DNA from: Symploca sp. SIO1C2
Lineage (GTDB): Bacteria > Cyanobacteriota > Cyanobacteriia > Cyanobacteriales > Coleofasciculaceae
Direction of reading: 5' to 3'
NCBI GenBank assembly: GCA_010672925.1
Contig: JAAHFP010000002.1
Coordinates: forward strand, 166,351-221,299
Length of the DNA: 54,949 nucleotides
Shown: positions 1-54,949 of the stretch, one piece after another
Position numbering within the stretch: the first letter of the stretch is position 1
How the letters are laid out: the number at the start of each line of letters is the position of its first letter
Translations under genes and position numbers: made by a program
The notes under the pieces: generated by a model
Databases searched by the model: none
The model's input: only the letters and a program-made list of their open reading frames with translations
Told to the model about the DNA's origin: nothing

Positions 1-1
1 A

Positions 2-982
2 GCAGTACAAGGACCCAATGATGAGGTGCCAGAGATTATTTTCACTGGAATTAGTTTAGGGGGAGCTTTGTCACCTGTACTAGCTTTAGCTGCCCTCGAC
101 AGCCAGGATACATGGGCTCACGGGAATTCTTTTAACATTTATGTTGAGCCAATAGCCGGACCAACACCAGGGAATGAAGATTTCAGCACTTACTATAACC
201 AGCGTTTGGAGGAGCATACCACACGCATTTGGAACTCAATCGATATAATTCCCCATGCTTGGAATGAGGAGATGCTTGATGAAATACCGAGTCTGTATGA
301 GGATGAAATTGGAGCCACTGATCTTATACAAACATTGGTCGAGGGTGCTAAATTCTGGGCTCGTGGCGGAAACTATACTCAACTTATGCCAGATACGCTT
401 CCTCTGGAAGGCACAGTGATGCAGCCGATTCCATCCATATGTGGAGAATCAACCTCAATCAATCTATCTCCATTGACGGAGACGGAGACCACGGCATTTC
501 TGGAACAGGCCGGTTACCAGCACGTACTGGCATATGCTGATTTGTTAGATGTGGTGGAACCCTACTGTTACTTAATTGACATGGGTTCTTTGCCTGACAT
601 GAAGACTACTAGCATTAAGCTTTCCACGCTTGAGAAATTAGCGGCTACCAACCAAAGGCAGGCATCAGCTGATAAACATTTCTGTTGTCCTACGGACAAA
701 ATATCAGGAGACAAGCAGCAATGTGTTGCATTCCCTAAGCCAGTGGGAACAGAAATGCTGATAACCAACGAGACAAGTAATGTATATACGAAAGTTCAGG
801 TAGAAAAAAGCTGGAGTGAAGGTGACCAAGATATAGTGGTAAAAACCGACCCCCAAATGATCTTACCCGGGAAGTCGCTCCCAGTAGTATTCGACCAAGA
901 AAAGGAAGTGATTACTGTTGTGATGACAGAAACATCCAACCCATCAGCAACGGATCTGTCGGTTCAATGTTTAACACCGTAA
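2..982 (+). CDS. Class 3 lipase-like secreted protein with C-terminal CC module (5' partial)
   Basis: The frame is open to the left edge, so the gene starts outside the window; the GTG at 26 is not a credible start because in-frame coding continues before it. The visible part holds a serine nucleophile elbow GISLGG, an AGPTPGN segment like the post-nucleophile strand of class 3 lipases, SIDIIPHAW with the probable catalytic Asp, and YQHVLAY with the probable catalytic His. That order fits the alpha/beta-hydrolase lipase_3 family, which hydrolyses acyl esters. The last ~100 residues form a separate region starting FCC and ending VQC that resembles the two small secreted proteins downstream. 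The N-terminus, hence any signal peptide, is not visible. Substrate unknown. Confidence 0.7.
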   Translation, partial: AVQGPNDEVPEIIFTGISLGGALSPVLALAALDSQDTWAHGNSFNIYVEPIAGPTPGNEDFSTYYNQRLEEHTTRIWNSIDIIPHAWNEEMLDEIPSLYEDEIGATDLIQTLVEGAKFWARGGNYTQLMPDTLPLEGTVMQPIPSICGESTSINLSPLTETETTAFLEQAGYQHVLAYADLLDVVEPYCYLIDMGSLPDMKTTSIKLSTLEKLAATNQRQASADKHFCCPTDKISGDKQQCVAFPKPVGTEMLITNETSNVYTKVQVEKSWSEGDQDIVVKTDPQMILPGKSLPVVFDQEKEVITVVMTETSNPSATDLSVQCLTP

Positions 983-1044
983 ATCAAGAAACTGGAGTAG
1001 AGTAACCCGATGATCACATCTAGTGAGTGCTCCTAGACTTGTAG

Positions 1045-1071
1045 GGTGCGTTACACTATCGTTAACGCACC
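1045..1071. repeat. Hairpin repeat after the lipase gene
   Basis: GGTGCGTTA (1045-1053) pairs with TAACGCACC (1063-1071) over a 9-nt loop. No T-run follows, so it is better seen as one of the small cyanobacterial palindromic repeats than as a factor-independent terminator. Confidence 0.5.
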
Positions 1072-1104
1072 GAAAACTCAGCCCTTTTTGCTTATTACTT
1101 CATC

Positions 1105-1265
1105 CTCAACAATTTAGGGCAAAATTTGAGCAAACTTACTAAACTCCTCCAGGTTGGTCTGCCGCTTCTTACTATAATTTCTAATATTAAGATAGTTCCC
1201 AATTTAGAGGAACAAATCAAAGCTGGTAAGATTTTGCCGTTTGACGATCAATACCTACAAAAAAT
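1105..1265 (+). pseudogene. Decayed fragment of the PBP-pLGIC gene
   Basis: Positions 1105-1176 match 3949-4021 almost base for base, and 1177-1262 match about 4288-4374 of the intact channel gene; the roughly 266 bp between them are deleted. The fragment corresponds to about residues 345-369 joined to 458-486 of the intact protein. It has no start codon and is out of context. A weaker scrap near 1311-1335 reads GQQELY, like GQQELF near the C-terminus of the intact protein, so a whole second copy may once have stood here. Confidence 0.85.
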
Positions 1266-1418
1266 GGGTCTTCCGTAGTTAGTGTGCTAAATTGTTAGTT
1301 TAATTGGCACGAATATTGGACAGCAAGAGCTTTACGCATTTATACCCAGAGATTGGTATCTAGTAGAGTAGATAATGATGTCCCTGGAGCAGAAAAATCG
1401 TTAAGGAGATGAGAGCCA

Positions 1419-1841
1419 ATGGTGATCAATAAATTGAGAAGACTGGTTAGATTTGTATGTATTTGTTTTGTCGTAATGGGATTATCATTAGGATACATAG
1501 TTGATGATGCGGTTGCTGAAGGTAATGATATAGGATGCTGCGGACCGAATAATCCCCTTGTCCACCTCAATGATTACTGTACATTGTCTAACGAGGGCCT
1601 AGAGGACTTCCGAACAGAGGCAAATGGCACGAGGCAGTTTTATACTGTTGACTTTCTGACATCTACCAGCGAGGTGAGCAGGAGTTATGAGGGTTCAGAA
1701 GGCCCAGCAAAACCTTTTATGTATTGGTTTCCGACCTATGGAGAAGCATTCACGAAGGTACAAAAGACAAAAGACGACTCCGGTTTCCTGCGTGTGATTG
1801 AGTGTAGGGGAAGTTTTCGAGAGGCAGCCTGCAAATGCTAG
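1419..1841 (+). CDS. Small secreted cysteine-rich protein (CC module), paralogue 1
   Basis: A 140-residue protein with no family I recognise. Residues ~8-33 form a signal peptide (basic start, hydrophobic stretch, VAEG). The mature part begins with GCC, has a third Cys 12 residues later, an FYTV strand, and a Cys-rich end (VIEC...CKC). The start is well supported: AAGGAG at 1403-1408 lies 10 nt upstream of the ATG. The cysteine pattern suggests a disulfide-bonded extracytoplasmic fold. It is similar in layout to the next gene and to the tail of the lipase upstream, so it is probably part of the same local family. Confidence 0.75.
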   Translation: MVINKLRRLVRFVCICFVVMGLSLGYIVDDAVAEGNDIGCCGPNNPLVHLNDYCTLSNEGLEDFRTEANGTRQFYTVDFLTSTSEVSRSYEGSEGPAKPFMYWFPTYGEAFTKVQKTKDDSGFLRVIECRGSFREAACKC

Positions 1842-1849
1842 GCAACATT

Positions 1850-2040
1850 TCAACGTGGGGCAAGGAAAAGAACGGACTCAGAAAACCATCGCATCTTGCC
1901 CGGAAAGCTGCTAACCTTTTCGGCAAAATGCTCAATAGTTTTGAGATCTATCTGTAAACCGTCTGGTGAGAAGAAATAGCCTAAAAAATCAAAACCCCGC
2001 GAGACTCTTCCAATAAAAGTATTGTCGGAATGTTTTTTTT
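1850..2040 (-). pseudogene. Reverse-transcriptase fragment A
   Basis: The minus strand reads TFIGRVSRGFDFLGYFFSP then DGLQIDLKTIEHFAEK before a stop at 1850-1852. GFDFLGYxFSPxGL is a segment I recognise from reverse transcriptases (RNA-directed DNA polymerases) of the group II-intron-like class. No start and no catalytic YADD region is present, so this is a scrap only. On the plus strand the same bases can form an imperfect stem (1995-2006 with 2018-2029) followed by eight T, which might end transcription of the gene upstream. Confidence 0.6.
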
Positions 2041-2149
2041 ATCATCGAAATGAGTCAATCTTGGAAAATCCGACCCTAATGCGTCCTCATTTAGCGGTAA
2101 AATACATCCCGTCCGGCGATTGTAATGTTGAAAACGAGGAAATGAGGAA

Positions 2150-2647
2150 ATGTTGTTCAAAAGTTTGACAAACAATGTAGGAACTCCAACAGGTTACAAG
2201 AAGCAACCACAGGCAAAACCTCAGAAAGACGCCAAACATAATGGGCGTGAAATGCTCATCTTTATCTTATCAGGCTTAATGGTACTTTTGAGTACATTCG
2301 GATGGAACTCATCGGCTGCTGTTGCCGAGGAATTTTGTTGTGGAGCAAGTCAACCCATAGACTTTCTAGGTGACAATTGTTATACGTTTAACGATAATTT
2401 GGATGGGATCAGCTTAAAAGCGATATCCACCGAGCAGTTCTATGATTATGTAACTATAACAATTGATGGCGATTACAGTAATCTAAAGAATCAAGAGATC
2501 CAATTAGGAGATGAGGTGGGCAAGCCAATATCCGGGGAAATCGAACTTGTGTCTCTCTATAAAAGAAACTCCGAGGAAGGCCAATTACAGGTGGAATGTC
2601 TGAAAGAAGGGGGTGTAGTGCCATGCATCTGCGAACCCACGTATTAA
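2150..2647 (+). CDS. Small secreted cysteine-rich protein (CC module), paralogue 2
   Basis: A 165-residue protein of unknown function. GAGGA at 2136-2140 sits 9 nt before the ATG and supports this start over the internal Met at residue 35. A long basic N-region precedes a hydrophobic segment (~35-52) and a likely cleavage near AVAEE, so the mature protein would begin FCCG. It keeps the pattern of paralogue 1: CC, 12 residues, C, then a T-x-QFY motif, then LQVEC and a CxC near the end. It is followed by a hairpin and T-run. Probably exported and disulfide-bonded; whether it binds the lipase or the channel nearby is unknown. Confidence 0.75.
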   Translation: MLFKSLTNNVGTPTGYKKQPQAKPQKDAKHNGREMLIFILSGLMVLLSTFGWNSSAAVAEEFCCGASQPIDFLGDNCYTFNDNLDGISLKAISTEQFYDYVTITIDGDYSNLKNQEIQLGDEVGKPISGEIELVSLYKRNSEEGQLQVECLKEGGVVPCICEPTY

Positions 2648-2655
2648 ATATTAGC

Positions 2656-2719
2656 TTAGCCTAAAAAATCAAATCCCTGCGAGACTCTAGCAATCAAAGT
2701 CTTGTCGGGGAGTTTTTTT
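2656..2719 (-). pseudogene. Reverse-transcriptase fragment B
   Basis: The minus strand reads LPDKTLIARVSQGFDFLG and then a stop at 2656-2658. This is the same protein segment as fragment A (SDNTFIGRVSRGFDFLGYF), so the scrap lies after both CC-protein genes and was probably copied together with them. Confidence 0.55.
2675..2719 (+). terminator. Possible factor-independent terminator of the CC2 gene
   Basis: CCCTGCGAGACT (2675-2686) pairs with AGTCTTGTCGGGG (2698-2710) with one bulged T and wobble pairs, followed by AG and seven T. It overlaps reverse-transcriptase scrap B, so the stem may be fortuitous, but its shape and place 28 nt after the stop codon fit a terminator. Confidence 0.45.
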
Positions 2720-2778
2720 GAGTAAGAAGCGCCTGACAGCGAATTAAAAATTAAAAATATGGTACTCTATTGTAGAGC

Positions 2779-2804
2779 GTTGGGTTTCGTTACCTCAACC
2801 CAAC
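2779..2804. repeat. Palindromic repeat GTTGGGTT/AACCCAAC, copy 1
   Basis: GTTGGGTT and AACCCAAC enclose TCGTTACCTC. A second copy with the same loop is at 5709-5734. Both stand next to GCGATCGC-like sites in gene-free DNA. Confidence 0.65.
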
Positions 2805-2881
2805 CTAAGAAATTGGCGATCGCACTCACTGTCATTAGGACAAAGGACAAAGGACCAATGACCAATAACCAATAACAAAAA

Positions 2882-2890
2882 TGTTATAAT
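2882..2890 (+). promoter_or_regulatory. Extended -10 promoter for the PBP-pLGIC gene
   Basis: TGTTATAAT is a full extended -10 element, with no good -35 hexamer at the usual distance. It lies about 45 nt before the ATG preferred for the channel gene. Confidence 0.45.
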
Positions 2891-2935
2891 TCGGTTTGCA
2901 TTTCAGTCCGATTTCTTTTGGGTGCTTCGATAAGT

Positions 2936-5320
2936 ATGGGTTGGAGAAAGATTATCACCTGGGTAACTCTTATCCTGTTAGGTATAGCAACGAGCATAAG
3001 TATTGCTGTATTCAACACAGCATACCAAGACAAAATAACTATAGCGATCGCTGTTCCCTTAACTAATGCGGGGGAAGCAACCCAAGCAGCTGGCAAATCA
3101 ATGCTTCAGGGTGTGGAACTATACATCAAAAAAGTAAACCAAGCTGGCGGTATTCAAGGTAAACGTCTGGATTTACAAGTCTATGACGACCAAGCTAAAC
3201 CTGAAGTAGCGGAGAAAATAGCTAAGGACATTGTTCGCTCCAAAGCAGTTGCCCTTATCGGTCATTATTCTAGCAGCACATCCCAAGCAGCAGGAAAAAT
3301 TTATCAAACCGCTGGTATTCCAGTTATCAGTGGTTCAGCGACTGCTGATGCAGTAACCCAAGGAAATGATTGGTACTTTCGCACGATTTTTACCGATAGC
3401 TTTCAGGGCAAATTTATTGCTTATTACCTCAACCAGGTTCTGGGTTACTCAAACATTGCCCTCATTCACGGCTACGATGCTTATGGTTTAGGCTTAGGCC
3501 AAACTATTGCAGCAGAATTCCAACAGTTGGGAGGCAACATAGTAGCCAAGTGGCAATTAGAACCAAATCAAACCAAAGCTACAGACGAGATTATTATTGA
3601 GGATTTACAGAGACTCAAAGATATTGGTCAACCGACTGAAGCAGAAGATTTACAGAAACTCAAAGATATCGGTCAGCCCACCAAAGCCGAGGATTTACAG
3701 AAACTTAAAGATACCCGTCAGCCGACCGAAGCAGTTGTCTTTGCAGCTAATCGAGATCAAGTGATCAACTTGATAGTGGAAATGAAAAGACGCAATCTGG
3801 ATTTGCCCCTATTTGGGGGCGATGATTTAGGGGATGTCGCTCTTGCTAAAAGCCTTGCTAAGCTTCCGGGCGAAGAGGAAAGTCGCGGCTTCTTTTCCAA
3901 TGGTCTTTACGCCACAGTACCACTGATTTATGACGCTGCTGATGATAAAACTCAACAATTTAGGGCAAAATTTGAGCAAACTTACGAAACTCCTCCAGGT
4001 TGGTCTGCCGCTTCTTACTATGACGCTATCGGTGCTATTGTAGAAGCAATTGATCGGACTCTATCGACGAATCAAGACTTACCGCAAGCGGTTTTTACCG
4101 GGAAAGATCTCAAAACAGACCGTTACTTAGTTAAAGAAGGTTTAGCGGGTATCAATAGCTCCGAAACCGCTGTCCAAACAGGAACAAGAACGTTTTACTT
4201 TAATCAAAACGGAAATGCTGTTGTCCCTATTTCGGTAGGACTGTTTGACAAGGGTCGTCTGGTGTCGGCTTTTACCCAGTTGCAAACAATTTCTAATATT
4301 AAGATAGTTCCCAATTTAGAGGAACAAATCAAAGCTGGTAAGATTTTGCCGTTTGACGATCAATACCTACAAAAAACCGATGTTGTTTACACGGGTCTGG
4401 ATATTAATAGGATTAGCTACCTAGATGAAAAGACCTCCAGCTATTTGGTAGATTTTTATCTGTGGTTTAGATACAACACCAATGTAGATATTGATAATAT
4501 TGAATTCCTTAACTATGGTATAAGTAGACTGGATTCTGGTGAGAAATTACAACTTACTGATCCCATCAAAGAAGAGGTAGAGGCTGGGGTTAAAAGTAAA
4601 GTATACCGGATTAAGGCCGATTTCCATGAAGAGTTTGACTTCCACAAGTACCCCTTCGACACTCAACTGTTGTCAGTGAGATTTCGACACGTCAACCTCA
4701 CCAGAGACAAGTTGATTTACGCCATAGACTTTGTCGGGATGCGGAATAATTCTTCCACCAGCAAGGAATTATCTACAGAATGGAAAGAGGAGGTTTTCAA
4801 GGAAATCAGCAATTGGAATCCTGACCAATTTGTCTTCTACCAAGATACCCTGGTAAATAAATCTACTTTAGGCGATCGCAGAGTTATTGACACCAACTCT
4901 GAGTTAAAATATTCCCAGTTTAATGCCATCATCCATATCAAACGGGACTTACTCGGTTTCAGTATCAAAAGTTTGCTACCCCTTTGGTTTTTTGTGGTTG
5001 TGGCATACCTGTTATTGTATCTTCCCTTCAAAGACCTCTCCGCTGAGGTATTGACTGGTCTCCTCCTGGCCATTGTATTCTACCATCTAAGCTTGCTAGA
5101 TGCTCTACCAGACGGAGTGGGTTACGTCGTTGCCCTAGACTATGGCTTTTACCTAATTTACTTCCTACTCGGTATAGAACTTGTAATAGTCATCATGGGG
5201 CAACAAGAGCTTTTCCAAAAGGATCAAATCAAACTCCGTCAATTAATCATGTTTGGCAGAATCTCTTTTCCCGCAATTATTTTGATCTTCTTTGCTGTGT
5301 TTTCCTGGGTGTATTTGTAG
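2936..5320 (+). CDS. Periplasmic-binding-protein / pentameric ligand-gated ion channel fusion
   Basis: The ATG at 2936 (794 aa) is preferred to the TTG at 2918, because the hydrophobic anchor starts just after it. Residue numbers here count from the TTG. Residues ~12-32 are a signal/anchor; ~38-455 are a type I periplasmic binding fold of the branched-chain amino-acid receptor kind (IAIAVPLTNAG, YDDQAKPEVAE, ALIGHYSSSTS, GIPVISGSATAD). Residues ~485-675 match the extracellular domain of pentameric ligand-gated channels, with the YPFDTQ signature at 578-583. Four membrane helices follow (~682-702, 711-728, 737-760, 780-799) with the M2-M3 LP at 730-731. This predicts an ion channel gated from outside by a small solute. 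Three 15-residue tandem repeats lie in the sensor domain. Ligand and ion selectivity cannot be read from the sequence. Confidence 0.82.
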   Translation: MGWRKIITWVTLILLGIATSISIAVFNTAYQDKITIAIAVPLTNAGEATQAAGKSMLQGVELYIKKVNQAGGIQGKRLDLQVYDDQAKPEVAEKIAKDIVRSKAVALIGHYSSSTSQAAGKIYQTAGIPVISGSATADAVTQGNDWYFRTIFTDSFQGKFIAYYLNQVLGYSNIALIHGYDAYGLGLGQTIAAEFQQLGGNIVAKWQLEPNQTKATDEIIIEDLQRLKDIGQPTEAEDLQKLKDIGQPTKAEDLQKLKDTRQPTEAVVFAANRDQVINLIVEMKRRNLDLPLFGGDDLGDVALAKSLAKLPGEEESRGFFSNGLYATVPLIYDAADDKTQQFRAKFEQTYETPPGWSAASYYDAIGAIVEAIDRTLSTNQDLPQAVFTGKDLKTDRYLVKEGLAGINSSETAVQTGTRTFYFNQNGNAVVPISVGLFDKGRLVSAFTQLQTISNIKIVPNLEEQIKAGKILPFDDQYLQKTDVVYTGLDINRISYLDEKTSSYLVDFYLWFRYNTNVDIDNIEFLNYGISRLDSGEKLQLTDPIKEEVEAGVKSKVYRIKADFHEEFDFHKYPFDTQLLSVRFRHVNLTRDKLIYAIDFVGMRNNSSTSKELSTEWKEEVFKEISNWNPDQFVFYQDTLVNKSTLGDRRVIDTNSELKYSQFNAIIHIKRDLLGFSIKSLLPLWFFVVVAYLLLYLPFKDLSAEVLTGLLLAIVFYHLSLLDALPDGVGYVVALDYGFYLIYFLLGIELVIVIMGQQELFQKDQIKLRQLIMFGRISFPAIILIFFAVFSWVYL
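3599..3733 (+). repeat. Three in-frame 45-bp tandem repeats in the sensor domain
   Basis: Units 3599-3643, 3644-3688 and 3689-3733 each encode a version of EDLQ-(R/K)-LKD-xx-QPT-x-A. The copies differ by a few substitutions, so the expansion is not the newest event. It lies between the two halves of the binding-protein fold. Confidence 0.9.
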
Positions 5321-5341
5321 ATGGTTAGAAAAATTATCAAA

Positions 5342-5380
5342 AGATTTTCTAGGTGACAATTGTTATACGTTAAACGATAT
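5342..5380 (+). pseudogene. Scrap of the CC2 secreted-protein gene
   Basis: These bases match about 2362-2400 within the CC2 gene and encode DFLGDNCYTLND against DFLGDNCYTFND. No gene surrounds it. It begins 21 bp after the channel gene stop, repeating the CC-gene/channel-gene adjacency in the opposite order. Confidence 0.7.
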
Positions 5381-5486
5381 TGTGGGTAAGAGTTATCGAA
5401 AAAAACCATGAGTAACCCCAATCTCAAGTATCGCGTTAAATTAACGGAATAAGGCAATTGTCCTAACCGCCTTGGCGATTGCGATA

Positions 5487-6115
5487 ACACTGAAACACAA
5501 GCAACCCATTGGGTACTAGGAATATCTTCCCCTACTCCCCTTGCCCCGACCTAAGTTATTATCCAAATGCGATATCCTCAAAGAATAAGAGCGATCGCTG
5601 ACAGGTTGACCTTCCCAAAAAACCTACATATCCCAATTATCCTCGCTAGGGTGAGATGGTACTAGACTTTAGCCGTACTCCAATGAGCTATCAATTAGCG
5701 TAACATTTGTTGGGTTTCGTTACCTCAACCCAACCTACGAGATTTGCGATCGCTCATCGTAGTATCTCTGAGAAGGGAACTCATTTACCATGACAATGAA
5801 AGTCAGGGAAATCGCACGCTATTGGAAATAAACCACAAAGGCACAAAGGACACAAAGAGAAAGATTTACGTCTAAAGCGTTGGGAGTTGTCACATGAGAT
5901 AAGAGAGAGTCTGTATCATTAGGCTTCTAGATTCTCACAAGCCGTACATTACCTTACAGGCGCACAACTTCTCCATTATTTATTATCTTAGCAAAAAATA
6001 ACACCGAAACACAAGCAATCCATTGAGTATTGGGATTATCTTCCCCTACTCCCCTTGCCTGACTAAAGAAATATTGTCCCAAGGCGATGTCCTCATACAG
6101 TCAAAGCGATCGCTT
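5487..6115. repeat. Two degraded copies of a ~115-bp segment in a 1.1-kb gene-free stretch
   Basis: 5487-5600 and 5998-6115 are diverged direct copies. On the minus strand both can be read as ARGVGED-(I/N)-P-(S/N)-TQW-(V/I)-ACVSVL, and copy 2 runs on to a stop, so this may be the end of a lost gene that I do not recognise. Between them, 5709-5734 is the second GTTGGGTT palindrome. Otherwise I see no intact gene between 5321 and 6444. Confidence 0.5.
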
Positions 6116-6444
6116 CTGATTTGATTAAACATCCTCGTTTTTGGGAATGGGGAATAGTAAATGAAGCTCACGGATGGGGAGAACTGCTATACCAACAATG
6201 AGAGTAATAAAGAGTAAAAAGCCAAGATAGAAACAACAAGGTCTTTTCCTGTTCCATTATTTCTTAAGAGTAAGAAATAATTAACTACTTTTATGACTTT
6301 TATAACCGACTATTAGTACTGAAAAAATGGGATGAAGTGCCGCAACATAGAAAAAGCATAAGAGAGGGAGGAATACGTTCCTCAACGAAGCAAACATGAG
6401 CAAACAGGTGCAGCAGAATATCCACGAAGAATAATGGTGTACAA

Positions 6445-6978
6445 ATGGATACAGGCCAAGTTACAAGAGTCACTTATTATAGGCTATTCCTGATGAGCAT
6501 TTTGCTCATTTTTTTGCTCCTAGTTGTGCAAAACCTTGGTTCGTCAGCTTTGGCCGCCGAATGGTGCTATCCGAAGAATTACAAATATTCTTTAAAGTGG
6601 TTAAAGTACAAAGGCGATTCCTGCTTAATTAATGTAGCTACCCAAAACAACAACTTGAAGTACGGCTATGCAATGTTGGAAACCACAGCAAAGGAAACAA
6701 ATTACAAGGAGTCAACAGCAACAATCTGGGTCTGGAAAGATGCTTTAGAAGCAGGCTACCTATTCAGAGGAGCTCCTTTTGGAAATAAAGAGGAGGTAAA
6801 GAAAGTAGTTATCTTGAGAGAAAATGTCAAGGATATGGCAGGAAACATCATGATGACATGGAGCAAACCATATTATTTGTATCCATCACTCTACGATAAT
6901 GGCACGGAAGAAGAGCCAACAAAAAGAGTGATAGAAATAGTTAATGAAGGCAATACAGGAATAACAGTACGGAGATAG
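6445..6978 (+). CDS. Secreted protein of unknown function
   Basis: A 177-residue protein. Residues ~12-38 are a strongly hydrophobic signal sequence (FLMSILLIFLLLVVQ) ending SALAAE, a good signal-peptidase I site. The mature part starts EWCYPKNY and has a second Cys in GDSCLIN, which suggests one disulfide; it is rich in Lys, Tyr and Asn and looks like a small beta-rich domain. The placing of the first Cys right after the cleavage site recalls the CC proteins upstream, but I see no convincing alignment. The start ATG has only a weak GAAGAA upstream. Its base composition is A-rich like the rest of this accessory locus. Confidence 0.65.
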   Translation: MDTGQVTRVTYYRLFLMSILLIFLLLVVQNLGSSALAAEWCYPKNYKYSLKWLKYKGDSCLINVATQNNNLKYGYAMLETTAKETNYKESTATIWVWKDALEAGYLFRGAPFGNKEEVKKVVILRENVKDMAGNIMMTWSKPYYLYPSLYDNGTEEEPTKRVIEIVNEGNTGITVRR

Positions 6979-7001
6979 GAATCGAAAAACCTAACACCCT
7001 A

Positions 7002-8024
7002 CTATCGACTAAATATCACTGTATGAGATCCAACAACTGGATTACGAGCAATCAAAGTACCTTCTAAGTCATTAATTTCTAATTTGCTAAAATCTAACTG
7101 CATAGCTTGAGCTAAAATTTGATCCGCTAATTTATCCTGTTGTTGAGCTTCTAGTTCATACCAGCTATCACTAACTTTAACAATAAGACGACTTTCTAGG
7201 AAATTAGCTTGGATTGCCTTAATTAGTCCCTCTCCATATTCCTCGGTAATTGCCGCAACTTGATTTCGGATGCCAGAAATCAGACTTTGCTCTGGGGTTA
7301 GCACTGGCGGGGGAGGTGGTTCTACGGCCACCGCTTTGGGTTGCTCTGGTGCCGTTAATTCTGGGGGAGCTGCAATAGTAGTGCTAGGAGGAGCTTTTTC
7401 AGCCTTTTTCGCTTTTTCCTCCTGTGGGGTCGTTTGGGGTAGTAATGCCACCGTTGTAAATAACACAGCTACCATAATTGTGGCAATCGCGGCAGTCAAT
7501 CCCCGATCCGATAGCTTTTCACTCCAAGATGCTGGGAATAGGGAACGGACTTTGGCTAACAATCCACCCCAAAAAGTCTGAAGAGGGTTAAAACTAGGAA
7601 GTAAGCGATCCGTTAGTTTGGTTTTCTGTGGTGGGGATACCCAATCATCAACAGGTTCTTCTGTGGTTTCTGGGGTAACTGTGGGGATATCAGAAGTAGA
7701 GGTAACCATTGCTGGTTCTCTGGTATCGTTAATATCAGGCTTTGCTGTAGTCGTAGAAAGAGCATCCTCTTTTGGCAAATCTGTAGTGGGAGGATCTTGC
7801 TCGTTTCCGTCAATTCCAGGAAGCAAGATGCTTTCACTAGTGTCATTGGTGTAACTTTGGGATGCTCCCGTCGTAGACAATTCAACAACAGGAGCAGGTT
7901 TAGTAACTGGTGCTGCCTCCAGTTTTGCCACTATTCCTTCTAACAGCTTAATCATACCTCGCAGTAATGCGATCGCTTGCGCTGTTATCAATGGCTTCTT
8001 TGGCTTCTGTTGGTTTTCTGACAT
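7002..8024 (-). CDS. Membrane-anchored protein with long disordered linker, unknown function
   Basis: A 340-residue protein. Residues ~1-40 form a basic amphipathic helix (LRGMIKLLEGIVAKLE). Residues ~40-135 are a Thr/Ser/Pro/Asp-rich disordered stretch. One membrane helix lies at ~175-195 (LTAAIATIMVAVLFTTVALL), then a Lys/Pro-rich linker (~200-245) with PPPPP, then a compact C-terminal domain (~248-340) of mixed helix and strand (SWYELEAQQQDKLADQIL). The layout is a cytoplasmic tail, one membrane span and a periplasmic domain on a Pro-rich stalk, as seen in many cyanobacterial envelope proteins. I do not recognise the C-terminal domain. It stands alone. Confidence 0.7.
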   Translation of the reverse strand: MSENQQKPKKPLITAQAIALLRGMIKLLEGIVAKLEAAPVTKPAPVVELSTTGASQSYTNDTSESILLPGIDGNEQDPPTTDLPKEDALSTTTAKPDINDTREPAMVTSTSDIPTVTPETTEEPVDDWVSPPQKTKLTDRLLPSFNPLQTFWGGLLAKVRSLFPASWSEKLSDRGLTAAIATIMVAVLFTTVALLPQTTPQEEKAKKAEKAPPSTTIAAPPELTAPEQPKAVAVEPPPPPVLTPEQSLISGIRNQVAAITEEYGEGLIKAIQANFLESRLIVKVSDSWYELEAQQQDKLADQILAQAMQLDFSKLEINDLEGTLIARNPVVGSHTVIFSR

Positions 8025-8113
8025 TTAAATTTACCTCCCAGGCAGCACCAATCTGCTTCTACTAAAATTAAAGCAACAAAAATGCAGCTATAAACAAAAA
8101 AGACTAGAACCAT

Positions 8114-8141
8114 GTAGAGACGTTGCATGCAACGTCTCTAC
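8114..8141. repeat. 28-bp perfect palindrome, family 1, copy A
   Basis: GTAGAGACGTTGCA followed by its exact reverse complement. Further copies are at 21824-21851 (one central mismatch) and 54912-54939. The 286-bp gap here also holds a CTCCCCCAG/CTTCCTCAG tandem repeat at about 8236-8272. Confidence 0.9.
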
Positions 8142-8310
8142 AGGGGGAATAAAACGGGAATATGTATACCGGATTTATATGACTACCAAATCCGAATAAT
8201 TGCCCATACAAATGTTTATGTAGGCAAAATCTTTCTCCCCCAGCTCCCCCAGCTTCCTCAGCTCCCCCAGCTCCTTTACCGGAAATTATGTTATTCAACC
8301 GGATTTGGTC

Positions 8311-10539
8311 TCAACTACCCGTAACCGATATTTGCCTAGGCTGATAGTCTGAACCTAACTTATTGGCACAAAATCCCAAATATTGACTCTGCCTTGGCTC
8401 GATTACTCGTCCCCAATCTAGGGGAGTAACTACATAATAGGAGCCTTGGGGACGAAAATTACCGTTCCAACTGTTATTGATGGCAGCCTGATTCATCTGG
8501 AATTTCACTTGCCAATCCCGAACCTTGGTATTGCCTTGATTGATAACCTGAAAATCAAAGCAAAATCCACTCTGCCAATCTGATTGCATATTAGATACCA
8601 CCTTGAGCCGAGATTGAGCAGCTTTAGTAAAACTCACATTTGGTTGGATATTGGTAGTTGTGCCAATCACAGCAGCAGATAGTTGCTGAGGTTGATAGTC
8701 GGAACCCAACTTGTTAGCACAAAATCCTAGTTCTTGACTTTCTCCTGGTTCAATTACCCTTCCCCAATCTGGAGGAGTAACTTGATATTGGGAACCTTGA
8801 GATTGGAAATTACCATTCCAACTGTTGTTGATGCTAGCTTGATTCATCTGGAAGGTTAGTTGCCAGTCATTAACTTTGGTGTCACCCTCATTACTAACCT
8901 GTAGACTTAGGCAAAATCCCTGATCCCAATCCGATTGCAGATTTGAGGCAACCTTCAGCTGAGCCTGACTAGTTTTAGGGATACTAAAATTGGGTTGCTC
9001 ATTGGGAGTTGGTGTGACTGCTACTGGGGGACTAGGTTGCTTATTAGGAGTTGGTGTGACTGCTACGGGAGGACTAGGTTGCTCATTGGGAGTCGCTGAA
9101 ACTGCAACTGGGGAACTAGATGGAAGTTGAGCTGTTTGGTCAATGGTAGAAGACCTAGCATAGTTTTGGTCAAAACGAGTAGCAACCACTACTTCATCAA
9201 GCAGTTTTTGCTTAGGTTCCTCCACCGTTAGCCAGTCATCTTGGAGTATGCCTCCGGTATCAGTACTATTGGGATTCCAACTCCAGTAGGCGAAGCCCAA
9301 ATCGTTTCGATATATGTAATCCACAAATCGCCGCTGCCAAATTCCTTCCGGGGAATCCTTGCCTGTCTGACGTCCACCAAACTCTCCAACCCAGACGGGA
9401 GCAATTCCTTCTGTAACCAGATAATGCCAACCAAATTCCCAGCGACGGTAGAGATTGTAAGGAAAATTGGCTTCGGAAAACCAAGACTGATCGAAAACTC
9501 CAGGACCGTACTCGTGGATTGAATAAACCAGCTGCTTAGGATGAGACAAACGTACTGGGTACTTCCTGGCTCCCTCCAAATTACCACCCATCCAATGGAT
9601 TTTTAAGTGCTGACCAGGGACATTATTTTCCACTCCTTCAACTACAATTAACCAATTGGGGTTAATGTCGAGAATCGCATTACCAGCTCGTTCTGCTGCC
9701 AGTCTCCAGTCAGTTTCTTGGTCATCAGTACCCCAGCTAGCTCGACCATGAGGTTCATTTTTCAGATCTGCACCAATAACATTAGCTTGATTGTGGTAGC
9801 GTTGGGCTAACATTTTCCAAGTGTCGAGCCAGTCTTCTTCCGTAAATCCATCTCCATACCACAATTCGGGAATGCGCTCATCATTGAGGCGGTGAGAGTC
9901 CAGTAAAACTAATAGTTCCTGGCGTTCAGCCTCTTTGATAATCTCGTCCATGACCTCCAAAGGCGATTTATCATAGAGTTCTTGGTTAGAGCCGATGCTA
10001 AAGTCAATTCCACTCACCTCTGGGGAGTTCAAAGATTCTACTGCATAAGGTAGCCGAATCATGTTGTACCCCAGGCTTTTGATCTGCGAGAGCATCTCTT
10101 TGTAATCCCGTTTCCACAAGCCGTGGGGAGCATGTTTGTCTGTCTCAATGCCAAACCAGTTAACTCCTCTGAGTAACACCGGCTTCTTCGTCCCATCGAT
10201 AATGACTGAACCTCGGGTGGACAAGGGCAATTGAATTATTACATCGGAGTTGGTAGCACTCACTCGACTGTGAACCGGTAATCCTAATCCCATTACTGAG
10301 GTTAATACTAAAGCTAGAAGAAACCAAATAAATTTGGTGTAGGGTTTCCAGTTAGTCCGTAGTTTCCTCTGAGAGAATTGTGCTCTACCAAACTTACTCT
10401 TGGTGGTTTTTACACCTCGTTGAGGCATTTTTATACCCATAGATAGGGGCAATAGTCTCAATAGTTGGAGTAACTTCAACAGCATAGTTGAAGTTACAAG
10501 GGTGACGTAATCAAGCAGGTGCCGGAAAAAGCTAAACAT
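8311..10539 (-). CDS. Glycoside hydrolase family 5 (endoglucanase-like) with two CBM2 domains
   Basis: The 742-residue frame has a membrane/signal segment at ~69-88 followed by a short Ser/Thr stretch. The GH5 domain (~105-450) shows the acid/base Glu in KNEPHG (262), HEYGPG (342-347) and the nucleophile Glu in VGEFGG (386). A Pro/Thr linker (~470-520) of VAVTPTPNxQPSPP repeats leads to two CBM2 cellulose-binding domains (~525-625 and ~642-740), each with paired Cys and conserved Trp (SDW, DW, NSWNG, DWG). It should cut beta-1,4-glucans outside the cell. The first ~33 residues are unusual; Met34 or Met38 is a likelier start, giving a normal N-region before the signal. The Cys spacing of the two CBMs is nearly identical, so one arose by duplication. 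Confidence 0.87.
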   Translation of the reverse strand: MFSFFRHLLDYVTLVTSTMLLKLLQLLRLLPLSMGIKMPQRGVKTTKSKFGRAQFSQRKLRTNWKPYTKFIWFLLALVLTSVMGLGLPVHSRVSATNSDVIIQLPLSTRGSVIIDGTKKPVLLRGVNWFGIETDKHAPHGLWKRDYKEMLSQIKSLGYNMIRLPYAVESLNSPEVSGIDFSIGSNQELYDKSPLEVMDEIIKEAERQELLVLLDSHRLNDERIPELWYGDGFTEEDWLDTWKMLAQRYHNQANVIGADLKNEPHGRASWGTDDQETDWRLAAERAGNAILDINPNWLIVVEGVENNVPGQHLKIHWMGGNLEGARKYPVRLSHPKQLVYSIHEYGPGVFDQSWFSEANFPYNLYRRWEFGWHYLVTEGIAPVWVGEFGGRQTGKDSPEGIWQRRFVDYIYRNDLGFAYWSWNPNSTDTGGILQDDWLTVEEPKQKLLDEVVVATRFDQNYARSSTIDQTAQLPSSSPVAVSATPNEQPSPPVAVTPTPNKQPSPPVAVTPTPNEQPNFSIPKTSQAQLKVASNLQSDWDQGFCLSLQVSNEGDTKVNDWQLTFQMNQASINNSWNGNFQSQGSQYQVTPPDWGRVIEPGESQELGFCANKLGSDYQPQQLSAAVIGTTTNIQPNVSFTKAAQSRLKVVSNMQSDWQSGFCFDFQVINQGNTKVRDWQVKFQMNQAAINNSWNGNFRPQGSYYVVTPLDWGRVIEPRQSQYLGFCANKLGSDYQPRQISVTGS

Positions 10540-10760
10540 ATCTGTAAAACACGCGCTGAGTGGGAAGAGGGGTTGACTTGAACAGAACTAGGCTTGACTC
10601 AACCCATCGATTGGCTAAAGTGGCGCTCCTTGGCTATTCGTCACCCTGAAATTTGACAAAGTCTAGCTCAATGATTAGACAAGCCTAACATTTTCATTTA
10701 TAGCAAAAGTTAAAACTGTTATGAGTACTGAGGTGGTTAGTTCATCAAAACTTTTTACTA

Positions 10761-10887
10761 GTCAATCAATTTTAGATTTTAGATTTTAGATTTTAGATTG
10801 ACCCCATGTCTAAAGCCAGGGGCTTGGAATAATGATAAAATCTTTGTTTTTTCCACGGATAAATCCGGGGGCTTGTATCCTTGTTTT
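10761..10887 (+). repeat. Inverted repeat flanking the CHAT island, left copy
   Basis: About 127 bp that recur in inverted orientation at 21661-21788 with two base differences noted (ACCCC/ACTCC and ATAAAA/ATAGAA). It includes four TTTTAGA units and two similar hairpin motifs, TAAAGCCAGGGGCTTG and TAAATCCGGGGGCTTG. The remaining 10540-11119 spacer has no gene; its end carries AATTAGC/ATTAACC and CCCCATT tandem repeats. Confidence 0.9.
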
Positions 10888-11033
10888 CTATGCCAACGGC
10901 ACCAGCGTAGCTGATCGCACTCTAGTCTAATAATGACTCTGACCACTCCTCTCCCAATACTTTCCTAAATCCTAGTCTCTATCACCGTTTCGACTACTTT
11001 TGCCTAATGGATAGCTTAATAAGGGGGACTTTG

Positions 11034-11117
11034 AGAGCAATTAACCATGAGCAATTAGCAATTAACCATTAGCAATTAGCAATTAGCAATTAACCATTCC
11101 CCATTCCCCATTCTCCA
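11034..11117. repeat. AATTAGC/AATTAACC and CCATTCC short tandem repeats
   Basis: Several 7-9 bp units (GCAATTA, CCATTCC) run up to 3 bp before the CHAT-CHASE2 start codon, leaving no room for a conventional ribosome-binding site there. Confidence 0.7.
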
Positions 11118-11119
11118 TT

Positions 11120-13297
11120 ATGTTCAATCTCAATATTTGGCGTCATGATACTGATTGTACAGTGCAACTTGCTTGGGGTGAGCGGCAACAACTTTCAGCA
11201 AGTCTCAGATATCCTCCTAAACTGAGCCATTCTTATCAAAATTGGCAACAGTGTTACCGACTAGCCTATCCTGTGTTGACGCGAGGAAGAGGAGAGGATT
11301 TTAGCTTTACTCCTGCGAGGGATTGGAAACACGAAACCGAGAAAGCGGAAAAAGACTTGCTCGATACTTTTAAGCAGTGGTTGGGGGGTGAAGAATTACT
11401 GGCTATTCGACGGAAGATTCAGCAGGAAGCACAAAGGAGTAATGCTGCGGTTAAGTTGTTGGTGGCTTGTGACAGTATGGATGTAGTCAGACTTCCCTGG
11501 GAGGCGTGGCAACTAGTAGAAAACCTGCATATCTCTCGCACTCTGCTAGTAGATGCTGGGGAAGAGTCAGCCTTGGTTGAACCGAAGCAGAGAAAGGGAG
11601 CACCTCGTATTCTGGTAATCTTAGGTAATAGTTCTGAACTGAATCTGCAAGAAGACCGTAAAATACTACGAGTTCTTCAGAAAGTTGCTAAAGTTGAGTA
11701 TATCCAATTTGGGGAAAGGCAGAGGGCAGAAGGCAGAGGGCAGAAGGAGAAAGAACCTGACTCTTTTGAAAGAAGGCAGAGGGCAGAAGGCAGAGGGCAG
11801 AAGGGTAAAGAACAAGAATCTGACTCACCTACCACCTACCACCTACCACCTACCACCTACCACCTACTACCTACTACCCACCACCTAATTACAGAATTCC
11901 GCCAACAGATTAATAATGCGATCGCGGATGAGCGGGGTTGGGATATGCTTATTTTTGCTGGCCATAGTCAGGAGATGAAGCTGACTGGTGGTACAATTGA
12001 ACTGGCACCTCAGGTATTCCTCTCGATAAGTGAGATTGAGTCAGCATTACTTCAAGCAAAGGAAAGGGGATTGCAGGTAGCGATTTTTAACTCCTGTAGT
12101 GGACTTAGTATTGCCGAATCCTTGATTAAATTAGGATGTCCCCAGGTTTTAGTGATGCGGGAACCGATTCATGATGGGGTAGCACAGGTTTTTCTCAAGC
12201 AGTTGTGCCAAAGTTTGGTGGCTTATCGAAATTTGCAACAAGCCATGTGGGATGCTTGTCGATATTGTGAGTCGGAAAAGCTGAGTTATCCTAGTGCTTA
12301 TTTAATTCCTTCCCTATTTCGTCATCCTGAATTCCAAAGAGAATTATTTCAGTTTGAGCCCTCTCCTTGGAAGCGGTGGTGGCAAGATTGGCAACCATCC
12401 CGTAGAGAAGCGATCGCTTTTGGTGCTACGGTATTTATTAGTCTGGTGTTTCCCGTTCAAGAATTATTGCTCGATTTGCGCACCTTTACCCAGGCTTTCT
12501 ATCGCGATTTTACTCATCAGTTACCCAGTAATCCCCAACAGCGAGTACTATTGGTTTCCGTTGACCAGGAATCCTTGGATCAGGCTATGGAAAACATTGA
12601 AGAGTTTAAGACTAAGCCAATTGATGGGAAATATTTAGGGAAGTTAGTCCATCGTCTGCAAGAGTTGAAGGTCAAGACTGCTGGTATTGACTATATCTTA
12701 GATAAACCAAAACAAAAAGAGAAACAGAAACTCCTGACTAAAGCGATTAGTGATACGGTAAAAGAAGTAGGGACTTGGTTTGTATTTGCAGTTAATCAGA
12801 GGGAGCAGTTGGGGGTTTTCCCTATTGATAAAATGAATTGGAGTATTGGGGGAGATATCGAATTTTTTTCTTGGGATGTGCAATTTCCTGAAGATGCTAC
12901 CTGCACCAAGAAATGTCCTTTTGCCTACTCCCTCGCCTTGGCTTATACCCTCAACCAAGAAGATAATTTACCAAGAAAGCTTCAACCTCGACTAGAAAGC
13001 AAAAGTGATTTTCAGCAGGAAGTTAGTGCTTATCTTCAGGAAGAACCTCAACTGATAGCTTCCTTAGCCAAGCAAGTTAATTCTCCTTTAGGATTACGTT
13101 CAATTATTGATTTTTCCCTGCCTCGTCAACAAATTTATCAGCAAGTATCTGCCAAGGATTTTTTCACAGATACTTTTCCTCGGATTCAGGAGCAAGTCGT
13201 GATTATTGCTGCTGGGGGGGTACTACGATGCGGAGGATACTTTTTCGATGCCGTTAGCTTTGAGGTATTGGTGTCAGGTGAAAAATTCTCCTCCTAA
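11120..13297 (+). CDS. CHAT-CHASE2 protein, N-terminal part up to a frameshift
   Basis: A 725-residue frame. Residues ~110-400 are a CHAT (caspase-like) peptidase domain with His in FAGHSQ (282) and Cys in FNSCSG (326). Residues ~430-700 begin a CHASE2 extracellular sensor after a first membrane helix (~430-450), including QRVLLVSVDQESL. The frame changes in GCTGCT-G7-TAC at 13208-13220: with six G the protein would continue as AAGGYYDAEDTFSMPL, standard for CHASE2, and run to 13634 (about 837 aa). Here it instead reads out of frame and stops. The gene is therefore either a real pseudogene or phase-variable gene, or carries a homopolymer sequencing error. Residues ~199-256 are made of intergenic-type repeats. 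Confidence 0.82.
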   Translation: MFNLNIWRHDTDCTVQLAWGERQQLSASLRYPPKLSHSYQNWQQCYRLAYPVLTRGRGEDFSFTPARDWKHETEKAEKDLLDTFKQWLGGEELLAIRRKIQQEAQRSNAAVKLLVACDSMDVVRLPWEAWQLVENLHISRTLLVDAGEESALVEPKQRKGAPRILVILGNSSELNLQEDRKILRVLQKVAKVEYIQFGERQRAEGRGQKEKEPDSFERRQRAEGRGQKGKEQESDSPTTYHLPPTTYHLLPTTHHLITEFRQQINNAIADERGWDMLIFAGHSQEMKLTGGTIELAPQVFLSISEIESALLQAKERGLQVAIFNSCSGLSIAESLIKLGCPQVLVMREPIHDGVAQVFLKQLCQSLVAYRNLQQAMWDACRYCESEKLSYPSAYLIPSLFRHPEFQRELFQFEPSPWKRWWQDWQPSRREAIAFGATVFISLVFPVQELLLDLRTFTQAFYRDFTHQLPSNPQQRVLLVSVDQESLDQAMENIEEFKTKPIDGKYLGKLVHRLQELKVKTAGIDYILDKPKQKEKQKLLTKAISDTVKEVGTWFVFAVNQREQLGVFPIDKMNWSIGGDIEFFSWDVQFPEDATCTKKCPFAYSLALAYTLNQEDNLPRKLQPRLESKSDFQQEVSAYLQEEPQLIASLAKQVNSPLGLRSIIDFSLPRQQIYQQVSAKDFFTDTFPRIQEQVVIIAAGGVLRCGGYFFDAVSFEVLVSGEKFSS
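11714..11885 (+). repeat. Intergenic-type tandem repeats inside the CHAT-CHASE2 gene
   Basis: Two blocks of GGCAGAGGGCAGAAGGCAG type and one block of ACCTACC/CACCTAC units, in frame, encode QRAEGRGQK twice and PTTYHLPPTTYHL-like residues between two strands of the CHAT domain. The same units fill spacers elsewhere (15.25, 16.1, 48.66, 51.53 kb). Confidence 0.9.
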
Positions 13298-13634
13298 ATA
13301 CAATTCCCCTTGCCACGGAGTTTTCACTGGAGGTGAAGCTCATGCTTATATGGTGCATCATCTATTATTCCCGCATCAAGTTAGAGTAATTCCCCATTGG
13401 TGGGTAATCGGGATAGCAGCATTACTAGGCAAAGGAGCAACCTTACTGTTACTTCAGCAACCACAACAGCAGCGCCGTAGGTTGGGACAAAGGTTAGTTA
13501 TCGCTACCGCTATCTCTGGAATTGTTAGCTTACAAGTTTATATCTCTAATTTACTACTAATTCCCTGGTTATTACCATCGGTGGTTTTTATAGTTTATCT
13601 TACACCTGTGTTGAAGAAAAAAATTCATGCGTAA
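13206..13634 (+). CDS. CHAT-CHASE2 protein, C-terminal part after the frameshift
   Basis: Not an independent gene: from about 13221 this frame carries the rest of the CHASE2 domain (YYDAEDTFSMPLALRYW, FTGGEAHAYMVHHLL) and the following membrane helices (WVIGIAALLGKGATLLL, ATAISGIVSLQVYI, LIPWLLPSVVFIVYL). In an intact protein the CHASE2 sensor would sit outside the membrane with the CHAT peptidase in the cytoplasm. The stop overlaps the start of the next gene in ATGCGTAA, as expected for a translationally coupled pair. Confidence 0.75.
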   Translation: MLLGGYYDAEDTFSMPLALRYWCQVKNSPPKYNSPCHGVFTGGEAHAYMVHHLLFPHQVRVIPHWWVIGIAALLGKGATLLLLQQPQQQRRRLGQRLVIATAISGIVSLQVYISNLLLIPWLLPSVVFIVYLTPVLKKKIHA

Positions 13635-14415
13635 AATACTCCAACTCTTACCTATCTCGCGTAAATCCCGGAAGAGTGAAAAAGCAAGTATAGTAAACTC
13701 TCTTCCCTCCTGCCTCCGGTTCCCCTCCTTGGAGGGGTTAGGGGTGGGTTCTGCCTTCTGTATTCTTGCACTAGTTAGTTTACCAGCCTTGTCTCTAGAA
13801 GTTAATACTAATGATATTATAAAAAGCAGTCCAACGAAACAAAAAAATCGCTCCGTAGTAGACCGTATCTTGGATATCTTTCGACCTAAGCCAAAAAATG
13901 GAGGCTCCAGGCAGGATAGTTTTTGTCCCATTTGGCCTAATGGTAATGATCCTGAATTGTTTGAAATTTGGAGTAATGAGCCTTTATTTATCTGGCAGGG
14001 AACTGTACGAGAGATTGAAGTTCGTTTACCTGGTAGTGAATCAGCACTATGGCGCTATAAGGTGGAGGCAAACCAAAGCCAACAACTTTACCAAGGGCCA
14101 GAGTTACAATCTGGGGAAGAATACGATTATTGGGTAAGCTATGAGGTAACAGAGGGAGGAGAAACTACCACTGATACTACAACAATTCCTTTTATGATTA
14201 AAGAGGAGCAGGAGACTATTGCTAATGAGCTAGAAAAGCTGCAAGTAGAGGGTGCTTCCGGGGAAGAGAATGCCTTGGCAAGAGCTCAATATTTTGCTCA
14301 ACAACAAATTTGGTCCGATGCTCTCAAGGAAGTTTTTGGGGTAGCTAATCCTTCCGCAGATTGGCAGAAAGCTTTGGAGGAAATACGCAAGGAGTCTTGT
14401 TCTTTAGATAATTGA
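13627..14415 (+). CDS. Secreted protein coupled to CHAT-CHASE2, unknown fold
   Basis: A 262-residue protein whose ATG overlaps the CHAT-CHASE2 stop by 8 bases, so the two are almost certainly one operon. Residues ~40-57 (FCILALVSLPALSLEV) look like a signal sequence. The body has an Ile/Pro-rich beta region (PLFIWQGTVREIEVRLPG, LQSGEEYDYWVSY) that loosely resembles cyanobacterial DUF928 but I would not assign it. The last ~75 residues are helical (EEQETIANELEKLQVEG, ALARAQYFAQQQIW), suggesting a repeat-like partner-binding tail. Residues ~24-44 come from the CCCCTCCTTGGAGGGG repeat that also occurs in spacers at 24 kb. Likely acts outside the membrane with the CHASE2 sensor. Confidence 0.7.
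   Translation: MRKILQLLPISRKSRKSEKASIVNSLPSCLRFPSLEGLGVGSAFCILALVSLPALSLEVNTNDIIKSSPTKQKNRSVVDRILDIFRPKPKNGGSRQDSFCPIWPNGNDPELFEIWSNEPLFIWQGTVREIEVRLPGSESALWRYKVEANQSQQLYQGPELQSGEEYDYWVSYEVTEGGETTTDTTTIPFMIKEEQETIANELEKLQVEGASGEENALARAQYFAQQQIWSDALKEVFGVANPSADWQKALEEIRKESCSLDN
13714..13752. repeat. CCTTGGAGG-type dispersed repeat inside a gene
   Basis: The same ~38-bp element occurs in spacer DNA at 24186-24223 and inverted at 23986-24018. Here it is read as coding sequence just before the hydrophobic core of a signal sequence. Confidence 0.85.
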
Positions 14416-14420
14416 TAATT

Positions 14421-14542
14421 TTGTAGGGGCGGGTTTAGGGACAACTATTCACCATTTTCCTAAATATTTCCATCAAAACCCGCCCTACAACCACTCACCA
14501 TTTTCCTAAATATTCCCATCAAAACCCGCCCTAAAACCACAA
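14421..14542. repeat. Hairpin plus two 46-bp tandem units
   Basis: GTAGGGGCGGGTTT pairs with AAACCCGCCCTAC about 40 nt later, and the 46-bp unit beginning ACCATTTTCC occurs twice in tandem (14451-14496 and 14497-14542). It fills the gap between the secreted partner and the nuclease gene. Confidence 0.75.
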
Positions 14543-14591
14543 AGACACAAAGTACACAAAGAAAAGACAAACAACCAATAACTAACAACAA

Positions 14592-15248
14592 ATGACAATT
14601 CTCAATGCTAAAAACTTAACTTTGGCGGAAGTGCATCGACTGTTTAATTTCCAGAAACAGCACGATGCCTCATTCACTTCCTTGTTATCTCTAGAACCGA
14701 TAACTGAGTTGGAGCAACAGGAAATTGCCCAAACTCGCAGTGAGTTGGAAAATCACCTAACCTCAGCTGCTGCCTCGGAAGGTCAGGTAAAATTAGTAGC
14801 TGTAGGTCCTCTGTTGAGATTAGCGGGATTTTATCGTTATCCTCTCCAGGTTGTAGTGGAAGAGGGAATTGCTCGAATTACGGTTACTGATGAGGAGACT
14901 ACTGTTACAGGCAGACTGGATATTGTCGCGATTAACAAGGCGCGACTATCTCCGGAGATAGTCCCCTTTTGGGTGTTAGTGATTGAATCGAAGAATAGTT
15001 CAATTTCTCCTTCAATGGGTTTGCCTCAATTGCTGACTTATGCTTATCAAAGTTTGAAGTATCAAGAGTCAGTTTGGGGTTTAGCCACCAATGGAGAATT
15101 GTATCGGTTTGTGTATATCAAAGCCGGTAATCCTCCCACTTATCAGTTGTTGCCGTTTCTAAGTTTAACAGATTCTGAGTCTTCACTTCAGCTGTTGCAA
15201 GTTCTCAAGGCTATAGTCTTTTTAGAGAACCATAGTGTTAGGTTTTAG
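14592..15248 (+). CDS. Predicted PD-(D/E)XK nuclease
   Basis: A 218-residue protein with the layout of the N-terminal nuclease domain of type I restriction R subunits. The core motifs are GRLDIVAI (the Asp) and, after a strand, VIESKNSS (ExK), followed by a QLLTYAYQ helix with the conserved Gln/Tyr, and ATNGELYRFVYIK strands. Residues ~1-60 are helical. No methylase or specificity subunit is near, so it is not part of a standard restriction system here. It could instead be a solitary nuclease of the kind common in cyanobacterial islands. The gene starts just after repeats and lacks a clear ribosome-binding site. Confidence 0.7.
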   Translation: MTILNAKNLTLAEVHRLFNFQKQHDASFTSLLSLEPITELEQQEIAQTRSELENHLTSAAASEGQVKLVAVGPLLRLAGFYRYPLQVVVEEGIARITVTDEETTVTGRLDIVAINKARLSPEIVPFWVLVIESKNSSISPSMGLPQLLTYAYQSLKYQESVWGLATNGELYRFVYIKAGNPPTYQLLPFLSLTDSESSLQLLQVLKAIVFLENHSVRF

Positions 15249-15299
15249 GTGGTAGGTGGTAGGTGGTAGGTGTTAGGTGTTAGGTGTTAGGTGTTAGGT
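15247..15299. repeat. GGTAGGT/GTTAGGT 7-bp tandem repeats
   Basis: About seven 7-bp units of TAGGTGG then TAGGTGT type directly after the nuclease stop codon, of the cyanobacterial short tandemly repeated repetitive class. Confidence 0.9.
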
Positions 15300-15318
15300 T
15301 TTTCTTCCAATTCGACCT

Positions 15319-15540
15319 TCATAAATTACTTTTGGCTCTAAGTTCTTGAATATTCTGCCAAAACTCAGCTCTTGTCACATTTTTTAGAGACTGTTGACGT
15401 TCTTGAGTATAATCACCAAAACCCCATCCTACATCTTGCAGAAAGCGAATGGCATCAACCTGCCCTAATTCCTTAACCAAAGCATAATACCCTTTCTGTC
15501 TTAATTCAATTGGTGTCATTGTTGCTATTTCCTTTGACAA
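15319..15540 (-). CDS. Small partner (possible antitoxin) of the PIN protein
   Basis: A 73-residue protein (IELRQKGYYALVKELGQ, AIRFLQDVGWGFGDYTQER) whose 5' end overlaps the 3' end of the PIN gene by 35 bp; an internal Met at 15519 would shorten the overlap to 14 bp. Overlap with a PIN gene and the small size suggest a toxin-antitoxin pair, though in reverse order (toxin first). I see no clear DNA-binding motif, and the antitoxin role is inferred from position only. Confidence 0.6.
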   Translation of the reverse strand: MSKEIATMTPIELRQKGYYALVKELGQVDAIRFLQDVGWGFGDYTQERQQSLKNVTRAEFWQNIQELRAKSNL

Positions 15541-15988
15541 AAGTCTTCATTAACCAAGTTACCGGATTATCTAATTCTATCTTTAAAAGATAGTTATATT
15601 TAATTGCTTTCTTGAGTAATCTATCATCTGTTGTCAATAATACATCTATTTTAGCAGTTTCAGCACAAGCAATATGAAAAGAATCAAAAAGACCAAATCC
15701 TAAGTTTTCGATTTCTTGAGAACGTTGCTCTATTTCCTCAGTTAAAATTATTTTAGTTTCAGCAACCTGTAATAATTTTCTAATCCTGTCTAGTTTGTCA
15801 AGATTAACCATTCTTGCTAATTCTGCTTCTATTACTTCGCTACTTACCAGCTTCCATTCTCCAGAATAAAACCGCTGAAAAATATCTAGAATTGTTTGTC
15901 CTTCTAATCTAATCCTGTCTTGTCGCCAATCATCAAAAGGGCGATTTAAGCAACAAACATCAAGATAAATTAAGTAAGACTCAGCCAT
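15506..15988 (-). CDS. PIN-domain ribonuclease, probable VapC-type toxin
   Basis: The ATG at 15988 (160 aa) is chosen over the upstream start at 16075 because the PIN fold begins right after it: YLDVCCLNRPFDD holds the first acidic residue, EVIEAEL the second, FDSFHIACAE the third and LLTTDDRLLKK the last strand motif. GAG-rich bases precede this ATG, whereas the extra 29 residues upstream look non-coding. PIN domains cleave RNA with Mg2+ held by these acids. The downstream overlapping small gene is its probable antidote. The pair lies inside the CHAT island. Confidence 0.75.
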   Translation of the reverse strand: MAESYLIYLDVCCLNRPFDDWRQDRIRLEGQTILDIFQRFYSGEWKLVSSEVIEAELARMVNLDKLDRIRKLLQVAETKIILTEEIEQRSQEIENLGFGLFDSFHIACAETAKIDVLLTTDDRLLKKAIKYNYLLKIELDNPVTWLMKTFVKGNSNNDTN

Positions 15989-16093
15989 TACTACTCTTTT
16001 ATGTATATCCAGGCAGTTAATACTCCTACTTATACCTTTTTTGCCTGAGCGATCGCAAGTCTGGATGGATGGCATAATAGGGGAAAAGGGTTG

Positions 16094-16187
16094 TAGGTCT
16101 TAGGTGGTAGGTGGTAGTTTTTTTTCAATTCCCAATTCCCAATTCCCAATTCCCAATTCTCAATTCTCCATTCTCCATTCTCAATTC
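16094..16187. repeat. GGTAGGT and CAATTCC tandem repeats between PIN and haemagglutinin genes
   Basis: GGTAGGT units then about eight CAATTCC/CAATTCT units. These are the same heptads that appear in frame within rimI (28.2 kb). Confidence 0.85.
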
Positions 16188-19100
16188 CTACCACGGGCTA
16201 CCAATTAAGGTAAAACTAGACCAATAATGAGGATGGGATAAGTCTTCCTTGGAGATTTTTTGATCTGGATCTAGGGCTATACCTGATTGCTGAGGAGAGT
16301 AAAATAGCTGGTTATCTTCAATGTAGACTTCTCCATTTAACATGGCTAACTGTGCTTGTCTTAAGGCTTCAGCTTTGATAGGTACTTTGGCTAATTCATC
16401 ATAAAGCCTTGCCATCAATCCGACAGTTCTGGTATCGTTAACATCCCAAAGACTAGCTAAAACGGATTTAACTCCAGCTTGATAAGCTGAGCCCGCAAAA
16501 CCTAATTCGGCTTCGAGATTACCTAAGGCGGTTTCACAAGCACTCAAGACTAACAATTCCACCGGGAGGTTATTTAATCCTAGTCCTTGGATTGCTTCTC
16601 TATTTAATCTTAGGGGTTGGTCATAAAAATGGATAAAGGACTTGTCTGGAGAGCCTGATTTGAATTTAGCATGAGTGCCAAGGTGAACTATCCGAAAAGC
16701 TTGTTGTCTTTGTTGCTCGGTTAAACCATTGATAGTAAACTTATTGTCTAATGCTAGGATTCCTCCCCGTAATTGATAGATAGTACTGAGTTCTATTTCT
16801 ACACCCGGTAGACGAGAGAGGGGAGCAGGAAACTCTGTGGCTCCCATAGCTAGGACTGGAGATTCTTGAATATTAACGTAGTCGGTATTAACCAGTAAGC
16901 TGACACTAGGCATCAAACCGATGCTGTATTCTTCGACAATAAAATCCTCACCATCATGCAGTGCGGCTAAAGGTAGGGAACGTAGCTTTTCATCCATAAT
17001 GAACACTAGGTTCTCAATTTCTTGCTCTTCTAAATCTGCCTTTAAAGGAGCAACTAGCCAATTATAGAGTTGTTGAGCTGGTTCTAAGTACTTATCGTAG
17101 CCAATTTTGTTACGATATTTTAGTTCTCTGCGAAATTTTTTTGCAACAGGTTCCACTTTCTCTCTGGTGGCAGCATCAACCCGGTAACGAATTGGTTCTC
17201 CTTTAGAAGTTACTAAGATTAACTCTAACTTATCAGTGGATTGAGCTGATGGATTGAAGGAAGATGATAGAGCCTCAGCATTAGATTGTGTGGAATAATA
17301 GCCAGGGGAAGCGAAGTAGGCATAAATTAAAGCGGGTTTGACACCTGTCTGTTTCTCGATGTTAGTTACAGTCTCTTTAATTCTTGGTAGGGTGGCGGTG
17401 GAAGTATTGTCATTGCTACCGAGATAGTTTTGGTAGTTATTGGTAAAGCGAAACTCTACACCAGCTAATCCGATGTCAAAAAGTACTTGTGGAGGATCTT
17501 CGGAATCTGGAGTAGGGAAGGGAGGTGTTTGTGCTGGAGTAAAATCGATGGGATTAAAGGATGGATTAATAGGATCGTCAACCGAAACCGAGTTAGCCGC
17601 AGAAATAAGATCTGAATTCGTCAGATTGGAAGGAATGCTGATAATCTGAATATCCCCTACGACTTGGGTGAAGGGAAAAGATTGAACTGGCGCGATCGCA
17701 AAATTACTGCTAGTAATCGCTCCTGCGGTACCATTGATACTAGCATCGCCGACATTAAAGGGAATTATACCATTGCCACCGTGTCGGATAGTAATACTTC
17801 CTCCACTATTATTACCAAAGCTAGAAATACTGGTGTTTAAGCCACTAGCCCCAGTAAAGGTATCCGTGGCTCGAAAAAACCTGCCGGTAGTAATATCTAT
17901 ATTGCCGCCAAAGGTTCCTCCTTGAGCATTAATCGAACTAACTTGGATATCACCGGAAGGATCGAGAAACACATTCCCTCCTCTGCCAAACCTGCCACTA
18001 CTGTTGATTTGTTCGGTAGTAATTTGGATATCAGCTAAAATTCGGATATCGCCACCATCGGTAATTCCTGAAGTGTTGAGATTTCCTGTAACGATCGCGT
18101 CTGTGGTACTTTGAACAGTGATATCGCCACCATCGTTAATTCCTGAGGTGTCAAGATTTCCCGTTGTAATCGCGCCGGTGGTACTTTGAAGGGTAATATC
18201 TCGACCATCGGTAGTAATATCGCCAGTGGTAATATCTTGATTAGCTTCCACAGTAATCGTAGCGTTATCGCTTCCCGTGATATTACCTCCTGTGTGGGTA
18301 ATCGAACCCAAGCTATTCATCAAGGTTACTGGATCTTTAAAAGCAACATCCCCTGCTAGGGTAATAGCACCAGTAATCAGGATCGAAGTAAAGCCATCTT
18401 GTAGCAAACTGAGTTCCTCACTAGTCAAATCTAGAGTATTGGTATTACCACTATCATTACCACCAATGCGGATTGCTTGAGTCGAAGTTGCTGGTTGTAA
18501 AGTTAAGCTACCATTACCAGATATTTTGCCAGAAAAATTCACCTCATCTCCGATAAGGATGAGATTACCAGCACCACCGTCTAGATTACCAGTGAGGCTA
18601 CCATCGTTAGTGAATGAGAAGCTATCATCTAAATCACCTCCTGTCAGATTTTGAATATTGCTAAAGTTGATATTATTGAAATTTCCGCTATCAACTCCAG
18701 TAATATTCCAGGTACTAGGGGTATTGGATTCATCAATCAGGGTATTACTACCTCCTCCCCCATCAATACTAGTAACCTCTCCTCCCACGAAGCTAAAACT
18801 GTCGTTGAGATCACCCCCAATCAAGTTCTGAATATTGCTAAAGGCGATATTGTTGATAATTCCGCTATCAACTCCGGTGATGCTCCAAGTATTATCGATA
18901 GTAGAGTCACCAGTAAGAGTATTTTCACCCCCTCCACCATCAAGACTAGTAACACTTCCTCCTGCAAAAATAAAATTATCAGTGAGATTACCCCCAGTCA
19001 AGTTCTGAATATTGCTAAAGGTGATATTGTTGAGAGTTCCGCTATTAACTCCGGTAATATTCCAGGTGTTATCAAGATCCAGACTTGCCAAAGTTGAGCC

Positions 19101-21341
19101 ACCAGCAATGATCACAGGATCGCTGAAATTAGCACCTTCAGTAATAGTAATAGTACCAGTACCATCAGAGCGACCAATGGTAATTGAGCTAAAACCGTCT
19201 TGCAAGTTGGCGAGTTCCGTATTTAGTAAGTCGAGGCTGGCAGAATTAATGTTATCCCCAATACGAATTCCTTGATTTAGGGTTGCAGGTTGTATCAATA
19301 AAGTGCCATCGACACTGTTAAGTTCTCCCGGAAAATCAATTTCGTCACCTGTTAAGCTGATATTGCCACCATTAGTTCCACCACTGGCATTGACATCTCC
19401 GCCGATAGTAATTGTATCTTGACTTTCTAGGGTAATATCTCCTCCAGTGCCATCACCGATAACATTTCCTTGCAAGTCCTGGGCACCACCACTCGTATTG
19501 ATTTCAGCAGTCGTGATGCTACCATTAGCAATAAGAGCGATTGCGCCACCGTTACCGCCAATTACAGATGTGTTGAGTTCACCAGTTGTAATCTCGCCAC
19601 CAGTAGTAATAGTGATTTCCCCACCGTTACCAGAAGAGGATGCTGTTTGAATGCTGGATGTATTGATATTACCTACAGCAGTAAGAGTAATTTCCCCACC
19701 GTCACCAGAGAGAGAATTTGCCATAATATCCAAGGTAGTAATATTACCAGGAGCCTCCAAAATTACCGGACCAGCGTCACCTGTAGGATCAAAACCTGTG
19801 TTAATCATTCCGACTTGAATGCTTCCAGGTGGTTGCAAGGGTACTCCTGCTTCAAAGGTTGTTCCCGTTTCTATTACAGGAAGAACACTTACAGGATTAG
19901 CAAGCACAGTCCTACCTGCACGTAAAATCAACGCTGGACTGGTTCTCAACAGTTCCAAATCTGAACCAGGAGGCCCAGCAGGTAAAGTCGCATCTGGTCC
20001 TGTGATATTAATATTGCCACCTGTAATGCTCCCGGTTGCCTCCACCAACAAAGCTGGACCAGTATAATCACCAAATGTGACATCTCCAGCGGCACGAATA
20101 ATTGGATCATAGAGACTAAGAAAGTTGCTTGGTTCTCCTGACAAATTGAGTAGGGAAAAACTGCCGCTACTAGCAAAGTGAGCATCACCAGAGATAATGC
20201 CATCACTAACTAAACTGAGATTACCGCCACTAACAAACGGTGTCTGATCAAGATGATTTAGTGCCAGAATATCAATACTCTGATTACCCTGAATATAAAG
20301 ATTACCTCCAGCCTGAGCAATAAAAGGATTCGCTACACTATCCCTGATCAGTACCCTATTCTGTGCCAACAAATTCAAATCCCCTGTTGTCACCAACTGA
20401 CTCTCCACTAAAGTCAGATTACGGTAAGCTGAAAAAGTTACCGTTTCCCCTGCTACCTGATTTACCACCACATCACCAGTTTCTACCCCAATCCCAGAAT
20501 TACTCAGCCGAACTTCTCCAGAATTGTTAACTACCCCCAACTCCAGATTCCCACCATAAGCTAGCAATCCCGGTAACATTAATGGTGTAATCGGCACAGG
20601 ATTCCCCTGGATATCCGTAGGAGGTTCAATCTCCAAACTCAAAATATTTCCAGGTTGGCTCACTCGCACTAAACTAGTTCCTGGAACCGCTGCTACAGTA
20701 ACCGTACCTTCCGGTGCTGTTAGAGTACCAGTACTAACAACCGTTCCCCCAACTAAAGTCAAATTTTGTCCCTCTCCCACTGCCAGATTACCAGCATTAA
20801 TAATTCCCCCAGGGGAAGAACTATCAAAGCGAAAGGCATTAGGATAACCACTCAAATTAGTATAATCATTTACCCCAAAAGCATTAAACCAACCATCAGC
20901 AAAACCGATACCAGTAGCAGTAGTAGCGGTAAAATCAGCAGGAACATTCAACTGAGCACCATTACCAAAAATAATTCCTGCGGGATTCATTAAAAATAAA
21001 TTAGAATTACCCCCAGTAACTTGAATTAAACCATTAATTAACGAAGGATTACCACCAACTACTCTCCCCAAAATATTGTGAATTGTCGGTGAAGTAAGAA
21101 AATTCGCAGTTTGATTAGACTCTACATTAAACTGGTCAAAACTGTGGAAAAGATTATCTCCAGATACAGTACCAGCCTGAATATCCCAGCCATTACCATT
21201 AAGGATAACTGTTGTACCAGTACCATCCTGAGCAGGCGCGATCGCTTGAGCTATTACCAATGGCTTTACTTGCGCTGGTGTAGCGTGACTAATTCTGCCA
21301 ATAAGTAAAGTAGGAATAATTAGAGAGACAAATAATTTCAT
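16188..21341 (-). CDS. Filamentous-haemagglutinin-type secreted protein with C-terminal CHAT peptidase domain
   Basis: The Met at 21341 (1717 aa) is preferred; the 36 residues before it are translated GCATACGCCCATT repeats. A signal sequence ([15 protein letters not shown]) is followed by a two-partner-secretion haemagglutination domain (~25-180: [48 protein letters not shown]). A long beta-helix region contains three tandem ~60-residue repeats (WxITGVxSGxxNNIxFSNIQNL). The last ~330 residues are a CHAT caspase-like domain with His in LGTHAKF (1557) and Cys in LSACETA (1602). It should cross the outer membrane through a TpsB-type pore and carry a peptidase to the cell surface; no tpsB lies in the window. 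Confidence 0.87.
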
Positions 21342-21371
21342 AGAAGAATTGTTAGGAAACCGTAGGGGCGT

Positions 21372-21471
21372 ATTGCATACGCCCATTGCATACGCCCATT
21401 GCATACGCCTATTGCATATGCTCATTACATACACCCATGGCATACACATTAAGGGCGCAAGCTTTGCGCCC
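21372..21471. repeat. GCATACGCCCATT tandem repeat and GGGCGCAA hairpin
   Basis: About six units of the 13-bp CCCATTGCATACG family upstream of the haemagglutinin gene, then a hairpin GGGCGCAA-GCT-TTGCGCCC at about 21453-21471. Confidence 0.8.
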
Positions 21472-21660
21472 CTACTGTGATTAATAGTTGAAGCAAAATC
21501 GACTTATGCAATTAACCTAGTGCAAAAAAGCAGATTTTTTGTAAACAATTTTTCAACAAAAACATTGATATCTCAGTAAATTTACTGAGGAATTAGTCCC
21601 AGATCCCCAGAACCCCGACTTCTACAAAGATACTGCGGTTGAATCAAGGGTGTGACCGAA

Positions 21661-21788
21661 AAAAACAAGGATACAAGCCCCCGGATTTATCCGTGGAAAA
21701 AACAAAGATTCTATCATTATTCCAAGCCCCTGGCTTTAGACATGGAGTCAATCTAAAATCTAAAATCTAAAATCTAAAATTGATTGAC
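21661..21788 (-). repeat. Inverted repeat flanking the CHAT island, right copy
   Basis: Reverse complement of 10761-10887 with two substitutions noted. It bounds the ~10.8-kb segment with the two CHAT proteins, nuclease and PIN pair. Confidence 0.9.
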
Positions 21789-21823
21789 CCCTCATTTCAC
21801 GATTTTTCGTTATTCCGCTAAAT

Positions 21824-21851
21824 GTAGAGACGTTGCCTGCAACGTCTCTAC
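21824..21851. repeat. 28-bp palindrome, family 1, copy B
   Basis: Same element as at 8114-8141 with one substitution at the centre (TTGCCTGCAA), so the perfect symmetry is lost here. Confidence 0.85.
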
Positions 21852-21998
21852 GTCATGAAGATATATTAAGAATATTACGGTGATTGTCCTGGGAAAACTG
21901 CATAACTGGATTTTGGTTCAGCTATTAACACAGCAGAGGGGTAAAAAACCTTGCCTCTACGACCATTCGACAACTGTAGACTATTAGGTAGAACCATC

Positions 21999-23078
21999 AT
22001 GAATGCAAATTCACCAACAATCATCCGTGGCACCTCCGGCGATGACATCCTGAAAGGCACTCTAGGTATTGATAGGATCTTTGGCTTTGGGGGTAACGAT
22101 GTACTCCAAGGACGGAAGGGAAGTGATCGCCTTTTGGGAGGTGCTGGTGATGATACTCTCTACGGCAATAAGGGAAATGATTATCTCTCAGGAGGTAAAG
22201 GAAATGACAGCCTCTTGGGAGGTGGGGACAATGACCGCCTCCTAGGAAATGATGGTGATGATATTCTCTCAGGAGGTGCTGGTCGCGATCGCCTCTGGGG
22301 AAATGCTGGCAACGATATCCTATTGGGAGATTATAACCATGACAGCCTTTGGGGAGGTGCTGGGGATGATATCCTCTCAGGAGGTACTGGCAACGATCGC
22401 CTCCGGGGAAATGCCGGGGATGATTTTCTCCTAGGAGGAACTGGCAGCGATCGCCTTTGGGGAGGTACTGGTGATGATATCCTCTGGGGTAATGCTGGCA
22501 ATGATCTGATCTGGGGGGGGACTGGCAATGATACTCTCCTGGGCAATGAAAAGAATGACCGCCTTTGGGGAAATGCTGGGGACGATATTCTCTCAGGAGG
22601 AACTGGAAGGGATCGCCTTTGGGGAGGTACTGGGGATGACCTCCTCTCAGGAGGTGCTGGAAACGATCGCCTTTGGGGAAATGCTGGTACTGACCACCTT
22701 TTGGGAGATGCTGGCAATGATCAACTAGTTGGAGGTGGTGGTAATGACTATCTGCTTGGTGGTACTGGAGCCGATACCTTTAGTTTCCTCTCTCCCAACC
22801 ACGGAATTGATACCATCATTGACTTTAACTTAGCCCAAGGAGACCGAATTCAAGTATCGGCTAATGGCTTTGGTGGCGGACTCACCGTAGGTACATTAGA
22901 TACTGACGAATTTACCATCGGTTCCGCTGCCACTAACGCCAGCGATCGCTTTATCTATAACGATACCACCGGCGCATTATTCTTCGACGCCGATGGTACG
23001 GGAGCCCAAACTCAAACCCAATTTGCCCAACTCTCCACTGGATTAGCTCTCACCAACAGTGATATTTTTGTTGTCTAG
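21999..23078 (+). CDS. RTX (haemolysin-type) calcium-binding repeat protein
   Basis: The ATG at 21999 with AGG at 21986-21988 is chosen over 21951; it gives MNANSPTIIRGTSGDDIL, a typical RTX start. Residues ~10-255 are an unbroken array of nonapeptide repeats GGxGxDxLx (GGAGDDTLYG, GNAGNDLIWG), which bind Ca2+ and fold into a parallel beta-roll outside the cell. The C-terminal ~100 residues (GADTFSFLSP, IIDFNLAQGDRI, DRFIYNDTTGALFFDADG) are the usual type I secretion region. No catalytic domain is present, so it is a pure repeat protein, perhaps a surface layer or adhesin. No type I exporter lies nearby. The array is nearly periodic at DNA level and prone to slippage. Confidence 0.9.
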   Translation: MNANSPTIIRGTSGDDILKGTLGIDRIFGFGGNDVLQGRKGSDRLLGGAGDDTLYGNKGNDYLSGGKGNDSLLGGGDNDRLLGNDGDDILSGGAGRDRLWGNAGNDILLGDYNHDSLWGGAGDDILSGGTGNDRLRGNAGDDFLLGGTGSDRLWGGTGDDILWGNAGNDLIWGGTGNDTLLGNEKNDRLWGNAGDDILSGGTGRDRLWGGTGDDLLSGGAGNDRLWGNAGTDHLLGDAGNDQLVGGGGNDYLLGGTGADTFSFLSPNHGIDTIIDFNLAQGDRIQVSANGFGGGLTVGTLDTDEFTIGSAATNASDRFIYNDTTGALFFDADGTGAQTQTQFAQLSTGLALTNSDIFVV

Positions 23079-23102
23079 AGCAAGATAGATGCCCAACCTG
23101 TC

Positions 23103-23130
23103 GTAGGGATAATTCATGAATTATCCCTAC
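23103..23130. repeat. 28-bp perfect palindrome, family 2
   Basis: GTAGGGATAATTCA followed by its exact reverse complement, 24 bp after the RTX stop codon. It has the same length and similar GTAGRGA ends as family 1 but a different centre. There is no T-run. Confidence 0.9.
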
Positions 23131-23228
23131 TGGAGTCAAATATCCAATTATCTTATTAAAAATCTGTAAAGTATTGTTAAAATGTGAAAGATAAACAATG
23201 CCCCACAAAAAATAAAGTCCCTTGAAAA

Positions 23229-23777
23229 ATGTCCCGTCTTTCACCACAGGCCATCCTACTCGTTGATGGTTACAATATTATTGGAGCTTGGTCTAGTCTG
23301 AAAAGAACCCGCGATCGCTACGGACTAGAAGTAGCTCGTAAAGAGTTAATCGAGGTTTTGGTCAACTACAGTGCCTTTGAAGGTTACCAATCCCATTTAA
23401 TCTTTGACGCTCAATATCAGAACAAACGTACTAACAGTGAAGCTGTTACTAAGCATTTGTCAGTTCTGTTTACAGAGTTTGGACAGACAGCAGACACTCA
23501 CATCGAAAAATTTTGTGCTTCCTACAAGAGCAAGCATTTTCAGCCTAAGGGACGGTTAATCGTTGCCACTTCAGATCGAGCTCAGCAACAGACAGTACTT
23601 GGGTATGGAGCAGAATGGATGTCATCCCAACAGTTAGCCAAAGAAGTTGAAACAACCATTCGTCGCACCCGTAGCCAACAGCGACCCCAAAAACCAGCTA
23701 AGGGTCGCTTTTTAGTCAATTCCCTCGATGCCAAATCTCAACAGCGTTTAGCTCAATTGCGCAAAGGGATAAAATAA
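23229..23777 (+). CDS. NYN-domain ribonuclease (YacP/Rae1 family)
   Basis: A 182-residue protein matching the YacP family in length and motifs: LLVDGYNIIGAW (first acid, nucleotide-binding strand), HLIFDAQY (second acid), DTHIEKFCA and LIVATSDRAQQQTVLGYGAEWMSS. In Bacillus the homologue Rae1 cuts mRNA at the ribosome; the cyanobacterial protein is presumed to be a similar PIN-like RNase. The C-terminal ~40 residues are basic (RRTRSQQRPQKPAKGR) and may bind RNA. It is followed by the promoter of tRNA-Glu. Confidence 0.85.
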   Translation: MSRLSPQAILLVDGYNIIGAWSSLKRTRDRYGLEVARKELIEVLVNYSAFEGYQSHLIFDAQYQNKRTNSEAVTKHLSVLFTEFGQTADTHIEKFCASYKSKHFQPKGRLIVATSDRAQQQTVLGYGAEWMSSQQLAKEVETTIRRTRSQQRPQKPAKGRFLVNSLDAKSQQRLAQLRKGIK

Positions 23778-23791
23778 TTTTGGAAATATAG

Positions 23792-23820
23792 TTGACAGAA
23801 TTGAAAAAATTAGCTAATCT
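23792..23820 (+). promoter_or_regulatory. Promoter of tRNA-Glu
   Basis: TTGACA (23792-23797), 17-nt spacer, TAATCT (23815-23820); predicted start about 23827, 14 nt before the mature tRNA. Confidence 0.6.
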
Positions 23821-23840
23821 TATAAAGGTGTAAAAAACAA

Positions 23841-23913
23841 GCCCCCATCGTCTAGAGGCCTAGGACACCTCCCTTTCACGGAGGCGACAGGGATTCGAAT
23901 TCCCTTGGGGGTA
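23841..23913 (+). tRNA. tRNA-Glu (anticodon TTC)
   Basis: A 73-nt cloverleaf: acceptor GCCCCCA with TGGGGGT, anticodon stem CCTCC/GGAGG with loop CTTTCAC (anticodon TTC), T-loop GATTCGAAT. CCA is not encoded. In cyanobacteria Glu-tRNA also feeds tetrapyrrole synthesis; gltX, which charges it, lies at 45-46 kb. Confidence 0.97.
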
Positions 23914-23985
23914 TTTAAATAATCTTTTGATGTAGCTTTCTCCTGGATAATCCAAGAGGTAAGTCATGGCCAATGCTTTGAAGGT

Positions 23986-24223
23986 AGAACCCACCCCTAA
24001 TCCCTCCAAGGAGGGGGACAGGAAGGAAGAAAGCTTAGAGGCAAGAAGCTGTAATATTTATGGTATCTGCTTTTTTAGTCTTACTAAAAGGGTGGATTAT
24101 TTATGCTGCGCTGTTCAAGGCTAAGATATTGACTTCATAAAGAAACACTCTCAACTAGAGTTGTAACCTTTACACCTACTACCTACCTCCGGTTCCCCTC
24201 CTTGGAGGGGTTAGGGGTGGGTT
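23986..24223. repeat. Inverted pair of the CCTTGGAGG dispersed repeat
   Basis: Copies at 23986-24018 (minus) and 24186-24223 (plus) enclose about 170 bp with no gene. A third copy is inside the gene at 13627-14415. The 343-bp gap between tRNA-Glu and the ExbB-like gene holds nothing else recognisable apart from ACCTACC/CACCTAAC repeats just before the start codon. Confidence 0.85.
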
Positions 24224-24256
24224 CTACCACCTAACACCTACCACCTAACACCTACA

Positions 24257-24886
24257 ATGCCAATAAGCACCTTACCTTCCTTGGGTGGAATTGTTTACTT
24301 GCCTCTACTCGCATTATCTATGCTAGCTTTCTCCTTAATTTTTGAACGCTTAGTATTTTGGTTGCGAGTTATTAAGCGTCAGAACCTGATTATTAGGGAA
24401 GTTCTCAAACTTTATCAAAAAGACTCTGCTTCAGCATTTCGTAAACTAGAGCAAAATAGTGACCTGCCAATAGCCAGGATTTTCCTGGCAGCTTTGTCTG
24501 TGCGACAACCCACCCCAGAAAAGTTTCGGCTGGCGCTAGAAACCGCTGCTCAAGCTGAGTTACCGGTACTGAGGCGTTTCAGTACTGTTTTTGAGACAAT
24601 CATTAACATTGCCCCTCTATTAGGTCTGTTAGGTACAATTCTAGGGTTGGTTGAGTCTTTTTCGGGTTTGATGATTGGCGATATTGGGGGTAGTGATACC
24701 CTTACTGTAACCGCAGGACTTAGTGATGCTTTAATCACCACTGTAGCAGGGTTATGTGTGGCAATTTTTACCTTGTTATTTGCCAATACTTTTCGAGGCT
24801 TATATCGGCGTCAGCTAGCAGCAATTCAGGAGTACGGTGGTCAACTGGAACTGTTATATCTGAATTACTATCAGAGTGAAGAGTAA
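24257..24886 (+). CDS. MotA/TolQ/ExbB-family proton channel protein
   Basis: A 209-residue protein with three membrane helices (~12-34, ~115-140, ~155-178) and the family core NIAPLLGLLGTILGLVESF then LSDALITTVAGLCVAIFTLL. ExbB forms a proton-driven motor with ExbD that energises outer-membrane transporters through TonB. No ExbD gene follows: the next gene, clpC, is on the other strand about 330 bp away, so the partner must be elsewhere. The cytoplasmic loop (~35-110) is of normal length. The start follows repeats with no visible ribosome-binding site. Confidence 0.85.
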   Translation: MPISTLPSLGGIVYLPLLALSMLAFSLIFERLVFWLRVIKRQNLIIREVLKLYQKDSASAFRKLEQNSDLPIARIFLAALSVRQPTPEKFRLALETAAQAELPVLRRFSTVFETIINIAPLLGLLGTILGLVESFSGLMIGDIGGSDTLTVTAGLSDALITTVAGLCVAIFTLLFANTFRGLYRRQLAAIQEYGGQLELLYLNYYQSEE

Positions 24887-24893
24887 TGGGGAA

Positions 24894-25074
24894 TTTAGAA
24901 TTTAGAATTTAGAATTTAGAATTTAGAATTTAGAATTGGGAATTTATGTTGTTGCGGAATAAAAGTATAATACCAAATCAGGTTTTCAGGTACAGCAAGT
25001 TAACAAGGGGCTTAAGCCCCTTGTCCTAATCGCCTTGGCGGTTGCTATAATTCAAAGTCCCCCAGAATTGGGGG
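24894..25074. repeat. TTTAGAA heptads and two hairpin repeats in the ExbB-clpC gap
   Basis: Six to seven TTTAGAA units (24894-24940); a 22-bp palindrome ACAAGGGGCTT/AAGCCCCTTGT at 25003-25024; and CCCCC-AGAATT-GGGGG at 25059-25074. The sequence after the palindrome (CCTAATCGCCTTGGCGGTTG) recurs near 5461-5480. No gene is seen between the ExbB and clpC stop codons. Confidence 0.8.
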
Positions 25075-25150
25075 ATTTAGGGGGCGAAAGAATACTCTTT
25101 TTTAACCTGATTTGGTAGAAAAATCAAGATTAAATCATCTGCTAAATAAA

Positions 25151-25187
25151 GAAAAAACAGTAGAGAAAGTAACCTCTCTCTACTGTT
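25151..25187 (-). terminator. Factor-independent terminator of clpC
   Basis: An 11-bp perfect stem AACAGTAGAGA/TCTCTACTGTT (25156-25166 with 25177-25187); on the minus strand it is followed by a run of T. It lies 34 bp after the clpC stop codon. Confidence 0.85.
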
Positions 25188-25220
25188 CAACTCCATCAGT
25201 TATCGTTCATAACTAGCTAA

Positions 25221-27689
25221 TTAATCAACCCCTTGAGGCAATAGTTCTCGTTTCTCACTGGGAAGTACCTTAACTTTGCCTTCTTCATCAACATCGACAA
25301 CAGCAGTATCTCCATCTTTGATGCTACCACCGAGGATTTCCTCTGCCAGAACATCTTCCAACAACCGCATTATTGCTCGACGTAAAGGACGTGCACCATA
25401 GCTGGGGTTATAACCCTCTTCTACTAACCGCTCTTTGAACCGGTCTGTAACTTCTAAGATGATACCCTGTTCAGTTAAGCGACTAAAGACTTCTTTGAGT
25501 AAGATATCAGCGATGGATTTAATCTCCTCTTTGTTGAGTTGACGGAAGACAATAATTTCATCCAAGCGGTTGAGGAACTCTGGACGGAAATATTGCTTGA
25601 GTTCTTCGTTAACCAAGGAACGGATACGATTGTACTGGGACTCAGCTTGATTATCACTAAACTCGAAGCCGAGACTACCGCCACCTTTTTCGATGACCTT
25701 AGAACCGATATTAGAGGTCATAATCAGTAGGGTATTTTTGAAATCTACTGTTCGACCCTTAGCATCGGTAAGACGCCCATCTTCCAAAATTTGCAGTAGC
25801 ATATTGAAGACATCAGGGTGAGCCTTCTCAATTTCGTCCCACAAAACTACTGTGTAAGGACGACGCCGCACTGCTTCTGTAAGCTGTCCTCCTTCGTTGT
25901 AGCCGACATATCCTGGAGGAGATCCAATCAGTTTACTGACGGTATGACGTTCCATGTATTCCGACATATCCAAGCGAATCATCGCTTCTTCTGAACCGAA
26001 GAAGTAAGCTGCTAAAGATTTTGCCAGTTCTGTTTTACCAACCCCTGTAGGACCGGAGAAGATAAAACTAGCAATGGGACGATTGGGACTCTTTAAACCG
26101 ACTCTTGCCCGACGAATGGCACGGGAGACGGCTTTAACTGCATCCTCTTGACCAATTAGGCGATTATGCAGTGTATCTTCCATATGCAGCAGTTTCTCAG
26201 ACTCAGATTCGGTGAGTTTCTGTACTGGTACACCAGTCCAAGAAGCTACAATATGGGCAATGTCCTCTTCATCTACTTGCGGAGAGGCATCCTCATTGCC
26301 ACCTTCGGTCTTTTTATTCTGAGCGATCGAGCGGATTTCTGCCTTGATTTCCATCTCGCGATCGCGCAATTCCCCTGCTTTATCAAAATCTTGGGAACGA
26401 ACTGCATCGTCTTTATCTTTTAGTACCTGACGCAGTTCCTTATCCAACTCTTTAGCTGCTGGTGGTAGCTGGGAGTTAATTAGGCGTACCCGGCTGCCTG
26501 CTTCATCGATTAAATCAATAGCTTTATCTGGTAAGTAGCGGTCTGAAATATAGCGGTCTGAAAGTTTAGCTGCTGCTTCGAGGGCTTCATCCAAAATTTT
26601 CAACTTGTGATGTTGCTCATAGCGCTCCCGTAAGCCGTAGAGAATCTCTATAGTTTCGTCAACGGAGGGTTCCCCTACCATTACTGGTTGAAAACGACGC
26701 TCCAGAGCAGCATCTCGTTCGATATGCTTACGGTACTCATCTAAGGTCGTAGCACCAATACATTGCAGTTCTCCTCTAGCTAAGGCTGGCTTGAGGATAT
26801 TAGCGGCATCAATCGCCCCTTCTGCTGCACCAGCACCAATCAAAGTATGGACTTCGTCAATCACCAGGATAACGTTCCCAGCTTGACGAATTTCATCCAT
26901 AATTTTCTTGAGGCGCTCTTCAAACTCACCCCGGTACTTAGTACCAGCCACGAGTAAACCGATATCCAGGGTAACGACGCGCTTTTCTTCTAGAATGTCA
27001 GGGATATCATTATTGGCAATTCGTTGGGCTAGACCTTCCGCGATCGCGGTTTTACCAACCCCTGGTTCCCCAATTAATACTGGGTTATTCTTAGTGCGGC
27101 GTCCTAAGATCTGAATGACCCGTTCTATTTCTTTAACCCTGCCAACTACTGGATCCAGCTTGCCTTCCCCTGCCATAATGGTCAAGTTTGAGCCAAACTC
27201 ATCCAATGTCGGAGTTTTGGTTCGACCCTGAGATGCTCCTGCCGAGACTTCTGCCGTCTCACCAAGCATCCTGATAACTTGTGTCCTGACTTTAGATAAG
27301 TCTACTCCTAGGTTTTCCAAAACTCTAGCAGCAACTCCTTCTCCTTCTCGAATTAAACCCAGAAGTAAATGTTCTGTGCCAATATAGTTATGCCCTAGCT
27401 GACGTGCCTCTTCTAGGGATAGCTCCAGAACCCGCTTTGCCCTAGGGGTAAAGGGAATTTCTACAGCAACAAACCCTGAGCCCCTGCCAATAATTTTCTC
27501 GACTTCAATCCGGGCATCTTTAAGATTGACACCCATTGACTTGAGGACTTTGGCAGCGACGCCCGTTCCCTCTCCAATCAAACCCAGGAGGATCTGCTCG
27601 GTGCCAACAAAGTTGTGCCCCAGGCGACGTGCCTCTTCCTGGGCCAGCATAATTACCTTAATGGCCTTTTCTGTAAAGCGTTCAAACAT
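25221..27689 (-). CDS. clpC: ATP-dependent Clp protease ATP-binding subunit ClpC
   Basis: An 822-residue Hsp100 protein of full length. It has a double Clp N-domain (~1-145), first AAA+ module with Walker A GEPGVGKT (~207-214), a UVR/coiled middle region (~430-465, [17 protein letters not shown]), and second AAA+ module with Walker A GPTGVGKT near residue 550. ClpC unfolds substrates and feeds them to ClpP/ClpR; in cyanobacteria it is essential and is close to the chloroplast form. The C-terminus is rich in acidic residues ([12 protein letters not shown]). An extended -10 lies ~40 nt upstream and a strong terminator follows. Ordinary core gene. Confidence 0.98.
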
Positions 27690-27728
27690 GGCGTATTCCC
27701 ATCAGCTGTTGCGTGCCCGTGTAAGCTG

Positions 27729-27737
27729 ATTCTAGCA
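27729..27737 (-). promoter_or_regulatory. Extended -10 promoter of clpC
   Basis: On the minus strand TGCTAGAAT, an extended -10, lies about 40 nt before the clpC ATG. There is no good -35 hexamer. Confidence 0.4.
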
Positions 27738-27816
27738 CAGCTCACTTTTTCGGTTTGTTATTAGTTGCTTGTTGTTTGTTATTAGTTGCTTGTTGTTCGT
27801 ACTAATATATGTACTA

Positions 27817-28497
27817 TTATTGACAATTTCTGTAGTTTAAGTTCCAATGGGCGAGGCGAGTCTGTAGTTGTTGGTCACAATTAGTGAGGCGTTGTGTAAA
27901 TTCGGGAGTTTGTAGACCACTGCACCACAAAATTAGGGCATCTTCACCGGTATCTTGGTAATAGCAGCGGCGTCTTCCAGCTTCAACAAAGCCAAACTTT
28001 TGATACAAAGACAAAGCTGCTTGATTGGATGGTTTCACTTCCAAAGTTGCCCATTCCAACTGAAGCTCTTGAGCCTTCTTAAGTAAGGCATACAGAAGTA
28101 ATTGACCTAATCCTTGGCCTCTCCAGTCTGGATGTACAGCCAGAATCGTGATGTGAGCCTCCTCCAAAATTGACCAAAAACAACCTAATCCTAAAAGAGG
28201 AGGGTACTTGACTGGTAAGTTGGGAATTGGGGATTGGGAATTGGGAATTGGGGATTGGGAATTGGGAATGGGGAATTGGGAATGGGGAATTGGGAATTGG
28301 GAATTGTCATTAGGACTGCCTTCTGCCTTCTGCCTCCTGCCTTCTAAAATAAGCAATTGGCTGTTAGGACTATCTAACTCCCTTTCATAACCTGACTTTG
28401 TCCACAATCCACCGAAGCAAAGCTGGTCTAGCTCCACTGCTGCTGCTAGCTGTTCTGTCGTTAGCGGTTTCAGTTCTAAAAAAGTCACAGCACTCAA
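27817..28497 (-). CDS. rimI: Ribosomal-protein-alanine N-acetyltransferase, with in-frame repeat insertion
   Basis: A 226-residue GNAT enzyme. The acetyl-CoA loop is [15 protein letters not shown], followed by [20 protein letters not shown] and [15 protein letters not shown], the RimI pattern. RimI acetylates the N-terminal alanine of ribosomal protein S18. It is longer than usual (~150-190) because residues ~53-95 are translated spacer repeats (GRRQKAEG, then FPIPNSQ units). The insertion lies between beta strands before the acetyl-CoA-binding strand, so the fold could still form with a long loop. The next gene, lysA, is divergent. Confidence 0.85.
28216..28341. repeat. CAATTCC-type heptad repeats inside rimI
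   Basis: On the plus strand GGGAATTGGGAATTGGGG units then GCCTTCTGCCTCC units. They are read in frame on the minus strand as FPIPNSQ and GRRQKAEG. Identical units fill spacers at 16.1, 46.58 and 49.76 kb. Confidence 0.9.
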
Positions 28498-28549
28498 TTG
28501 TACACTAATTAACGAGAAGCAAGTTCTGCCTAAAAGAAAATAATTACTT

Positions 28550-29947
28550 ATGCTATCGACTCACCCAGCACAACTGCAAAATTCTGGACATCAATATCTG
28601 CCCTTAACTGATACTTCAGTAAAGAATCTCTCGCCTAATCAGGAACTACTACCATTGACAGCTAAAGTCAATAGCAGCGATTGCCTGGAAATTGGTGGCT
28701 GTGATGTCACTAAACTGGTGGAGGAGTTTGGCTCACCCCTATATATTCTAGACGAGGTAACCCTAAGAACCGCTTGCCGTCAATATCGGGAGGCTTTAGC
28801 CCGTTACTATCCAGGAGAGTCTCTGGTACTCTATGCTTCCAAAGCTTGGAGTTGTCTAGCAGTTTGTGCGATCGCGGCTAGTGAGGGTTTGGGAATCGAT
28901 GTTGTATCGGGTGGAGAACTCTATACAGCGCTCAAGAGTGGAGTAGATGCTGACAAAATCTATTTTCACGGTAATAATAAATCCACTGCTGAACTTGAAC
29001 AAGGTATTGAAAGTGGTTGTACAATTGTAGTGGATAACTGGCTGGAGTTACGGAATCTAGCAGAGTTAGCTCAGGCCGCTCAACCAACTCGGATCGCGAT
29101 TCGGCTGACTCCAGGTATTGAGTGCCATACCCATGAGTACATTCGTACTGGTCATTTAGACAGCAAATTTGGCTTTGACCCCAATAGTTTAGATGAAGTT
29201 TTTGCTTTTATTAGCCAAAAACCAAACTTAAACTGCATTAGTTTACATGCCCATATTGGTTCCCAGATTTTTGAGAGTCAACCTCACAAAGATCTGGCTG
29301 GGGTTCTAGTTGATTACCTGACTAAAGCTTCCCACTACGATTTGTCGATCAGTGAGCTGAATGTTGGGGGTGGTTTGGGTATTCGTTATACAGAATCTGA
29401 TGATCCCCCTAGTATTGATACTTGGGTTCAAGGAGTCTGTGAGGCGATGGTAAGTGCTTGTAAACGGCAACAACTGCCCTTGCCAAAACTGCTTTGCGAA
29501 CCGGGGAGATCGCTAATTGGTCCAACTTGTGTGACTGCCTATACTTTGGGTAGTCGTAAGGTTGTTCCCCAAATTCGGACTTACGTAGCAGTTGATGGCG
29601 GTATGTCAGATAATCCCCGTCCGATTACATATCAATCTCTATATCGAGTTGTAGTTGCTAATCGGATGTCCGCACCCCTAACGGAAACTCTCACGATTGC
29701 AGGGAAACATTGTGAATCAGGAGATGTACTTATCAAAGAGGCGACCTTGCCGAAAACGGAGCCAGGAGATATCTTCGTTATTATGAGTACTGGTGCGTAC
29801 AATTACAGCATGGCTTCCAATTACAATCGGTTGCCCCGACCGGCAGCTGTACTAGTAAGGGAAGGAGAAGCTCATTTGATTTTACAACGGGAAACCTATC
29901 AAGATGTAATACGCCAGGATCGTCTACCTAAGTTCCTTACTCCTTAA
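28550..29947 (+). CDS. lysA: Diaminopimelate decarboxylase
   Basis: A 465-residue PLP enzyme converting meso-diaminopimelate to lysine and CO2. The PLP lysine is in LYASKAWS (98); HAHIGSQ, GGGLGI, CEPGRSLIG and STGAYNYSMASNYN are the conserved fold III decarboxylase motifs. The ~45-residue N-terminal extension before EIGGCDV is usual in cyanobacterial homologues. The divergent neighbour is rimI, and dacA and uppS follow in the same direction. Diaminopimelate is also a peptidoglycan component, so the gene sits at the branch between lysine and cell-wall synthesis. Confidence 0.97.
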   Translation: MLSTHPAQLQNSGHQYLPLTDTSVKNLSPNQELLPLTAKVNSSDCLEIGGCDVTKLVEEFGSPLYILDEVTLRTACRQYREALARYYPGESLVLYASKAWSCLAVCAIAASEGLGIDVVSGGELYTALKSGVDADKIYFHGNNKSTAELEQGIESGCTIVVDNWLELRNLAELAQAAQPTRIAIRLTPGIECHTHEYIRTGHLDSKFGFDPNSLDEVFAFISQKPNLNCISLHAHIGSQIFESQPHKDLAGVLVDYLTKASHYDLSISELNVGGGLGIRYTESDDPPSIDTWVQGVCEAMVSACKRQQLPLPKLLCEPGRSLIGPTCVTAYTLGSRKVVPQIRTYVAVDGGMSDNPRPITYQSLYRVVVANRMSAPLTETLTIAGKHCESGDVLIKEATLPKTEPGDIFVIMSTGAYNYSMASNYNRLPRPAAVLVREGEAHLILQRETYQDVIRQDRLPKFLTP

Positions 29948-30037
29948 AGGTATAACCAATAACAACTAACCGCTTTCTCCCGCTAAGATCAAGCCAGCGT
30001 CAAGCATCACAATAGCTCTAATCTTTATTGAAGTTCA

Positions 30038-30958
30038 ATGCCTCAGTCGTCGGGTTCTGCTCCTGGTTATGACTGGGCTAGACCTTTGTTGCTTCACGGC
30101 ATCGATGTTGGATTGGTTCTGGCCCTCACTTATCTTGTTCTCCTGATTATTGGCGAGCGCCGAACTTTGTGGATGGTTAGGGGATTAATTTTCTTAATGT
30201 TAGCAGCAGCAATGAGTCAGCAACTCCAGCTCAAGCTGTTGCATTTTGTGCTGGAGAAGTTGGTAGTTGGTTCTGCTGTCGCCATGGCTGTAATTTTCCA
30301 GTCAGATTTCCGCCGGTTTCTCGAACAGGTGGGAAGGGGTGAAATTATGGAGTTGTTTCAAGCCAAGCGACGCCCCATTCCCAAATCAGATAGTGTTATT
30401 GATGAAATTGTGGATGCCGTCAAGGAATTATCCCAAAATCGAACAGGGGCTCTGATAATTATGGAAACTAGTGGTCCAATTGATGAACGGGATGTCTCTG
30501 TACCAGGTGTTCAAATCAATGCAGAAATTTCTAAAGAGCTATTGCAGACTATCTTTCAGACGACAACCCTACTGCATGATGGAGCAGTGTTGATTCGTGG
30601 TGCTCGGGTTGCTGCTGCTGGGGTGATTTTACCCCTTTCTGAGCGTAAAGCTTCACGGCAGCTCGGTACCCGCCATCGGGCAGCAATGGGAATTACGGAG
30701 CGTGTGGAAAACTGTCTATGTATTGTCGTCTCTGAAGAAACTGGTTCAATCTCTCTAGCGGAAAGAGGAGGGCTTAATCGTCCGTTAACTAGTTCTAAAT
30801 TGAAAGAATTGTTAGAATCTCGGTTTTCAACTGCTGTTGAGCGTGAGGCAGTAGCTCCCAGTCTACGTAGTATAGGTCGCCAAATCAGGTCTCAATTAAG
30901 GCTACTGGTTTCTAGCTTACTTCATCTTCCGTCATCTACTTCTCACAAGAAGAAATGA
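30038..30958 (+). CDS. dacA: Diadenylate cyclase (CdaA/DacA type)
   Basis: A 306-residue membrane enzyme making c-di-AMP from two ATP. Three hydrophobic helices lie at ~20-40, ~47-62 and ~70-88. The DAC domain has LLHDGAVLIRG and AAAGVILPLS (DGA motif) and GTRHRAAMG (RHR motif), both needed for catalysis. c-di-AMP controls K+ and osmolyte uptake and cell-wall homeostasis. It lies 90 bp after lysA and about 500 bp before uppS; no ybbR/cdaR or glmM partner, usual in Firmicutes, is present. Confidence 0.95.
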   Translation: MPQSSGSAPGYDWARPLLLHGIDVGLVLALTYLVLLIIGERRTLWMVRGLIFLMLAAAMSQQLQLKLLHFVLEKLVVGSAVAMAVIFQSDFRRFLEQVGRGEIMELFQAKRRPIPKSDSVIDEIVDAVKELSQNRTGALIIMETSGPIDERDVSVPGVQINAEISKELLQTIFQTTTLLHDGAVLIRGARVAAAGVILPLSERKASRQLGTRHRAAMGITERVENCLCIVVSEETGSISLAERGGLNRPLTSSKLKELLESRFSTAVEREAVAPSLRSIGRQIRSQLRLLVSSLLHLPSSTSHKKK

Positions 30959-30979
30959 TTGGGAAGAGGGGAGTGTGGG

Positions 30980-31112
30980 GGTGAGCGAAAAAAAGGGTGG
31001 GGAGCGGAGGAGCAGAGGAGCAGAGGAGCAGAGGAGCGGAGGAAGAAGAAAGAACTGATAATGTTTGGATACAAAGCTCAAGAAATCCCACCCAAAATTT
31101 CACCTCACCCGG
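30980..31112. repeat. ~130-bp dispersed repeat, copy 1
   Basis: Begins GGTGAGCGAAAAAAAGGGTG, contains GGAGCAGA tandem units, then AATGTTTGGATACAAAGC and ends CACCTCACCCGG. Copy 2 is at 44502-44635 in the same orientation; the GGAGCAGA count differs. The rest of the ~500-bp gap before uppS holds CTCCCACAC repeats and no gene that I can support. Confidence 0.85.
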
Positions 31113-31456
31113 AGTGTGGGAAGAGGGGGGAGAAAAGAGAGTCACAGGAGAGTGTGTATCTCAAGTATAGAAAGATTCTCTTCTCTCCACACCTCCCACA
31201 CCTCCCACACTCCTCATCAGTTCAAGGTTTAAGCCTTAACAAGCGTGCTATTCCTTTTCAAGCCTCCGGATTAATCTGTCGATAGACAGAAAAATGTCAG
31301 TACAACTAGATACTCTCAAGTCTTTGGCTTGGTTTCGGTGCTGTTCAGGCGTAGACTACGTTTTACTTTTGTGCCAGCATGGTGCACAGCAGCAATATAG
31401 TCTAAGAAAAACACCGTTTTATTATTACTTATCTACCTCTTTCCTGTTTGAACAAT

Positions 31457-32197
31457 ATGCAAACCTTATTAAAAGAACTACCCACAGATTTAGATCAAAA
31501 GCGTCTGCCTAGGCATGTGGCGGTAATTATGGATGGGAATGGGCGTTGGGCTAAACGTCGAGGGCTGCCAAGAATTATCGGTCATCGCCAGGGAGTGGAT
31601 GCTCTCAAAAACTTGCTGCGTTGCTGCGATGATTGGGGTATTGAAGCACTCACTGCTTATGCATTTTCTACAGAAAACTGGGGACGTCCCAATGAGGAAG
31701 TAGATTTCTTAATGACTTTATTTGAGCGGGTATTAATGCGTGAACTCCAAGAAATGATGGAGGAAAATGTACGGATTGAGTTTGTCGGCAATCTAGCTGT
31801 TTTACCTCGCTCTCTCCAAGCCCAAATTACTCGCTCTATGGCTCTCACTAAAGAGAATACAGGTATCCAGTTTACTGTTGCCACCAATTATGGAGGACGC
31901 CAGGAAATTTTACAAGCCGCTCGCGCGATCGCAACTCAGGTACAACAAGGTAAGATCCAACCAGAAGAGATTGACGAGGCATTGTTTTCCCAGCACCTTT
32001 ATACTGCTAATGTCTGTGACCCAGATTTGCTGATCCGTACCAGTGGTGAGATGCGTCTGAGCAATTTCTTACTCTGGCAAATGGCCTATGCTGAAATTTA
32101 TATTACAGACGCTCTGTGGCCTGATTTTGACCGAGGGCAGTTTCATCAAGCTTTGTCTAACTATCAGCAACGTAATCGCCGATTTGGTAAAATTTAA
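31457..32197 (+). CDS. uppS: Isoprenyl transferase (undecaprenyl diphosphate synthase family)
   Basis: The ATG at 31457 (246 aa) is preferred to the TTG at 31448. Conserved cis-prenyltransferase motifs: [14 protein letters not shown] with the catalytic Asp, [30 protein letters not shown], and [24 protein letters not shown] near the end. It extends farnesyl diphosphate with isopentenyl diphosphate to the C55 lipid carrier for peptidoglycan and polysaccharide export. It follows lysA and dacA, giving a cell-wall-linked trio, but the repeat-filled gap suggests its own promoter. Confidence 0.96.
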
Positions 32198-32203
32198 GGC
32201 TAA

Positions 32204-32242
32204 TTTTTAGATTTTAGATTTTAGATTTTAGATTTTAGATTT
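32204..32242. repeat. TTTTAGA heptad repeats
   Basis: About five TTTTAGA units between uppS and the convergent DUF3143 gene; the same unit occurs four times in each copy of the CHAT-island inverted repeat. Confidence 0.85.
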
Positions 32243-32272
32243 GCTCTGTTGTTTATCAAGGTTGCTTTCCCT

Positions 32273-32545
32273 TTAAGGGCCAGAGAAAACTGCAGCTTCT
32301 ATATCTTGGCGGCTGAGGGAATATTTGAAAGAGCGTTGAATATCCTTACCATTTTCTCCTTGGCCTAGGTAAAGTACAGTTAATTCCTCTGTCTCCAGCC
32401 ACAGTTGTGCTTGCCAATCTGCTTGAGCGACGCGCCAGGTGTGGGGAACTGCGGGGTCTTGTTCACAGCCTTGAGACTTCAGCCACTGTTCGATTTCGTG
32501 GAGAGGATGGTTATATAAAGGGGTATCAGCTGATGGAAGAGTCAT
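32273..32545 (-). CDS. DUF3143 protein
   Basis: A 90-residue protein of a family conserved in cyanobacteria and plants: HPLHEIEQWLKSQGC near the start, then HTWRVAQADWQAQLWLETEELTV and IQRSFKYSLSRQDIEAAVFSGP. Function unknown. It lies 58 bp downstream of the J-domain gene in the same direction; the pair is probably one transcript, which suggests a shared role. Confidence 0.85.
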   Translation of the reverse strand: MTLPSADTPLYNHPLHEIEQWLKSQGCEQDPAVPHTWRVAQADWQAQLWLETEELTVLYLGQGENGKDIQRSFKYSLSRQDIEAAVFSGP

Positions 32546-32548
32546 GGG

Positions 32549-32586
32549 AATTTAGAATTTAGAATTTAGAATTTAGAATTTAGAAT
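32549..32586. repeat. TTTAGAA heptad repeats
   Basis: Five TTTAGAA units between the J-domain and DUF3143 genes. Confidence 0.85.
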
Positions 32587-32603
32587 GGGAATTGGGATAA
32601 TTA

Positions 32604-33236
32604 CTATAATTGAGCTAGATTTGTTTGTTGAGATAGTTGACTAATTTTAGGAGTTGTGTTTTGAGCTGTGCTTAAATATTTGGGACTCAGCTGTTCTAGT
32701 GTTGGTTGAATGTGGTAATTAGCACTAGCACTAGAGAATTGGACAGAAGATTCTCCTCGTGTTAAGCCAATCACGATCGCTAGTAATAAACAACCCAGAA
32801 AGGTTAAACCTAGAACAAACAGTACAAATAGTTCACCAGCTGAGAGGGGACGATCATTAGGGTCTAGGTAAGCAGAGTTAGAGTATATTTTTTGCCGTTG
32901 GTTGACCGGACGATTTAAATCTGGGGGAGGCTGAATCACATTGAAGCGTGAATAGCCAATTTTTTGGTCATACAGTATACGCCGCTCTGGATTACTTAAG
33001 GTAGCGTAGGCTTCATTAAGCTCTTGAAACTTGCTCGTTGCTGCTTGGTTTGGTAAGTCAGTGGTATCAGGATGATAGCATTTGCTGAGCTTCCGGTAGG
33101 CGCGTCGGATTTCTAGAGGTGTGGCACTAGGATGTAACCCCAATAGCACATAATAATTGCTGGGGTTTGCTATGACACGATTTTTGCTTGTTTGTCTTAC
33201 CCGCTCTTGAGTCACTGTAGTTTTACCCTCTCTCAC
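32604..33236 (-). CDS. Membrane-anchored J-domain protein
   Basis: A 210-residue protein. Residues ~27-92 are a J-domain (YYVLLGLHPSATPLEIRRAYRKLSKCYHPDT) with the HPD tripeptide that stimulates Hsp70 ATPase, and LNEAYATLSNPERRILYD. A linker leads to one membrane helix (~133-158, LFVLFVLGLTFLGCLLLAIVIG), and the last ~50 residues are on the other side of the membrane. It lacks the Gly/Phe and zinc-finger regions of true DnaJ, so it is a specialised co-chaperone recruiting DnaK to a membrane. DUF3143 follows. Confidence 0.88.
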   Translation of the reverse strand: MREGKTTVTQERVRQTSKNRVIANPSNYYVLLGLHPSATPLEIRRAYRKLSKCYHPDTTDLPNQAATSKFQELNEAYATLSNPERRILYDQKIGYSRFNVIQPPPDLNRPVNQRQKIYSNSAYLDPNDRPLSAGELFVLFVLGLTFLGCLLLAIVIGLTRGESSVQFSSASANYHIQPTLEQLSPKYLSTAQNTTPKISQLSQQTNLAQL

Positions 33237-34231
33237 TACAAAGGGTTTGGGTATATTTTAAGCGAAGATGCTAGGGATACGCTGGTGCGATCGCGGTAGT
33301 CTAACTTAATATAGCAAGCGATCGCCCGATATCGTCAGTTCTTGTTTTTAATTTAATCTGGACTATTTTCCCTCTGTCAGTAAAACTCAAGTCAAAAATA
33401 TTTTCCTTATAACATCAATTTCCTAATATTCCTTAATTTCTAAGTTGGCATAAATATGATGTACATTGAACTTTACTAAATAGTCTTGGATTGTAATCTT
33501 GTAGGGAGGGCATATAATAATCCAACAGCAAATAAAAACAGTTGCTCAAAAATATATTATCTTTAATACTAAAGAATAGTTGACATTTTTTATTTATAAC
33601 AACTTTGTACCAAACCCAGAATGAGTATATAAAACCTATTTAGTTCTCCATGTAATGTTTTAAAAATTCAATAATTTCAGGTTGATGCTTTCAACTCACC
33701 TGAATTACAGCATTAGACTTACTATTTTCATAGATGACTTTCGGCATGCTATTCTTTGTCGTTCATCAGAACTTAGTCCTAATGTCAAGCGTGAAAAAAC
33801 ATACTACTTAAGGTATATTTTGCTTATGTATTAAGATGTAGATAGATTATCACATGTGTGACACACTATAACAGGATGCACTTGGTTGCACGAACCCTAG
33901 CACCCTATTCTAGAGAAGATAGTATGAAGTGATAGTAGCTGAAACCTTTACATAGTAAGATTTTTAATGATTTAATTGATTTATTACAAAAGTTAACACA
34001 GTTCCTATAATCACTATGGAAGTCATTAAGCGATATTCTGCTCCCCCTACTGTCACAATCGGTTTTTTCGTAATTTATGGCTGCTCTTAGTAACTTTTTA
34101 TACTCAAGTTTCCATAATCGTTTTGCGATAGCGCAAGCGCTGCTGCAAGCAGATCAGCTACACTGGTGTCGTAGGCAATCACTTGTGTCAAAATCTTCAA
34201 GCAACCAAAATTCGTAGTGTGACAGTTCAAG
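33237..34231. other. 1-kb AT-rich spacer upstream of the RND operon
   Basis: No gene is supported. It contains an operator-like palindrome TCACATGTGTGA (33850-33861) just before a TATAAC hexamer (33867-33872), and a 24-codon frame at 34017-34091 (MEVIKRYSAPPTVTIGFF) that loosely recalls the start of cyanobacterial DUF4335 proteins (VIRRYTPPTCTL) and may be a gene remnant. Its composition is more AT-rich than its surroundings. Confidence 0.4.
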
Positions 34232-35581
34232 GTGCGGAATGTGGGCAGATTATTGCGGGGTGGAGCAGTTATAGGATTATTAGTTTTTGTATTCTTGACT
34301 TTTACCCCATTTGGTAAAAAAAATGCACTTATTTTTTCTAAAATCACCAATCAATCAAATCAAAATAAATCTACTACACAAGAAACTCCATTATTGAATA
34401 TTATTCCTGTTGAAACAACTGTTGCTATACCAGTAAATTCTTATCAAGTAGAACGTTCTTATACCGGTACTATTATCCCTCGCCGTAGTAGCTCATTGAG
34501 CTTTGAGATTGCTGGTAAATTGACCCAAATTACTGTTGATGGAGGTGATCGGGTTGAACCAGGTACACCCCTTGCTTTTCTCGACACCAGCACTTTGAAA
34601 ATCAAGCAGCAGGAATTATTCGCACAACGAAAACAACTGGTTGCACAACTTAAAGAAATGCAGGCTGGAAGTCGAGCAGAAACCATTGCTGCTGCTAGGG
34701 CATCAGTAAGACAATTAAGCCAACAATTGCAACTAGCTCGTCAAAAAAGTGCTCGTCGAGAAAGTTTGTACCAAGAAGGTGCTATTTCTCGAGAACAGCA
34801 AGATGAAGCAGCAAATGAAGCTAGTACCCTGCAAGCTCGCTTGGATAATGCTCAAAGTCAATTAGATGAACTTATAGTGGGAACACGTCCTGAACGTATT
34901 GAAGCTCAAGAAGCCCTCATTGAACAACAAGATGCTAATATTGCTAACCTAGAAGTTGAACTCAAGAAAAGTATTCTACAAGCACCTTTTGCTGGTACAG
35001 TATCTGCCCGTTTAGTTGATGAAGGAACAGTCGTAGGAGCAGGTCAATCTATCTTGAAGCTAGTGGAAAATAATCAGTTAGAAGCACACATTGGTGTTCC
35101 GGTAAATGCAGCTGCTAAAATTAAAGTTGGTAACACTTTTACCTTACAAATTGAACAAAAAAACTATCAAGCACAAGTCGGATCAATTCTCCCAGAAGTA
35201 GACCCTCAAACTCTGACTGTAACTATTGTGTTTAAACTAACCCAGGGAGGAGTCGCAGAAGTAGTGCCAGGACAAGTAGCTAAATTACAACTAACTGAAA
35301 CTATTAACCATCCTGGATATTGGCTACCCATTACTGCACTGGTGGAAGGAGAGCGGGGCTTATGGTCATGCTATGTATTGGGAGAAAAACAGAATGTTGC
35401 TGCTAGTGATCAAGCTGTTTTTCCTGTTAAACAACAGGACGTAGAAGTTTTGTACACCCAAAGCGATCGCGTTTTAGTTCGTGGTACTCTTCAACCCAAC
35501 CAACAAGTTATTGTAGACGGTATCCATCGTATTATCCCCGGACAAATAGTAAGTGTTAGTAATGGAAAAACTAAGGATTAA
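34232..35581 (+). CDS. RND efflux periplasmic adaptor (HlyD/AcrA family)
   Basis: A 449-residue membrane-fusion protein. The start may be the GTG at 34241, which has AAGG 8 nt upstream, rather than the GTG at 34232. One N-terminal anchor (~10-25, GAVIGLLVFVFLTF) is followed by a barrel-sandwich hybrid whose halves are SFEIAGKLTQITVDGGDRVEPG and ILQAPFAGTVSARLVDEG. Between them is a coiled-coil hairpin (~110-225). A beta-barrel and membrane-proximal domain (~275-449) follow. It would join the inner-membrane pump encoded 84 bp downstream to an outer-membrane channel; no tolC-like gene is in the window. Confidence 0.9.
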   Translation: MRNVGRLLRGGAVIGLLVFVFLTFTPFGKKNALIFSKITNQSNQNKSTTQETPLLNIIPVETTVAIPVNSYQVERSYTGTIIPRRSSSLSFEIAGKLTQITVDGGDRVEPGTPLAFLDTSTLKIKQQELFAQRKQLVAQLKEMQAGSRAETIAAARASVRQLSQQLQLARQKSARRESLYQEGAISREQQDEAANEASTLQARLDNAQSQLDELIVGTRPERIEAQEALIEQQDANIANLEVELKKSILQAPFAGTVSARLVDEGTVVGAGQSILKLVENNQLEAHIGVPVNAAAKIKVGNTFTLQIEQKNYQAQVGSILPEVDPQTLTVTIVFKLTQGGVAEVVPGQVAKLQLTETINHPGYWLPITALVEGERGLWSCYVLGEKQNVAASDQAVFPVKQQDVEVLYTQSDRVLVRGTLQPNQQVIVDGIHRIIPGQIVSVSNGKTKD

Positions 35582-35664
35582 GTAGGTAGGTGAAAACAAA
35601 CTGAACTATGTTACAAAATCTAAATACAGCTCAAATAATCACAAATAACAAATGACAAATAACA

Positions 35665-38600
35665 ATGTGGAGTTTATTTTACCGTAACTTAAGACTACTT
35701 ATTCTGACTATCTGCTTAATCATAGTTTGGGGTGTTTCTTCTTGGCAATTAATACCACGAATGGAAGATCCTGCTCTAAGTCAATGGTATGGTTTAGTAC
35801 TTACTTCCTATCCAGGAGCTAGTGCCCAAAGAGTAGAATCTTTGGTAACAGAAAAAATTGAACAAGAATTGTTGAAAATTGATACAATTGAAACTATTAC
35901 TTCAACTTCCAGTATTGGCAGTTCTTTGCTTACCATTAGTTTAAAAAATACTGTTAAAGATTTAGAGCAAACCTGGAGTCTAGTTAGAGACCACCTTGCT
36001 GATGTAACTCCCCAGCTACCCGAAGGTGCTTTAGAGCCAGAATACAGAGAAATTGACACAAGAGCTTATACCTTAATTGTTGCCCTCACCTGGAATCTGG
36101 AAACCCCAACCAACTATGCAATTCTCAGACGTTTAGCGCAGGCACTAGAAGAAGAATTTCGCCTGATTACTGGTACAAAGGAAGTTGATTTATTTGGCGC
36201 ACCGATTGAAGAAATTGTCGTCGAGATTAATCCAGCTCATCTAGCTGCTTTAAAGATCACACCTCAAGAGCTATCTCAACAAATTCGCCTCAGTGATGCT
36301 AAAGTCTCTACAGGTCAACTGCGTAGTACGAATACTGATATACTCCTGGAAGTAGAAAGCGAACTGGATTCTTTGGAACGTATCAGGCAAATTCCGATCC
36401 GCTTAGGCAATCCAGGACAAATTGCTCGGTTAGGAGATATGGCCTTAGTCACAAAAGGTATCAGGGAACCGCCAACAGAATTAGCCCTCATTAATGGTCA
36501 ACCGGGCGTAGCTTTAGCCATTCGCATTGAAACTAACCAACCTATAGATCAATGGACAACTATAGCTCACCAAACCTTACAACAATTTCAACAACATAAT
36601 CCAGCAGGTATTGAACTAGAAATTATTTCCGATCAGAGCCGTTATGTAGCCAACAGACTCAATAACTTGTTCAAAAATCTGCTCTTTGGCGCATTATTGG
36701 TGTTTGGTAGTACCTTGCTGATGATGGGATGGAAATCTGCATTGGTAGTCGGTTCTGCTTTACCCTTATCTATACTGATGGTGTTTGGAGGTATGCAAGT
36801 TCTGGGAATTGCTCTGCATCAGGTATCAGTTACGGGATTGGTAATTGCTTTGGGGATGTTGATTGATAACGCAATTGTGGTTGTAGATGAAATACAATAC
36901 TTATTTAAACAGGAAATTAACCCTCAAACAGCAATTTCCCGAACTGTAAGTTATCTGGCTATTCCCTTATTAGCTTCCAATTTAACAACTATTCTGACTT
37001 TTGTCCCTATTGTTTTACTGCCTGGAGATTCAGGAGAATTTGTTGGTACAGTCGCCCTCAGTGTGATCCTCGCCCTTTTAAGCTCCCTCTTTCTTTCCCT
37101 AACTATAATTCCTGCTTTATTTGGCAGGATGCACCGGAGGCGAAGACACGGGGACGCAGGGACGCGGGGACGCGAGGATAAGGAGAATGAGCACCCGGCA
37201 AACTTTGTTGCTCCAACTACTAGTCACAACACCAGTAAAATCCACAATCAGTGGTGGAATCAAGGCTTTTCTCACCCCAGTTTAAGTCGCATTTACGGTC
37301 TAACTCTAGATGTGATTTTGGCAAAACCTATCTTAGGGATATTATTGGCTCTGATTTTACCAACCACAGGTTTTCTGATGGCTTCGAGTTTGCCAGAACA
37401 GTTTTTTGCTCCAGCCGAAAGAGACCAGTTTCATATTGAGTTGGAATTATCATCCTCTACTCCACTAGAAAAAACTCAATCTGTTGTTCAAGATGCCCGT
37501 GCCATTATTTTGAGCCATCCTGAAGTCACTAATGTACATTGGTTTTTGGGTACTGTGGCTCCGGTGTTTTACTATAATTTGCCCAGAAGAGGAGCGAATC
37601 GGTCTAGTTACGCTCATGGTATTGTACAACTTACTTCTGACAAGGAACTAACCAAGATCATCTCTACATTACAACATGAACTTAATCAGGCTTTGCCTTC
37701 TGTGCGTGTATTGGTGAGACAACTCCAACAAGGTCCTTATATTGATGCACCGATTGAACTACGTCTATATGGCTCTGATTTGAAAGTTCTTAGAGCATTA
37801 GGAAAACAAACTCGTTTAGTTCTAGCTCAAGTTAACGGCATTACCCAAATTCGCGCTAGCTTATCTGAAGCATTGCCCAAGTTAGCATTGCGCTTAGATG
37901 AAGAAAAAGCCAAATTAACTGGACTTGATCATACTGTAATTGCTGGACAACTCAATATTAATCTCGAGGGTTCTTTGGGAGGCTCTATTCTCGAAGATAC
38001 AGAAGAATTACCTGTGCGAGTGCGTCTATCTAATCGAGATCGCGGTGATCTCAATCAAATTACTACTCTAGATTTACTTCCCGATCCTCTTGCTTCCACT
38101 GAGAATCGCTCTCCCATTCCCCTATCTGCTATTGGTAACATCGAACTGGTTCCAGAACTAGCAACAATTACCAGACAAAATGGTCAACGAGTCAATAGCA
38201 TTCAAGGTTTTATTGCTAGTAGCGTACTACCTTCAACAGTTCTCGAGGATTTTCTGCAACAGTTAAATGCCGTTGATTTTCAGTTACCTCCTGGCTACTC
38301 TTTAGAAATTGGAGGTGAATCTGAGGAGCGCAATCAAACGGTAGGAGAACTCTTTTCCATAGTAAGTGTTTTACTAGTTTTAATGGTAGCTTTATTGGTT
38401 CTTTCCTTTAATTCTTTCCGAGCTGCAGGTATTATTATTTTAATTAGTATCTGCTCAATTGGTTTAGGACTGTTCTCCCTATGGTGTTTTGGCTACCCCT
38501 TAGGATTTATGGCTATTCTTGGTACTGTGGGTCTAATCGGTCTAGCTATCAATGATTCTATTGTGGTTCTTGCTGCTTTACGTTCCCACCCTGCTGCCAG

Positions 38601-38832
38601 CAGAGGAAATCCTAAGGCAATGAAAGCAGTCATCTTTCGTGCCACACGCCATGTTCTTACCACTAGCATTACTACGGTAGCTGGATTTATCCCACTGTTG
38701 CTCTTAAGAAGTGATTTTTGGTCTCCCCTAGCTATCTGTGTCGTAGGTGGGGTAGGTGGCGCTACTCTTCTGGCACTCTACTTTGTACCTTGTATTTACT
38801 TATTAGGAGAGCAATTGAAGGACAATTACTAA
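35665..38832 (+). CDS. RND-family efflux transporter permease
   Basis: A 1055-residue pump of normal RND length, with twelve predicted membrane helices and two large periplasmic loops (~35-330 and ~570-860). Helix 4 reads GMLIDNAIVVVDE: compared with AcrB (DD) the first Asp is kept and the second is Asn. Helix 10 reads GLAINDSIVV without the proton-relay Lys of AcrB, so this is a different subgroup with an altered relay. Residues ~488-505 (RRRRHGDAGTRGRED) are translated spacer repeats in the cytoplasmic loop after helix 6. Substrate unknown; operon with the adaptor upstream. Confidence 0.92.
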   Translation: MWSLFYRNLRLLILTICLIIVWGVSSWQLIPRMEDPALSQWYGLVLTSYPGASAQRVESLVTEKIEQELLKIDTIETITSTSSIGSSLLTISLKNTVKDLEQTWSLVRDHLADVTPQLPEGALEPEYREIDTRAYTLIVALTWNLETPTNYAILRRLAQALEEEFRLITGTKEVDLFGAPIEEIVVEINPAHLAALKITPQELSQQIRLSDAKVSTGQLRSTNTDILLEVESELDSLERIRQIPIRLGNPGQIARLGDMALVTKGIREPPTELALINGQPGVALAIRIETNQPIDQWTTIAHQTLQQFQQHNPAGIELEIISDQSRYVANRLNNLFKNLLFGALLVFGSTLLMMGWKSALVVGSALPLSILMVFGGMQVLGIALHQVSVTGLVIALGMLIDNAIVVVDEIQYLFKQEINPQTAISRTVSYLAIPLLASNLTTILTFVPIVLLPGDSGEFVGTVALSVILALLSSLFLSLTIIPALFGRMHRRRRHGDAGTRGREDKENEHPANFVAPTTSHNTSKIHNQWWNQGFSHPSLSRIYGLTLDVILAKPILGILLALILPTTGFLMASSLPEQFFAPAERDQFHIELELSSSTPLEKTQSVVQDARAIILSHPEVTNVHWFLGTVAPVFYYNLPRRGANRSSYAHGIVQLTSDKELTKIISTLQHELNQALPSVRVLVRQLQQGPYIDAPIELRLYGSDLKVLRALGKQTRLVLAQVNGITQIRASLSEALPKLALRLDEEKAKLTGLDHTVIAGQLNINLEGSLGGSILEDTEELPVRVRLSNRDRGDLNQITTLDLLPDPLASTENRSPIPLSAIGNIELVPELATITRQNGQRVNSIQGFIASSVLPSTVLEDFLQQLNAVDFQLPPGYSLEIGGESEERNQTVGELFSIVSVLLVLMVALLVLSFNSFRAAGIIILISICSIGLGLFSLWCFGYPLGFMAILGTVGLIGLAINDSIVVLAALRSHPAASRGNPKAMKAVIFRATRHVLTTSITTVAGFIPLLLLRSDFWSPLAICVVGGVGGATLLALYFVPCIYLLGEQLKDNY
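37133..37185. repeat. GGGACGC tandem repeat inside the RND pump gene
   Basis: GACACGGGGACGC then GGGACGC units in frame in the loop between helices 6 and 7. GC-rich compared with the surrounding gene. Confidence 0.75.
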
Positions 38833-38999
38833 AGGGAACTTAGGGGATTCTTGAAAAGAATGTTAACTGCAAAGTGGTGCATTACGCTACGCGATGCTAT
38901 TGGTGAAATATTTCATAATATATCCCAGCTGCTGAAAGACTCCTTAATAGTTCTTAAACTCTCGTTTTTGACCTTTATTTTTGTTTAAATTCAGCTAAC

Positions 39000-39956
39000 C
39001 TACTGTTCAGCTCTAACTATTCTATCAGGCTCATCCTTTGAAATATCTTGCCCTCTTTTTGCAATATAGATACCATTTAAGGTAATTAACAATGCTAACC
39101 CGTTGAGGATAGTAATTCTTTCTGAAAAAAAGACATGAGCCCAAATTACAGTGAGAATAGGTTCTAAAAGCATTAACATGGTTACAAAGCTTGATGGAAA
39201 TTTTTGTAAAGCTTGTGTGAGTAAACCTTGACCAAGAATTTGACAAAAAACTGCTAATGCGATGACAGCAAACCAAGACCTTAAGGATGTAGGGAAGAGA
39301 TGATCTTGAGTAATGAGAAGAATTGGCAAAATGAACATGGTACTAAGTAGACATTGCCAGCGTAGTAATAAATCTGTGGGGAATTTAAGCCTTAGTCTTT
39401 CACGTACTAGGTAAAGAGCTGCATAAAAGATAGAGGATAGTACTGCCAAGCCATCACCAATAAAATATTGATCACTAAATTGAAAGTCTAAGAGTACAAT
39501 TGAAGAAGCTCCAAAGATAGATATTAACAGACCTATCAGAAACTTATTTCCAAATTTAAAACCAAGAAATGCCCACCCTCCCAAAGTAGAAAAAACTGGA
39601 GTTAGGTTGTGAAGTAAATTTGAATTTGCGACATTAGTTTGAGTTAATGACCAAGACCAAGTAAAAATTGTCAATGGACCAAGCAGTCCCGTGATCGTAA
39701 TCATTAAGATATCGAAAAAGTCTATTGTGATATTTTTATCTGTAGATGACTCACCAGTATTAAGTATTTGAAGTCCACGCAAAGACCATAGTATTAGACC
39801 TGATAAAAAATAACGGTTAAAGGTTATGCTAATGGGGCTTAACTCATATTCACCTAATCTAATAAAAACAGCAGCAAAAGATAGCAAAAAAATTGCTATC
39901 GCCAAGGTCAAATAATATTTATTAAAACCACTAGCAGACTCATGAAAAAATGTCAT
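39000..39956 (-). CDS. EamA-family (DMT) transporter
   Basis: A 318-residue protein with ten membrane helices in two EamA repeats (first ~15-150, second ~155-300), with typical motifs near LHNLTPVFSTLGGWAFLGF and LMLLEPILTVIWAHVFFSE. DMT-superfamily carriers of this size usually export amino acids, metabolites or small peptides. It lies 89 bp downstream of the ATP-grasp ligase on the same strand, so it may export that enzyme's product. The spacer shows no terminator. The region 38833-38999 holds no gene. Confidence 0.88.
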   Translation of the reverse strand: MTFFHESASGFNKYYLTLAIAIFLLSFAAVFIRLGEYELSPISITFNRYFLSGLILWSLRGLQILNTGESSTDKNITIDFFDILMITITGLLGPLTIFTWSWSLTQTNVANSNLLHNLTPVFSTLGGWAFLGFKFGNKFLIGLLISIFGASSIVLLDFQFSDQYFIGDGLAVLSSIFYAALYLVRERLRLKFPTDLLLRWQCLLSTMFILPILLITQDHLFPTSLRSWFAVIALAVFCQILGQGLLTQALQKFPSSFVTMLMLLEPILTVIWAHVFFSERITILNGLALLITLNGIYIAKRGQDISKDEPDRIVRAEQ

Positions 39957-40045
39957 TGCAGTTCATTAATAGTGGAAACAAGCTAAAAAGTATGATTTAA
40001 AAAATCAAGCAAAATAGTCAGAAGATCTAGCAATTTATAATGATA

Positions 40046-41509
40046 TTAAAACCCTACTTTAATACCGCGCGCTTTAAGAGTTTCTAAAATATGATTGCAG
40101 AGCTCCATTTCAGAGCCACAAATTAGAATTCTCACTGCTCTAGAAGAATAGACAACTTCTCTAGCTCCTGACTTATCTAAACTATGGATGGAGCGAAAGG
40201 CTTGAGGGATAATCATACCTTTTTCTATATCCCTTCCAATAAAGTCTTGAAAAACTTCCTTAAAGTCATCCATAGTCAATAAAGGTATTGGACTAGTAAC
40301 AGTCACACTCAGCCAAAAGGGGGCATTCAGCTTGCAAGCTAACATGTAAGCTACACCCGTTCCTGGGGCTCTAGCATTGAGTTCTCCTATTATAATATTC
40401 TCTTCACTTCCTTGTTTCGTCAGCATAAAATCAACACCAACCATACCGTAGTAATTTAAATCTTCATAGCAATACTGAGCTATAAAACCCATGCATGAGT
40501 TCAACTTTTTAAGCATCTCTTGACTAGGTTTGAATTCAGCTCCACCAAGGTATTCTCCAGATTTTCCTAAAATTTTTCTAGAATAAAATGGAACATTATA
40601 GCGACCATCACTACTAATCAAAAGGATATTACAACCATTTACATGGAAGTCTATATTTTCTTCTAAGATTAACTGGCGATTTGAAGGTATCTCTGAGTGT
40701 CTATGCCAAATTTTTTCAAGAGATGCTAACTGAAATGCATTATCTTCAAAAGAGCGATTAACTACGCCCTTTAACTTACCAATATTAGATTTTAAAATTT
40801 GTATATTTAAAGGTGACTCTATTGGTACAACAGTAGTACCACCACTACCGCGAGATAACTTTAGCCAAACTTTATCATAAGATGAAAACCTATCAACAGC
40901 TACATCCAAATCCTCTAATGCATTGATCTCCATTCCTTTTGGAATAGGATAGCCATATCTTTGAGAGTTCCTGCGAAACTCCGATTTATTGTTAGAGTAA
41001 AAAGCATTTGAACATTGAAGGGCTTTACCTTCCATACTTTCTATCAAGTTTCGGATATATGGGCATGGATAAGTAACAATAACACCATCATGCTCTGAAA
41101 GAGAAAATTGTTGTTTTGAGGCTATAGATACTAAGTTTGAACATGGAAAGCCTATTGACTTATTATGTCCTAGTTGATGCTGGAGTTCAATAACCTGCTG
41201 ACGATTTTCTAAAATCCCGAATTCTTCATAAAACTCAAGAAAACCGGGAGGAGTTGGAAGAACATATGCTACTTCACCTTTCTGCAAAGTCATAATGGAC
41301 AACTGATTTCCCCATACAACTTTTTCTGGGATAGTAATTTCTACTAATTGACCACCTTCATGGTCAGCATACCCATTTACCCAACATTCAAATATTGCAA
41401 CAGATTTAAAAGAAGATTCTGGCTGTATCAACTTTGCCTGAAGCTGACCAAGTGAGAGAGGAATATTCTTTCCTAATTCCTGATCAAATTGAATTGGTTT
41501 TTGAGCCAT
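40046..41509 (-). CDS. ATP-grasp ligase (possible peptide/amide ligase)
   Basis: The ATG at 41509 (487 aa) with GGAAG upstream is preferred to the GTG at 41539. The N-terminal ~170 residues look like a pre-ATP-grasp domain (GFLEFYEEFGI). An ATP-grasp fold follows: KVWLKLSRGSGGTTVV (lysine and Gly-rich loop), LILEENIDFHVNGCNILL (linker strand), GMVGVDFMLT, and GELNARAPGTGVAYML with the metal-binding Glu and Asn. The C-terminal ~90 residues (IVVYSSRAVRIL-like, MELCNHILETLKARGIKVGF) form a small domain. ATP-grasp enzymes join a carboxylate to an amine through an acyl-phosphate. The layout recalls PGM1-type peptide ligases, but the substrates are not readable. The exporter gene follows. Confidence 0.78.
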   Translation of the reverse strand: MAQKPIQFDQELGKNIPLSLGQLQAKLIQPESSFKSVAIFECWVNGYADHEGGQLVEITIPEKVVWGNQLSIMTLQKGEVAYVLPTPPGFLEFYEEFGILENRQQVIELQHQLGHNKSIGFPCSNLVSIASKQQFSLSEHDGVIVTYPCPYIRNLIESMEGKALQCSNAFYSNNKSEFRRNSQRYGYPIPKGMEINALEDLDVAVDRFSSYDKVWLKLSRGSGGTTVVPIESPLNIQILKSNIGKLKGVVNRSFEDNAFQLASLEKIWHRHSEIPSNRQLILEENIDFHVNGCNILLISSDGRYNVPFYSRKILGKSGEYLGGAEFKPSQEMLKKLNSCMGFIAQYCYEDLNYYGMVGVDFMLTKQGSEENIIIGELNARAPGTGVAYMLACKLNAPFWLSVTVTSPIPLLTMDDFKEVFQDFIGRDIEKGMIIPQAFRSIHSLDKSGAREVVYSSRAVRILICGSEMELCNHILETLKARGIKVGF

Positions 41510-42174
41510 ACTTACATTACTTCCAATTAATGAAGCCACATAGCTTTATGTGTGAGATTCACCAAAGCGAACTTCTAGGTAGGGCTTGCTGCATGGAGTA
41601 TTTTAGCTATACCAGCACAATGCTTTCAGGTATTTTTTTGCCAAAGAAATGCTAGGCAAATACCTAACTTATAGTTGTACGGCGAATCACACAGCCTAAC
41701 ACTACTGCAAATTACAGGTCAATGTCAACACTTCTAAACGACGTTCATTGATGTGGGTTACTGACCAAAGCGCATCAATCAGTAATATCATGTCCTGTTG
41801 AATACTTACACTTTAGTGAAAACAAGGCAGGGGGAAGAAGGCAGAAGGCAGAAGAGAAAGAAGACTCACATCTTGCACCAGTACATAAATACTTAACAAC
41901 GCTTCTGAAAACAATCAATTTCAGTGTTGAAACAGTCAAATCTTATTACTGTTGCCTGTTGCCTCTTGCCTCTTGCCTACTTTCACAGGTCAATGTTCGA
42001 CTTGGTGCAAGATCTGAGAAGAAAGTTGCAAGGTAGAAGGATATGATAAGTGTTTAGGCGGACATGATATAAATGATGTAATCGATGGTAAACTACCCCA
42101 ACAGCTTTAGAAGCCATTTAAGTCAAGTTTTTTCTCTGACTTTCTCCCAATAATCCCGCCAAATAAGGAGTTAT
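41510..42174. other. Gene-free spacer between ATP-grasp ligase and PilB-like gene
   Basis: I see no supported gene in these ~665 bp. It holds GGCAGAA and TTGCCTC repeats, and a pair ACAGGTCAATGT (41714 and 41985 areas) with CATCTTGCACCA / TGGTGCAAGAT in inverted orientation (about 41870 and 42003), which could pair or mark a lost insertion. Confidence 0.45.
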
Positions 42175-44403
42175 CTACTTGAGTGCAGATAACTCCTTGT
42201 CTGATTCATCTTGAAGCTCCATCTTTAAGCTTTGTAACTGCTGAGTGAGAGCTGTTACTTGTCTTTCTAGTTCTACCAATCGATGCTGAGAATTAGTGGA
42301 TGTTGCTTGCTGGACTAACTGAGAATTAAGACGTTGGGCTTGAACTTGTGCTTCTAAAGCAGAATCACTAAAAGTTACCCGCTCCACTTCTGCCAAAGTA
42401 GTGTAACCCTCTCTTACTAATTCTAAGCTATAAGTCAGTAAGCTTTTCATCCCCTCTTGTAGAGCTACTTCTCTAATCTTTTCTGCTGAGGCTCTGTCGC
42501 TAATTAAGTTTTTTAGCTGCTCACTAATTGGCATCACTTCATAGACGCCAACTCTTCCTTGATAACCAGTACCATTACATCTTCCGCAGAGTGTACCTTG
42601 GGCTCTGGCTGCAACTATTTCGTCAGGAGTTAAACTGTTGGCTTGGTAAAAAGTTGTTTCCCTTTCCTGAGAAGCTGTTAGACCAAATTTGGCCAGTTCA
42701 AACCTATTAGGAGTATACGGTATACAACAATCAGGACAGACTCGCCGCACCAACCTCTGGTTAATAATACCAATGAGAGCATCGGCAACTAGGAATGGTT
42801 CAACCCCCATTCGAGCCAGGCGGGAGATAGCTCCCACAGTATCATTGGTGGTTAGAGTAGTTAAGATAAGGTGACGGCTTAAAGCGGCTTCCATCACTGT
42901 TTTAGCAGTTTCCCGATTCTGCGTCTCACCTACCAATATGATGTCTGAGTCTTGATGCAGAAGAGACCTCAGAATTGCAGGAAAATCCATTCCCTTTTCC
43001 CGCAAAGCCTGCACTTGAGTAATGCCTGGTAGGGAATATTCAATGGGGTCTTCCACTGTACTAATATTGAGCCCAAGATCATTCCTTTGAGCCAGTATTG
43101 AATACAGAGTGGTCGATTTCCCTGAGTCCGTTGGTCCTGTTACCAAGATTACTCCTAAGGGACGCTTAGCCATTGACCTAACTACTTCAAGTGTCCCTTG
43201 GTCAGTAATCAACATATCTAAACCCAATTGGGTAGATTCGTTATCCAAAATCCGCAATACTACCTTTTCCCCGTAGCGGCTGGGTAAAGTACTGACCCGG
43301 AAGTCTACCTTGCGACCCTGGTACATCCGTCGAATCTTACCATCTTGGGGTAGTCGTCGCTCAGCAATATCCAAGTCTGACATAATTTTGAAACGAGCAG
43401 CAACCGCTGGAGAGATATTCTTGGGAAAAGGTTTGTCAAATGCGGTATGTAGTACCCCGTCTTTACGGAAGCGTATGCGTAAATACTCTTCCTGGGGCTC
43501 AATATGGATATCAGAAACCCCTTCTTGCAGAGCCTTAGCAAGGATTTTATTCACTAGGCTAATAACCGGGGCTCCTTCTGCTCCTTTCAAAGATTCACCT
43601 AGATCCACTTCAACTTCATCTTCAGCGTCCTGTAAGTCGATATTTTCTAAATTCTCTAAATCAGCAGAGACGTCTACCGAAGATTTAGCAGAGTAATATT
43701 TGTGCTGGAGTTGCTCATCGAGATATTCGTTAATCAAATACTGATAGTCTTTGGGAGTGATTACTACTCGTTGCAAGCCGATACCTTTAGGTCTCAAGAT
43801 GCGGTTCAAATCATCCTGGGCTTCTAGATTATCGGGGTTAACCATTGCCACCAGGACTGAAGTTAGCTCAGTATCACTCTTGGATATAGGAATTAAGCGA
43901 CACCGACGGCAGATTTCAATGGGAATTAGCTCATCGATCAGTTGATTAATTTGCTTACTGGCAATATTGCTGATTTCTGGATCGAGAGCATCAACTCCAT
44001 AAACAATTTTGAGTTCAAACAGCAGTTGTTGCTTGAACTGTCTTTGCAAGTCTGAGGGCAACCGACGTCCCGTCATCTGTTCAATAATCTCGATTAGGGA
44101 TCTGCCTGTCTTACGAGTCTCTACCAATGCTTGCTGCATCTGATAGACATCGATATAGCCTGAACGAACCAATTTTTCGACGGAGGAAGAAGTCGAAAAT
44201 TGCAGTAGTAAATGTTTTTGGACATCTGGGGGCAGCTGAATCTCAGTAATAGATTCCACTATTTCGATTAAAGAGCTACCTACTTGAGTTATGTCTCCCG
44301 ATTCCCGAAATCTCGCGATCGCTTGTTGCATTTGTTGACGGTTCACATAACCTGACTCCAGCAATATTTTGACAACGGGAGAAAAATAATTCTGGGTAGA
44401 CAT
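42175..44403 (-). CDS. Non-canonical PilB/GspE-type ATPase
   Basis: A 742-residue protein with type II secretion/type IV pilus extension ATPase layout. Two MshEN-like N-terminal repeats (~5-115) are followed by a GspE N-domain (~120-240). The ATPase core has Walker A GPTDSGKST (~423, usually GPTGSGKTT) and DIILVGETQNRET (~489, usually GEIRDxET). The His-box reads TLTTNDT instead of TLHTNDA. A CPDC...CGRCNGTGY zinc site (~553-610) and a C-terminal coiled coil (~690-735) follow. The catalytic Lys and Glu remain, but conserved Arg/Asp and His are changed. No pilT or pilC lies beside it. Probably a divergent paralogue of the pilus motor. Confidence 0.83.
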   Translation of the reverse strand: MSTQNYFSPVVKILLESGYVNRQQMQQAIARFRESGDITQVGSSLIEIVESITEIQLPPDVQKHLLLQFSTSSSVEKLVRSGYIDVYQMQQALVETRKTGRSLIEIIEQMTGRRLPSDLQRQFKQQLLFELKIVYGVDALDPEISNIASKQINQLIDELIPIEICRRCRLIPISKSDTELTSVLVAMVNPDNLEAQDDLNRILRPKGIGLQRVVITPKDYQYLINEYLDEQLQHKYYSAKSSVDVSADLENLENIDLQDAEDEVEVDLGESLKGAEGAPVISLVNKILAKALQEGVSDIHIEPQEEYLRIRFRKDGVLHTAFDKPFPKNISPAVAARFKIMSDLDIAERRLPQDGKIRRMYQGRKVDFRVSTLPSRYGEKVVLRILDNESTQLGLDMLITDQGTLEVVRSMAKRPLGVILVTGPTDSGKSTTLYSILAQRNDLGLNISTVEDPIEYSLPGITQVQALREKGMDFPAILRSLLHQDSDIILVGETQNRETAKTVMEAALSRHLILTTLTTNDTVGAISRLARMGVEPFLVADALIGIINQRLVRRVCPDCCIPYTPNRFELAKFGLTASQERETTFYQANSLTPDEIVAARAQGTLCGRCNGTGYQGRVGVYEVMPISEQLKNLISDRASAEKIREVALQEGMKSLLTYSLELVREGYTTLAEVERVTFSDSALEAQVQAQRLNSQLVQQATSTNSQHRLVELERQVTALTQQLQSLKMELQDESDKELSALK

Positions 44404-44501
44404 AACAATTGGGCGGTTTAATGGTATACTTACAAATTTGGCAAAAATTTACCATTATCGCCACATCTGTCGGAATGTAGGGTGTGGGGTGTGGGGTCGA
44501 A

Positions 44502-44635
44502 GGGTGAGCGAAAAAAAGGGTGGGGTGCGGAGGTGCGGAGGAGCAGAGGAGTTGGGGAGCGGAGGAAGAAGAGAGAACTGATAATGTTTGGATACAAAGC
44601 TCAAGAAATCCCACCCAAAATTTCACCTCACCCGG
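44502..44635. repeat. ~130-bp dispersed repeat, copy 2
   Basis: Matches 30980-31112. The 626-bp spacer 44404-45029 around it also holds GACTCCT and CTTCTGCC repeats, and ATTCGACCCC-type bases (near 44636-44656) that recur inverted at about 52120-52140. No gene in the spacer is supported. Confidence 0.85.
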
Positions 44636-45029
44636 GGTCGAATCCTGCGCCGCACAAGCCAAATCCTCTTCGGGACTGCCTCCTGACTCCTGACTCGGTG
44701 TTTCTTGAAAGCAACCCCACTGACGGCGATGGCCACCCGCGATGAAGGTCTCCAAACAAGTCAAATCTTCTTCTCTTCTGCCCTGGAGCCCTCTGCCTTC
44801 TGCCTTGTTTCTTGAAAGCAAAAATACTGCGGACTTGATCCGCCGCTTCGTTATAATCAATTTGCCCAGAACCAGCGAGATTGGTGATGGTACTGCCGAC
44901 AATAAAAAAGCTATTGCCAAAAGCCTGTTGACTTTAGCCTTTCAAAGCTTTTGCTTGATCTTCGACAATACCTCAAAGCTGATTTACTTGCTGTTCCTTT
45001 AATTGTTATAGATTCCCTACTCCTCAACA

Positions 45030-46475
45030 CTAAGCGATCGCTAATGCTTGGTGTAGGCGGATTTTGTCTCTACCTAGCTGATGGAGAATTACCCAGGATG
45101 TCATCAAATCAGGACCATGCACATCGCCAGTAAGAGCAGCACGGAGCGATCGCATGACTAATCCTTTTTTCACTTTCTGCTCTTTGGTCACTTTTTTAAT
45201 AATCTGCCCAGCTTCATCTGCACTCAGCTGGGGAAGATCACTAACAGCATCCAGAATAGCTTGTATTACCTGAGGAGCACCTTCAGCTTGTAACCTTTGA
45301 GCAGCTTCTTCACTAAATTCCACTGACTCAGTAAAGAACATCTTACTCATATTTACTGCTTCTGGCAAGCGAGTGAGACTGTCTCCAATCAAAGCAGCTA
45401 ACTCTTCTAACCAAGAGCGATCGCTTACTGGATCAAATTCTAAACCAGCGGCTTGCCAGTAGGGAATCAGTAATTCTAGTAACTCCGGTGCATTGATCTC
45501 GTGGAGATATTGACCATTCAGCCAATCCAGCTTTGCCCAGTCAAATTTGGCTCCTGCTTTATTAACTCGCTCAAAACTAAACTGTTGGGCTGCTCTCTCT
45601 AGGGTAAAGATTTCTTGGGTTGCATCAGGAGGTGACCAACCTAATAATGCCATGTAATTGGCTAAAGCTGGGGCAATAAAACCCATTTCCTGGAAATCGG
45701 TGATAGAAGTTACCCCATCCCGCTTCGAGAGTTTCTGTCCCTGCATATTGAGGATGAGGGGAGTATGGGCAAACTCAGGAACCGTTGCCTGGAATGCTTC
45801 GTAGAGCAAAATCTGTTTAGCGGTATTGGCAATATGGTCTTCTCCTCGAATAACATGGCTAATTTGCATATCCATGTCATCCACTACCACTGCCAAATTG
45901 TACAGGGGTTGACCAATGGCATTTTCCTCTGAGGCCCTAGCAATTACCATATCACCCCCTAGGTCACTAGCTTTCCAGGTGAGTTTACCTCTTACCAAGT
46001 CGTTCCAGACAATTTCCCGGTCATCGTCAATGATAAAGCGAATTACTGGCTTGCGCCCTTCCGCTTCAAAGGCGGCTTTTTGTTCCGGTGTCAAGTGACG
46101 ATGGCGGTTATCATAGCGGGGTGCTTCTTTTCTCGCTTTCTGAGCTTCCCGCATTTCCTGTAGTTCTTCTGCACTGGTATAACAGTAGTAAGCTAAACCT
46201 TGATCCAACAGCTTTTGAATCGCTTGTCGGTAAAGTTCCAGGCGTTGGGATTGGAAAGTTGGCCCTTCATCCCAAGTCAATCCCAGCCAGGTAAAGCCAT
46301 CCAGGATATTTTGGGTATATTCGGAACGCGATCGCGCCTGATCCGTGTCTTCGATGCGTACAATAAATTGACCGCCGTGATGACGGGCAAACAGCCAGTT
46401 AAAGACGGCTGTTCTAGCGGTACCGATGTGTAGGTTTCCGGTGGGACTGGGGGCTATGCGGACTCTAACTGTCAC
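45030..46475 (-). CDS. gltX: Glutamyl-tRNA synthetase
   Basis: A 481-residue class I synthetase of usual length. The HIGH motif is [13 protein letters not shown] and the KMSKS motif is KLSKRDG (~250). [21 protein letters not shown] and [16 protein letters not shown] are typical, and the anticodon-binding helical domain fills residues ~330-481. It charges tRNA-Glu (gene at 23.8 kb); in cyanobacteria this enzyme usually also misacylates tRNA-Gln for the amidotransferase route and supplies tetrapyrrole synthesis. Ordinary core gene. Confidence 0.98.
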
Positions 46476-46742
46476 AAGAAGAATTTTGGTGTTGTGGTGC
46501 TACTTACTTAAGTTATCACCTTTGGTGCGACCGTTGCTTAGTTGTGTAGTTTCTTCCTGGGTGATAGTACTTTCGTTTGAGGAATTGGGAATTGGGAATT
46601 GGCTCGTCAACATTGGATTTACCTTACGGATGCCGGAACTGTTATCAAATTTCCTATCCATTTTTGCGGCATCTACTATAATCACTACTGATCAGCAGGG
46701 CATCCGCTTACCTAATACCTAATACCTACCACCTACCAAACT

Positions 46743-47660
46743 ATGTCAGAAGATAGATTTGCAATATCAGTGATTGTTCCTACCTACAATCGCTTTCAAC
46801 ATCTTCAGTATACACTTACATCCTTAGCCAGTCAAAGTTTTGAGCCATCTAATTTTGAAGTCATTATCGCCGATGATGGCTCTTCTGATAACACTTTTTC
46901 CCTGATCAAAACCTTTGAAAATACCCTTAATATCAAATATGTCTATCAAGCGGATGAGGGATTTAGATCAGGTTCAGCGAGAAACTTGGGGATTAGAGTT
47001 GCCGATGGTAGGATTTGCCTGTTTCTTGACTCAGGAGTTATTGTCAAAAACGACTGCCTGCAACAGCATTTAGATTTCCATCAAAGCCAAGCAAATGAAG
47101 TTGCCATTATTGGCTATGTCTATGGCTACTCAGCCAAATCTGAAGCCGATTTTCTGACAACAATAGACCCCTATGATGCTGATGGCTCCATTGCTAAGTT
47201 GGTGGAGATGGGAAAAGTACGGGATATAAGAGAGAACATCTATCAAAAATACAATGATAAATTAGAAAACCTGACTGTACCGTGGACGTTATTCTGGTCA
47301 GGCCATATATCAGTGAGGAAAAAATCCTTATTTGATGTGGGATTTTTCGATGAAAACTACAACGGCAAGTGGGGCTGCGAGGATAATGATTTAGGATATC
47401 GCTTGCATCAAGCCAACAAAAAGATAGTTCTTTGCCGAAAAGCAGTTGCTCTGCACTTACCCCATCCAGTAGATTTAAACCACAGAATACAAAAAGGTAC
47501 TGAAAACTGTAAATACTTCCATCAGAAGTTCCCAACCCCTGAAACTAAGTTATTTCTAGACTACTATGCCAAAGAGTTGTCAGCACAATGTAATAAGCAT
47601 GAAGTCATAGACTTTCACGAACTCGTTACAGAGAGTGGTAGGAAGACAGGTAATTCCTAA
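46743..47660 (+). CDS. Family 2 glycosyltransferase with GT7-like C-terminal region
   Basis: A 305-residue enzyme. SVIVPTYNRFQHLQYTLTSLASQ is the GT-A start, IIADDGSSDNT holds the nucleotide-sugar Asp, CLFLDSGVIV stands where DxD is expected (here DSG), and WTLFWSGHISVRKK with GFFDENYNGKWGCEDNDLGYRL is the galactosyltransferase-type C-terminal motif (WGxED). It should transfer a sugar from a nucleotide donor to a glycan or lipid. Repeats with CCTAATA/CTACC units run to a few bases before the ATG. The convergent neighbour is a methyltransferase; together they may modify a surface glycan, but that is inference. Confidence 0.88.
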   Translation: MSEDRFAISVIVPTYNRFQHLQYTLTSLASQSFEPSNFEVIIADDGSSDNTFSLIKTFENTLNIKYVYQADEGFRSGSARNLGIRVADGRICLFLDSGVIVKNDCLQQHLDFHQSQANEVAIIGYVYGYSAKSEADFLTTIDPYDADGSIAKLVEMGKVRDIRENIYQKYNDKLENLTVPWTLFWSGHISVRKKSLFDVGFFDENYNGKWGCEDNDLGYRLHQANKKIVLCRKAVALHLPHPVDLNHRIQKGTENCKYFHQKFPTPETKLFLDYYAKELSAQCNKHEVIDFHELVTESGRKTGNS

Positions 47661-47690
47661 TGAATTCTTGACTTGAATACTTTGTTTTTT

Positions 47691-47706
47691 TTGGACTGAA
47701 GTCCAA
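47691..47706. repeat. TTGGAC-TGAA-GTCCAA hairpin between convergent genes
   Basis: A 6-bp stem with a T-run upstream rather than downstream on the plus strand, so it is not a standard terminator for either gene. Confidence 0.5.
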
Positions 47707-47721
47707 CTACAAATCAAATCC

Positions 47722-48534
47722 TCAATCCTGGGTTTTTACTGCTTCAACATAAAGACTTTCCGGTTTCCTAGCCTCTAAGTCAATACAAAGCTCATCCATG
47801 AGAGACTTACCATAGTCTTGAGTCTGTATAGCAGAGAAGCCAGCTTGAGCAAAGAGCAACTCCAGGGTAGGATAGTCATAGGCATAGGTATGTTCAAACC
47901 CTTGTCGGAAAACAACATTAATCAATTCCATTTTGGTCTGATATTGAGTACCAAAGTGGACATCTCTGTTTTCTGAATCCAGAGGTCTAATTTGACGAAG
48001 TTCTTCCCAGCCTTCTTGACTGTATCCTTGTAGATATTTGCCTGCATCTGGAACTATGAGCCGAATAACGCCTTCAGGTTGCAACACCCGATAACATTCC
48101 GCTAAAAAGTAAGGCGCTTCCTCTGTATAGTCTATATGTTCAAAGAAATGTTCACATAAAATACCTCTGACTGAATTACTGGGAAATGGCAGGCTTTTAC
48201 GACAGTCATAAATACAGTTAACACCTTTCCAAGGTACAGCATCCACATTAACCCATCCTGGTTGTCCTTGGGGGCCAGACCCTAGATTGACCAATAAATC
48301 CTTAGCATCTTTATATCTTCTTGAGATTTCACTACTTCTGATAAAAGTTTGGGTTGCTATGTATACTTCATAGAGCAAAGGAGCAAGTCTATGGTGGGGT
48401 AAAAATTTGTAGAGTTGTTTGGTGAACCAATTATCTTCTACCAAAACTGTGTAAGGTATTTGGCTTAACCAATCACCTTCGATAATTGGAGGCTGTTGAA
48501 CAACACGACCTAATTTCTTGTCTTCTGTCTGCAT
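47722..48534 (-). CDS. SAM-dependent methyltransferase (class I)
   Basis: A 270-residue protein. The core starts at ~80 with LLVNLGSGPQGQPGWVNVDA (motif I, SAM-binding GxGxxG variant), NVDAVPWKGVNCIYD, then PFPSNSVRGILCEHFFEHIDY and VLQPEGVIRLIVPDAGKYL, the pattern of methyltransferases found in sugar and cell-surface gene clusters. The first ~80 residues are an accessory helical region. Substrate unknown. It converges on the glycosyltransferase gene with a 61-bp gap. Confidence 0.85.
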   Translation of the reverse strand: MQTEDKKLGRVVQQPPIIEGDWLSQIPYTVLVEDNWFTKQLYKFLPHHRLAPLLYEVYIATQTFIRSSEISRRYKDAKDLLVNLGSGPQGQPGWVNVDAVPWKGVNCIYDCRKSLPFPSNSVRGILCEHFFEHIDYTEEAPYFLAECYRVLQPEGVIRLIVPDAGKYLQGYSQEGWEELRQIRPLDSENRDVHFGTQYQTKMELINVVFRQGFEHTYAYDYPTLELLFAQAGFSAIQTQDYGKSLMDELCIDLEARKPESLYVEAVKTQD

Positions 48535-48654
48535 GTTAACTTGACCCTCACTGGTGTAGTGTGCACGTTACTTGACTCTGAAGTATCCCAAGACCATTTT
48601 ATGGTTTGGGGTGTTGTGTGGAGTGTGGGACTATACCAAAGTCACCATTAATTA

Positions 48655-48708
48655 GGTGGTAGGTGGTAGGTGGTAGGTTTTAGGTGTTAGGTTTTAGGTG
48701 TTAGGGAG
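48655..48708. repeat. GGTAGGT/GTTAGGT heptad repeats
   Basis: About seven 7-bp units, the same family as at 15.25 kb. Confidence 0.88.
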
Positions 48709-48767
48709 GTAGAAAGTACTGTTAAATAAAGGTTTTGTAATTATTCACCACGGTCAATCTGTAAACA

Positions 48768-48789
48768 CACGAGCGCTCGTTGCTATAAT
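48768..48789 (+). promoter_or_regulatory. Extended -10 promoter with overlapping palindrome
   Basis: TGCTATAAT (48781-48789) is an extended -10; directly before it lies ACGAGCGCTCGT, a perfect 12-bp palindrome that could be an operator. It points away from the methyltransferase gene and towards the antisense side of tRNA-Asp. Confidence 0.4.
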
Positions 48790-48820
48790 TTTCACTCTGA
48801 GGTGCAAGGGAATTGTACTG

Positions 48821-48874
48821 ATGAGCTCCATTTCTACAGCTAAGCATAACTGTAAAGTACCGAATCAAGGGTAA
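48821..48874 (+). CDS. Possible 17-codon leader or small protein
   Basis: The frame encodes MSSISTAKHNCKVPNQG. AAGGG at 48806-48810 lies 10 nt before the ATG and the extended -10 lies 32 nt before that. The promoter, ribosome-binding site and ATG are correctly ordered, but so short a frame can occur by chance, and no homologue is known to me. Confidence 0.2.
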   Translation: MSSISTAKHNCKVPNQG

Positions 48875-48924
48875 GGTCATTTTATAAGATTGCCTAGATA
48901 CTAGACACTTTCATGCCTTTGGAA

Positions 48925-48998
48925 CGGGACTGACGGGGCTCGAACCCGCAACTTCCGCCGTGACAGGGCGGTGCTCTAACCAGTTGAACTACAGTCCC
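48925..48998 (-). tRNA. tRNA-Asp (anticodon GTC)
   Basis: Acceptor GGGACTG with CAGTCCC plus discriminator G; anticodon stem CCGCC/GGCGG with loop CTGTCAC (anticodon GTC); T-loop GGTTCGAGC. CCA is not encoded. Confidence 0.97.
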
Positions 48999-49092
48999 AA
49001 ACTTTCGCGCCGTCTTCTAGTATTACTAAAGCGACTTTATTTGTCAACCCCTTTATCAAATTATTTTTTGGGAGCGAAATTACCCTGGTGAA

Positions 49093-49698
49093 TTATCGAG
49101 GAAGAATATCGTCTAATCGTAGTTGTAGAGAGGGGAAGAGGGGAGACGCGATCGCATCTCTCAATCTATACTGTTGCAGGCGATACTCGTCTCCATCTAA
49201 TTGACAGACAGTGAAGGTAGGTTGTTTGGGTTTACCGATAAAGGCAGTTCCTCCAAGTCCACGAAAATCCACAATCCAATATTCAGGGATACCCAGCAGG
49301 GCATACTCTTCCACCTTGCGGGCATAGTCAGTCTCCCAGTTGGTACTCACTACTTCCACTACCAGTTTAATGGAGCGACCTAAAGTAATTACCGGTTCTC
49401 GCTGCCAGAGGGGTTCGTTAGCCAACATGGTTTCATCAAGAACCACAATGTCAGGACGACGGGCAGTGGCAACATTGGCAAGAGGTCGAATAAGGCAAGT
49501 ACGAGGAATAAACCAGGGGAGTTGAAGATTGGTTATCGCAATACCGATTTGGGTGGCGAGTTTGCCACCAACAGCTTCGTGGGGGCCTGTCGGTTCCATA
49601 TCAATAAGTTCTCCATCGGCTAATTCATAGCGAAAGTCATCACCATATTGGGCAATGAATTCATCGAAGGTGAGGGATTTTGTGAGGGTGTAGGTCAT
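49093..49698 (-). CDS. Uma2 family endonuclease-like protein
   Basis: A 201-residue protein of the Uma2 (DUF820) family, greatly expanded in cyanobacteria. FDEFIAQYGDDFRYELADGELIDM is the usual start, then RRPDIVVLDE (PD), KLVVEVVSTNWETDYARKVEEY (ExV with the VEVxS motif) and GIPEYWIVDF (the closing strand), giving a PD-(D/E)XK nuclease-like core. Biological role unknown in most cases; often thought to be linked to mobile elements. It is solitary here, with a short repeat-filled gap to nadE. Confidence 0.9.
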   Translation of the reverse strand: MTYTLTKSLTFDEFIAQYGDDFRYELADGELIDMEPTGPHEAVGGKLATQIGIAITNLQLPWFIPRTCLIRPLANVATARRPDIVVLDETMLANEPLWQREPVITLGRSIKLVVEVVSTNWETDYARKVEEYALLGIPEYWIVDFRGLGGTAFIGKPKQPTFTVCQLDGDEYRLQQYRLRDAIASPLFPSLQLRLDDILPR

Positions 49699-49749
49699 GG
49701 GGAATGGAGAATGAAGAATTAAGAATTGAGAATGACCAATAACTAATGA

Positions 49750-51510
49750 TTAATACCTCCTGTCTCCTGCCTCCTGCCTCCTGCCTTCTACCTTCTGCCT
49801 TCTCTGACTAGCAATCGGCATCCGCCAACCAGTACCAAAAGCGCGATCCGTAATCTTTAATCCTGGAGGTGCTTGTCGGCGTTTAAATTCTGCTCTGGTT
49901 ACCAATCTGATAATCTTTTCAACTATAGTAGAATGGTGCCCAGCTTCGATAATTTGTTCAGCAGATTGGTGCTCGTGAACCAGTCGGTGCAAAATATCAT
50001 CTAGGACTTCATAGGAAGGTAAAGAATCTTGATCAACTTGACCAGGTTTGAGTTCGGCGCTGGGAGGTTTGACTAGAATATTGTTAGGAATAATCTCTCC
50101 TTGGTGATGAGTGATTCCTGAGAGATGATGGTTGCGATCAATTTCCTTCTTTGCCACAGTATTAAGCCATTGACACAGAGAGTAAACCTGAGTTTTGGGA
50201 AGATCCGCAATCACTGCTAATCCACCATTCATATCCCCGTAGAGGGTACAGTAACCCACTGCCATTTCTGACTTATTCCCCGTAGACAGCAGCAGATAAC
50301 CAAACTTATTAGCGATCGCCATTAATAAGTTACCCCGAATCCGGGATTGAATATTTTCCTCGGCAATACCAAATTCTGTGCCAGCAAATAAGGGTTCTAA
50401 GGTTTGATCATAACCTTGCATCAAATCACCAATGGGGATAATTTGACTATTGATACCCAAGTTATTCACCAAGTCTTGAGCATCTTTGATAGAGTGGTCA
50501 GAACTGTAGGGAGAAGGCATCAGTACCCCCAAAACATTCTCTTTACCCAAAGCCGCTGTTGCGATCGCGGCAACTAATGCGGAATCAATACCACCACTCA
50601 ATCCAATTACTGCTTGCTTAAAGCGACATTTGCGGCTGTAGTCCTTAACCCCCAAGACTAAGGCTAACCAAATTTCCTCATCAATGCTAGCAGGAGACGG
50701 GGTAATTGTTCCTGGTAGCAAATCTCGTCTTTCCTCATCAAATGTTAAAATGACTAAGTCTGAATCAAAGGCACAGGCTCTAGCTACTACCTCGCCAGAT
50801 TGGTTAACAGCAACACTGCTACCATCAAAGAGCAAGTCATCATTGCCCCCCACCTGATTGGTGTAGAGAATAGTTTGCTGATAACGCTGGGAAGTGTGGC
50901 GCAACATCGCTTCTCGAACTTGTTGCTTACCAGTACTGTAGGGAGAAGCGGAAAGATTGACAAGAATATCTACTCCCTGATGAGCTAAATCAGCAATGGG
51001 ATTAACTTGATAGAGGCGTTTGCCCCAAAACTCTTCATCATTCCACAAGTCTTCGCAGATGGTAACACCAATACCTATGCCATCTAGAGTGAAAGCATTA
51101 CTCTGCAATCCTGGTTCAAAGTAGCGGTGTTCATCAAAAACATCATAGGTAGGCAAGAGGCGTTTGTGAAAAACTTGCTGTACTTTTCCCTGTTCGAGTA
51201 GAGCAATGCTGTTAAATAAAGATTTACCTCCAGCACTATGAGCCGTAGGATTCGGTGTAGCCATTCCCAGCAAAACTGCTATTTGTGGTGGTAAATCCCA
51301 TGCCAGCTGTTGTACTTGGGTTGCCATTGCTGCCACAAAGCTGGGATTGAGCAGCAAGTCTCGAGGAGGATAGCCGCACAAAGAGAGTTCTGGTGTTAGC
51401 AAAAGACGAACACCTTGATTCGCAGCAGTCTTGGCTGCATCTAGAATTTGTTGGGCATTGCCCGTAAGATCACCAATGGTAGGATTAAGTTGAGCGATCG
51501 CTAATTTCAT
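49750..51510 (-). CDS. nadE: Glutamine-hydrolysing NAD+ synthase
   Basis: A 586-residue two-domain enzyme. The nitrilase-type glutaminase (~1-270) has its catalytic triad in LTPELSLCGYPP (Glu41), HKRLLPTYD (Lys116) and TICEDLW (Cys152). The synthetase domain (~290-560) has GLSGGIDSAL, the ATP P-loop, and STGNKSEMAVGYCT. It turns deamido-NAD, ATP and glutamine into NAD+. The last ~20 residues (SQRRQKVEGRRQEAGDRRY) are translated GCCTTCTGCC-type spacer repeats, so the natural stop was probably a little upstream. Confidence 0.96.
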   Translation of the reverse strand: MKLAIAQLNPTIGDLTGNAQQILDAAKTAANQGVRLLLTPELSLCGYPPRDLLLNPSFVAAMATQVQQLAWDLPPQIAVLLGMATPNPTAHSAGGKSLFNSIALLEQGKVQQVFHKRLLPTYDVFDEHRYFEPGLQSNAFTLDGIGIGVTICEDLWNDEEFWGKRLYQVNPIADLAHQGVDILVNLSASPYSTGKQQVREAMLRHTSQRYQQTILYTNQVGGNDDLLFDGSSVAVNQSGEVVARACAFDSDLVILTFDEERRDLLPGTITPSPASIDEEIWLALVLGVKDYSRKCRFKQAVIGLSGGIDSALVAAIATAALGKENVLGVLMPSPYSSDHSIKDAQDLVNNLGINSQIIPIGDLMQGYDQTLEPLFAGTEFGIAEENIQSRIRGNLLMAIANKFGYLLLSTGNKSEMAVGYCTLYGDMNGGLAVIADLPKTQVYSLCQWLNTVAKKEIDRNHHLSGITHHQGEIIPNNILVKPPSAELKPGQVDQDSLPSYEVLDDILHRLVHEHQSAEQIIEAGHHSTIVEKIIRLVTRAEFKRRQAPPGLKITDRAFGTGWRMPIASQRRQKVEGRRQEAGDRRY

Positions 51511-51527
51511 GGTGGTTGGCTAGTACA

Positions 51528-51572
51528 ATGAGGCAGAAGGCAGGAGGCAGAAGGCAGAAGGCAGGAGGCAGC
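51528..51572. repeat. GGCAGAA/GGCAGGA heptad repeats
   Basis: Five to six 7-bp units upstream of nadE, of the same family as inside the CHAT-CHASE2 gene and at the nadE 3' end. Confidence 0.88.
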
Positions 51573-51691
51573 TTTTCACGCTTTGGGTTATTTCCATGCC
51601 CGCTGCACTAGGTAAGTATGATTAAACCAACAATAGCAATTGAGTCCTCTGATTGTGAGGTTTTGTTGATAATAAATCTAAGACAAATGCA

Positions 51692-52000
51692 TCAAGCAGC
51701 TACCTCACCTTGAGACATTTCTTGCACTAAAACATAGGGTTGCACAATCAAAGCTTGGAAACGCTTGGCTGTGTCAGTATTCCAAATGGTTAATTCCTCA
51801 GAAAAGGGCTTATGAACTAGTTGTTCACTAATCCAATGTTCTACTGAGAGCGTATCATCATTAGCGATCGCTACTCCCACATCCAGCAAGTCCAGTTGTT
51901 GAGTAACCACCACCACTGCATCCCGTTTGGCATGGGGAATTAACCATTCCCATGTCGCCTCATCCAATGCTTCTGCTAGTTGTGCTCTTAAATCCTGCAT
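51692..52000 (-). CDS. DUF2288 protein
   Basis: A 102-residue protein: LRAQLAEALDEATWEWLIPHAKRDAVVVV near the start, LLDVGVAIANDDTLSVEHWI and NTDTAKRFQALIVQPYVLVQ. This is the DUF2288 family of small cyanobacterial and proteobacterial proteins without known function. Predicted cytoplasmic. It stands alone. Confidence 0.85.
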   Translation of the reverse strand: MQDLRAQLAEALDEATWEWLIPHAKRDAVVVVTQQLDLLDVGVAIANDDTLSVEHWISEQLVHKPFSEELTIWNTDTAKRFQALIVQPYVLVQEMSQGEVAA

Positions 52001-52130
52001 GTTTGCATCCTTTACAATGGATTAGGTTTATGTTACACGATCTAGCTCTTCAGAAACACAGGCTGAAACCCCTGTAAAATGGTAATAATTATGAAGGAAG
52101 TGTTTCTTCCTGACTATAGCGGCGCAAGAT

Positions 52131-52174
52131 TCGACCCCACACCCCACACCCCACACCCCACACCCTACACCCCG
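52131..52174. repeat. CCCCACA heptad repeats
   Basis: About six CCCCACA/CCCTACA units in the gap between DUF2288 and the TnpB element. Confidence 0.85.
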
Positions 52175-52241
52175 CGCCGTTAGGCGCATTAAAGTAAGTT
52201 GACAGTCATTTGTCATTTGTCATTTGTCTTGCTTGACAACT

Positions 52242-52261
52242 CCCATCGCTAAAAGCGAGGG
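52242..52261 (-). mobile_element. Right-end hairpin of the TnpB element and probable omega-RNA 3' region
   Basis: CCC-A-TCGCT-AAA-AGCGA-GGG forms a hairpin with one bulge 16 bp after the tnpB stop. In IS200/IS605-type elements the right end carries such a hairpin, and the RNA guide of TnpB ends at or near it. The exact element end and guide boundary cannot be set without a second copy. Confidence 0.55.
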
Positions 52262-52277
52262 ATTCTTCCTTCACGAT

Positions 52278-53432
52278 TCAATGCCTTACAAAGGCAGTAC
52301 CTTTGCTTGGTCTTACTCGAACTCCAGAAGCTGAGGCGAGATGCCCTCCCGCCAAGAATCGTAAACCTTCATCTCGGATATTCACCGCTGCATTAATGTC
52401 CCTGTCATGCTTTGTCTGGCACTTGTTGCAAGTCCACTCTCTGACACTAAGAGGTAAATTTACTACTTGATTTAGGCAGACGTGACAGGTTTTTGAAGAT
52501 GGAAAAAATCTATCTATTTCTAGGTAGGTTTTTCCGTCCCATTCAGCCTTGTATTTGAGCATGGTGCAAAACATTCCCCAGCCAGCATCACTAATTGACT
52601 TGGCTAATTTGTGGTTCTGTACCATGTTCTTGATGGCTAAATTCTCTACGACTATGACTTGGTTCTCGTCTACTAATTTACGACTTAGTTTGTGTAGAAA
52701 ATCGACCCGGCATCGACTAATTTTTTGATGGACTTTAGCAACTACCTTTCTGGCTTTGTTTCGATTACTAGAACTTTTCTGCTTTCGACTTAAACGCTTT
52801 TGACGATTGGCTAGTTTTTTTTCATACTTGCGATAGTATTTAGGGTTTCCATGTTTAGTCCCATCACTAGTTATGACAAAATGAGTTAGCCCAACATCAA
52901 TTCCTATTGCTTTCCCATCACTACTAGTCTTTGGTTTATTTTTACCATCATCATAGAGACATGATGCGTAGTACTCACCAGCTACTGTCAGAGAAACTGT
53001 AACTGATTTAAGAGTACCAACTGGTAATCGAGAAACACGACAATAGACTTTTTTGAGCTTTGGCAAAGCCAGATAGTCTTCAGTTAGTTTGCACCCTTGA
53101 GGAAAGCGAATAGATTGCCTGTTGAACTTACTTTTAAATCGTGGATATCTAGCCCTCCTTTCAAAAAAGTTGAGAAAAGCACTAGACAAATCTAAGGCAG
53201 CTTGTTGTAGGACTTGAGATGGTGGTTCTGTTAACCAGTCATGCTCTTTCTTGAGTCTAGGTAAAAGCTTAATAATGTCATTGCGACTTAACCCCTTCCC
53301 CGTTTCTTTGTAGGTTTTAGATGTTAGCTCAAGTCCGTAGTTGTAAAACCAACGTGCCGAACCAAAGGACTTAGAGAGTAAGACCTGTTGCTCAGAAGTT
53401 GGATAGATACGGTACTTGTAGGCTTTTAACAT
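52278..53432 (-). CDS. tnpB: TnpB RNA-guided nuclease (IS200/IS605 family accessory protein)
   Basis: A 384-residue protein of usual TnpB length that looks intact. RuvC acids: GIDVGL (Asp179), VVENLAIKNM (Glu263), HDRDINAA (Asp345). Zinc finger: CHVC (316-319) and CNKC (335-338). The N-terminal helix-turn-helix-like region begins LKAYKYRIYPTSEQQ. TnpB is an omega-RNA-guided DNA nuclease, related to Cas12, that helps keep the element at its site. No tnpA (Y1 transposase) accompanies it, so it depends on one elsewhere. Hairpins lie on both sides. Confidence 0.95.
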   Translation of the reverse strand: MLKAYKYRIYPTSEQQVLLSKSFGSARWFYNYGLELTSKTYKETGKGLSRNDIIKLLPRLKKEHDWLTEPPSQVLQQAALDLSSAFLNFFERRARYPRFKSKFNRQSIRFPQGCKLTEDYLALPKLKKVYCRVSRLPVGTLKSVTVSLTVAGEYYASCLYDDGKNKPKTSSDGKAIGIDVGLTHFVITSDGTKHGNPKYYRKYEKKLANRQKRLSRKQKSSSNRNKARKVVAKVHQKISRCRVDFLHKLSRKLVDENQVIVVENLAIKNMVQNHKLAKSISDAGWGMFCTMLKYKAEWDGKTYLEIDRFFPSSKTCHVCLNQVVNLPLSVREWTCNKCQTKHDRDINAAVNIRDEGLRFLAGGHLASASGVRVRPSKGTAFVRH

Positions 53433-53454
53433 CTACTTTATCAAACACTACATA

Positions 53455-53507
53455 CTATGTTAACATAGCAAAGTCTGTGTCGCTATTCATCCAGTCACTA
53501 AAAGTGA
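53455..53507. mobile_element. Left-end hairpins of the TnpB element
   Basis: CTATGTTAACATAG (53455-53468) is a perfect 14-bp palindrome 22 bp upstream of the tnpB start. Further out, TCACT-AAA-AGTGA (53495-53507) resembles the right-end hairpin TCGCT-AAA-AGCGA, so part of a second related end may lie here. The rest of the gap to 53857 holds AAAACCT units (53640-53668), CATTCAG units (53718-53748) and CTACCAC-type repeats, with no gene. Confidence 0.45.
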
Positions 53508-53857
53508 GGGTCTTCTGGCAACTTTTAGATAAATCCCGGAAGGGCGTAGCATTTGCGGAACAAAACTTTGATTTTATGGGCAATATGCCAGCGCCAATCC
53601 TCTGCCCCTACAAACAATGATTGACTTTTGCAAGAGGTCTAAAACCTAAAACCTAAAACCTAAAACGGGTGCATCTCACTTTTGCACATATAGTGTGGAC
53701 ATCTGCTCCCTTAGCGTTCAGCATTCAGCATTCAGCATTCAGCATTTTAGCTAATAGCCCCAGGTGCTGATAACTGATAGCTAACAGCTGCACTTCTGAT
53801 GAATTTGCAACTTTGAGATGCTCCCCCTAAAACCTACTACCTACCACCTACTACCTA

Positions 53858-54625
53858 ATGAACACCAAGAATCATCGACTCTCTATACTCAAAATTATTT
53901 GTCTCCCCATACTAACTTTACTTCTAGGACTTTGCTTTGCAGGAGAACTAAGAGCTCAAACACTGCCTCTTGCCGAAAATCTGATTAACTTGAACTCCAG
54001 CGAAGGAGAAGCGTTACTGATGGAAAGTGAGGCAAGGCAAGACTATTTACCTTTGAGTATTCAGTTTGTTACCCAAAAAAGCGTTACTTACTGTGGAGTA
54101 GCTAGTATGGTTATGGTGTTGAATGCTCTCTCGGTTCCTGCACCAGAAACACCGGAGTTTGGTCAATATAACACTTTCACTCAAGATAATCTTTTCAATG
54201 CCAAAGCAACAGAAGTAAGCAACCCTGAAGTTGTTGCTCGTCAAGGCATTACTTTAGCTGAATTAGGTAAAATCTTAGAAAGCTATCCAGTAACAGCAGA
54301 AGTTCACCACGGTGGTGAGGTAACATTGGCAGAATTCCGCAATTTGCTAGGGTCGAATTTGCAAGATTCCAACAATTTTGTCCTAGTTAATTACTTACGT
54401 AAGACTATTCGCCAGGAAACAGGAGGACATATTTCCCCAGTAGCTGCTTATAATGAAGAAACAGACCGTTTTCTCATTTTAGATGTTTCACGCTACAAGT
54501 ATCCTCCAGTTTGGGTAAAAGCTGAAGAACTTTGGCAAGCGATCGCAACTATAGATTCTACTTCCGGGAAGACAAGGGGGTTTGTCTTAGTAAGTTCAGG
54601 GGGTGATAATACACTTGAAAAGTAG
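53858..54625 (+). CDS. Secreted phytochelatin-synthase-like protein
   Basis: A 255-residue papain-fold enzyme. Residues ~10-33 are a signal sequence (IICLPILTLLLGLCFAGEL) ending LRAQ. The catalytic triad is visible: Cys79 in VTYCGVASM, His191 in GGHISPVAAY, Asp209 in LILDVSRYKYPPVWV. Prokaryotic members have only this N-terminal catalytic domain; the Nostoc homologue mainly cleaves glycine from glutathione and makes little phytochelatin. The signal peptide points to a periplasmic or lipoprotein-like location, so it may degrade glutathione outside the cytoplasm or handle metals. CTACCAC repeats run up to the start codon. Confidence 0.92.
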   Translation: MNTKNHRLSILKIICLPILTLLLGLCFAGELRAQTLPLAENLINLNSSEGEALLMESEARQDYLPLSIQFVTQKSVTYCGVASMVMVLNALSVPAPETPEFGQYNTFTQDNLFNAKATEVSNPEVVARQGITLAELGKILESYPVTAEVHHGGEVTLAEFRNLLGSNLQDSNNFVLVNYLRKTIRQETGGHISPVAAYNEETDRFLILDVSRYKYPPVWVKAEELWQAIATIDSTSGKTRGFVLVSSGGDNTLEK

Positions 54626-54949
54626 TCTGGGTTTGTGGTGTAGCAGACAAAATCGCAAATGGGTTGCATATTCAATAAACTTACAGATCCTTCAACTGTG
54701 GACTTGTTATTGGGCTCAATATTCCATCGTTAAGCCTATACTTATTCATTACTGATTGATCTAAATACCCTTGACTTGGGTATTGCTCTAAAACCTTTAA
54801 ACACCATGCAAACAGAGTTCTACCTGTTGGGCAACCGGGTTGATTTAACCCGATATTTGCCTTTGTACACAGCCATAGGTTTGTTGCAATCATTTTCTAT
54901 GGATTGATCGTGTAGAGACGTTGCATGCAACGTCTCTACACTATGATTG
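54626..54949. other. Right-edge spacer
   Basis: No gene is supported in the last ~320 bp. A 70-codon minus-strand frame (54681-54893) has no recognisable motif or ribosome-binding site. The only clear element is the palindrome at its end. Confidence 0.4.
54912..54939. repeat. 28-bp perfect palindrome, family 1, copy C
   Basis: Identical to the copy at 8114-8141 (GTAGAGACGTTGCA and its reverse complement), with one more matching base on each side. Confidence 0.9.

Follow-up and report, generated by a model that had tools for sequence, protein, structure and literature searches.

A single open reading frame in the stretch of Symploca sp. SIO1C2 DNA analysed here (54,949 nucleotides; the window) raises the question of whether a cyanobacterium encodes an ion channel that carries its own amino acid sensor. 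The original prediction was that this frame joins a type I periplasmic binding protein (PBP-I) fold to a complete pentameric ligand-gated ion channel (pLGIC). Our analysis confirmed that positions 2936-5320 form a single intact gene encoding a PBP-I domain and a full pLGIC subunit. No stop codon was found inside the 2936-5320 frame, which an upstream TTG at 2918 would extend to 800 aa, and the fusion gene is under purifying selection, with dN/dS values against Microcoleus FACHB-DQ6 of 0.20 for the binding domain, 0.16 for the pLGIC extracellular domain (ECD) and 0.25 for the transmembrane domain (TMD). The monomer modelled with AlphaFold2 (AF2; mean pLDDT 88.8, pTM 0.85) has a beta-rich ECD, with strands between residues 470 and 670, followed by helices at 672-695, 703-723, 729-756 and 764-793. 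A search of the Symploca genome with an ECD profile gave one match. The gene is divided as follows, the N-terminal 30 residues presumably acting as an export signal or membrane anchor:

2936-5320, + strand: PBP-I::pLGIC fusion subunit gene, 794 aa plus stop, ATG start
2936-3025, + strand: hydrophobic N-terminal helix, residues 1-30 (AF2 helix 3-22, low confidence)
3026-4330, + strand: type I periplasmic binding (Venus-flytrap) domain, residues 31-465 (Peripla_BP_6, PDB phmmer, Foldseek)
3602-3734, + strand: in-frame 45-bp tandem repeat within the binding domain, 3 copies (one copy or a gap in the remaining rows of alignment A2)
4358-4945, + strand: pLGIC extracellular (beta-sandwich) domain, residues 475-670 (profiles, AF2)
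4946-5317, + strand: four-helix channel domain M1-M4, residues 671-794 (profiles, AF2)

A search of both halves against Pfam models, proposed earlier as a check, bore out the first half only. In the Pfam scan Peripla_BP_6 matched residues 35-377 (E = 1.3e-36; 127.4 bits versus a cut-off of 31.7), while neither Neur_chan_LBD nor Neur_chan_memb matched the window protein above the curated cut-off. Foldseek, run with the AF2 model, gave a best E of 3.3e-25, with a leucine-bound binding protein as the top fold neighbour and metabotropic glutamate receptor (mGluR) domains also present among the matches listed; the best 50 matches per model all fall on the binding domain and do not address the channel half. 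A Neur_chan_LBD search of the Symploca genome likewise found nothing, and its 14 controls were equally silent, so this outcome does not argue for absence. One relative (G024b) scored 24.1 bits with Neur_chan_LBD against a cut-off of 26, and a Streptomyces relative (L078) scored 29.7 bits with Neur_chan_memb against a cut-off of 28.1. Since the profile evidence for a pLGIC is strong, we read the Pfam Neur_chan models as too narrow.

Matches of the single channel sequence are, by themselves, modest. Residues 483-794 used alone as the query matched the NCBIfam model TIGR00860 LIC at E = 1.4e-4, and single-sequence comparison with PDB chains returned GABA-A alpha at 8e-4, 9ftg and 6v4a (both of which we take to be DeCLIC) at about 3e-3, and GLIC-type chains at 7e-3. 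Profiles built with relatives reached much further into the PDB: an 11-row profile (A1) matched GLIC at E = 2e-14 over two stretches, one in the ECD (profile positions 10-129) and one in the TMD (185-317), and a profile of the ECD without the pore (A6; 30 of the 42 four-TM loci described below, plus the window) matched ELIC and GLIC at about 1e-6. The full-length profile A3 (53 rows) matched 4gnr, a LivJ, at 3.8e-48 and a GLIC/GABA-A chimera at 4.5e-24 over profile positions 414-716. With relatives added, sequence comparison of this kind is decisive for pLGIC homology of the channel half, and both the predicted joining of the two folds and the reading of the C-terminal part as a pLGIC held up.

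Searches with channel-half patterns identified 74 named loci that share the sensor head, comprising 42 with a four-TM pore, ten with a four-TM pore and a second, C-terminal solute-binding protein (SBP), and 17 with an MscS-type pore. The binding domain is in frame in 69 of the 74, a PBP frame lies just upstream in two, and three are cut by contig ends; the last five (L080 and L104, with a separate upstream frame; L047, L099 and L106, at contig ends) stand outside the motif counts. These counts refer to 78 rows, made up of 69 loci, the window and eight rows from other searched genomes, and include near-duplicates (G012 is identical to L036, and L037-L039 and G016 are nearly so), so they are not counts of independent events. 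Profile A5 omits L102 of the 17 MscS-type loci. The channel features followed through these rows were:

4649-4666, + strand: YPFDTQ Pro-loop, residues 572-577 (P573 in 48/48 four-TM, 12/12 four-TM + SBP and 0/18 MscS rows)
4943-4945, + strand: pre-M1 arginine, R670 (47/48, 12/12 and 1/18 rows, in the same order)
5042-5104, + strand: M2 pore helix as modelled by AF2, residues 703-723 (alignment with GLIC places Glu704 at 2' and Leu711 at 9')

The predicted YPFDTQ signature and four C-terminal helices (672-793 in the model) are both present, and the hallmarks of a pLGIC in the window protein extend to the YPFDxQ loop (Y572-Q577), R670, the M1 proline P682 and a hydrophobic 9' residue, L711. The coupling set of P573, an acid at 575 and R670 is complete in 47/48 four-TM and 12/12 four-TM + SBP rows (59/60 four-TM rows together) and in 0/18 MscS rows. 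Proline 682 is kept in 42/48 and 12/12 rows of the two four-TM classes, residue 711 is L, I or M in 45/48 four-TM rows, and an acid occurs at the M2 base (columns 699-704) in 52/60 four-TM rows, the base being net positive in 3/60. Glu at 2' was dropped as a family hallmark, being found in only 19/48 four-TM rows of the wide set.

We then considered which ligand the binding domain might recognise. Four pocket positions are retained, with row counts again given for the four-TM, four-TM + SBP and MscS classes:

3272-3274, + strand: S113, pocket position aligned to 2liv, presumably LivJ Ser79 (43/48, 9/12, 16/18)
3341-3343, + strand: T136, pocket position aligned to 2liv, presumably LivJ Thr102 (39/48, 5/12, 16/18)
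3482-3484, + strand: Y183, pocket position aligned to 2liv, presumably LivJ Tyr150 (43/48, 6/12, 16/18)
3821-3823, + strand: D296, pocket acid, presumably LivJ Glu226 (38/48, 4/12, 16/18)

D296 pairs with an Asn in 4mlc and, in a stretch of weak HMMER alignment, with an Asp in 4gnr. The window protein has alpha-amino-acid recognition residues at all four pocket positions tested; the amino acid recognition pocket has been described as eight residues, five of them main (PMC2680970). As these four positions fit amino acid recognition, the ligand of the window protein is likely an amino acid, which lends support to the ligand class first suggested, and each subunit probably senses it outside the cell. 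The joint motif ([ST],[ST],[YFW],[DE]) occurs in 36/48 four-TM and 15/18 MscS rows and is absent from 12/48 four-TM, 9/12 four-TM + SBP and 3/18 MscS rows, suggesting that the ligand class is not uniform across the family.

The genomic neighbourhood was rejected as a guide to function, the only matches being distant in position. When the frames within the window's first 30 kb were compared with those flanking the compared loci, none of the genes adjoining the window gene found a counterpart. A frame at 25221-27689 is 95% identical to one that precedes the Microcoleus channel gene (L035) by about 3 kb, but in the window 20 kb separate it from the channel; 16188-21449 (TPS + CHAT) has 31-35% likeness to frames near L067, L095 and L108. 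Neither promoter-like sites (8, versus 7.1 in shuffles, sd 3.0) nor terminator-like sites (1, versus 3.1) were above chance. SBP homologs were present in 7/12 genomes searched, that of the window included, and adjoin the fusion gene in two of them (G084, G022); a second binding protein is fused in 10/74 loci and a neighbouring gene in two genomes, a link that favours the sensor-channel reading given below. PBP-II genes adjoin some pLGIC genes in the account of Tasneem et al. (PMC549065).

From these observations we infer a pentameric assembly, a ligand, a direction of gating, an ion selectivity and a physiological role, and consider it likely that the protein forms a homopentamer in the cytoplasmic membrane, a probably cation-selective channel with a pore gated by five outward-facing, amino-acid-binding Venus flytraps. 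Binding of a small amino-acid-like solute would close the flytrap; the linker would carry this movement to the pLGIC beta-sandwich, and the contact between Pro-loop and pre-M1 arginine would hand it on to M2, altering pore opening. The net output would be the conversion of external amino acid level into ion flux.

A different ligand could instead open the channel at the classical inter-ECD site of pLGICs, with the binding domain only concentrating ligand or tuning gating, a role that Tasneem et al. proposed in connection with chemotaxis-type receptors (PMC549065). The ECD does retain conserved aromatics (W627 in 48/48 four-TM and 12/12 four-TM + SBP rows; Y659 in 41/48 and 9/12), and stand-alone relatives lacking a binding domain exist. 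DeCLIC, described as the only pLGIC with a partly characterised N-terminal domain, points the same way, as this domain affects gating kinetics (PMC9897478, PMC12664993), and modulation therefore fits as well as gating. We nevertheless regard this explanation as unlikely, if worth keeping in view, since the binding domain is in frame in 69/74 loci (two of the others having it just upstream and three being contig-cut) and the PBP and ECD head stays whole when the pore is swapped, which suggests an essential role for the binding domain.

Flytrap gating of a conducting pore also has to be weighed against readings in which nothing is conducted. The pore base varies across the wider family, as might be expected if the four-helix part relayed a signal to a partner; the Pfam scan of the window protein showed no output domain on the cytoplasmic side, and most rows keep the hydrophobic 9' residue and M2-base acids, making such a receptor very improbable. 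An Azospirillum relative is named an ABC transporter substrate-binding protein in RefSeq and the binding domain is LivJ-like, but the residues for pore and coupling are both conserved and under selection, and no ABC permease or ATPase gene was found among the seven window neighbours scanned with Pfam; that the channel half is a mere anchor or degenerate remnant on a transporter's binding protein is thus an extremely slim prospect. The tandem repeat in the binding domain represents a recent change and could hint at a frame error, chimeric assembly or pseudogene. This reading, to which we give next to no credence, is refuted by recurrence of the layout in many independent genomes and by selection, the frame being uninterrupted and all three domains giving dN/dS of 0.16-0.25 in the Microcoleus comparison.

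The MscS-type relatives place the same head on another pore. MS_channel_2nd was found in 7/7 of the proteins scanned and a C-terminal cNMP_binding domain in 4/7; the only alphaproteobacterial relative examined, that of Azospirillum B510 (L139), is of this type. Their ECD aligns with that of the four-TM rows at E = 2.5e-65 (hhalign, 33% identity) and is also linked to it by direct tblastn. An ECD profile of the MscS-type rows alone matched no PDB chain, so this domain is tied to pLGICs only through the four-TM rows. The AF2 model of one such protein, from Desulfonema magnum (L097), is only fair (pLDDT 77, pTM 0.56) and is the basis of no claim. Our literature searches found no report of an exchange of a four-TM for an MscS pore under one head. 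On balance, we lean towards the view that PBP-I and the pLGIC beta-sandwich form a portable gating head, which moved once or very few times from a four-TM pLGIC to an MscS-type pore, in some cases with a C-terminal cyclic-nucleotide domain, losing exactly the Pro-loop and pre-M1 arginine. If true, these proteins would be ligand-gated MscS channels, and an ECD of the neurotransmitter receptor type could drive a pore of other fold and other symmetry, MscS being a heptamer. The family also offers a natural experiment on domain coupling, the coupling residues being retained on four-TM pores and gone on MscS pores. More may be hidden, since the annotation of at least one such gene names simply an ABC binding protein.

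Several known systems resemble parts of this protein. LivJ-type binding proteins and mGluR ligand-binding domains have its fold and pocket positions in common, but the former are free in the periplasm and the latter joined to a GPCR, whereas the window domain is joined to a channel. GLIC and ELIC have a homologous ECD and four-TM domain and share the Pro-loop, pre-M1 Arg and M1 Pro with the window family; unlike the window protein, the matched solved chains are about 310-320 residues long and lack a binding-protein domain. The window protein has Glu at M2 2', where the alignment sets a GLIC residue that we take to be Thr226. MscS channels provide the pore type of the sister proteins, which differ from them by the PBP and ECD head, and the window protein has no MscS part; sister proteins with cNMP_binding can be likened to cyclic-nucleotide-gated MscS-like channels, presumably bCNG.

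The fusion type itself is not new. Tasneem et al. described it in 2004 in two alphaproteobacteria, Magnetospirillum magnetotacticum and Bradyrhizobium japonicum (PMC549065), and a 2022 review states that many prokaryotic pLGIC N-terminal domains resemble periplasmic binding proteins (PMC9221113). The 2004 fusions, compared here by description only, likewise consist of an N-terminal type I binding domain, a pLGIC ligand-binding domain and a four-TM pore; they are alphaproteobacterial, whereas the cyanobacterial members described there have a simple layout. DeCLIC is also a pLGIC extended by a large N-terminal region, and the single window sequence matched its TMD at about 3e-3, but the extra domains are described as a pair of jelly-roll lobes rather than a Venus flytrap (PMC9897478). 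Little is known of such domains in prokaryotic pLGICs according to PMC12664993, and the window protein, for which a ligand class is predicted and pocket residues can be named for mutation, is a well-modelled target for what they sense. The original prediction likened the protein to eukaryotic glutamate receptors by convergence. The pores are indeed unrelated, but the same PBP-I fold was recruited and the parallel is already drawn in PMC549065, where NMDA-type animal ionotropic glutamate receptors, like the window protein, have PBP-I N-terminal to a channel. Membership of that family was rejected, as the Pfam scan found no PBP-II family in the window protein: in the animal receptors the channel is inserted in an added PBP-II (PMC549065), whereas the channel half of the window protein is a pLGIC.

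A single frame joins the PBP-type and channel parts of the window protein, as the original prediction held, and this frame is genuine and open:

2936-5320, forward strand: fusion gene, open frame with an ATG start, 794 aa

When both halves were checked against domain models, the Pfam scan of the window protein recovered the binding half (Peripla_BP_6, residues 35-377, E=1.3e-36) but was silent on the channel half. TIGR00860 (LIC) was matched at E=1.4e-4 by residues 483-794 alone, and single-sequence phmmer returned GABA-A alpha, 9ftg/6v4a (DeCLIC) and GLIC-type chains at E ~1e-3 to 1e-2. The predicted pLGIC homology of this half was settled by a profile of 11 relatives (A1), which matched GLIC at E=2e-14 with the ECD and TMD as separate stretches. 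It was backed by the ECD-only profile A6 (ELIC and GLIC, E ~1e-6) and by the 53-row full-length profile A3, which matched a GLIC/GABA-A chimera at E=4.5e-24 and 4gnr, a LivJ, at E=3.8e-48. An AlphaFold2 monomer built on A3 (mean pLDDT 88.8, pTM 0.85) shows an N-terminal domain of alternating helices and strands, followed by a middle part rich in strands and then by four helices at the C-terminus. By fusion gene, the closest named relatives are cyanobacteria, with Microcoleus FACHB-DQ6 at 73% over aligned columns. The dN/dS values indicate that all three domains are under purifying selection (versus FACHB-DQ6, 0.20 for the PBP, 0.16 for the ECD and 0.25 for the TMD; versus UBA11153 and Okeania SIO2C9, 0.12-0.27 where not saturated). 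An in-frame 45-bp tandem repeat of three copies lies within the binding domain (window 3602-3734).

Related loci in named genomes were found via two peptide patterns of the channel half, not via the binding domain, and were sorted by local HMMs. The 74 loci comprise 42 PBP-ECD-4TM, 10 PBP-ECD-4TM-SBP and 17 PBP-ECD-MscS proteins, two frames cut ahead of the pore, and three channel frames without an in-frame PBP, one ended by its contig and two closely preceded by a PBP frame. Record titles name, among others, cyanobacteria, giant sulfur bacteria, Desulfobacterota, Chloroflexota, Verrucomicrobiota, Streptomyces, a Leptospiraceae MAG and a cable bacterium. At the cable bacterium (Electrothrix) locus L104, PBP and channel are separate neighbouring frames (4538-5986 and 6022-6918, 36 bp apart), either a natural split or a frameshift. 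Members from Streptomyces, Chloroflexota/Thermomicrobia and Verrucomicrobiota (L078, L081, L083, L084, L086, L089) carry ~120-270 extra residues ahead of the binding domain; L081, L086 and L089 match TPRs weakly.

The MscS-pored class consists of the following:

L085, L088, L090-L098, L100-L103, L107, L108: sister proteins with a PBP and pLGIC-type ECD on an MscS-type pore
L023:663-3569, reverse strand: MscS-type sister protein
L139:2672-5740: MscS-type sister protein, Azospirillum B510 plasmid

Pfam found MS_channel_2nd in all seven MscS-type proteins scanned (L023, L097, L091, L101, L108, L095 and the Azospirillum gene) and a C-terminal cNMP_binding domain in four (L097, L091, L101, L108). 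Misassembly is an unlikely source of these fusions, since the chromosome bearing L097 and the plasmid bearing L139 are both complete. The Azospirillum protein is named an ABC transporter substrate-binding protein in the plasmid collection; its gene has a VCBS-domain protein on one side and an ABC/HlyD pair on the other, with HlyD carrying the annotation type I secretion adaptor (L139:1-8384).

A quick ML tree was computed from the PBP and ECD columns of 78 rows, with Pro-loop columns removed and the alignment ended before R670; its root was not inferred. The MscS label requires two changes (shuffled mean 16.3), and 17/18 MscS rows form one group (support 95) among 4TM rows; the eighteenth, L108, has a very long branch and unsure placement. 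Because branches around the nesting have support of 83-96 and the tree is unrooted, a single 4TM-to-MscS transfer is no more than likely. The 4TM+SBP label changes seven times, four of them forced by starred branches, indicating that the SBP fusion came or went several times.

In GLIC, salt bridges from D32 and D122 to R192 connect the ECD with the pore, while the key element of the selectivity filter is E222 (-2') (PMC5760087). The corresponding P573, D/E575 and R670 occur together in 47/48 4TM, 12/12 4TM+SBP and 0/18 MscS rows, the pattern expected if they serve the four-helix pore; ECD residues D506, W510 and F511 are invariant in 78/78. In GLIC register, the window M2 has Asp -2', Glu 2', Gly 6', Leu 9' and Phe 13'. 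The 2' acid is present in 11/11 close rows, with Glu there in only 19/48 4TM rows of the wide set. Some acid lies at the M2 base in 52/60 rows (net positive in 3/60), which points to cation selectivity for most members.

Aligned with LivJ (2liv), the window binding domain has S113, T136 and Y183 at the pocket positions that grip the alpha-amino and carboxyl groups. For mGlu1, the residues listed are Ser165, Thr188, Asp208, Tyr236 and Asp318 (PMC2680970). The partner of D296 is Asp in 4gnr, where the aligned stretch is weak, and Asn in 4mlc. In 4TM, 4TM+SBP and MscS rows, respectively, S113 is kept in 43/48, 9/12 and 16/18, T136 in 39/48, 5/12 and 16/18, Y183 in 43/48, 6/12 and 16/18, D296 in 38/48, 4/12 and 16/18, and the joint motif in 36/48, 3/12 and 15/18. 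This conservation makes amino acids the likely ligands of the window protein and much of the family. Fold neighbours of the model, a leucine complex first and mGluR domains also listed, agree with that reading. The low conservation in 4TM+SBP rows suggests that sensing has probably shifted in the SBP-carrying branch, with the second binding protein perhaps taking it over.

Subunits with binding proteins at both ends, type I at the N-terminus and SBP_bac_1 after M4, are:

L021:903-4463 and 4553-8101, reverse strand
L022:4499-8131
L049:4702-8244

Pfam matched C-terminal SBP_bac_1 in both L021 genes, the first L022 gene and L049 (E 4e-32 to 3e-36). Two searched genomes, G084 and G022, have an SBP-family gene immediately 5' of the fusion gene that overlaps the latter's longest reading; with the C-terminal fusions, this constitutes a Rosetta-stone link. 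Two findings caution against making too much of it. Homologs of the adjoining SBP are present in 7/12 genomes searched, next to the fusion gene in only two. The fused SBPs look like a different subfamily, because a model built from them missed the adjoining genes at E<=1e-5. PBP-II genes beside some pLGIC genes were already recorded by Tasneem et al. (PMC549065).

Among 97 genomes searched, both halves share one frame in the window genome and also in G073, G012, G019, G016, G008, G018, G022, G069, G084, G046 and G024, the last two with two tandem fusion frames each. Phylum-wide, 26/386 genomes had channel-profile matches at E<=1e-3; in seven of these (G000, G008, G022, G046, G073, G258, G405), strong matches fell in frames at least 750 aa long, the size of a fusion. 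Most remaining matches were stand-alone channels (frames of ~330-400 aa), and three weak ones lay in 698-785-aa frames. Two 355-aa stand-alone pLGIC-like genes (L026:4791-5855, L027:4895-5959) are flanked nearby on both sides by frames reading as ABC-2-type permease-like, with another long frame between channel gene and ABC-2-like frame in L026.

A homomer is the simplest assembly for the window subunit, because its own genome gave a single ECD-profile match; the window holds no second PBP-ECD-4TM frame. Such a second frame occurs in the fetched stretch at 10/52 4TM-type loci (L042, L050, L052, L062, L066, L069, L074, L075, L079, L082), with the L079 copy reaching the contig end and the L050 and L052 copies also carrying an SBP; tandem frames would allow heteromers there. 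Elsewhere in the window genome, type I binding domains are C-terminal on AAA-type ATPase proteins (L146:3423-6464, reverse strand; L147:1212-3905), one of the two with TPRs. Upstream of the fusion gene, frames at 26-982 (a Lipase_3 match), 1419-1841 and 2150-2647 (both small and secreted-looking) share, by eye, a CC...C-type cysteine pattern. A 1753-aa protein (window 16188-21449, reverse strand) combines a TPS secretion domain with a CHAT domain at its C-terminus; frames close to the channel genes of L067, L095 and L108 show 31-35% resemblance to it.

No report of MscS-pored or SBP-tailed forms was found in the open-licence literature searched; terminal domains were deliberately set aside in PMC4795631. 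According to PMC9221113, many prokaryotic pLGIC N-terminal domains resemble periplasmic binding proteins. In the 2004 paper (PMC549065), PBP-I::pLGIC is described in two alphaproteobacteria and cyanobacterial pLGICs appear in simple forms only. The PBP-I::pLGIC layout is already known, and its cyanobacterial setting is new relative to that paper.
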